Shown: positions 1 through 23,820 of the stretch, one piece after another
Numbering within the stretch: position 1 is the first letter of the stretch
Layout: every line of letters begins with the position of its first letter
Source of the DNA: a virus
IMG/VR virus record: IMGVR_UViG_3300021090_000001
Coordinates: 64,001-87,820 of that record
Length of the DNA stretch: 23,820 bases
Strand: one strand, 5' to 3'
Program-made: the position numbers and the translations under genes
The notes under the pieces: model-generated
What the model saw: the letters and a program-made list of their open reading frames with translations, nothing else
What the model was told of the DNA's origin: nothing
Databases searched by the model: none

Positions 1-1396
1 TGGTGTCGTCGGCGCCGTATCTGTCGATGCCATCGCTGATGTGAACGATGTCGGCTTTGTTGAAAGTCATCGTGCCCGTCCAGTCCTGGGCGAGCTTGAA
101 GGCGGGCGTTGCATCGGTCCCGCCATTGAAGAAGTGAGCGGCCATATCGACCACGGTTGCTGGGTCGAACAGTTCGTTGTGGGCGAAGGTCCACGTCTCT
201 TGCTCGCCCGAGCTGGCGAAGCCGATGACGGCGGCGTCGCGCTTCTCTTTGCGAGCGATTGCGATCAGCGCCAGGGTGACGGCCGTGGCCCAGACGAGCT
301 TCTGCCCGCCCATCGAGCCGGACTCATCGCGCAGGATGATCAGCGGTCCAAAGCCCGCCTCCTCCGTGCCCTGCTGTTGGTACTGCAACAGGGCTCGTTC
401 CTCAAACCGGCGCATAAACTCCAGTTCGGTCGTCGGGTCGAGCAGGAGCATCTTCTCGCTCGGGAGTAGAAGCTCGGGCTCGTTGCCCAGCTCGACATCG
501 ACAACCTCTTCGCGACCTCCGGTGATCCGGCGAGCGCGTTTGAAGCGCATGTCGCGAAGGATGCGGCCGACCATCTCGGCGACCTGCATCAGCATCGGGT
601 TTTCCTTGAACATCGAGGCAAGTTTGAGTGCGTCTTCGGGGTTCAGCTTCTGCCGTTCGCCCGGTCCAACGCCGGGCAGGCTGGCGATGAGCTGCGCGTC
701 TTCCTTCCCCTGTTCGGCGGCTTCTTCCAGTCCGGCGGCGGCGGCCACGGTGACGGGCAGTTCGCCCATCTTTTCCATATTCTTGTGCAGCCGGGCCTGA
801 GCGTTGTGCTTACGGTTGACGGCTTCGGTTAGTTCTTCCTGTTGTTCGGGAGTGATCTGGCCTTCCGCGTTGCTTACTTCTTCGCGTATTTCCTGGGCCT
901 TTTCCTCCTGCCGTTCGACCGTCTGCTCCTGCTTCTCGGCCTCCTTCGCCTCCTCGCCCAGCTCGGCCATATGCTCGGCCAGCGTCTCCCGGACCTGTTC
1001 GCTCATCCCCATCGTGGCGAAGGCGGACTCGATCTCCTGATGGCGCGTGATCGGCCGGGCGCCGTTGAACTCGGTGGTGCCGATCAGATGCTGCATGACG
1101 CGACGGTTGACCTCACGCGAGGGCTTGATCTCGTCGGGGGTGAGGACTCCAGGTTCCTCATACGTATAGAGGGATTTGAACACGTCGCCGACCAGGTCTT
1201 CCCAGTGGGGGACGTACTCCTCGGAGCCTTCGCCGGTCTGCTCGATCTCCGGCGCGCGGTCGATCTCGGCCTTGAAGACTTTCGCCTCTTCGGCCATCTT
1301 GTCGAACATGCCATCGTCCATCTTCGATCGACGGACGGTGGACTTCTCGCGACGTTTGACACGGTTCGTGTTGAAGAGGTCGCTTATGAGGGTCAT
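1..1396 (-). CDS. vWA (MIDAS) domain protein, partner of the MoxR ATPase; 3' end outside window
   Basis: Reading leftward from ATG 1396, 465 codons stay open to the window edge, so the C-terminus is missing. Residues about 134-210 are a charged, Glu/Gln/Lys-rich predicted coiled coil. From about residue 350 there is a von Willebrand factor A domain with a full metal-ion-dependent adhesion site: D357-E-S359-G-S361, T427 in NGGTDATP and D455 in HISDG. The layout (long helical N-terminal part, C-terminal vWA) matches ViaA/CoxE/CobT-type partners of MoxR ATPases, which present metal-bound clients for remodelling. The start lies 1 bp beyond the stop of the ATPase, so the two are one operon and probably translationally coupled. 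The family is secure; the client is unknown. Confidence 0.9.
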   Translation of the reverse strand, partial: MTLISDLFNTNRVKRREKSTVRRSKMDDGMFDKMAEEAKVFKAEIDRAPEIEQTGEGSEEYVPHWEDLVGDVFKSLYTYEEPGVLTPDEIKPSREVNRRVMQHLIGTTEFNGARPITRHQEIESAFATMGMSEQVRETLAEHMAELGEEAKEAEKQEQTVERQEEKAQEIREEVSNAEGQITPEQQEELTEAVNRKHNAQARLHKNMEKMGELPVTVAAAAGLEEAAEQGKEDAQLIASLPGVGPGERQKLNPEDALKLASMFKENPMLMQVAEMVGRILRDMRFKRARRITGGREEVVDVELGNEPELLLPSEKMLLLDPTTELEFMRRFEERALLQYQQQGTEEAGFGPLIILRDESGSMGGQKLVWATAVTLALIAIARKEKRDAAVIGFASSGEQETWTFAHNELFDPATVVDMAAHFFNGGTDATPAFKLAQDWTGTMTFNKADIVHISDGIDRYGADDT

Positions 1397-1397
1397 G

Positions 1398-2609
1398 TCA
1401 GAAGTCCATTCCCAGCGTTTTCCGCACGCTGCGGCGGTGGCGGTCGATCTCGGCCGCGATGGATTCCAGTTCGGAAGCGTCGTGCCCTTCGGTTGCCGCG
1501 TCCGCGATGTTCTGTTGGATCTCTTTGTTGAGGTTCGTCAGGGACGCCGCGAGCGTGGTCAGCTCGTTGACGACTTCCTTGTCGGGCTCGGTCGAGGAGT
1601 CGCTGGGCATCTTGCCCTGGGCGTCGCTGAGACGCTTCTGGAACTCCTCCAGGCTGGCCCGTGATCGAGCGGCCTGTTTGCCGATGGTCCCGGCGAAGTC
1701 GAGGGTCAGCTCCTGCGCGATCGTCAGCTCCTCGGGGTCGTTCCAGAGGATGTGCTCGAACAGACGCAAGTCCTCCGCTTTGACCTCGCCGCGCTCGCTC
1801 AGCAGCGCCATCGCCTGGCAGATTTTCACACCCTCGAACATGCGGCGTGAGGACAGGTGAAGGTTCTCGCGCTCGGCTTTCGACTGGAGTTCCGCAACCT
1901 TTTCCATGACACGATTCGGCACTTCGATGTTGGCGCTGGCCTCCTGGAGGAGTTCGATCTCCGGGACCGTCAGCGTAGTGTTGGTGGTGGCGATCGCTTC
2001 GCCTCGGTTGCGGGCGATCTGGCCGGTGAGGATTTCGCGGATGCCATCCTCGGTTCGGACGGGCTCCACGATGCGGCGGATGCCGAGCCGGTCGCTGAAC
2101 GCGATCAGCTCCTCTTTGTCGTGGCCGGGAAGCTCGTTCGACGCGGCGATGATCGACCACAGCGGGACGGTGATGATCTGCCCGTCGTTTTCAAACAGGC
2201 GCTCGTTCGCCATCTTCAGCAGCAGGTTGAGGTTGACCGCGTTCGACTTGAAAATCTCATCCAGGAACGCGAGGTTCGCCTCGGGCAGCCGCCCGGTGGT
2301 GACGCGCCGGAACTTGTCTTCTTTCATCGCCTGGAAGCTGATCGGCCCGACCAGCGCGTCGGGCGGGGTCTGCTTGTTGAGCAGATGCGTGAAGAGGGTG
2401 GCGCCATCGACGTGCTTGAGGAACTGGTCCACCATCATCGACTTCGCCACGCCGGGAGGTCCGAGCAGAAGCATGTGGACCTTGGCGATGACGGCCGCGA
2501 GCAGCAGGTCGATCTCGACCCCGCGCTCGACAACCTCGTCCTTCATCTCGTTGCGGATGTCGCGGGTCTTCGCTACGGCTGCGGCGACGGCGGCGTCGGT
2601 CACGGTCAT
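1398..2609 (-). CDS. MoxR-family AAA+ ATPase (RavA-like)
   Basis: A 403-residue AAA+ ATPase. Visible motifs are Walker A GPPGVAKS (50-57), Walker B LAFLDE (113-118), sensor-1 IIAASNE (N158) and a probable arginine finger in FSDRLGIRR (R174). A helical lid and a charged C-terminal helical tail follow. MoxR proteins form hexameric ring ATPases that act with a vWA protein to remodel or insert cofactors into targets; the next gene supplies that vWA partner. The start is ATG 2609, preceded by AAAGGAG. A 239-bp structured gap separates it from the upstream cistron, which suggests separate control. RavA-ViaA, CobS-CobT and vWA-MoxR conflict-system pairs all share this arrangement, and the sequence alone does not choose between them. 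Confidence 0.93.
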   Translation of the reverse strand: MTVTDAAVAAAVAKTRDIRNEMKDEVVERGVEIDLLLAAVIAKVHMLLLGPPGVAKSMMVDQFLKHVDGATLFTHLLNKQTPPDALVGPISFQAMKEDKFRRVTTGRLPEANLAFLDEIFKSNAVNLNLLLKMANERLFENDGQIITVPLWSIIAASNELPGHDKEELIAFSDRLGIRRIVEPVRTEDGIREILTGQIARNRGEAIATTNTTLTVPEIELLQEASANIEVPNRVMEKVAELQSKAERENLHLSSRRMFEGVKICQAMALLSERGEVKAEDLRLFEHILWNDPEELTIAQELTLDFAGTIGKQAARSRASLEEFQKRLSDAQGKMPSDSSTEPDKEVVNELTTLAASLTNLNKEIQQNIADAATEGHDASELESIAAEIDRHRRSVRKTLGMDF

Positions 2610-2635
2610 GGGGGTACGGCTCCTTTGGTCGAAGG

Positions 2636-2653
2636 TTGGGCGTTAACGCCCAA
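2636..2653. repeat. perfect 18-bp palindrome before the MoxR SD
   Basis: TTGGGCGTTAACGCCCAA reads identically on both strands. It ends 27 bp upstream of the ATPase start and about 10 bp before its SD. The position and symmetry fit an operator for a dimeric regulator. With no loop it is a poor RNA hairpin. Confidence 0.6.
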
Positions 2654-2694
2654 CGGACGTTACCAGATGGTTGTATGGTCATGCAACAAAGCAC

Positions 2695-2827
2695 GGTGAA
2701 CGCCTAGAGCGCCAGGTCAAAGACCAACCTCGCGGTCGGCGCCAACCGGCCGTTCGCGTGTCGATGCCTGTTACCAACACCACTGAGAACGGACACGCGG
2801 TGAAGGGGATAGCCCTAGACGTTCACC
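2695..2827 (-). ncRNA. candidate leader stem with two G-U wobbles
   Basis: The arms GGTGAACGCCTAGAGC (2695-2710) and GCCCTAGACGTTCACC (2812-2827) are complementary at 14 of 16 positions. The two exceptions are C2703/A2819 and A2708/C2814. In leftward RNA both become G-U wobbles, giving a continuous 16-bp stem, while in rightward RNA both are A-C mismatches. This asymmetry argues for a leftward RNA structure. A second hairpin (2755-2762/2792-2799) lies inside the loop. Confidence 0.45.
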
Positions 2828-2848
2828 CTGCTCTACGGCAGCTCGCCC

Positions 2849-3199
2849 TTAGAGAAACCGATACACGACCTCGCCGTTGGGGCGCTCGAAGCGAGTTGCT
2901 GGCGCCGACGCGCCGAAAGACAGTTCGATCGACTCGCGCAGCCGACTGACATCGACTCGATCCAGCTCATCTCCCTCCAACCATTCCACGTCGTAGTCCT
3001 CATAGGGGTCGGCGCTCATGACGGCACCACCGACCCCAATCGTGTAGATGGTCCCCCGGACGCGGATGCCGCTGTTGCCAGCGTCCTCGCCATCGGTGAT
3101 GTGCTGGATGTTCGCTTCCAACTCGTATTGCTTGCATTCCCCATAGGGGCCTGGTTCGGTCTGCCAGGTCTCGGTGTAGGTGATCTCAGTGTTGGTCAT
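2849..3199 (-). CDS. unknown 116-residue acidic protein
   Basis: I do not recognise this family. The protein is acidic with a beta-rich centre (NSGIRVRGTIYTIGVGG) and a C-terminal helix followed by NGEVVYRFL, so it is probably a small soluble globular protein. ATG 3199 is chosen over GTG 3208 because GAGGGGTGA sits at normal spacing before it. The first 14 bp overlap the 3' end of the zinc-ribbon gene upstream, so it is the last cistron of the long leftward chain. It is also the gene next to the MoxR-vWA pair, but the 239-bp gap leaves a functional link unproven. Confidence 0.72.
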   Translation of the reverse strand: MTNTEITYTETWQTEPGPYGECKQYELEANIQHITDGEDAGNSGIRVRGTIYTIGVGGAVMSADPYEDYDVEWLEGDELDRVDVSRLRESIELSFGASAPATRFERPNGEVVYRFL

Positions 3200-3962
3200 G
3201 GGAATCACCCCTCACTTTCACGGACGCGCTTAACGGGTACCAAGCCCGCGAGCCATCTGCGCAGTCGAATGCGATCAGGCCACTGCCGCGGTCACGCACC
3301 ACCCTCACTACCTCCTTTCCACTGTTCGTGTCGAACTCCCTGGCGCACTCGTCACACATCACGAGCGGCTGCCCGTCCGTGCTTTTCTGGAGAAGCTTGG
3401 CACCGCAGTTGGGGCAGGCAGAGCCTTCGGTGAGTGGCAGCTTGCCCTCGCTCGGCGGGGCGATCGCAACTAGCTCGGCACCCGAGCCGAGGTCGGCATA
3501 GATCCCGTCCTCGCGGACATCGAGGTCAACCGGCTCCCAGTCGTTCGTCTCAACCATCTCAGCGAGGTAGTCGCGCAGCTCCCGCTCGGTCATCTCGTCA
3601 GCGGTGGGGCTGATCCGGTCGTGGCAGATGGTGTAGGTCTGGGTGTCACGGGAACCAACCTTCCAGTCCTCGGCGACGAGGTAGTAACGACTCGGCTCAT
3701 CGTTCGCGGGGTCGCCCGATTCGCCTTGGTAGAGAAAGACATTGGGCTCGCCGTCGTCGGTGCCGGTGGAGGCGTTGAGGTAGATAAGCTCTTGCCGATC
3801 GCCGTCGTTGCTGCGGACGACGTATCCGACTTGGCCGCGCGCAGTTGCGTACGGGATGTACGTCACGCTGTCGTCGGTGACAATCGCGGCGCCCATCCAG
3901 ACGATCTCGGCATCGCAAAAGACCTCGTAGTTGTCGGGTCCCAAATTGAAGCTATCGGTCAT
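3186..3962 (-). CDS. zinc-ribbon protein, 258 residues
   Basis: Residues 183-206 form a zinc ribbon, C183-PN-C186 and C203-DE-C206. It is followed by a beta-rich tail in which a further Cys (C234) sits next to ADGSRAWYPL. The N-terminal 170 residues are acidic, mixed alpha/beta and unfamiliar. ATG 3962 forms an ATGA overlap with the upstream stop and is preceded by GAGGAGACC. The gene overlaps its downstream neighbour by 14 bp. It is probably a nucleic-acid or protein adaptor, but only the ribbon supports that; the substrate is unknown. Confidence 0.78.
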   Translation of the reverse strand: MTDSFNLGPDNYEVFCDAEIVWMGAAIVTDDSVTYIPYATARGQVGYVVRSNDGDRQELIYLNASTGTDDGEPNVFLYQGESGDPANDEPSRYYLVAEDWKVGSRDTQTYTICHDRISPTADEMTERELRDYLAEMVETNDWEPVDLDVREDGIYADLGSGAELVAIAPPSEGKLPLTEGSACPNCGAKLLQKSTDGQPLVMCDECAREFDTNSGKEVVRVVRDRGSGLIAFDCADGSRAWYPLSASVKVRGDSHDQH

Positions 3963-4297
3963 GAGGTCTCCTCGTCCAGTAGGTAGGCGCCTTCGGTGTC
4001 CAGTTCGGCGAGCCGGTGAGTGGCGATGGCGACCAGGTCGCGCAGCCATTCGGCGTTGTTCGCATTCGCCTCTCGACAGACCTCATGGAGGAGCAGGATC
4101 GGTGAAGGCGCCCCGGCTACACGCTCAAGCGATGGCGCCCGGACCCACGAGATGATCACATGGGGGCGGTCATAGCCGGATGTGTAAGGAATTTTCGTCA
4201 GCGTGCCATTCTTGCAGGTGATGCAGGGCTTACCATCCACATGGAGGCCGAGCTTCGGGGCGCCGCAGTTGAGGCAGATGAAAAGCTCAGCGGGCAT
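3959..4297 (-). CDS. N-terminal zinc-ribbon protein, paralogue of the 6263 gene
   Basis: A 112-residue protein opening with a zinc ribbon (ICLNCGAP ... PCITCKNG), then a conserved central piece ISWVRAPSLERVAG and a helical C-terminus LRDLVAIATHRLAELD. The product of 6263-6604 has the same order: CSGCG ... CPNC, VWVRTPSLALVAG, then LRDAAAFLERRLHELD. The two are clearly duplicates kept in one operon. ATG 4297 follows GGGAGGCC. The start overlaps the 3' end of the upstream gene by 11 bp and the stop overlaps the next gene as ATGA. Function unknown. Confidence 0.8.
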   Translation of the reverse strand: MPAELFICLNCGAPKLGLHVDGKPCITCKNGTLTKIPYTSGYDRPHVIISWVRAPSLERVAGAPSPILLLHEVCREANANNAEWLRDLVAIATHRLAELDTEGAYLLDEETS

Positions 4298-5171
4298 CGT
4301 CGGCCTCCCGGTTCACACGGCGGATGGCGACCTGCTCGCTCGGCAGAATCCGGCGTTCCAGTTCATTGATCGCTGGACCGATGTAATCCTCGTAAAGGCG
4401 GGCGGGTTCGTTACCCTCCTCGTCCTCCAGGAAGTCTGCAATCTGTTCGCGCGTCAGCTCGCCGCGCGCCTCCAGGATCAGGAAGACCTGCTCCATGATC
4501 GGGTCGGCGGTGAGCCGGTGCGGCACGTTGCCATCGGCCTTGCGGACCAACTTGGACTCGGTGCAAAAACTGAAGCCGAAGTCACCGGGTCCACATAGGG
4601 CGGCGCGACCCTGGATTACGTCCAGCTTACAAACCTCCATGAGATCGCCGTCGAGCGCGCGGACTTCCGCCCCAACCCAGTCGGCATATTCGCTCAGTTC
4701 GATCTGGAGTTCCTGCATGGCTTCGCGGATCTGCGAGTAGAAGTCCTGTTCGGCGGCGCCGATTGCGCCCGTCGCCTCGAAAGCGAGGGTGAGAAACCTG
4801 ACTGCGTCTTGGCCAAGGTCGAATAGGCATTCCGGGTCCCAGTCCTGCGTGCCGTCAACGGCCATCCAACCCGATGATCTACCGGCGCTGTAGATCGTGT
4901 TAAAGCCGTTCTCGGCGGCGAGTAGTTTCGCGTCGTCCCACCAGTTCTCCTGGGCACGCTGTTCGCACGCCTCGGCGACGGCGTCGGGCAGCGCGTAGAG
5001 AGCGATTTGAACGTCAGCGGGCATCGTGTGGCGGACCAGTTCTGCCTTGACGTTGACTGCCCACATATTGTCCTTCAGGTTGATCAGCACGCTATCGCTG
5101 CCGTTCGAGACGCGCACGTCCCGGCCTCGGAAGTAGCTGTTGGGCTTGGTGTTGAAGGTGTACCTAGTCAT
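4287..5171 (-). CDS. unknown 294-residue protein
   Basis: The largest orphan of the left chain. The N-terminus is beta-rich with Asn/Asp (VRVSNGSDSVLINLKDN). The middle is helical and acidic (EQDFYSQIREAMQELQIELSE is part of a long helix). The C-terminal third (ILEARGELTREQIADFLEDEEG) resembles a winged-helix-type helical pair. ATG 5171 follows GAAAGGA at normal spacing and overlaps the preceding 49-residue gene by 8 bp. No catalytic motif is visible. A DNA-binding C-terminus is possible but not shown. Confidence 0.75.
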   Translation of the reverse strand: MTRYTFNTKPNSYFRGRDVRVSNGSDSVLINLKDNMWAVNVKAELVRHTMPADVQIALYALPDAVAEACEQRAQENWWDDAKLLAAENGFNTIYSAGRSSGWMAVDGTQDWDPECLFDLGQDAVRFLTLAFEATGAIGAAEQDFYSQIREAMQELQIELSEYADWVGAEVRALDGDLMEVCKLDVIQGRAALCGPGDFGFSFCTESKLVRKADGNVPHRLTADPIMEQVFLILEARGELTREQIADFLEDEEGNEPARLYEDYIGPAINELERRILPSEQVAIRRVNREADDAR

Positions 5172-5313
5172 CGTTCGGTCCTTTCACGAGTAGGCGAAGT
5201 CCCGATTTGCCTACGTTCAGGTCGAGCCAGCCCCGGCCAACTCGCACCGTCCACATGGAGGGCTTCGCGGGCCAGTGAAAGAGGTTGATCGTGATTGAAA
5301 TACTGCCCTTCAT
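5164..5313 (-). CDS. small 49-residue protein
   Basis: It starts at ATG 5313, where GGAGG lies 8 bp upstream. It encodes a compact beta-strand-like sequence (SISITINLFHWP, then MWTVRVGRGWLDLNVGKSG) ending PNDD. The alternating hydrophobic pattern and the good SD support a real gene rather than a chance frame. The stop TAG overlaps the start of the 294-residue gene by 8 bp, and its own start sits in a TGATG overlap with the tiny Arg-rich frame upstream. Function unknown. Confidence 0.62.
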   Translation of the reverse strand: MKGSISITINLFHWPAKPSMWTVRVGRGWLDLNVGKSGLRLLVKGPNDD

Positions 5314-5399
5314 CAGCGAAACCTCCGTTCGAGATAGCGGCGCTGGCGGGCGCGGCGATCGAGAAGGCGACGATTGCGGCCAGAGCAAAAGCGCCGCAT
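5313..5399 (-). CDS. possible 28-residue Arg-rich peptide
   Basis: This short frame links two genes by TGATG overlaps at both ends (ATG 5399, stop 5313-5315). It encodes 28 residues, 13 of them arginine. Continuous coupling argues for translation. Against it, the peptide is tiny, arginine richness follows easily from GC-rich DNA, and another frame here spells a hydrophobic signal-like stretch without a start codon. Treat it as a linker frame or a candidate micro-peptide. Confidence 0.3.
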   Translation of the reverse strand: MRRFCSGRNRRLLDRRARQRRYLERRFR

Positions 5400-5914
5400 C
5401 AGTCCAGTTCTCCTTCCAGGTCGGCGCTCCAGATGGCAAGTTCTTCACCGTGTTCGGTGGCGAACTCCAGTTGGCGCGGCGTGTAGTCCTTGAAGAACTC
5501 CGCATCGGTGTCACCCGGCTTGCAAGACAGGAAGCCGAGCAGGTTCGCGAGCGTCAGCTCATCGTCACCGGCAGCCGCGCCGGGCGAGAACTCTTCGCCC
5601 GTGAAGACGATCTCCCACACCGGCAGCATGGCCAGTTCCTGGCCGAAGGCGTCACCCATCTGGTCTTGCATGGTGTCGGGCGCGCCGTTCGCCCTGGTCA
5701 ACTCCAGGACGCGCTCGCGATCGAGGATGCAGAAGCGGAAGGCGAGCACTGGCCAGCCGCGCCCGTCCGTGGTCTGCGTGTCCCAGGTTTCGACCATGTA
5801 GTCGTCGCGGGTCCAGGTGCCCAGCCACTCCAGGCGGTCGGGGTTCGAGATGCCGTCGCCGAACGGGAGGTCCAGCGATTGCGAACTTGCGAACTTGCGC
5901 TCGATCACGTCCAT
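5399..5914 (-). CDS. unknown 171-residue protein
   Basis: ATG 5914 is preceded by TTAGGAGTT at normal spacing, which fixes this start over longer upstream readings. The protein is acidic with Trp/Phe-rich beta segments (DYMVETWDTQTTDGRGWPVLAF, split here as DYMVETWD and GWPVLAFRF) and ends in FATEHGEELAIW and an acidic tail. No catalytic or membrane segment is visible. It begins 11 bp after the stop of the 50-residue gene and ends in a TGATG overlap. Function unknown. Confidence 0.75.
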   Translation of the reverse strand: MDVIERKFASSQSLDLPFGDGISNPDRLEWLGTWTRDDYMVETWDTQTTDGRGWPVLAFRFCILDRERVLELTRANGAPDTMQDQMGDAFGQELAMLPVWEIVFTGEEFSPGAAAGDDELTLANLLGFLSCKPGDTDAEFFKDYTPRQLEFATEHGEELAIWSADLEGELD

Positions 5915-5925
5915 CGGGTCAACTC

Positions 5926-6078
5926 CTAACGTGCGTTGAGGTTTTCTTCGGCAGCCGTTTGAGCGGCTGCCTTGGTCGGTCCCATCCCGGCGGCCAGTTC
6001 GGTGCCGTCGTCGTCGGTAAGCACGCACTGGTAGCAGCCGGGGAAGGGGAGCCAGTAGAACTTCGTCTTGGCTGCCAT
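5926..6078 (-). CDS. small 50-residue protein
   Basis: A short gene running from ATG 6078, in an ATGA overlap with the upstream gene, to TAG 5926-5928. It begins MAAKTKFYWLPFPGC and continues with a YxCxL strand, an acidic turn TDDDGTE and a helical Ala-rich C-terminus. This looks like a small beta-beta-alpha fold of the type seen in many phage accessory proteins. The gene fills what would otherwise be a gap between longer genes. The SD of the next gene begins inside its stop region, so the two are likely coupled. Confidence 0.68.
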   Translation of the reverse strand: MAAKTKFYWLPFPGCYQCVLTDDDGTELAAGMGPTKAAAQTAAEENLNAR

Positions 6079-6269
6079 CAGACGCGCGGTTCGCAGGCGG
6101 CTTCAAAGCGCTCGCGATCGAATTTCGGGTTGTCGGAGTGGAAGGCGTCACCGAGCCGGTCGATGATCGCCTCGGCGACAACGTCGGAATCAACCTCAGT
6201 CCCGTTGAATTCGCTCCAGCCACGACTGACGGCGTCGGCGATCATGTCATAGTGCATCCGGCTCAGCAA
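6078..6269 (-). CDS. small phage/plasmid-type protein with FDRERFEAAC ending
   Basis: A 63-residue helical protein. The pattern HYDMIADAV near the start and N-P-K-F-D-R-E-R-F-E-A-A-C at the end matches, from memory, a very common small family in actinobacterial phages and mobile elements whose members end F-x-R-x-R-F-x-x-A-C. I do not know its function. TTG 6269 is preferred because GAGGAG lies 5 bp upstream and it overlaps the upstream stop. ATG 6257 is the alternative but has no SD. It overlaps the next gene as ATGA. Confidence 0.72.
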   Translation of the reverse strand: MLSRMHYDMIADAVSRGWSEFNGTEVDSDVVAEAIIDRLGDAFHSDNPKFDRERFEAACEPRV

Positions 6270-6604
6270 GGTGGCTCCTCTCCAAGGCGTTCGACATCGA
6301 GTTCATGTAGTCGCCGCTCCAGGAAGGCGGCGGCGTCGCGCAGCGCTTCGGGGTCATCAGGCAAGCCCATAGCCACTTCCAGCGCTTCGCGGGCGCCCCG
6401 TCGAGGGTTCCCACATCCGGCGACAAGCGCAAGCGAGGGAGTGCGGACCCAGACATCGAGCCGGTGCGGCAGGTCGTAGTTGTTCCGGAAAGGGACTGGC
6501 GAATAGGAATCCGCCTGAATGCAATTCGGGCAGGTTTCCCCCGACATTGAAAGCGCGCTCGTTCGACCGCAGCCGCTGCATTGGAGAAGGTCGCCGGGTG
6601 CCAT
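6263..6604 (-). CDS. N-terminal zinc-ribbon protein, paralogue of the 3959 gene
   Basis: A 113-residue protein whose N-terminal ribbon is C-SG-C ... C-PN-C, then VWVRTPSLALVAG and a helix with ALRDAAAFLERRLHELD. It shares order, spacing and the W-V-R-(A/T)-P-S-L core with the protein at 3959-4297. The ribbon residues are conserved while flanks have diverged, so this is an old duplication rather than a recent copy. ATG 6604 sits in a TGATG overlap with the upstream gene. The stop overlaps the next start by 7 bp. Confidence 0.8.
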   Translation of the reverse strand: MAPGDLLQCSGCGRTSALSMSGETCPNCIQADSYSPVPFRNNYDLPHRLDVWVRTPSLALVAGCGNPRRGAREALEVAMGLPDDPEALRDAAAFLERRLHELDVERLGEEPPC

Positions 6605-6963
6605 CAGGTGCTCCGGGCATAGTAGCCCTCACCCTGGTAGTTGACTTCGACGTAATCGGCCGTCAGCGCGTCGGCGGCGGCCTCCCAATCGATGTAACTA
6701 AGCGGCCAACCCTCCTCGCCGCTGATCGCGCCGATGTCCTTGGCCAGCTCGCGGGCTAAGTCCTCGAATTCCCACGTCGGGATCATGGTCTCGCCATGGT
6801 TGAACTCGCTGACCTCGTCTTCGATCGCCTTGATCTCATCGAACTCTTCGCGGTCCTCGCGGGTCCAGGGCGTCCAGTCCTCGCTTCCCTCGTTCGCGGG
6901 ATCGTGTAGAGCAAGCAGCTCATCGCGTCGCTCGGCAAGGTCGCGGGTGTCGATGTAGCTCAT
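6604..6963 (-). CDS. phage-type protein beginning MSYIDTRDL, 119 residues
   Basis: It begins MSYIDTRDLAERRDELLAL, has a charged coil in the middle, and ends with the block EEGWPLSYIDWEAAADAL followed by DYVEVNYQGEGYYAR. I recognise this N-terminus plus the I-D-W-E-A-A-A-D-x-L block from a widespread family in phages and metagenomic phage contigs. The tail resembles small host-takeover or antirestriction-type proteins, but I cannot confirm that role. ATG 6963 overlaps the upstream stop as ATGA, and the next gene starts in a TGATG overlap. Confidence 0.75.
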   Translation of the reverse strand: MSYIDTRDLAERRDELLALHDPANEGSEDWTPWTREDREEFDEIKAIEDEVSEFNHGETMIPTWEFEDLARELAKDIGAISGEEGWPLSYIDWEAAADALTADYVEVNYQGEGYYARST

Positions 6964-7319
6964 GAAGGTTCGCTCCCCTCTGCGTCAAGCGCCCGGATTA
7001 GGTCCTCGATGGTTGAGAACTGCTCCTGGGCGCTTTCGACCGTCTTGAAGTCCCTGAGCAGGACGAAGCCCGCGCTGTCAGTCCCGACGATCCATTGCTC
7101 AATGCGAGCGTAGTGCCCATGCGTGTCGGCCACTCCGCATTCCTCATCGGCTAGGCCATCGGTGACCAGGTCGTCCAGCGCGGCGGCGAGAATGCGATCC
7201 TCGGCGCGCTCGTACTTGCTGGACTCTGAGCGGGCGGTTAGCTCCGTTCGCCGTTTCGCGGCCAGCTCGGAGCTATAGGCGAGGCTGATTGCCTTGGCGA
7301 TGATGTCTTCGCGGTTCAT
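6960..7319 (-). CDS. unknown 119-residue protein, first gene of the long leftward chain
   Basis: ATG 7319 is preceded by AAAGGAG at 7-bp spacing, so it is preferred over longer upstream readings. The N-terminal half is helical (REDIIAKAISLAYSSELAAKRR) and carries a DxGLADEECG turn. The C-terminal half has beta strands (IEQWIVGTDSAGFVLLRDF) and a terminal helix. It is the head of the chain that runs by overlaps down to 2849, and about 180 bp of structured, gene-free DNA precede it. Function unknown. Confidence 0.75.
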   Translation of the reverse strand: MNREDIIAKAISLAYSSELAAKRRTELTARSESSKYERAEDRILAAALDDLVTDGLADEECGVADTHGHYARIEQWIVGTDSAGFVLLRDFKTVESAQEQFSTIEDLIRALDAEGSEPS

Positions 7320-7526
7320 TCCCGGCTCCTTTCCTGCTGCCGTTGAAGGATAGGCCGGAACCCGCCCGAAGGCGAGCCCGGCAGGTTCGCGCACGTTCGA
7401 TGCAGCGCCAAGCTCCGTAGGCTCGCGCACCGGGGGCTAGAGGTCGCCGAAGGCAACATAGGTCGGTGGAAAAGTCGGGTTGACGCTGCATCCAACGTGC
7501 GTTCGCAGTTTAGCTCGTTCGCTTGT
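7320..7526 (-). promoter_or_regulatory. structured leader of the 7319 unit
   Basis: No gene is supported here. It contains the inverted repeat 7390-7407/7484-7501 and two GCGAACG heptamers (7500-7506 and 7516-7522, minus strand). It also holds the AAAGGAG SD close to 7319. I see no convincing -35/-10 pair. Confidence 0.45.
7390..7501 (-). repeat. 18-bp inverted repeat with one internal mismatch (leader 3)
   Basis: CGCACGTTCGATGCAGCG (7390-7407) is complementary to CGCTGCATCCAACGTGCG (7484-7501) at 17 of 18 positions, with a 76-nt loop. The only mismatch is C7398/C7493 (G-G in leftward RNA). The core GCATCSAACG is shared with the repeat upstream of 7709. Confidence 0.6.
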
Positions 7527-7709
7527 TCAAGCGGTTCGCGCGACTCTGCGAAACAAGGAAGTGAAGCGGCGTGATTTGCGAGCTTGAGAACGGACGGTGA
7601 TCGGCACGTTGACCGCACCACCACGATGTTCGATCGGCAGGCAAATCACGCCGCGAGCGGAAGGCGGAAGCTCGTACCGGCCGTTCGTGTACGTGGAGTC
7701 CGGTTGCAT
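7527..7709 (-). CDS. small basic 60-residue protein
   Basis: ATG 7709 has a strong SD, GGAAGGAGCCAAGCG, immediately upstream. The product starts MQPDSTYTNGRYELPPSARG, has a central beta-like stretch (VICLPIEHRGGAVNVPITV) and ends in a basic Arg/Lys tail, RRFTSLFRRVART. The N-terminus YTNGRYELPPSARG resembles a small strand-turn module and the basic tail could bind nucleic acid. It forms its own short unit with a structured leader (7731-7821) and is not overlapped by a neighbour. Function unknown; support comes from the SD and context. Confidence 0.6.
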   Translation of the reverse strand: MQPDSTYTNGRYELPPSARGVICLPIEHRGGAVNVPITVRSQARKSRRFTSLFRRVARTA

Positions 7710-7730
7710 CGCTTGGCTCCTTCCGAAGTT

Positions 7731-7821
7731 GATCGTTCGATGCGCCACCACCCGTGCAGAGCGCTCTGCTGTCCCCCGTGCTGATTGAGGGAGTCTGCGT
7801 GCGGCGGCGCATCCAACGATC
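7731..7821 (-). repeat. 16-bp inverted repeat with one internal mismatch (leader 2)
   Basis: GATCGTTCGATGCGCC (7731-7746) pairs with GGCGCATCCAACGATC (7806-7821) at 15 of 16 positions. The mismatch is C7738/C7814, at the same place in the shared core as in the repeat near 7390-7501. The 59-nt loop contains the perfect palindrome GCAGAGCGCTCTGC (7756-7769). It ends 22 bp before the 7709 start, next to its SD. Confidence 0.6.
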
Positions 7822-7830
7822 CGTTCGCAG

Positions 7831-7882
7831 TTCCTTTTCGGGCGCCCGTTCGCTAGGGGGGCGAATGGCGCCCGAAAAGAAA
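7831..7882. repeat. long imperfect inverted repeat between two units
   Basis: TTCCTTTTCGGGCGCC then CGTTCGC (7831-7853) mirrors GCGAATGGCGCCC then GAAAAGAAA (7861-7882), giving roughly 20 paired positions around a short TAGGGGG loop. It lies directly downstream of the 8191 gene's terminator and upstream of the 7709 unit. It may be a second terminator stem or a protein site. Confidence 0.45.
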
Positions 7883-7903
7883 CTGCCCTCACGAGGAGGG
7901 CAG
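7875..7903 (-). terminator. Rho-independent terminator of the 8191 gene
   Basis: In leftward RNA CTGCCCTC (7903-7896) and GAGGGCAG (7890-7883) form an 8-bp stem with a 5-nt loop, followed at once by UUUCUUUU (7882-7875). The stem starts in the last codons and the stop codon lies in the loop region, so the 3' end of the gene and the terminator overlap. Confidence 0.8.
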
Positions 7904-8191
7904 CTCCTTGGCCAACGCGGCGACTGCTGCGAGCGGCATCGCTTTGATGCGCCCGCCGCCTGAGGGCGTGTACTCGGCGAACAGGTACTTGCTGTCGCCT
8001 TTCTGCGAGGCGCGCTCGACCACGCTGACCTCGCCCATGCCGCCGACCGCGTACGGGCCTGCGACGACGACACCCTCACGGGTGCGCGGCTGCACGGTGG
8101 CGGCCTGCTCGGTGGCGGCCTTGACCGCGTCTGCGAGCCTGTTGGGCGCGGGCGGCGTGGCCGTCTGCGTTGCGGTTGCGGCTTTGCTCAT
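7889..8191 (-). CDS. unknown 100-residue Ala/Pro-rich protein
   Basis: ATG 8191 follows AAGGAG with normal spacing. The first 35 residues are Ala/Thr/Pro-rich and likely disordered. The rest is a small beta-rich domain (TREGVVVAGPYAVGGMGEVSVVERASQ is part of it; then KYLFAEYTPSGGGRIKAMPL) closing with a helix ALAKELPSS. It is the first leftward gene after the central divergent region and is a single-gene unit, ending in a terminator that overlaps its stop. Being promoter-proximal to a putative origin or operator, it could be a regulator, but no known DNA-binding motif is visible. Confidence 0.75.
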   Translation of the reverse strand: MSKAATATQTATPPAPNRLADAVKAATEQAATVQPRTREGVVVAGPYAVGGMGEVSVVERASQKGDSKYLFAEYTPSGGGRIKAMPLAAVAALAKELPSS

Positions 8192-8226
8192 TCGTTCGTC
8201 TCCTTGTGCGCGTTTACGGTGCGGGT

Positions 8227-8290
8227 CGAACTCAGCGCGCGTCAGGTCATAGAGGCGTTTCCGCTCAGATCTGACCGCGCGCTCAGTTCG
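8227..8290 (-). repeat. 15-bp inverted repeat with one internal mismatch (leader 1)
   Basis: CGAACTCAGCGCGCG (8227-8241) pairs with CGCGCGCTCAGTTCG (8276-8290) at 14 of 15 positions. The mismatch is C8233/C8284. The stem continues inward with TCAG/CTGA (8242-8245/8271-8274) past a one-base bulge. It sits in the leader of the 8191 gene. Confidence 0.55.
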
Positions 8291-8317
8291 CGTTCGCCCG
8301 TTCGTTCGTGCGTTCGC
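8286..8317. repeat. cluster of GTTCG/CGTTCGC repeats
   Basis: Within 32 bp there are five GTTCG pentamers. Two belong to the heptamer CGTTCGC (8291-8297 and 8311-8317). The same heptamer recurs in the other leaders, so this may be a clustered protein-binding site. Confidence 0.4.
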
Positions 8318-8350
8318 AAGCGCTTAGGGGCGAGCCCGGCGCGCCGTGGC

Positions 8351-8393
8351 GCGCGCCCGAGAAAAAATGCGTGGGCGCGCCCGAGAAAAAATG
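8351..8393. repeat. 19-bp direct repeat ending in an A-tract
   Basis: GCGCGCCCGAGAAAAAATG occurs at 8351-8369 and again at 8375-8393, a period of 24 bp. Each copy ends in an A6 tract flanked by GC-rich DNA. Phased A-tracts bend DNA and are common beside origins and regulated promoters. The orientation does not suit a terminator. Confidence 0.6.
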
Positions 8394-8396
8394 GCC

Positions 8397-8428
8397 GGAT
8401 GTTCTAATCAAAATTCACTAGATCATCC
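8397..8428. repeat. AT-rich dyad beside the four-element array
   Basis: GGATGTTCTA (8397-8406) mirrors TAGATCATCC (8419-8428) at 9 of 10 positions, with T8402/T8423 as the mismatch, around a 12-nt AT-rich centre. It is the most AT-rich stretch of the central region, so it is the best candidate for a DNA-unwinding element if this is an origin. Confidence 0.45.
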
Positions 8429-8475
8429 GTCCAGATGCGGGGCCGAACGCGGCGAGTGCCGCGACGACCACGGGA

Positions 8476-8754
8476 GATAGTCGCCGACCCGTTACCGGGC
8501 GGCGATGCCGCGTCCACGGCGTGGCCGGGACGCGGTGAGCGTCCGGCGTAACCGTGGGATGCGACAAGGGATAGTCACCGGCCCGTTACCGCCCGCACAG
8601 AGCCAAGCGCGGCGAGCGGCGTCCCGCGCCTGGTCGAGGAGCCCGCCGCCGGTAACGGCTGGCCGACTATGGAGCTGAGTGAGTGGAAACACCCGACCGG
8701 CGCCGGGCGGTAGCTAACCCCGCCGCCCGGCCCGGTAACGGGTTGCCGACTATC
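8476..8754. repeat. four 24-bp elements in head-to-head pairs
   Basis: The consensus is GATAGTCGSCRA followed by CCCGTTACCGGG. Copies A (8476-8499) and B (8570-8593) read on plus; C (8648-8671) and D (8731-8754) read on minus. A and D differ at only two positions; B and C are more diverged. The pairs point towards each other around about 8615. GC-rich dyads lie between A and B (8508-8515/8528-8535), near the centre (8607-8612/8624-8629) and between C and D (8703-8710/8723-8730). The outer dyads both have 8-bp arms and 12-nt centres. This fits iterons or a cooperative operator array. Confidence 0.7.
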
Positions 8755-8784
8755 TTGATAACGCCCAACATCCGTTGAGACCTA

Positions 8785-8813
8785 TTGACAACGGGCGCGG
8801 GCGGTTTCAGACT
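8785..8813 (+). promoter_or_regulatory. possible rightward promoter
   Basis: A consensus -35 TTGACA (8785-8790) is followed after 17 bp by CAGACT (8808-8813), which matches TATAAT at only three positions. It would give a leader of about 35 nt before ATG 8854, and lies 30 bp from the last 24-bp element. The -10 is weak, so this is tentative. Confidence 0.3.
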
Positions 8814-8853
8814 GGGGCAAGAGCCGCACACACTCAACCGAACGGGGTTAGCA

Positions 8854-10026
8854 ATGTCTACCGACCTTTTCACCAAAGCAGTCGCCAATTCAGCCGAACA
8901 GGGCCGCGACGAATCCCAGCACGAGGCCGCCAAGATCGGCGCCGCTGCTGAGCGCAAGCGGTTGGAGGAATCCGAACTCGCCGCGAAGGCATGGGGCGAG
9001 AGCGCCGACCGCAACGGCCGGGCGGTTTCATGGCAGCGCCGAATCCGCGTGGACGGCGAGGTCCGTCACGTCACGATGTGGGAGCGCGACGGCGCATACT
9101 CTGAGCGCGCATTCCTGCGACTGGCCAACCGGGCGGCAGCGCAAGCCGTCCCCGGCGGCTGGAAAAACGGCGAAGCGGTCGAGTCGGTGGCCGCTGAGAT
9201 CGTCGCCCGCGTGATGACCCGGACCTGCGGCCGGATGCCCAAGCGCGGCAGCCTGGCGACCTCCGACCGAGCCGCCGATCCCGATTTCTCTTACCTGGTC
9301 AGCATGGGGCGATTTGCCGCCGCCGATGCTCTGGGGGGCGCTGCTGCTGGCCTCTCCGCTGAGGTCGCGCCGATGGCCGCTGGCGAGGGTGCCGGCGTCG
9401 CCGATCTGGCGAGTCTGGCTGCCGAGTCACTGGCCGCCGCTGAGAGCGCCCCTGACGCCGACCGCTACCTGGCCGAGTCACCCACCGCCGAGCACTGGTC
9501 ACAGCGCCCGGTTGCCCAGTGGGCGTCTGTGGACTGGACGTGGGCGGAATCACTGGCCGACTCATGCGCCCTGGTCCTGACCCCCACCACCACCACCGCA
9601 GTGCGGCGCGTCGCCATCGAGTGCGGCGAGCGCACCCGCGCGGTGGAGGCCGCGATCGTCTGCGCCATCAGGCCCGCTGCCCTCGCCGCCGAACTGGCCG
9701 AGGCGGGCTACGGGTCCAGCGCTGGCGCTGTCCGCAAGGCGGCGTCTCTGGGGCGCGGGATTCTCGCCGATGCTCTGAGGCGCATCCCCACCACCCCGCG
9801 CCACTGGAGCGCCGCCGACTGGCGCATGGTGGAGGCAGTGGCCATCCTCTGCGACCTGGAGCAGGCCGAGCGCGAGCGGGCACACGTCCTGGAGCAGGCG
9901 CCGCCGAGCTACAAGGCGCCGACGCTGCCCGACTACCTGCCCTCCCAGAAGGTCGACCCCGACGATCAGGTCTGGGAGACGCCCGCCGAGTTGATCGGCT
10001 ATCCGTCCGGCGCCCTGGAGGCGTAG
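8854..10026 (+). CDS. unknown 390-residue protein, first rightward gene; loosely sigma-like layout
   Basis: ATG 8854 is chosen; a TTG at 8785 would add 23 residues but overlaps the likely promoter. The SD is weak (GGGG). The N-terminal 60 residues are charged helix. Residues 108-163 (VAAEIVARVMTRTCGRMPKR, then DFSYLVSMGRFAAADAL) resemble the order of sigma-70 region 2, and residues 262-311 (a helix pair with ALAAELAEAGYGSSAGAVRKA) resemble region 4 or another helix-turn-helix. Between them is an Ala-rich linker. The match is impressionistic. Its position next to the repeated elements would equally suit a replication initiator or an autoregulator. Intracellular and soluble; not identified. Confidence 0.7.
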   Translation: MSTDLFTKAVANSAEQGRDESQHEAAKIGAAAERKRLEESELAAKAWGESADRNGRAVSWQRRIRVDGEVRHVTMWERDGAYSERAFLRLANRAAAQAVPGGWKNGEAVESVAAEIVARVMTRTCGRMPKRGSLATSDRAADPDFSYLVSMGRFAAADALGGAAAGLSAEVAPMAAGEGAGVADLASLAAESLAAAESAPDADRYLAESPTAEHWSQRPVAQWASVDWTWAESLADSCALVLTPTTTTAVRRVAIECGERTRAVEAAIVCAIRPAALAAELAEAGYGSSAGAVRKAASLGRGILADALRRIPTTPRHWSAADWRMVEAVAILCDLEQAERERAHVLEQAPPSYKAPTLPDYLPSQKVDPDDQVWETPAELIGYPSGALEA

Positions 10027-10081
10027 CGGAATCTCGCCGATCATCTACGTGTACCCACCGCCAACCGAAGGGAACCCACCC

Positions 10082-10324
10082 ATGAGCCGACACACCGAAC
10101 TAGCCGTCGATATGACCACCGTTGCGGGACGCGCGGGCTTGAGCGCCCGGCTGCGCCCGGCCTCTACGTTTCAGGATCGGATAGACGCCTGCGTGGCGGA
10201 TGCCGATCGCGTGGTGGCGCGGCGGATGGCCGCACAGCTGGCCTTCCTGCCGCTGTCAGAGCGCGCCAGCGCCGCTCGGCGGCTGCATTTGATCGAGGGT
10301 GGGGGAGAGAGGATTTCAGGCTAA
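10082..10324 (+). CDS. unknown 80-residue helical protein
   Basis: ATG 10082 follows GAAGGGAA. The product is Ala/Arg-rich and largely helical: a FQDRIDACVADADRVVARR segment and then AFLPLSERASAARRLHLIEGG. It lies 55 bp after the 8854 gene in the same direction and may be co-transcribed with it. A hairpin follows shortly after its stop. No known family. Confidence 0.62.
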   Translation: MSRHTELAVDMTTVAGRAGLSARLRPASTFQDRIDACVADADRVVARRMAAQLAFLPLSERASAARRLHLIEGGGERISG

Positions 10325-10344
10325 CGGGGACGAGCATTCACGCG

Positions 10345-10366
10345 CGCGCAACTATCCGGTTGCGCG
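10345..10366 (+). terminator. possible terminator hairpin after the 10082 gene
   Basis: CGCGCAAC (10345-10352) and GTTGCGCG (10359-10366) form a perfect 8-bp stem with a 6-nt loop, 20 bp after the stop. A second stem follows at about 10390-10413. There is no U-tract, so intrinsic termination is uncertain. Confidence 0.35.
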
Positions 10367-10723
10367 TCGCCGCTTCTCCCCGATGCGCGGCGGCTGACTC
10401 CGCTCGGGAGTCGCCTGCCCTACCCCCCCTTCTCGGTACCCACTTTTGGGTAGCGAAACCGCCCACAACACACCCACGCGCACACCACCCCCGAAAAAAT
10501 CGATCCCCAAAAATTGAACCTGCCCCGCTAACTTAAAGCTAGCTTCGTCCCCCTTCTCCAACCCGGCTCGACCCCTCCGAAACGGCGCAGCTCCCCGAGA
10601 AAGACCCGAGCTTCATCTTCCAATAGCCGCTGAACCCTCTGAAACCGTAGGAAAACCTTGCAGATTGCTGGGTAGAGCGGGTCGGCGAGATTCTTGCGAC
10701 GAATTCGTCCACTTTCCTGGTAC

Positions 10724-10780
10724 CCTGCCGTCGTTCGCTGGCTCGCCCATCCGATAACACGAGCCCCAGCGGTCGGCAGG
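10724..10780. ncRNA. long hairpin, candidate structured RNA
   Basis: CCTGCCG (10724-10730) pairs with CGGCAGG (10774-10780). After a 5/2-nt internal loop, CGCTGGCTCG (10736-10745) pairs with CGAGCC...CCAGCG (10760-10771, sharing bases), leaving a two-base bulge and a 14-nt loop. About 17 base pairs form within 57 nt. It lies about 125 bp upstream of the main rightward operon. It does not have tRNA geometry. Confidence 0.4.
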
Positions 10781-10852
10781 ATTCATAGGTCGGGTAGGGG
10801 CGAGAGCCCGGCCGTAAAGTTTCATCAGACCCGGAACCCCCAGCTAGGCAAG

Positions 10853-10871
10853 CGAACGGGCTGAGCGTTCG
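10853..10871. promoter_or_regulatory. CGAACG-N7-CGTTCG inverted repeat before the rightward operon
   Basis: CGAACG (10853-10858) and CGTTCG (10866-10871) are inverted around a 7-bp spacer, 36 bp upstream of GTG 10907. The left half extends to GCGAACG, the heptamer clustered in the left-arm leaders. Confidence 0.4.
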
Positions 10872-10906
10872 TCTTCACCACTTGACCAATGATTGAAAGG
10901 CTTTCA

Positions 10907-11179
10907 GTGACGGAGAATTCTGCCCCTCGTTCTCGCCGGGCGTTCATCACGGTGAACCCGTTTGTGCCGGACGGCGAGATTCGCGTCGGCGGCACGGTGA
11001 TCCTGACCCGTGCGGCCAGCGACGAGGAAATCGGATTCGCGGCGACAGCGCGGCCGGTGTCGGTTCACGACGAGAATCACGCCCAGAGTCTCGAACGCGG
11101 TCTGAGGGCGCAGGGGGTCGAGTGCAGACGGCAGGAGTGGGCGCCGTCGTGGAGAGGTCGAGCCGATGACCGAGGTTAA
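10907..11179 (+). CDS. unknown 90-residue protein
   Basis: GTG 10907 is preferred because GAAAGG lies 6 bp upstream; ATG 10889 would add six residues but has no SD. The product has a beta-rich start (RRAFITVNPFVPDGEIRVGG) and continues VILTRAASDEEIGFAATA with a basic C-terminus. The GGxVILTR pattern suggests a small strand-based fold. Its last 14 bp overlap the next gene, so it heads the main rightward chain. The Arg-rich tail lies partly in the overlap. Unknown function. Confidence 0.58.
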   Translation: MTENSAPRSRRAFITVNPFVPDGEIRVGGTVILTRAASDEEIGFAATARPVSVHDENHAQSLERGLRAQGVECRRQEWAPSWRGRADDRG

Positions 11180-11621
11180 GCGCATCGACATCGCAGAATT
11201 CCGCGCGCTCGGGTTCCTTCAGGAGGCCAACCGACTGTTCTTCCATCCCCTCGGGCTGGGGCTGGAGGCCGTGGCCGAAAAGTGCCCGGTCTGCCTGGGG
11301 GGCGGGGAGGAGATGATCAAGGGCGAGGACCGGCGAGCGAAGGGCGTCCCGTGCGAGCGCTGCCACGGCTCCGGGCAGGCCGAGCGCCTGGGCGGCGTCT
11401 GGGACTACCGCCAGGACGCCGAGGGCATCTACTACGACTTCGCAGAGGCGACCTGGTCCCCCTACGTGGTGGACGCAGGCGCCAAGGCGGACTACGTTGC
11501 GGCCGAGATGTTGCGGCACGCTCCGGCGCGCGAAGCGCTCTTTGGCGACGGCGTCGTGGTCGAGCCGCTGCCCGCCGAGGACCAAGCTGACCAACCACAA
11601 TCAAAGGAGAGCAGCAAGTGA
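11166..11621 (+). CDS. phage-type protein with inserted CxxCxGxG zinc finger
   Basis: A 151-residue protein. Residues 8-36 (DIAEFRALGFLQEANRLFF, then HPLGLGLEAV) and 76-91 (LGGVWDYRQDAEGIYYDF) match the two conserved blocks of a small actinophage family I know only as hypothetical. Between them lies a DnaJ-like zinc-binding unit, C40-PV-C43-LGGG and C63-ER-C66-HGSG. As I recall, that family usually has a short link here, so the finger looks like an insertion. It starts at ATG 11166 inside the previous gene and its stop overlaps the next GTG. It probably binds zinc; role unknown. Confidence 0.78.
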   Translation: MTEVKRIDIAEFRALGFLQEANRLFFHPLGLGLEAVAEKCPVCLGGGEEMIKGEDRRAKGVPCERCHGSGQAERLGGVWDYRQDAEGIYYDFAEATWSPYVVDAGAKADYVAAEMLRHAPAREALFGDGVVVEPLPAEDQADQPQSKESSK

Positions 11622-11887
11622 AGATCAACGTCCGGCACGAAAGCGCCCAGGAGGTAGCCGAGGAGACTCAGTCCCACCCGGCGAGGACCTGCGTCTGGAT
11701 CGTCGGCGACGACGGCGAGACGCAGGACACGGCCTACCTCGAACCCGGCCAGGCGCTGCCGATCGAGATCGAGATCGACGCCGTGGTGGACGCGTACACG
11801 TTCGGCCCGGTGGGTCCCATCGAGGTCCCCGTAGCGGCCGAGGAGGCGCAGGCGGCCGAGGGCGGCGAAGGCACGCCGATCACCTAG
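11618..11887 (+). CDS. unknown 89-residue acidic protein
   Basis: GTG 11618 overlaps the upstream stop and follows AAAGGAGAGC. The protein is acidic and beta-like: KINVRHESAQEVAEE, TCVWIVGDDGETQDTAYLEP, then PIEIEIDAVVDAYTFGPVG, ending in a Gly/Glu-rich tail. The GQALPIEIEIDAVVDAY segment looks like paired beta strands. No cysteine cluster or membrane segment is present. It ends the first three-gene block; about 190 bp without a gene follow. Unknown function. Confidence 0.68.
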   Translation: MKINVRHESAQEVAEETQSHPARTCVWIVGDDGETQDTAYLEPGQALPIEIEIDAVVDAYTFGPVGPIEVPVAAEEAQAAEGGEGTPIT

Positions 11888-12080
11888 GCGCAGGACCCGG
11901 ACTAGATCGCAGCAACACAGACGGGGTCGTCCCTTTCAACGCCGGGGCGGCTTAAACGACCCGGCTTAGCGGGGCGCCCGACCGGACTCGGCGGCCTCCC
12001 CCCCGGGGTCGATACTCCGGCGTAGGCGCGTAAGGCCGAGAATCGCGCCCAGCTTCGACCAACCAGTGAAAGGACACGAG
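11888..12080 (+). other. 193-bp intergenic region with a nested hairpin
   Basis: GGGTCGT (11924-11930) pairs with ACGACCC (11956-11962), and inside the loop GCCG/CGGC (11941-11951) pairs around GGG. No U-tract follows. The GAAAGGA SD for the next gene lies at its right end. It may be a processing or attenuation site between two blocks of the operon. Confidence 0.35.
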
Positions 12081-12272
12081 ATGCCCGACTACGCCATCAC
12101 TGTCTCCATCGAGGGGCTGCCGCCTAACGACAACGAGTACGACGAGGACCGCTACCTTGCGCAGTTTTTCCGAGTCGAAGTTGAGCTGGTGGAGCTGTGG
12201 AAGACCGGCGCTCGGGCCGAGAACATCGAAGAGGCCATCTCGCAGGCCCTGACCGAGGCGGTGATCGGATGA
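12081..12272 (+). CDS. small 63-residue acidic protein
   Basis: ATG 12081 follows GAAAGGA at normal spacing and is preferred over GTG 12066. The product begins MPDYAITVSIEGLPPNDNEYD, continues with a strand FFRVEVELVELW and ends in a helix NIEEAISQALTEAVIG. A beta-beta-alpha layout is likely. The stop overlaps the next start as ATGA, so it heads the second, almost seamless block of the rightward operon. Unknown family. Confidence 0.7.
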   Translation: MPDYAITVSIEGLPPNDNEYDEDRYLAQFFRVEVELVELWKTGARAENIEEAISQALTEAVIG

Positions 12273-12757
12273 CCGGATCGGATCACACCGCCCAGCCGCC
12301 GTTCCCCATCCCCAGCGGCTCGCTGACTTGGGCGCCGCCCGGCGCGTCGATCGGGTTCGTATGGCCGCCCGAGAGCGACGACATCCAGTGCTGGGCGGTG
12401 GACAGAGACCCCGGTACCTTCCTGGTGGAGCTGCCGGGGTTTTCGATCGCCGCTGGGGCGGAAGGCGACAACGAGGCGCTGGAGCGTGACCGGGCCGCCT
12501 TCATCGCCCACGTCAAGGACTTCCTCGGTTTCCCCAAGTGGTATCGGCCCTCGCAGGTTCTGATCCTGGAGGCGCCCAGTGCCCAGGATGACCTCGATCT
12601 AGAGGAGATCAAAGCCATCGAAGTGTTCCAGGGCTCCTTGAACCTGTTCGCCGCCGCCGATGAGGTCTACATCTTTCGGGGTACTGAGGCGGCGACGTTG
12701 AAGCACGCCGATCGTGCGCCCGAGGATGTCCGCGTCGCAATCCAGAGGAGGAGCTGA
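12269..12757 (+). CDS. unknown 162-residue protein with VRVAIQRRS tail
   Basis: ATG 12269 sits in an ATGA overlap. The N-terminus is Pro/Trp-rich (LTWAPPGASIGFVWPP) and acidic strands and helices follow. The last nine residues, VRVAIQRRS, recur almost exactly at the end of the 36-residue product of 13068-13178. The nucleotide sequence of the two tails is also similar, marking a duplicated gene junction. The next gene begins 2 bp after the stop with its SD, GGAGGAG, lying in the tail codons. Function unknown. Confidence 0.75.
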   Translation: MTGSDHTAQPPFPIPSGSLTWAPPGASIGFVWPPESDDIQCWAVDRDPGTFLVELPGFSIAAGAEGDNEALERDRAAFIAHVKDFLGFPKWYRPSQVLILEAPSAQDDLDLEEIKAIEVFQGSLNLFAAADEVYIFRGTEAATLKHADRAPEDVRVAIQRRS

Positions 12758-12759
12758 CA

Positions 12760-13068
12760 GTGAAGCTGAAGCGCGTCGAGCCCGAGATTCCACAGGAGCG
12801 AGTGAAACATGAATTGCCCGAGTCCCTTCGAGCCCTCGCCGAAGAGTTCAACGAGCGTGTGGGCTTTTCTTCTTTAGTAGAGATCGCCCTGTATGTCGGT
12901 CCTGGCCGCGCCGTCCCGCGCCGTCAGTGGTGCCTGAAGATGCACGTGGCCTCGGCCCTCTGGTTTGGCACCGATCTGGAAAAGATGATCGAGGCGGCCA
13001 AGAAGCACAACTGCATCTTCATCAAAATCGACCAGCACAACGCCGCGCACTTCACGGAGGCCGTTTGA
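12760..13068 (+). CDS. 102-residue protein, stand-alone version of the 13178 C-terminal module
   Basis: GTG 12760 follows GAGGAGGAGC. Residues 18-90 (ELPESLRALAEEFNERVG, then EIALYVGPG, LEKMIEAAKKHNCIFIKI) align with residues 131-197 of the protein at 13178 (FAEEVREKSPEYVVALSIGPG, read in parts; then LIEEFSALAREYGCVGEYIHL). The same order of helix, strand with GPG turn, helix and closing strand is kept. It also shares ELPE(S/T)LRALA with the N-terminus of the 13178 protein. It overlaps the next gene by 1 bp (TGATG). Function unknown. Confidence 0.75.
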   Translation: MKLKRVEPEIPQERVKHELPESLRALAEEFNERVGFSSLVEIALYVGPGRAVPRRQWCLKMHVASALWFGTDLEKMIEAAKKHNCIFIKIDQHNAAHFTEAV

Positions 13069-13178
13069 TGGCGGGCATCCAGGACCGCCTACACGCCGCG
13101 CAGGCGCTCGCTGAGGCCGCCGAGGCGCGCTACGAGTCCACCGAGAACGTCCACGTCGCGATCCAGAGGCGGACCTGA
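13068..13178 (+). CDS. 36-residue protein with VHVAIQRRT tail
   Basis: A very short gene in TGATG overlaps at both ends (13066-13070 and 13176-13180). It begins MAGIQDRLHAAQALAEAAEA, a single amphipathic helix, and ends VHVAIQRRT, nearly the tail of the 12269 gene product. The seamless coupling and the shared tail indicate that this is the remnant or reduced copy of a 12269-like gene left by a local duplication rather than a chance frame. Confidence 0.62.
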   Translation: MAGIQDRLHAAQALAEAAEARYESTENVHVAIQRRT

Positions 13179-13825
13179 TGGCGCCACCGCGAGAGTTGCC
13201 CGAGACCCTGCGGGCGCTCGCCGATGCGGCGGGCAACAAGCTCGGGAAGGTCAACTGGCCGGTGGCGATCATCAACGCCGTCTGGGACGCCAAGGAGACG
13301 CCCGAGGGTGAGGACGGGCTCGGTCAGACCCACGCCCTCGATCGCGTCGAGGCGATCCTCGCGGAGGTTCTGGGTATGGAGATCGGCGAAGCACTTTCGG
13401 TCAATGAAATGGTCGCCAGGCTGAAGGCGATGCGGAAGGGACGGCAAGTGACCTGCCCGAAGTGCAAGACCGTCGCCATCGTCCACGCCGCCGGTCTTGA
13501 CACCGGGGAGATGAACTTCTGCACCAAGTGCGGGACCAGGCTGCTGCCGGATGACGCCCGAGTTCCGATCCCGCTTGCCCTCGTTTCCTTCGCGGAAGAG
13601 GTGCGCGAGAAGTCACCCGAGTACGTGGTGGCGCTCTCGATCGGCCCCGGTGAACCGGACTGGGCGGTGCGGGTCCAGCACCCGACCGGGCGCTTTGACC
13701 GCAAGCTGATCGAAGAGTTCAGCGCATTGGCGAGAGAATACGGTTGCGTCGGCGAGTACATACACCTACAGCTCGCCCCACAGGACATATTCACGATCTG
13801 GGTCCGCGAAGGAGATGGTGTTTGA
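13178..13825 (+). CDS. three-module zinc-ribbon protein, 215 residues
   Basis: Residues 26-82 form a helical module (NWPVAIINAVW, then GMEIGEALSVNEMVARL) also found in the 15965 gene product. Residues 91-121 are a zinc ribbon, C93-PK-C96 and C115-TK-C118. Residues 130-200 match the 12760 protein. It therefore looks like a fusion of separately encoded parts around a ribbon. ATG 13178 is in a TGATG overlap and the stop overlaps the next start the same way. Probably a nucleic-acid or protein adaptor; the role of the modules is unknown. Confidence 0.8.
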   Translation: MAPPRELPETLRALADAAGNKLGKVNWPVAIINAVWDAKETPEGEDGLGQTHALDRVEAILAEVLGMEIGEALSVNEMVARLKAMRKGRQVTCPKCKTVAIVHAAGLDTGEMNFCTKCGTRLLPDDARVPIPLALVSFAEEVREKSPEYVVALSIGPGEPDWAVRVQHPTGRFDRKLIEEFSALAREYGCVGEYIHLQLAPQDIFTIWVREGDGV

Positions 13826-14145
13826 TGACCGAGGAAGCGGGCTTCATCGGTTGGGAGGACGCCCTTGTCCTAACTCCCGACGAGCGTCAGGAGATAGCCA
13901 GGGTCGTCATCTCGGCTATCAGCCGGGTCTCGGCTATCAGCCGGGGCGCCGACGAGCTTGTGATCGCCTATGCGCTGGGCCGGATCGCGGCCGAGGCATC
14001 GGAAGACGCCGGGGCGCCCGCGATCGACCTGAAAGCGACCGCGTTGAGGGCCATCACCCACTCCATTGGCTTGGCACGTCGAGCGGGCGCGAGCTGGAAC
14101 GAGATCGCCAGCGCCCTACCGAACCCGCAAGAGTGGGAGGACTGA
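13825..14145 (+). CDS. helical 106-residue protein with in-frame tandem repeat
   Basis: ATG 13825 follows GAAGGAG and overlaps the upstream stop. The protein is helical; the C-terminus ARRAGASWNEIASALPNPQEW resembles a HTH helix pair of the type G-A-S-W-x-E-I-A. Residues 29-40 contain SAISRV-SAISRG, produced by a perfect 18-bp tandem duplication at 13910-13945. A DNA-binding role is suggested by the HTH-like end but unproven. The stop overlaps the next ATG (TGATG). Confidence 0.76.
   Translation: MTEEAGFIGWEDALVLTPDERQEIARVVISAISRVSAISRGADELVIAYALGRIAAEASEDAGAPAIDLKATALRAITHSIGLARRAGASWNEIASALPNPQEWED
13910..13945 (+). repeat. perfect 18-bp tandem duplication
   Basis: TCTCGGCTATCAGCCGGG is repeated twice with no difference, adding six in-frame residues. 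Each unit contains CGGCT-ATC-AGCCG, a short hairpin, which makes replication slippage a likely origin. Confidence 0.9.
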
Positions 14146-14420
14146 TGGCCCGCCTGGACAACCGCCCAGACAAACCAGGGGCGCCCGGCTTCCGCATCCG
14201 CACCCTGACTGCGTTTATCGCTGTCGATGAGGAGGACAACAGTGAGGGTGTGGTCGCTTGTACGAACCCGGTCACCGGGATGACCGAACCGCTGATCGGC
14301 GCCGACGACGCGCGGATCATGCAATACCGGCCGCTCGCGGAAAGGTTTGTGAAGGCGACGGGCACCCCGATCACGCTCGTCCGGTTCACCGTTCGCGAGG
14401 ACGTGGAGACGTTGCGATGA
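14145..14420 (+). CDS. unknown 91-residue protein
   Basis: ATG 14145 is in a TGATG overlap. The product begins with a basic, Pro-rich segment (MARLDNRPDKPGAPGFRIR), then strands LTAFIAVDEEDNSEGVVACT and a helix DARIMQYRPLAERFVKATG, closing with a strand ITLVRFTVRED. This alternation fits a small alpha/beta fold. Its stop overlaps the next ATG by 4 bp. No catalytic residues are apparent. Confidence 0.72.
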   Translation: MARLDNRPDKPGAPGFRIRTLTAFIAVDEEDNSEGVVACTNPVTGMTEPLIGADDARIMQYRPLAERFVKATGTPITLVRFTVREDVETLR

Positions 14421-15016
14421 GCGAAGCACCTTGGGAGGTCCGCGCCGAAGCGGCGGGTTCGATCGTTGACATCCAAGCGAAGGCGCTGAAGGCCGCGCTG
14501 ACGGAGTCGAAGCCCGACGTTCGTGCCGCCTACATACGGATGGCCGAGGCCGCCGAGATGGCCTTTGCCCTGGTCGTGCCGGAGGTAATCCAAAGCGCCA
14601 TGAGTAAGGAGCATCTTCTCCCCGATCCGAGCGCCCAGGTTGGCGGCGTCGAGCCATACTCCACGGACGACCCCCTCGTCGTTCTCCTCTACCTGCTCCT
14701 TCGTGACCATCTGCACGCCGGGATTTTCGAGAGACTGATCAGTGAACTTGGCGATGGCGGCAGCTCCCTGACGAACCCCTACCTCGGCCAGTATGCGGTT
14801 AACATCGCACAGCGACTCCGCGAAGACCGGGGTACGCCGATCCCCAGCCTCAGCGAGGACGAGGCCACCGCGATCAGTGACTGCGTCGCGGTGGCGGCGC
14901 GCATCGGCGCGGCCTTCGAGTTCTACGGCGGCATCGAAGTCCACAAAGCCGCTCGGAAGGCGACTGACGCCCTCGACCGACTCGGCATCCAACACGAGAC
15001 GGAGGTTGAGGATTAG
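14417..15016 (+). CDS. unknown 199-residue helical protein
   Basis: ATG 14417 is in an ATGA overlap. The N-terminal 60 residues are long helices (SIVDIQAKALKAALTESKPD; RMAEAAEMAFALVVPEVIQS). A Leu-rich piece PLVVLLYLLLRDHL follows but is too short and too charged at its ends to be a clear membrane helix. The C-terminal third has AISDCVAVAARIGAAFEFYGG and HKAARKATDALDRLGI helices. The next gene starts immediately after its TAG. Helical scaffold or small-regulator types are possible; family unknown. Confidence 0.72.
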   Translation: MSEAPWEVRAEAAGSIVDIQAKALKAALTESKPDVRAAYIRMAEAAEMAFALVVPEVIQSAMSKEHLLPDPSAQVGGVEPYSTDDPLVVLLYLLLRDHLHAGIFERLISELGDGGSSLTNPYLGQYAVNIAQRLREDRGTPIPSLSEDEATAISDCVAVAARIGAAFEFYGGIEVHKAARKATDALDRLGIQHETEVED

Positions 15017-15379
15017 ATGGCGCTCAGCAAGGCAATAGGACCGCTCGAACGGCTGGTGAAATGGCGGGTGGTGTTCGCGGGCTGGCAGCTCGGGACCCGT
15101 TACAACCGTGACAAGGAGGACCCCGAGGCTCAGGCGGTTCGTGACCATCGCGAGGTAACGATGATCATGCGCGCCGAGATTTCAGCGCTGGTCGCGCTGC
15201 TGGTGGAGAAAGGCGTCATCACCGAAGAGGAGTTCGACGCCGCGCTCGCTGCTGAGGCAGAGCAGTTGAGCGAGGACTTCTCCAAACGCTTCCCCGGAAT
15301 GCGCGCCACCGACATCGGCATCACGGTGGACATCGCCGAGATGGAAAAACACGGTACGATGCGCGGGTGGCTGCCGTGA
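15017..15379 (+). CDS. phage-type protein, LERLVKWRVVFAGWQLGTR family
   Basis: A 120-residue protein with LERLVKWRVVFAGWQLGTR near the start, then AVRDHREVTMIMRAEISALV and a helical C-terminus with KRFPGMRATDIGITVD. This run of conserved blocks is one I recognise from many actinobacteriophage genomes, where it is annotated only as hypothetical. Length is close to the family norm as I recall it, so the gene appears intact. ATG 15017 directly follows the TAG of its neighbour, and the 3' end overlaps the next GTG start. Confidence 0.82.
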   Translation: MALSKAIGPLERLVKWRVVFAGWQLGTRYNRDKEDPEAQAVRDHREVTMIMRAEISALVALLVEKGVITEEEFDAALAAEAEQLSEDFSKRFPGMRATDIGITVDIAEMEKHGTMRGWLP

Positions 15380-15972
15380 CGCTCGCGGACGCCGCCTTCT
15401 TTGTCTCGTTGTTCGCCTTCGTCACCACTATCGCTCTGAGCGTGGTTTACGCCCGCGCGGTGAGGTCGCAACAGGCAAAGCTGAAGGAAAAGGACGAGGA
15501 GATCGTCAATCGGCTCGATCGGGCGGCGCCGTTCATGCGCCGAGTGCTGGAGCTGGTCCAGGATGTCGAGAGAGTCGCCGAAAACCTACGTCAGCAGACG
15601 TCCGCCGGGGCGCGACAATGTGGCGATGAGCTGCGTGCCGCCACCGCGAGGTTCGCGGGGCGGATTGAGCCTGAGGAGGTAGTCGAGGTCGCCCATGCTG
15701 GTGACGAGCCCGCCAGGCCCGAGCCCTCGCAACGCTGGGAGCTGATACCGGGAGTGACGATCACCGAGGCGGGTAGAACGGTGGGCCACCACATCGGCGT
15801 GCCGGTTGACCACGTCCGCGCACTGGTTGAGGCCGTTGACCTCAGGGTCATGGCCGACCCCAAGCAGCGCTGCCTCGCCGAAGGCACCCTGGCCGAGCTG
15901 CGCCAGTGCATCGCCGAGGTTGACCGCAGAGAGCAGGAAGACACGAGATGGAGGTTGAAGAATCATGAGTGA
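15376..15972 (+). CDS. single-pass membrane protein with coiled coil
   Basis: GTG 15376 forms a GTGA overlap; GTG 15367 would add three residues. Residues 6-26 (AAFFVSLFAFVTTIALSVVYA) form one hydrophobic helix with Arg just after it, predicting N-terminus out and the rest cytoplasmic. Residues 30-75 are a charged coiled coil. A globular C-terminus includes GVTITEAGRTVGHHIGVPVD and a conserved-looking helix, CLAEGTLAELRQCIAEV. It may tether a partner to the membrane. It overlaps the next gene by 8 bp. Confidence 0.75.
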   Translation: MTLADAAFFVSLFAFVTTIALSVVYARAVRSQQAKLKEKDEEIVNRLDRAAPFMRRVLELVQDVERVAENLRQQTSAGARQCGDELRAATARFAGRIEPEEVVEVAHAGDEPARPEPSQRWELIPGVTITEAGRTVGHHIGVPVDHVRALVEAVDLRVMADPKQRCLAEGTLAELRQCIAEVDRREQEDTRWRLKNHE

Positions 15973-16444
15973 CAGCACGGGAAACGCCCCTTCGAGGGTG
16001 GAGGACCTTCGACGGGGCCTCGAAATTATCCATAACCTGGGTGGAGTCGGCCGCCCCGACCCCGACTGGCCGCTCGCGATCGCCTGGGCCGTGGACCAAA
16101 CGAATGACGGAACTGCCAACGAGCGTCGGAACTTAGTCCTGAAGGCGATCGCGATCCTCCTCGGCGTCGAGCCCGGCGAGGCCCTGACTATCCCCGAGAT
16201 GATCCGGCGCCGCACGCTGCCCGAGCGGCTCTTGCCGATCTTGGACGAGGACCGCTACGAATTCACCGGACTCCGGCTCCGAGAAATGCTGTTCGAAGTC
16301 GCGGGCACCGCCAGTGGTGTGTTCCTCCGAGAAGACCCCGATAAGGTGATGCCGTTGAGCGAGGTCGCCAAGGCCGTTCAGGGCTGGGCCATCGTCAGGG
16401 CCGAGATGTTCGCCGCCGCGCACCAAGATCTGGCCGATGGCTGA
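15965..16444 (+). CDS. 159-residue protein sharing a module with the 13178 gene
   Basis: ATG 15965 follows GGAGG at 10 bp. Residues 33-83 (DWPLAIAWAVDQ, then AIAILLGVEPGEALTIPEMIRR) align with residues 25-82 of the 13178 protein, keeping W-P-(L/V)-A-I, L-G-(V/M) and G-E-A-L-(T/S). The rest is helical with no zinc ribbon. The shared module therefore moves between different partners within this operon. The stop overlaps the next ATG by 8 bp. Function unknown. Confidence 0.77.
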   Translation: MSDSTGNAPSRVEDLRRGLEIIHNLGGVGRPDPDWPLAIAWAVDQTNDGTANERRNLVLKAIAILLGVEPGEALTIPEMIRRRTLPERLLPILDEDRYEFTGLRLREMLFEVAGTASGVFLREDPDKVMPLSEVAKAVQGWAIVRAEMFAAAHQDLADG

Positions 16445-16646
16445 CGTTAGGCCAACCCAGGATGAGATCTGGTCGGCAGGCGACTCCCGAGTGAAGGTGC
16501 TGTGCGTCAGCGGCGATCGGGTAACGCTTGAACGGACGGCCGGGGCGCCCAACCATGTCCTGCACAGGACCTTCATCTGTTCGATCGCCCAACTGAACGC
16601 CGCCTTCACGCTCGATGCCGCGCGGACCAAGGCAGGCTCGCCATGA
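16437..16646 (+). CDS. small beta-barrel-like protein, 69 residues
   Basis: It starts at ATG 16437 inside the previous gene. The sequence DEIWSAGDSRVKVLCVSGDR, then VTLER and LHRTFICSIAQLN, follows the pattern of small phage proteins that open with G/D-x-I-W-x-x-x-D and have a V-x-V-L-x-V-x-G-D-x-V-x-L hairpin, a small barrel of unknown role. The C-terminal 10 residues are basic and probably disordered. The stop overlaps the next ATG (ATGA). Confidence 0.7.
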   Translation: MADVRPTQDEIWSAGDSRVKVLCVSGDRVTLERTAGAPNHVLHRTFICSIAQLNAAFTLDAARTKAGSP

Positions 16647-16783
16647 GATGGCTTGGCCTGTTTCTAGTAGGCGTTGTCGTCGGTGCCGCCGGAATGCTCG
16701 GCCTGGCCTGGGCGGTAGACGCATACGAGGAACGAACCGGCACAAACGTCTACCCGCCGACGCCGCGCCAGTGGGGGGACTGA
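16643..16783 (+). CDS. 46-residue single-pass membrane protein
   Basis: ATG 16643 is in an ATGA overlap and the stop in a TGATG overlap. The product starts MRWLGLFLVGVVVGAAGMLG and continues LAWAVDAYEERTG, so one transmembrane helix of about 24 residues is followed by a short polar tail ending TPRQWGD. The helix contains G-x3-G/A spacing (G10, G14, A16), which favours helix packing. The hydrophobic run in a dense chain makes a chance frame unlikely. It is a second membrane-anchored product near the 15376 gene. Confidence 0.72.
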   Translation: MRWLGLFLVGVVVGAAGMLGLAWAVDAYEERTGTNVYPPTPRQWGD

Positions 16784-17046
16784 TGACCTACCGGCCCATG
16801 ACCGACGACGAGATTCGGTACTACGCCGAAGGGCTCAAAGAGGCAACGATCCTCTTCTTCGACCTTGCTCTGGGTGAGAACTCGGCGGGCATCCTGACGC
16901 CCGAAGAGTTCAGCTGCCTGCTCTACAGCGGGCCGCTACCCGACGAGCTGCGCAAGTGGCTGAAGCAATCTCGCGAGCGGGCATACGATGGTGCCCTGCG
17001 GGCTCAGGTTGAAGCCAGCGGCCGCGCAGTCAGGGATGCAGAATGA
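16783..17046 (+). CDS. unknown 87-residue acidic helical protein
   Basis: ATG 16783 overlaps the membrane-protein stop. The product begins MTYRPMTDDEIRYYAEGLKE, then ATILFFDLALGENSAGILTP and a helix LPDELRKWLKQSRERAYDGAL. No cysteine pair or membrane helix is seen. Its acidic start and a charged C-terminal helix suggest a soluble binding protein. The stop overlaps the next gene as ATGA. Confidence 0.7.
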   Translation: MTYRPMTDDEIRYYAEGLKEATILFFDLALGENSAGILTPEEFSCLLYSGPLPDELRKWLKQSRERAYDGALRAQVEASGRAVRDAE

Positions 17047-17213
17047 CTCGGGAATCCAGCCTCAAAAAGCGTATCCGTGCCCGGATGAAAGAGACGGGCG
17101 AGAAGTTCACCCAGGCGCGTCGAGCCGTCCTCGCTGAAGACGAGGCTGCGTTCGAGCGCGAGCAAGATCGCCCGGATCACAGTGGCGATCGCAACATTGG
17201 AGAAGACCAATGA
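17043..17213 (+). CDS. 56-residue basic protein with RARMKETGEKFTQARR motif
   Basis: ATG 17043 is in an ATGA overlap. The motif K-R-I-R-A-R-M-K-E-T-G-E-K-F-T-Q-A-R-R at residues 9-27 has the form K-x-x-R-A-R-M-x-x-T-G-E-x-[FY]-x-x-A-R-R. I have seen this often in actinobacterial proteins, alone or at the ends of larger ones, without an established role. A helix with a basic face makes nucleic-acid or ribosome contact plausible. The C-terminus is acidic and polar. The stop overlaps the next ATG. Confidence 0.68.
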   Translation: MTRESSLKKRIRARMKETGEKFTQARRAVLAEDEAAFEREQDRPDHSGDRNIGEDQ

Positions 17214-17323
17214 TCAAACGCCTGTTCAGAGTTATGTTCTCACCCACCGAGCCTTCCCAGCGCCGACCCGCGCGTCAGATCGCGCTGGAAGCCCGGCGTA
17301 TCGAGGCGGCGACAAGGCGCTAG
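17210..17323 (+). CDS. possible 37-residue basic peptide
   Basis: ATG 17210 is in an ATGA overlap and the TAG (17321-17323) shares a base with the next gene's GTG. The product begins MIKRLFRVMFSPTEPSQRRP and ends with an Arg-rich helix ALEARRIEAATRR. The continuous coupling supports translation, but the short basic sequence is also what a chance GC-rich frame gives, so confidence is modest. Confidence 0.48.
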   Translation: MIKRLFRVMFSPTEPSQRRPARQIALEARRIEAATRR

Positions 17324-17877
17324 TGGCGACGCAGCTCTCAACTGGAGGCAGCGTCAGGGTCGAACGTGAGGATGGCGACGCTTGTCAACGCTTCGGCTGC
17401 ACCGGGCTTCTGCACCCTCACGGCAAGATCCGGGGTGAAGATGTCATGGAGTGCAGTGGTTGTCACTTCACCTTCGCGACGATCTTCTCGCTTCCCGCCG
17501 GTCCACCGCATGGACAGGGCGAACCACCAGAAGTGACGATCCCCTCTGTCGTCATTGAGCGGTTCGCGCGACTGCTGCTGCAACGCAACCAGGAAATCGC
17601 AGTCCCGAACCCGAACGACCGCACGAGCTTTGAGGACCTGCCGCCGAATCTCCAACGCGGCCACATCAAGGATGCCGAAGCCCTGCTCACCCCGATATGG
17701 ACTGAAGTCGCCGACTGGTTCGGTTTCTCGCTCGATGATCGAGAAAATCAGCAAAACGCGGGGAATGCAATCAGCGAGATCGCCATCCCCGCGCTAAAAC
17801 ACTGTGAGGAGCATTACAACTACGGAGCCCGCGCACGCCGCTTGCTCGAAGCCGCGATCGGAAGTGAGGCGGGATGA
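17323..17877 (+). CDS. zinc-finger protein, 184 residues
   Basis: GTG 17323 is chosen because it overlaps the upstream TAG by one base; longer readings would overlap two coupled genes. A zinc site is seen at C21-QRFG-C26 and C44-SG-C47-H. The middle (TIPSVVIERFARLLLQRNQE) and C-terminus (NAISEIAIPALKHCEEHYNY) are helical, with the segment RTSFEDLPPNLQRGHIKDAE between them. The four-Cys arrangement with long spacing resembles a ribbon. Function unknown, possibly regulatory. Confidence 0.72.
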   Translation: MATQLSTGGSVRVEREDGDACQRFGCTGLLHPHGKIRGEDVMECSGCHFTFATIFSLPAGPPHGQGEPPEVTIPSVVIERFARLLLQRNQEIAVPNPNDRTSFEDLPPNLQRGHIKDAEALLTPIWTEVADWFGFSLDDRENQQNAGNAISEIAIPALKHCEEHYNYGARARRLLEAAIGSEAG

Positions 17878-18152
17878 TGGCGGGGGAGCTGTATGAGCGT
17901 TTCCAGGAGCTTTCCAAGCGGTTCGACGCCGTCCAGGAGGAGGTCATGCGCCTCATGCGCCCGCCGTTCAACCAGGACCCGGACATCTCGATGCGAAACC
18001 AGATTATTGGCTACCTGAAGGGCAAGGCGAACGTCAGGGAAGACGAGGCTGCCAACGCACCAAGTTCAGACGCTCGTCAGGAATTGACCGAACAGGCGGC
18101 GACGCTGCGGTTGGCCGCCGACGATCTCGAACACGAACAGGAGGGGAAATGA
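17874..18152 (+). CDS. unknown 92-residue helical protein
   Basis: ATG 17874 (ATGA overlap) or ATG 17877 (TGATG) is the start; both keep the frame. The product is nearly all helix: ELYERFQELSKRFDAVQEEV, then ISMRNQIIGYLKGKANVRED and QELTEQAATLRLAADDLEHE. Heptad-like spacing in the first segment suggests coiled-coil pairing. No known family. Its stop overlaps the next gene. Confidence 0.7.
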   Translation: MMAGELYERFQELSKRFDAVQEEVMRLMRPPFNQDPDISMRNQIIGYLKGKANVREDEAANAPSSDARQELTEQAATLRLAADDLEHEQEGK

Positions 18153-18712
18153 CCACCCGAAAAGACGACGATGCCCTGACCGAGTTTCAGAAGCAGGCGC
18201 TCGGACGCACCGATGCCCTGACCGAGCCTCAGAAGCAGGCGCTCGGACGCACTATCGACAATGCCTACCGTCGAAAAGAGTGGGACGGCAACATGCGGAA
18301 GCGGCCGAACCTCTGGAATTGCTCAGGACCGACGGCGATCGCGCTGGTCCGCAAGGGGATGGTCGAAGAAGTCACCTCAGGTGGGTACCGAACTGTGTTT
18401 CGGCTCACCAAAGCTGGTGTCGAGGTCGGCACTGCCGAGGCGACCAAGACGCTCGCCAAGCACCCCCAGCTTCTTGCGCAGGAGGAGCGCGATCGCAAGA
18501 ACAAAGAGTCGAACGAACGCAACCGGAGGATCGCCAAGATTGTCGAGCCTTTCCGGGGAATCAAAGTGACCAGCGAAAAGAAGAAGGTGTCACTCGCCGC
18601 GTTACTGGAGAAGGAACTACAACGCGAACAGTATCGCGGTAGGTCCAATGCCTCACTAGACGACAAACAGTGGGAGCAACTGGGCGAGCAGATCGAGACG
18701 CTGCGGTCATGA
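18149..18712 (+). CDS. winged-helix-like protein with N-terminal tandem duplication
   Basis: A 187-residue protein. Residues 8-21 and 22-35 are near-identical 14-residue repeats (DALTEFQKQALGRT / DALTEPQKQALGRT), encoded by a 42-bp tandem duplication. Residues 55-95 (NLWNCSGPTAIALVRKGMVE, then GYRTVFRLTKAGVEVG) have the recognition helix, wing and T-x-A-G ending of a winged helix of the MarR/plasmid-regulator type. The C-terminal half is highly charged helix. ATG 18149 is in an ATGA overlap. Probably a DNA-binding regulator. Confidence 0.78.
   Translation: MTTRKDDDALTEFQKQALGRTDALTEPQKQALGRTIDNAYRRKEWDGNMRKRPNLWNCSGPTAIALVRKGMVEEVTSGGYRTVFRLTKAGVEVGTAEATKTLAKHPQLLAQEERDRKNKESNERNRRIAKIVEPFRGIKVTSEKKKVSLAALLEKELQREQYRGRSNASLDDKQWEQLGEQIETLRS
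18170..18253 (+). repeat. 42-bp in-frame tandem duplication
   Basis: Units 18170-18211 and 18212-18253 differ at only three positions (TTT/CCT in one codon and the last base). The first unit is a degenerate start to the second, so the duplication is recent. It lengthens the N-terminus of the winged-helix-like protein by 14 residues. Confidence 0.9.
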
Positions 18713-18936
18713 AAACGCGGATCAAAATCGTCCTCGCCCCCATGTGGGTGAAGCCGGGCCAGATGTTCGTCCTGGATGCCCGCGAGGCCAGGGTTGGCTT
18801 CGACCCCGCCCCGCACCTGGAGTTCCTTCGCGACCTGCTGCAACCCGAAAAATGGATTGTGGTCGGAAATGAGGAGAACCGTGACCGCCTGGTCGAGGCG
18901 ATTGTGGCTTCAGACGATCTGGAGCTGGTGGAATGA
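18709..18936 (+). CDS. unknown 75-residue protein
   Basis: ATG 18709 is in an ATGA overlap. The product begins MKTRIKIVLAPMWVKPGQMF, then VLDAREARVGFDPAPHLEFL and a strand WIVVGNEENRD with an acidic end. A strand-loop-strand start (V-K-P-G-Q-x-F-V-L-D) resembles short phage proteins with a P-G-Q-x-x-V-L-D motif. It is coupled to the next gene through another ATGA. Function unknown. Confidence 0.7.
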   Translation: MKTRIKIVLAPMWVKPGQMFVLDAREARVGFDPAPHLEFLRDLLQPEKWIVVGNEENRDRLVEAIVASDDLELVE

Positions 18937-19280
18937 TCGAGCTGGACCCGAAAAAGACTCCGCGCGAACTGACCGTCGATCGGGTCGCCCAGGCGATGTA
19001 TGAGTCGGTGAAAGCTGCCAGCTCGAAAGATTTGCCGGAGCGTTTCACGGAGATCGAGCCGCACAGCGTCGAGCGCTACCGACTGCTCGCGGGCGCTGCC
19101 GTGGAGGCACTGCCTTACCCAGCAGAGCTGCTTGCTGACCTCGCGTGGCAGCTCGCCTACAAGTATCAACACCCTGGTAGCTTCGTTGACGGTGTCAGGG
19201 GCACCTTCGAGAACTACGTCGAGGAGATCGGCAAGGAGTTCGCTGACGAGATCGTCCTGAAGGCGGCGAAAGAGCTGTGA
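18933..19280 (+). CDS. unknown 115-residue helical protein
   Basis: ATG 18933 is in an ATGA overlap. Helices dominate: VDRVAQAMYESVKAASSKDL, VERYRLLAGAAVEALPYPAE and LLADLAWQLAYKYQHPG, then FENYVEEIGKEFADEIVLKA. Several aromatic residues at helix ends suggest a compact bundle. It ends in a GTGA overlap with the next gene. No recognised family. Confidence 0.72.
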   Translation: MIELDPKKTPRELTVDRVAQAMYESVKAASSKDLPERFTEIEPHSVERYRLLAGAAVEALPYPAELLADLAWQLAYKYQHPGSFVDGVRGTFENYVEEIGKEFADEIVLKAAKEL

Positions 19281-19633
19281 GCGACTTCCCGCGCATTGCC
19301 GAAGAACTTGGTGTATCCGAGGAGACCGTTGCCAGGATCGTGGAGGCGCTGGGGGTCGAGGACGACTTCTACCCGACGACGCCGCGAGAGGCGCTATTGG
19401 CGGTCCTGATTGCCCTTCGCGAAGTGCCCATGCGTCCGCCCGCCCTGGTTTTCCGCGACATCGAAAACTGGGCCGACAAGGGGTTGCGAGGCAACGAGAG
19501 CTTCTTGCTGACCGACGCCCTCGCCGATCGCCTCGCCGAGGCCCACGGTCTGATCAAGCAGATAGGCCACGAGCCGCCATCGCTACCGCCCGACCTCGAA
19601 GCGATGGTCGAGCGGCGCTGGAGGACCCGGTGA
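19277..19633 (+). CDS. 118-residue protein with N-terminal HTH-like segment
   Basis: GTG 19277 is in a GTGA overlap. Residues 6-25 (RIAEELGVSEETVARIVEAL) fit the spacing of a helix-turn-helix, with the G-V-S turn and a second helix. The middle has EALLAVLIALREVP and the C-terminus is a basic, Arg-rich end. A small DNA-binding protein is plausible. It overlaps the next gene as GTGA. The alternative is a generic helical protein. Confidence 0.72.
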   Translation: MSDFPRIAEELGVSEETVARIVEALGVEDDFYPTTPREALLAVLIALREVPMRPPALVFRDIENWADKGLRGNESFLLTDALADRLAEAHGLIKQIGHEPPSLPPDLEAMVERRWRTR

Positions 19634-20088
19634 CGATTCTCAAGGACGGGCGTACCTATGACACTCTCGAAAACTTCCAATGGCCGTTCCTGGTTTGCGG
19701 CCCTGGTGACGGCAAGCCTGTCCCGGATGCGAAGTGCTGGGATCAGAAAGAGATCGTCGTTGGCGAGGAAACGTACATCCGCCGACGATGGTCTTCGGTT
19801 GGCGCCCCTGCTCGGGTCGTCTGCTTCGTTGCGAAAAAACTGCCGAAAGAGCGGTATTGGCCTTACCAGCTTCACCGTCGTATCTACAACTCGCATCCCG
19901 AGTTGGCAAAGATGGGCACGATCCTCATTGACACCAAGACCAAGCAAACCCACGTCGCTGACCTCGACCTGGATCGAGATGCTGAAGAGTTCGGGCCAAC
20001 CGGGCGCGGCGTCGCTGGTCGAGAGGGCGATGAGTCCGCGACACCGAGAAGAAGCAGCGCTGATGAAAGCCGCAAAAGCGACACTTAG
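19630..20088 (+). CDS. unknown 152-residue protein
   Basis: GTG 19630 is in a GTGA overlap. The product contains two Cys in FLVCGPGDGKPVPDAKCW, then beta strands EEIVVGEETYIRRRW-type (read in parts) and ARVVCFVAKKLPKERYWPYQ, and a Gly/Arg/Ser-rich tail of about 30 residues that looks disordered. The Y-W-P-Y-Q-L-H-R-R segment is basic and aromatic. The next gene follows after 15 bp with its own SD. Unknown family. Confidence 0.68.
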   Translation: MTILKDGRTYDTLENFQWPFLVCGPGDGKPVPDAKCWDQKEIVVGEETYIRRRWSSVGAPARVVCFVAKKLPKERYWPYQLHRRIYNSHPELAKMGTILIDTKTKQTHVADLDLDRDAEEFGPTGRGVAGREGDESATPRRSSADESRKSDT

Positions 20089-20103
20089 AAAGAAGGAGTA
20101 ACG

Positions 20104-20382
20104 ATGCCCCAGAAGGTTCCCGCCAAAGAGGTCAGCACCGCCGACATGGTGGAGATGATTCTCAGGTACGTCGAGTACCTGGGTGGCATCGTCGCCTTCG
20201 TGCGCAAGGATTCTGACGGTACGAACGAATGGGTGATCGCGGCCGAGTTCGGCAAGGAGGCAGAGGACAGCCCGATGGTCGGCGGGGGGGCCTACGGGTC
20301 AGGCCCCGACCTTCGGGTCGCAGTCGAACAGGTCGCCAGCGACTGCGGGCTGATCGAGCGCGAGGAGGCGAGTGGTGACTGA
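20104..20382 (+). CDS. unknown 92-residue protein
   Basis: ATG 20104 follows AAGGAG at normal spacing. The product starts with a helix VSTADMVEMILRYVEYLGGI, a strand VAFVRKDSDGTNEWVIAAEF and a Gly-rich turn VGGGAYGSG, and ends in a helix LRVAVEQVASDCGLIEREE. It is soluble with a small alpha/beta look. The start of the next gene lies just before its stop. Unknown function. Confidence 0.7.
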   Translation: MPQKVPAKEVSTADMVEMILRYVEYLGGIVAFVRKDSDGTNEWVIAAEFGKEAEDSPMVGGGAYGSGPDLRVAVEQVASDCGLIEREEASGD

Positions 20383-21097
20383 ACTTCGCTCCGACCTGCC
20401 GCCGCTGCCCGACCGCATCGCCAGGCTCCCGGTCCATCGCGGCTTCCCGGTGCCCTGGTTCGTCACCTGGATGCAGGAGGACGGCACGACCCCATGCGCG
20501 CGCGGTGAAGGCACCCCGGAGTTCAGGGTGATCACGAGCGGCGCCATTCAGGAAGCGGTCAACCGGGGGCTCTGCTGGGTGTGTGGCCAGCGGCTGGGTG
20601 CCTTCAAGACCTTCGTCGCCGGGCCGATGTGCGGGGTCAACCGCAACAGCCAGGAGCCGCCTTGCCACCACGAGTGCGCGGTCTTCTCGGCGATCGCCTG
20701 TCCGTTCCTCTCCAAACCGCAGGCCAAACGCCGCGACGGCAACCTCCCCGAGGGCGGCGGCTTCGCGGGGATCGGGATCGAGCGCAACCCCGGCGTCACG
20801 ATGCTCTGGACGACCAAGAAGTACAGCCTCAAACGTGACCCGAAGGGCGAGCTGCTGATCAACATCGGCGAGCCCGAGAAGGTGGAGTGGATCGCTAAGG
20901 GCCGAGAGGCGACCAGGGAGGAGATCGAGGAGTCGATCGACACCGGCCTGCCGCTGCTGTACGAGATCGCCGACGAGAACGATCGTGAGAGCCGCGCGGA
21001 GGCGCGTGGCGGCACTGTCTTCGACCCGAGGCGAAGCCAACGCGCCCAGCTCGAAAAGGCTGAGACTGTTTTCAGGGAGAGGTTTATCCCGGCGTGA
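20375..21097 (+). CDS. phage-type Cys-rich protein, LPDRIARLPVHRG family
   Basis: GTG 20375 lies 6 bp after GGAGG; GTG 20372 is too close. A 240-residue protein with LPDRIARLPVHRGFPVPWFV near the N-terminus, then C67-WV-C70-G, C86-GVN, C97-HHE-C101 and C109-PF. These blocks match a widespread phage and bacterial hypothetical family with the same Cys/His order, probably metal-binding. The part IERNPGVTMLWTTKKY and the E-x-V-x-W-I-A-x-G-R-E-A-T-R block are also conserved as I recall. Its length fits the family. No enzyme motif is established. Confidence 0.8.
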   Translation: MTELRSDLPPLPDRIARLPVHRGFPVPWFVTWMQEDGTTPCARGEGTPEFRVITSGAIQEAVNRGLCWVCGQRLGAFKTFVAGPMCGVNRNSQEPPCHHECAVFSAIACPFLSKPQAKRRDGNLPEGGGFAGIGIERNPGVTMLWTTKKYSLKRDPKGELLINIGEPEKVEWIAKGREATREEIEESIDTGLPLLYEIADENDRESRAEARGGTVFDPRRSQRAQLEKAETVFRERFIPA

Positions 21098-21134
21098 ACA
21101 TATCGGAAAGTCAAAAACAACCTGAAGGAGAAAC

Positions 21135-21947
21135 GTGCCACCGCAAGAGCTGAAGTTAGGCAAGAAACCACACGTCGAGGACTCGCGCGATCTGATGCTC
21201 GGTCGCTTTCTCGACCTCTCTAGGCTGCCCGTCCCGCCCGAGACCTTCACCTACGCGGGCGTGATCGAGGATGGCGAATGGGGGATGCTGCTCAACGACC
21301 GGCTCGACTCGTGCGCTCCGGCCGGAGCGATCCACTCCCAGCTCGGCCTCTCCCGGATCGGCGACCACAACCCCGACTTCAACGACGCCTGCTGCGAGTT
21401 GGCATACGAGGAAATGGGCGGCTACGTGATCGGCGACCCGGCGACCGATCAGGGCTGCGATCTCCGCGACGTGGCGAAGGTCTGGCAGAAGGTCGGTCTG
21501 GCGGACGCGAGCGGCCATCGCCACCGCTGCGGGTTCTACCTCTGGCTGGAGCCCGGTAACCTGGTCGAGCTGAAGATCGCCACCTACCTGTTCAAAACCG
21601 GGTGCCTCGGCTTTCGGCTCACCCAGAACGCGCAGGAGGCATACTGGGCCGCTGAAGGGGCCGGGACCAAACCCGTCTGGAACTTCGATCCCGCCTCGCC
21701 CGAAGTCGGTGGCCATGCGGTGCCGGAGTTCGGGCCGGTCGAGGAAGGCTGCTGGGACGGCGTCTCCTGGGGCTCCGGGGTGGACATCGCCGACGCCTAT
21801 ATCGAGAACCAGATGGACAGTGGCTTCGTCGTGATCACTCACGCTGACCTCGATGTAACGGGTCAGGTCGAGGGGTTCGACTCGGAGGCCGTGCAAGGCC
21901 ACGTGAAAGCGCTGAAGCGGGAATTCGCCGGGGCGGTCGCGGCCTGA
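21135..21947 (+). CDS. papain-like Cys/His protein, 270 residues
   Basis: GTG 21135 follows AAGGAG. The block LLNDRLDSCAPAGAIHSQ places C60 where papain-fold proteins carry the nucleophile, and VGGHAVPEF places H194 in the usual G-G-H position, followed by SWG (W212). The family I recall (N-D-x-L-x-D-C then G-G-Y-x-x-G-D-P-x-T-D-x-G) occurs in bacteria and phages as putative cysteine-peptidase-like proteins. The Asn of the triad is not obvious in VSWGSG, so activity is uncertain. No signal peptide, so it is likely cytoplasmic. It overlaps the next gene by 1 bp. Confidence 0.8.
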   Translation: MPPQELKLGKKPHVEDSRDLMLGRFLDLSRLPVPPETFTYAGVIEDGEWGMLLNDRLDSCAPAGAIHSQLGLSRIGDHNPDFNDACCELAYEEMGGYVIGDPATDQGCDLRDVAKVWQKVGLADASGHRHRCGFYLWLEPGNLVELKIATYLFKTGCLGFRLTQNAQEAYWAAEGAGTKPVWNFDPASPEVGGHAVPEFGPVEEGCWDGVSWGSGVDIADAYIENQMDSGFVVITHADLDVTGQVEGFDSEAVQGHVKALKREFAGAVAA

Positions 21948-22567
21948 TGGAAGAGAGCCCCGAGTTCACGGTCAAAGCGAACGCCTTGGTGGCGACGCTA
22001 GGTGGCCTTGAGAAATTCCTGGTGGTCGAAACCGCCCCGGAAGTCAGAGCTAAAATAGCCGAGTTGCGCGAGCAGGGTTCGTACAGCCTGGGCGAGGAGG
22101 AGGGGGACCGATCCGGTTTCCTCATCCTCCTGGGGCTCGACATCTATGCCGAAGCCGGTCGGCCCGAGGGTCCGCGCATCGAGCCGTTCGACGTGGGGAT
22201 TCACCCCGGCACCGTCGGCGTAATCCGCGAGGTCACTGACAGCTTCTGGCAGGCACACATCGAAAGCATCGACTCGATGGTCAGGCAGCAGAATTTGCCC
22301 GCTCCGCCGGAGCGTGGGGACATGATCCGCGAGCTGAGGGGAGTCCTCGACAGCATGGGCTTTGCTGTGGTGGGCGGGGGCACGATCGCGCAAGACGCTT
22401 ACGGTATGAAACCTGCCCTTGCCTCCGAGGTTGATCCCGAGACGAAATGCTGCTGTGGGGACAAAGCCTCGGTCCACAGGACAAAAGGCGCTGTCATCGG
22501 TAGCTGCGAGAAGTGCCCGTGCGGTCTGTTTCACACCCACGACACTGAGCCCGAGGGTGGACACTAG
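21947..22567 (+). CDS. unknown protein with C-terminal Cys/His cluster, 206 residues
   Basis: ATG 21947 is in a TGATG overlap. The N-terminal 150 residues are acidic alpha/beta without a known motif. Residues 168-198 have C-C-C-G-x-K-x-x-x-H, then C187-EK-C190-P-C192-G-x-F-H. This follows the pattern C-x-C-G-x(2-6)-H-x(n)-C-x2-C-x-C-x-x-F of small metal-binding tails found in many phage proteins. The zinc site probably stabilises the C-terminus or binds a partner. It overlaps the next gene by 11 bp. Confidence 0.76.
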   Translation: MEESPEFTVKANALVATLGGLEKFLVVETAPEVRAKIAELREQGSYSLGEEEGDRSGFLILLGLDIYAEAGRPEGPRIEPFDVGIHPGTVGVIREVTDSFWQAHIESIDSMVRQQNLPAPPERGDMIRELRGVLDSMGFAVVGGGTIAQDAYGMKPALASEVDPETKCCCGDKASVHRTKGAVIGSCEKCPCGLFHTHDTEPEGGH

Positions 22568-23036
22568 CTTTCGACCAGAGTGGATTGGCCTTCCGGGGTA
22601 CTGGGAGGCCGGTCGGCTCACTGGTGAGGAGAGGAAAATCTGGAACGCCCTCGGCCTGTTCGACGCCGAGACGCTGGAGGAATTCCTTGATGCTCCGATC
22701 GCAGCGATCGAAAAGCGACTGTTTGAAGCAGGGCAACGGGCTAAAAAAGACGACAAATTTACCGACCAGGCCGCCAGGCCCACCTTCGAGTCCGAGAAAG
22801 ACGAACGCTTACTCCTAACGCTCGTTATGAAATTCTCGATCGTAGTGGTGATGGCCGAGCGGGAGAGGAAGAGGGAGGAGCTTGAACATGAGCGACGAGT
22901 CGCCGAAACAGGTGCCGCAGGACAAACCCAACTTCCAGATCGCCAAAGCGGCGCTGGAGGCGGCGACGGTGATGGCGGAAGCCCTGGGAGTGGAGGACCT
23001 GACCCAGGTGGTGGTGCTGGTCAAGATGCAGGATGA
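22557..23036 (+). CDS. 159-residue protein whose Gly-rich tail overlaps the next gene
   Basis: GTG 22557 follows CCGAGG. The N-terminal 110 residues look like a real globular protein: RPEWIGLPGYWEAGRLTGEE, a helix ETLEEFLDAPIAAIEKRLFE and then ERLLLTLVMKFSIVVVMAER. From about residue 111 the frame runs 149 nt into the next gene (22888) and encodes a Gly/Asp-rich tail. The next gene has a far stronger start, so either this is a long dual-coding overlap or the true C-terminus was altered by an indel. The globular part is well supported; the tail is not. Confidence 0.6.
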   Translation: MDTSFRPEWIGLPGYWEAGRLTGEERKIWNALGLFDAETLEEFLDAPIAAIEKRLFEAGQRAKKDDKFTDQAARPTFESEKDERLLLTLVMKFSIVVVMAERERKREELEHERRVAETGAAGQTQLPDRQSGAGGGDGDGGSPGSGGPDPGGGAGQDAG

Positions 23037-23184
23037 GGAGGGGCAGATGAATATCTCCAGTCTCTCCACCCAGGAGCAGACGAAACACCTTCATATCCTC
23101 ACCGAGGGGACCCAGCGCTTCGCGAACCAGATCGGGGTCCCGCTGGAGATGATCTATCTCAACACCGCTGATGGGGGTGATTGA
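22888..23184 (+). CDS. unknown 98-residue acidic protein
   Basis: ATG 22888 has GGGAGGAGC 6 bp upstream, one of the best SDs in the right arm. The product has a helix NFQIAKAALEAATVMAEALG, then a strand TQVVVLVKMQDEEGQMNISS and a helix QEQTKHLHILTEGTQRFANQ, ending in PLEMIYLNTADGG. It is a compact alpha/beta protein of unknown family. Half its length overlaps the tail of the 22557 frame. Confidence 0.75.
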   Translation: MSDESPKQVPQDKPNFQIAKAALEAATVMAEALGVEDLTQVVVLVKMQDEEGQMNISSLSTQEQTKHLHILTEGTQRFANQIGVPLEMIYLNTADGGD

Positions 23185-23186
23185 AG

Positions 23187-23396
23187 ATGAAGCTGCCGAT
23201 GCCGACGATGGCCGAAGTGGAGGCATGCGATCCGAACGCCGACACGCTTAAGCTATTGCGATGGCGCACCTTCTGCCCGCTGCCCCAGACGCCCGACGAG
23301 GAGGCCATCGCGATCGCGATCGTCGGCAAGCTGGAGAAGGCGGATAAGACCCATCGCGAGGCCATCGAGACGGCCGTTGGATACGCCGCACGCTAA
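23187..23396 (+). CDS. unknown 69-residue protein
   Basis: ATG 23187 follows GGGGGTGA, 2 bp after the upstream stop. The product begins MKLPMPTMAEVEACDPNADT, then LKLLRWRTFCPLPQTPDEEA, and ends with a helix IAIVGKLEKADKTHREAIE. L-R-W-R-T-F-C-P followed by P-x-T-x-E-E is a pattern I associate with small phage proteins. The last 20 bp overlap the next gene's TTG start. Function unknown. Confidence 0.7.
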   Translation: MKLPMPTMAEVEACDPNADTLKLLRWRTFCPLPQTPDEEAIAIAIVGKLEKADKTHREAIETAVGYAAR

Positions 23397-23691
23397 ACCG
23401 TATGAGGGTGAAACCACGCATGGTGACAATCAGCCGAGGAAAGGCTCGATCTACTGGCGCCCGATCGGCCCGTTGCGCGAGGTCACTCTTTACCCGCTGC
23501 TGTTCGGGTCCGCGCGACTCACCACGGGTCGCCGCGATCAGGACTCCTGGGTGTACGCCTACGACTACCCGGATGAGCAGTCGGGATTCCGGGCGGCCGA
23601 GGATTGGGATGGCGATAGTGACCCCGGCTATGGTTGGATCAGAAAACTGGAAATGGGGAAGGACCGCGTCGAGCGGGAAGTGAAGCTGTGA
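23377..23691 (+). CDS. unknown 104-residue protein
   Basis: The only start that keeps the frame near the upstream gene is TTG 23377, inside it; a weak GAGAC lies before. The product has strands IYWRPIGPLREVTLYPLLFG, then SARLTTGRRDQDSWVYAYDY and ends GYGWIRKLEMGKDRVEREVK. The aromatic, strand-like middle is protein-like. It ends in a GTGA overlap with the last gene. The start is less certain than the body. Confidence 0.65.
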   Translation: MDTPHAKPYEGETTHGDNQPRKGSIYWRPIGPLREVTLYPLLFGSARLTTGRRDQDSWVYAYDYPDEQSGFRAAEDWDGDSDPGYGWIRKLEMGKDRVEREVKL

Positions 23692-23820
23692 GCAAGCGTG
23701 CATCCCGACCCAAGATCCCACCCAAAGCGCTGCGCGATGTGTGGGCGAAGGTGCCCGGCATGAAGGACTGCAAGGGGCTCTGCTCGGACTCCTGCGGGCC
23801 GATCCCGGTGTCGTCGCTGG
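23688..23820 (+). CDS. start of a YkgJ-like Cys-cluster protein; 3' end outside window
   Basis: GTG 23688 is in a GTGA overlap. The visible 44 codons read RDVWAKVPGMKDCKGLCSDS, then CGPIPVSS. Spacing C-x3-C-x3-C-G-P-I is the first half of the cysteine cluster of YkgJ-type putative metal-chelating proteins common in phage genomes; the second half would lie beyond the edge. The basic N-terminus (MSKRASRPKIPPKALR) precedes it. The family assignment rests on this one block. Confidence 0.65.
   Translation, partial: MSKRASRPKIPPKALRDVWAKVPGMKDCKGLCSDSCGPIPVSSL

Follow-up and report, generated by a model that had tools for sequence, protein, structure and literature searches.

Candidate RNA hairpins with a shared G-G-interrupted core in the leader of a leftward operon of an uncultured tailed phage

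Genes and inverted repeats at the head of the leftward operon

IMGVR_UViG_3300021090_000001 (IMG/VR; 87,820 bases) is an uncultured tailed-phage contig of 87.8 kb, and the window analyzed here is a stretch of 23,820 nucleotides that corresponds to positions 64001-87820 of this record. A related record, IMGVR_UViG_3300046499_000680 (83,201 bases; hereafter G001), represents a colinear phage, with protein identity mostly between 30 and 70%. The large terminase gene of the present record (L003, 6359-9109) has its Walker A region split by an intein-like LAGLIDADG insert, at approximately residues 91-426, that is missing in G001; tRNA-Trp (L004, 5212-5290) and tRNA-Tyr (L006, 3155-3237) were called in this record and none in G001.

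The operon of interest is taken to be transcribed leftward; both the direction and the start of transcription are deduced from the arrangement of the genes, and the scan called no sigma-70 promoter. The features at its head are collected in Table 1. The product of the first gene shows no family match, and in both phages this gene is followed by a terminator-like stem-loop, which was called by the terminator scanner in G001 and was recognized by eye, without a scanner call, in the window. The same operon includes a gene for a MoxR-type AAA ATPase (window 1398-2609; Pfam bpMoxR, 2e-43), and an ArdA-like antirestriction protein is encoded at window 6604-6963 (phrog_2059, E 1e-8; Pfam ArdA below the cut-off). 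The intergenic region between divergent genes at window 8475-8755 contains four copies of a 22-nt repeat (GATAGTCGCCGACCCGTTACCG), two direct and two inverted. For these repeats (window 8475-8755; L040 15887-16181), G001 has 26-27-nt counterparts of different sequence in a similar layout, an arrangement suggestive of operators serving two divergent promoters, or else of an origin.

Table 1. Features of the leftward operon head (window coordinates); arms are given as read in the leftward RNA
Feature	Position	Strand	Sequence	Remarks
Five CGAAC words in 31 nt, head of leader	8286..8316	-		
IR3 5' arm	8276..8290	-	CGAACTGAGCGCGCG	15 bp; G-G opposition 8284/8233; lacks the shared core
IR3 3' arm	8227..8241	-	CGCGCGCTGAGTTCG	34-nt loop
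First gene of leftward operon, 100 aa	7889..8191	-		homologue in G001
Intrinsic-terminator-like stem-loop	7875..7903	-	CTGCCCTC CTCGT GAGGGCAG TTTCTTTT	overlaps first-gene end; by eye
Fourth strong hairpin	7827..7886	-		20-bp arms; ends 5 nt before IR2
IR2 5' arm	7806..7821	-	GATCGTTGGATGCGCC	16 bp; identical to orthologous arm in G001
IR2 3' arm	7731..7746	-	GGCGCATCGAACGATC	carries CGAAC; 59-nt loop; C7738/C7814 on plus strand
Candidate 60-aa ORF between IR2 and IR1	7527..7709	-		Shine-Dalgarno-like sequence; coding status uncertain
Perfect 14-bp inverted repeat	7566..7654	-		61-nt loop; within the 60-aa ORF
IR1 5' arm	7484..7501	-	CGCACGTTGGATGCAGCG	18 bp; G-G opposition 7493/7398
IR1 3' arm	7390..7407	-	CGCTGCATCGAACGTGCG	carries CGAAC; 76-nt loop separates arms
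119-aa ORF downstream of IR1	6960..7319	-		no family

The original prediction described three inverted repeats (IR1, IR2 and IR3) with arms of 18, 16 and 15 bp, located upstream of the minus-strand starts 7319, 7709 and 8191 and each interrupted by a single C/C opposition (7398/7493, 7738/7814 and 8233/8284, respectively). The sequence itself bears out the arms, their coordinates and the single oppositions, as does a separate scan that covered the complete record. IR1 and IR2 each occupy a gap between ORFs of the leftward operon, upstream of a start, and a Shine-Dalgarno-like GGAG precedes each of the three starts. The three repeats rank among the strongest in the entire 87.8 kb record and exceed chance. 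In 16 dinucleotide shuffles of the record that kept local composition (span of at most 130, no more than one mismatch), six repeats of at least 15 bp arose in total (approximately 0.4 per genome), one of them of at least 16 bp, compared with five in the real record (20, 18, 16, 15 and 15 bp), four of which are located between 7390 and 8290; the strongest of those four is the 7827-7886 repeat. Intrinsic terminators were rejected as an explanation of IR1-IR3, given loops of 34-76 nt and no T run.

A hairpin family shared with a second phage

On the leftward strand, IR1 and IR2 contain a common 10-nt core, CGTTGGATGC/GCATCGAACG, with the G·G opposition at the same place, in agreement with the original observation of a core common to two of the repeats, and, judging by these sequences, they are members of one hairpin family. 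IR3 has a similar layout but no sequence in common with them. Outside the core, IR1 and IR2 differ by compensatory changes (A-T/T-A, C-G/A-T, A-T/G-C and G-C/C-G).

A scan of viral_contigs for the exact core with a gap of 62-92 nt yielded 30 stretches, among which a single one (L019, in G001) extends into a full stem. The arms of this orthologue, GATCGTTGGATGCGCCG/CGGCGCATCGAACGATC, fully match both arms of IR2, the G·G included, and the hairpin is the strongest inverted repeat detected in G001. With blastn, the entire hairpin aligned with 66% identity over 106 columns, with a diverged loop; in this head region, the first-gene coding region excepted, nothing else aligns as well. In both phages, the hairpins are situated between short leftward ORFs, downstream of the homologous first gene.

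After manual trimming of the arms and their alignment on the core, the three hairpins (IR1, IR2 and the orthologue, two of the three coming from one genome) comprise 16 stem pairs, of which 4 are changed on both sides, 11 are invariant and none is broken, with 48 of 48 pair cells paired; because there is hardly any difference between IR2 and the G001 copy over these arms, these changes reflect essentially one contrast, that between IR1 and the other two. In the full-hairpin alignment, both-sided change is found in 6 of 20 pairs, and the signal of covariation is abolished when the pairing partner is slid.

The proposal that the leader repeats are under selection is supported for IR1 and IR2, given that the orthologue keeps the arms and the G-G and that the flanks vary in a compensatory manner between copies. 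The further claim that the same defect had been selected three times is not supported: IR3 is unrelated in sequence, and C/C is the commonest mismatch among the chance repeats of the shuffles (12 of 85, or 14%), so that what appeared as one defect in triplicate becomes two related copies and one probable coincidence. The recurrence of C/C in IR3 is weak evidence.

Searches for further copies detected no additional member of the family. For the exact core in viral_contigs with gaps of 62-92 and 31-61 nt, the number of matches was close to a rough chance expectation, and the only real stem was that of G001. The self-complementary core, with perfect or mismatched pairs, gave 69 matches in genome_contigs, none with a stem like that of IR1 and IR2 and the longest (L057) with a perfect core and 8 further inner pairs; the others were taken as chance. 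A looser scan pointed to one possible copy more in G001 at 48560-48700 (17 of 20 core letters), which lies in or beside coding sequence and is probably also due to chance. Among the protein queries, the first-gene pair retrieved G001 as the sole relative, a conserved 120-aa protein led to six more records, all without the repeat, MoxR led to distant loci without the core pair, and the capsid protein led to short contigs. The absence of the hairpin from ten other records that have a protein in common with these phages says little because most of them are without the homologous region. In Rfam, there was no gathering-level match in the window, and the region and L019 gave weak sub-threshold matches only.

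Strand preference and the CGAAC word

The predicted RNA folds of these repeats have z-scores of -5.4 for IR1, -5.9 for IR2, -6.3 for IR3 and -5.6 for the G001 hairpin. The leftward transcript folds better than the rightward one for IR1 (-56.9 versus -50.9 kcal/mol), IR2 (-52.7 versus -41.9) and the G001 hairpin (-59.0 versus -48.4), and the leftward folds of these three hold 3-4 G·U pairs; IR3 folds equally on both strands. In the 7827-7886 repeat, a C/A opposition on the plus strand becomes a G-U pair in the leftward RNA, the only strand on which this repeat is fully paired. Given the better leftward folds and the complete pairing of this fourth repeat, the repeats most likely represent RNA elements belonging to the leftward transcript. 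The original prediction had left the choice between a G-G pair in RNA and a protein site; the RNA alternative is favored, and a double-stranded protein site is disfavored by the strand dependence of folding and the G-U pairs. In the predicted fold, only about 3.4 kcal/mol would be gained if the G·G were a Watson-Crick pair, so the G·G is not needed for folding. Its retention would then have another cause, or else CGAAC is required in the 3' arm while the 5' arm is constrained for a different purpose.

In IR1, IR2 and the G001 hairpin, the 3' arm has its odd G within a CGAAC word, at the second position. The sense strand of the leftward operon (window 1-8320; G001 46500-55600) shows an approximately fivefold enrichment of this word, with 61 sense and 12 antisense occurrences in 8.3 kb here and 71 and 15, respectively, over 9.1 kb in G001, against about 12 expected from base composition; these numbers are descriptive because the region was chosen after the word had been seen. 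CGAAC is densest at the operon head, where 1.0 kb of the present record contains 16 copies and 0.94 kb of G001 contains 13, and does not occur in the first gene of either phage. In the coding part of the operon, 43 occurrences compare with 23.9 in synonymous codon shuffles here (z 4.8), and 42 compare with 20.5 in G001 (z 6.2); the rightward genes show no excess (z -0.9 and 1.4). With both phages combined, CGAAC is the first among 1024 pentamers, with GATCA close behind. The coding-part enrichment alone would be weak because pentamer biases are common in phage genes, and the stronger part of the case consists in the density at the operon head and the recurrence in a second phage.

A literature search for the motif and for such a CGAAC array found no relevant description. 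A LexA box, of which CGAAC would be a part, was considered and rejected: IR1 reads CGAAC-N4-GTTGG, but the spacer in IR2 is N5, and G001 is without that CGAAC. Another locus rich in CGAAC (L130) has the words opposite to its MoxR gene and a different gene order, and was set aside.

Possible functions of the hairpins

The explanation that we favor, with belief and doubt evenly balanced, is that IR1 and IR2 are cis-acting RNA hairpins of the leftward polycistronic mRNA, the core of which is bound by a sequence-specific RNA-binding protein. Each would consist of an intergenic stem of 16-18 bp, an invariant core broken by one G-G and a long variable loop, with flanks that may vary freely provided that they pair. 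The invariant core would be the binding site of a phage or host RNA-binding protein controlling the processing, stability, translation or elongation of the first operon genes; the G-G would mark the recognition site, and CGAAC would belong to the recognized sequence. IR3 and the 7827-7886 hairpin would be further structured RNA of the same leader rather than copies of the motif. Recognition by a protein is preferred because a sequence-specific RNA ligand would leave an invariant core and free paired flanks, although the core could be a DNA site instead. A comparable element is boxB of phage lambda, the RNA hairpin in the phage leader that is bound by protein N. The hairpins proposed here resemble boxB as sequence-specific RNA recognition elements inside a polycistronic phage leader, but have a stem of 16-18 bp and a very long apical loop. 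An invariant RNA core that has retained its G·G in diverged phages makes a good candidate for a new pair of RNA and recognizing protein.

The main rival, possible but clearly less probable, is that the hairpins are intergenic RNase III processing sites, in which the G-G would interrupt the helix and might restrict cleavage to one strand. Their intercistronic location and, in the predicted folds, an almost unbroken helix of about two turns with an internal defect are compatible with this possibility, and they are similar to the intercistronic hairpins of T7 early mRNA, RNase III sites that are likewise structured, lie between genes and have a helix broken by a defect. The T7 R1.1 site spans 60 nt between genes 1.0 and 1.1 and contains an asymmetric internal loop (PMC6121014); single-strand cuts at R1.1 mature T7 mRNA (PMC8708148). 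Unlike R1.1, the hairpins described here have an invariant core, a single G-G, which is a smaller defect than the 4/5-nt internal loop, and far longer loops of 59-76 nt. RNase III would not need the 10-nt core to be invariant on both sides, as it is here with 11 of 16 pairs unchanged.

It is rather unlikely that a looping DNA-binding protein uses the two arms as its half-sites or that the repeat acts as an extruded DNA hairpin. Such a DNA site would also account for the invariant core, and the odd bases are 95, 76 and 86 bp apart (9.05, 7.24 and 8.19 turns), that is, roughly in phase; half-sites, however, do not need complementary flanks, whereas the flanks beyond the core pair and covary, the leftward RNA outfolds the other strand, and complete pairing of the 20-bp repeat next to IR2 is reached only in the leftward RNA. 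A DNA element of another kind, the integron attC site, begins with the inverse core RYYYAAC and ends with the core GTTRRRY. The repeats are similar to attC in being imperfect and inverted, in lying beside small ORFs and in their AAC/GTT ends, but differ in having a mismatch instead of extrahelical bases, and no integrase context was seen; attC was rejected given that the required AAC...GTT order is not found, both strands reading GTT...AAC. Slightly less probable still is that these are ordinary imperfect hairpins with a meaningless mismatch, IR1 and IR2 being a chance duplication: the prevalence of C/C in the shuffles and the lack of the core in IR3 would fit, but G001 has identical arms and the G-G although the surrounding noncoding DNA does not align, and the flank differences are compensatory instead of reflecting decay.

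The strand- and operon-specific CGAAC array offers a direct handle for finding the reader of the motif. The first-gene product is predicted, in a model built from two sequences (pLDDT 64.7), to consist of a helix, four strands and a helix. In a Foldseek search with this model, the top rows were weak matches to Pur-alpha (best E 0.046), and VIA likewise gave Pur-alpha the highest rank (Z about 8) and listed Whirly, MRP1/2, YdbC and Sub1 lower down, a hint that the protein may adopt a PUR/PC4/Whirly-like single-strand nucleic-acid-binding fold. To connect this protein with CGAAC or with the hairpins is speculative. In the most far-reaching scenario, which we regard as improbable, the product of the first gene is a single-strand-binding protein of the PUR/PC4-like type, and this protein or another one reads the many CGAAC words and the G-G hairpins in the rest of the leftward transcript. 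Its action would be confined to this one mRNA, the termination, stability or translation of which it would control, which would amount to an undescribed phage regulatory system.

Follow-up and report, generated by a model that had tools for sequence, protein, structure and literature searches.

Two described cases from phages lie close to the locus considered here. The T4 protein 55.2 is an orphan gene product reported to act as an inhibitor of topoisomerase I (PMC4396842), and the cluster K mycobacteriophages carry start-associated sequences, which are 13 bp in length and present in many copies per genome (PMC3203893). The present locus falls in a window of 23,820 nucleotides, by which the whole stretch from base 64001 to base 87820 of an 87,820-base virus record (IMG/VR IMGVR_UViG_3300021090_000001) is meant throughout, and centers on three small genes, here termed A, B, and C. 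At the DNA level, the stretch spanning the start of A duplicates the one spanning the start of B, a signal that was overlooked in an earlier sequence-only reading of the window and that is stronger than the shared protein modules on which that reading was built.

Several proteins encoded in bases 24001-64000 of the record indicate the kind of virus involved. A 1632-residue protein matches tail tape-measure families (E 5e-18), and a tyrosine integrase (E 2e-33), a PD-(D/E)XK nuclease, and a RuvB-like ATPase are encoded in the same stretch; based on these matches, the record belongs to a tailed phage with an integrase. A tblastn search of 50,697 phage records with the tape-measure protein gave no match at E 1e-5, which places the record far from named phages. 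The window yielded no tRNA. The gene-level analysis covered 63,820 of the 87,820 bases, with the other 24,000 reached by record-wide searches only, and a simple codon-usage gene caller predicted 98 genes in the analysed stretches.

All three genes were among those predicted, and their description in the sequence-only reading as neighbouring genes within 3.7 kb was borne out, each being an open frame at the position given. Gene D (162 aa; positions 12269..12757 of the window, + strand), also predicted by the gene caller, lies upstream of A (102 aa; 12760..13068, +), which begins with a GTG start and is related to the start of B and, marginally, to the C-terminal module of B. A predicted frame of 36 aa (13068..13178, +) starts on the stop codon of A and ends at the start codon of B (215 aa; 13178..13825, +), and C (159 aa; 15965..16444, +) follows further downstream. 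All of A, B, and C sit in a + strand run of small genes, many of which overlap by a few bases, and this tight packing is consistent with co-transcription of the run. A scan for the sigma-70 consensus returned no promoter-like sites in 10300-17400 (shuffled sequences average 0.7), so co-transcription is without support from the promoter side.

The DNA repeat consists of two segments whose order is the same at the starts of A and B. The first, a gene-boundary repeat of 38 nt (family D8, 84% identity between copies), covers the end of D, its ribosome-binding site, and its stop codon at 12720..12757 (+) and recurs directly before B at 13141..13178 (+). The second, a gene-start repeat of 32 nt (family D12, likewise 84%), encodes ELPESLRALAE in A at 12811..12842 (+) and ELPETLRALAD in B at 13193..13224 (+). 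At the protein level, 10 of 19 of the first residues of A and B are identical, and the tail of D, EAATLKHADRAPEDVRVAIQRRS, reappears as the tail of the 36-codon frame before B, EAAEARYESTENVHVAIQRRT (score 41, reached by none of 2000 shuffles). Neither the local DNA alignment score of the two start regions (46) nor their gapped score (31.2) was reached by any of 500 codon shuffles, and the A/B pair ranked first of 4560 gene-start pairs (96 genes, 135-base windows), with the runner-up at 21.3. A separate boundary likeness between 14119-14150 and 16757-16788 was only the fifth of these 4560 pairs and is not claimed.

The DNA likeness is limited to about 120 nt around the two starts. A 15-base core of the boundary repeat occurs exactly at two places only in the 87,820-base record, the starts of A and B, with one further site on the opposite strand at two mismatches, and the repeat is therefore not a dispersed element. 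Within the gene-start repeat, five of the six base differences fall at third codon positions (11 codons compared), which suggests that both copies have been translated and constrained, and the tail repeat lacks such a bias (three, two, and two differences by codon position across 13 codons).

Based on this arrangement, A and B are probably paralogues derived from a local tandem duplication among the small genes of this divergent tailed phage. The duplicated segment would have extended from the tail of D through its ribosome-binding site and on into B itself. As the upstream copy, A would have kept the first codons of B and probably its C-terminal module, while losing the N-terminal module and the zinc ribbon, and the copied tail of D would persist as the end of the 36-codon frame just before B. 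Such a duplication accounts for the order of D, A, copied tail, and B, and the subsequent internal loss for the likeness of A to both ends of B; we infer that A arose from B through an internal deletion, and likewise in which direction the DNA was copied.

The protein evidence for the second of these likenesses, between A and the C-terminal module of B (residues 130-215; 13565..13822, +), is marginal. The identity is 24% over the module, and the local alignment (Z 6.3) was matched by none of 2000 shuffles and stays in order through to the end. The sequence-only reading had the C-terminal module standing alone as A, and these values speak for that claim; against it, the A-B pair ranks only ninth of 4465 protein pairs, one of 4465 reversed-sequence pairs was equally good, and, with the first 35 residues of A removed, another gene of the record (L008_54_677f) outscores B. 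After this removal, 11 of 2000 shuffles match the score against all of B and one of 2000 the score against the C-terminal module alone. No DNA likeness is left between the body of A and the C-terminal module (247 of 1000 codon shuffles reach the score).

The likeness between the N-terminal module of B (residues 1-88; 13178..13441, +), for which the model is helical and of low confidence, and residues 8-82 of C is likely to reflect a shared module but is not secure. BLAST aligned the two at 28.5 bits with 34% identity over 56 residues, no shuffle of 2000 gave as high a local score (Z 8.3-8.8), and the pair ranked first of 4465 (95 proteins of ≤450 residues from the analysed stretches, longer proteins left out), with none of 4465 reversed-sequence pairs equal to it. 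When either B or C was the query for a search of the whole record, the other was found and nothing else. The signal is concentrated in one block of nine residues, GEAL[ST][IV]xEM (GEALTIPEM in B and GEALSVNEM in C), and masking the block lowers Z from 8.8 to 3.0, a score reached by 77 of 5000 shuffles. A degenerate DNA pattern for the block was found at five viral and 56 genome loci, and in 30 of these 61, counted from the sequence contexts, the block lies within what we recognise as serine-esterase-like sequence. The rest of the B/C module was absent from all 61. It is this drop on masking, together with the recurrence of the block in unrelated proteins, that leaves the shared module insecure; the presence of the N-terminal module in C, as originally proposed, thus stands on the ranking of the pair, with nearly all of the signal held in nine residues. 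The remainder of C matches nothing. A three-way alignment that paired the second half of C with A and B was rejected by a shuffle test, as 1819 of 2000 shuffles reach the score of this half against the C-terminal module of B and 982 of 2000 reach its score against A. What C and B share appears to be at most a single short segment of helix, which may be an older, more diverged duplicate or a chance likeness of a common helix motif.

The confinement of the DNA signal bears directly on how much was copied. Had only the gene boundary (upstream tail, ribosome site, and first codons) been placed as a translation-start cassette before an unrelated gene, the DNA likeness would be confined to the starts, as it is, and the body of A and the C-terminal module of B would be unrelated. 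This explanation is retained because the body of A has no DNA likeness left to the C-terminal module, and the marginal protein signal also favors it; it is judged somewhat unlikely, as the body of A still aligns in order to that module at a level seen in one of 2000 shuffles and no third copy of the cassette was found in the record. A similarly modest probability is given to the view that the protein likenesses beyond the DNA repeat, those of B with C and of the body of A with the C-terminal module, arose by chance among short phage proteins rich in helix, alanine, and glutamate. The absence of reversed pairs as good as B-C argues against chance, as does the small number of shuffles that reach the B-C score once the block is masked, while the low rank of A-B, its one equally good reversed pair, and the commonness of GEALS[IV]xEM as a word in unrelated proteins are what chance would produce.

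The sequence-only reading went further and argued that parts occurring both fused and separate often act in one complex. The argument is not supported here, since it requires orthologues that are joined in some genomes yet encoded apart in others, whereas all of the copies lie in one genome and the DNA of A and B carries the signature of local duplication across the gene boundary, so that plain paralogy explains the sharing. A complex of the A, B, and C proteins is merely conceivable. In its fullest form, the three would be subunits of an undescribed phage system in which B serves as a two-headed scaffold, its N-terminal module docking C-like partners, its C-terminal module docking A, and the ribbon bridging the two. 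The three genes share a strand and a 3.7-kb span of a tightly packed gene run, which is compatible with such a system, as is the first rank of B-C; the system is nevertheless regarded as very unlikely: sharing inside one genome is the expected result of duplication, which the A/B DNA repeat documents, the B-C likeness hangs on nine residues, and among the relatives searched for none was found to show a conserved A-B-C set. Under the preferred reading of local duplication, the genes are ordinary in kind, as phage orphan paralogues, and new as a family.

The zinc ribbon of B (C93-x2-C96-x18-C115-x2-C118; 13454..13531, +), proposed in the sequence-only reading, can be read directly from the protein sequence, with the four cysteines present at ribbon spacing as two CxxC knuckles (CPKC-x18-CTKC, residues 93-118). 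The profile matches to it are weak and no named zinc-ribbon model of Pfam or NCBIfam scored above its curated cut-off, with 18.7 bits for Pfam Zn_ribbon_3 (cut-off 27), 15.6 bits for Pfam Zn_Ribbon_1 (cut-off 25), and 18.4 bits for NCBIfam YnfU (cut-off 36).

The modules had been described as belonging to no recognised family, and searches of Pfam, PHROGs, NCBIfam, and PDB sequences agree, returning none for any module. No relative was confirmed in tblastn searches with B, C, and A against the 50,697 phage records, with B against 72,556 plasmids, in viral contigs (with each of the three proteins, two pairwise module alignments, and a further two genes of the window as queries), or in genome contigs (query B); the scans relied mostly on short exact peptide patterns and can miss distant relatives. 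Among the phage hits, the top one, DSS3P8 gp222 (E 0.2), was rejected as unrelated in sequence, as was CRP-9 gp66. B was found in 0 of 396 genomes of one phylum, reached by way of a Corynebacterium locus, a count that is uninformative as no genome was positive. A literature search on phage gene-boundary duplication, zinc-ribbon domain shuffling, and orphan genes returned no title describing A, B, or C, which leaves their absence from print unproven.

The predicted structure of B, for which A and C were the only other alignment rows, has a mean pLDDT of 59 and a pTM of 0.38. Its N-terminal part contains helices at residues 27-40, 49-64, and 75-86, followed by ribbon strands at 89-92 and 99-102, and its C-terminal module, with pLDDT mostly about 50-78, contains a helix (133-145), two strands (150-155 and 162-167), a second helix (175-187), and two further strands (191-195 and 204-208). 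Confidence in the model of A alone is very low (mean pLDDT 44). The two best helices of A (21-34 and 73-83) coincide with those of the C-terminal module of B (133-145 and 175-187) at aligned places, a weak coincidence given the poor models and the presence of A and C in the alignment used for B. No Foldseek hit to the B model reached E 0.001 in the PDB or among viral models, and the top hits, to collagenase, were ignored as they rested on an alignment with an rmsd of 18 Å. VIA-align of residues 129-214 gave OtsB2 (5gvx) as the best match (Z 8.4, 74 aligned, 3.4 Å), with all others at 7.5 and below, including a circular permutant of S6 (6i6i; Z 7.3, 80 aligned, 3.2 Å), the GspL-type periplasmic domain of XcpY (5n7l; Z 6.7, 78 aligned, rmsd 3.7), and the PulL-PulM heterocomplex (8ab1; Z 5.1, 71 aligned, rmsd 3.7), where Z under about 8 may reflect a common arrangement only. 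Pfam NIR_SIR_ferr (PF03460) matched residues 159-189 over profile positions 5-37 of 69 at 21.5 bits, below the cut-off of 24. Taken together, the VIA-align matches and this sub-threshold match make it at most plausible that the C-terminal module adopts a permuted ferredoxin-like fold (helix-strand-strand-helix-strand-strand).

The ribbon, the size of B, and its position in a run of small genes of unknown function would place it among partner-binding, non-virion phage proteins. As a small non-virion protein, B might then use its ribbon and helices to bind a partner, either from the host or a nucleic acid, and its ferredoxin-like module to pair with itself or with A, which, through that pairing, could be a modulator of B; the XcpY domain and the PulL-PulM heterocomplex offer a precedent for pairing through such a module. 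This is the functional reading preferred here, at low confidence and well below that placed in the duplication. Highly improbable is its boldest extension, in which B, A, and C form a phage-made set of duplicated domains around a zinc-ribbon scaffold that seizes a host machine, with A, as B without its docking parts, acting as a dominant modulator, the whole having arisen within a single phage lineage through tandem duplication and an internal deletion.

The finding by itself reveals no new system; it looks like gene birth by duplication and not like a proven protein machine. If the duplication is correct, the locus is a small worked case of the birth of a phage orphan gene, in which a gene tail, a ribosome site, and a gene start were copied together. 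Such a copy provides one more translated gene in a single step, which loss of its internal part would then reduce to one domain. The boundary copies are still 84% alike, whereas the DNA likeness between the body of A and the C-terminal module of B has been lost.

Compared with the described systems, B resembles T4 55.2 in being a small phage protein without relatives, and 55.2 serves as a precedent for the kind of function open to an orphan phage gene. The likeness to the PF03460 half domain consists of a 31-residue stretch of the C-terminal module, on part of the profile and below the cut-off, together with the ferredoxin-like model, and there is no reductase context among the proteins scanned. 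The C-terminal domains of GspL proteins (XcpY 5n7l, PulL 8a9w, and PulL-PulM 8ab1) have a helix and strand order like that of the module (Z 5.1-6.7 over 71-78 residues) but share only 10-17% identity with B and are periplasmic parts of secretion systems, and a common arrangement suffices for such Z. Neither family membership nor common descent is claimed with T4 55.2 or with the cluster K sequences. The latter (PMC3203893) are like the A/B repeat in that a repeated word covers the ribosome-binding site directly ahead of start codons, within the non-structural half of the phage genome. They occur in many copies, whereas the boundary core has two exact copies and one two-mismatch site on the other strand, and the A/B repeat differs further in that its two copies are long and run into the coding region, which points to duplication and not to a dispersed start signal of the cluster K type.

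A second likeness at gene boundaries, between positions 14119-14150 and 16757-16788 of the window (32 bases, 78%), spans a gene tail, ribosome site, stop and start, as does the repeat shared by genes A and B, and with a rank of 5 among the 4560 gene-start pairs compared it shows no excess over chance. Adjacent copies of a 42-base unit, 95% alike, form a tandem repeat at 18169-18252 that encodes a 14-residue unit twice, not far into the gene that begins at 18149.

Two small proteins encoded on the minus strand, at 3959-4297 and 6263-6604, each carry two CxxC knuckles and have a middle in common (SGYDRPHVIISWVRAPSLERVAG and NNYDLPHRLDVWVRTPSLALVAG, respectively), and by eye their sequences look like those of paralogues; the 6263-6604 frame was dropped by the codon-usage gene caller. 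The 119-residue protein at 6604-6963, also on the minus strand, matched ArdA antirestriction proteins below threshold (19.3 bits, cut-off 27). The 270-residue product of 21135-21947 matches phrog_19005 (E 4e-17) and has 28% identity to a record annotated at the match as a cysteine protease.

The MoxR-region loci, all on the minus strand, lie at 1398-2609 of the window and, in two other stretches, at 337-1896 of L074 and at 18877-19824 and 17635-18789 of L008. They encode a bpMoxR ATPase (E 2e-43), accompanied by a RuvB-like ATPase and a protein matching DUF6744 (E 1e-21). Adjoining the bpMoxR gene is a 519-residue frame containing a DESGSMG stretch, which we take to be typical of von Willebrand A (vWA) domains, and the phage-borne MoxR-vWA pair, its vWA member recognised by that stretch, may merit separate study. 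In Moorella phage MTATph1, the MoxR and DUF6744 proteins both have relatives, which are encoded within ~2 kb of each other.
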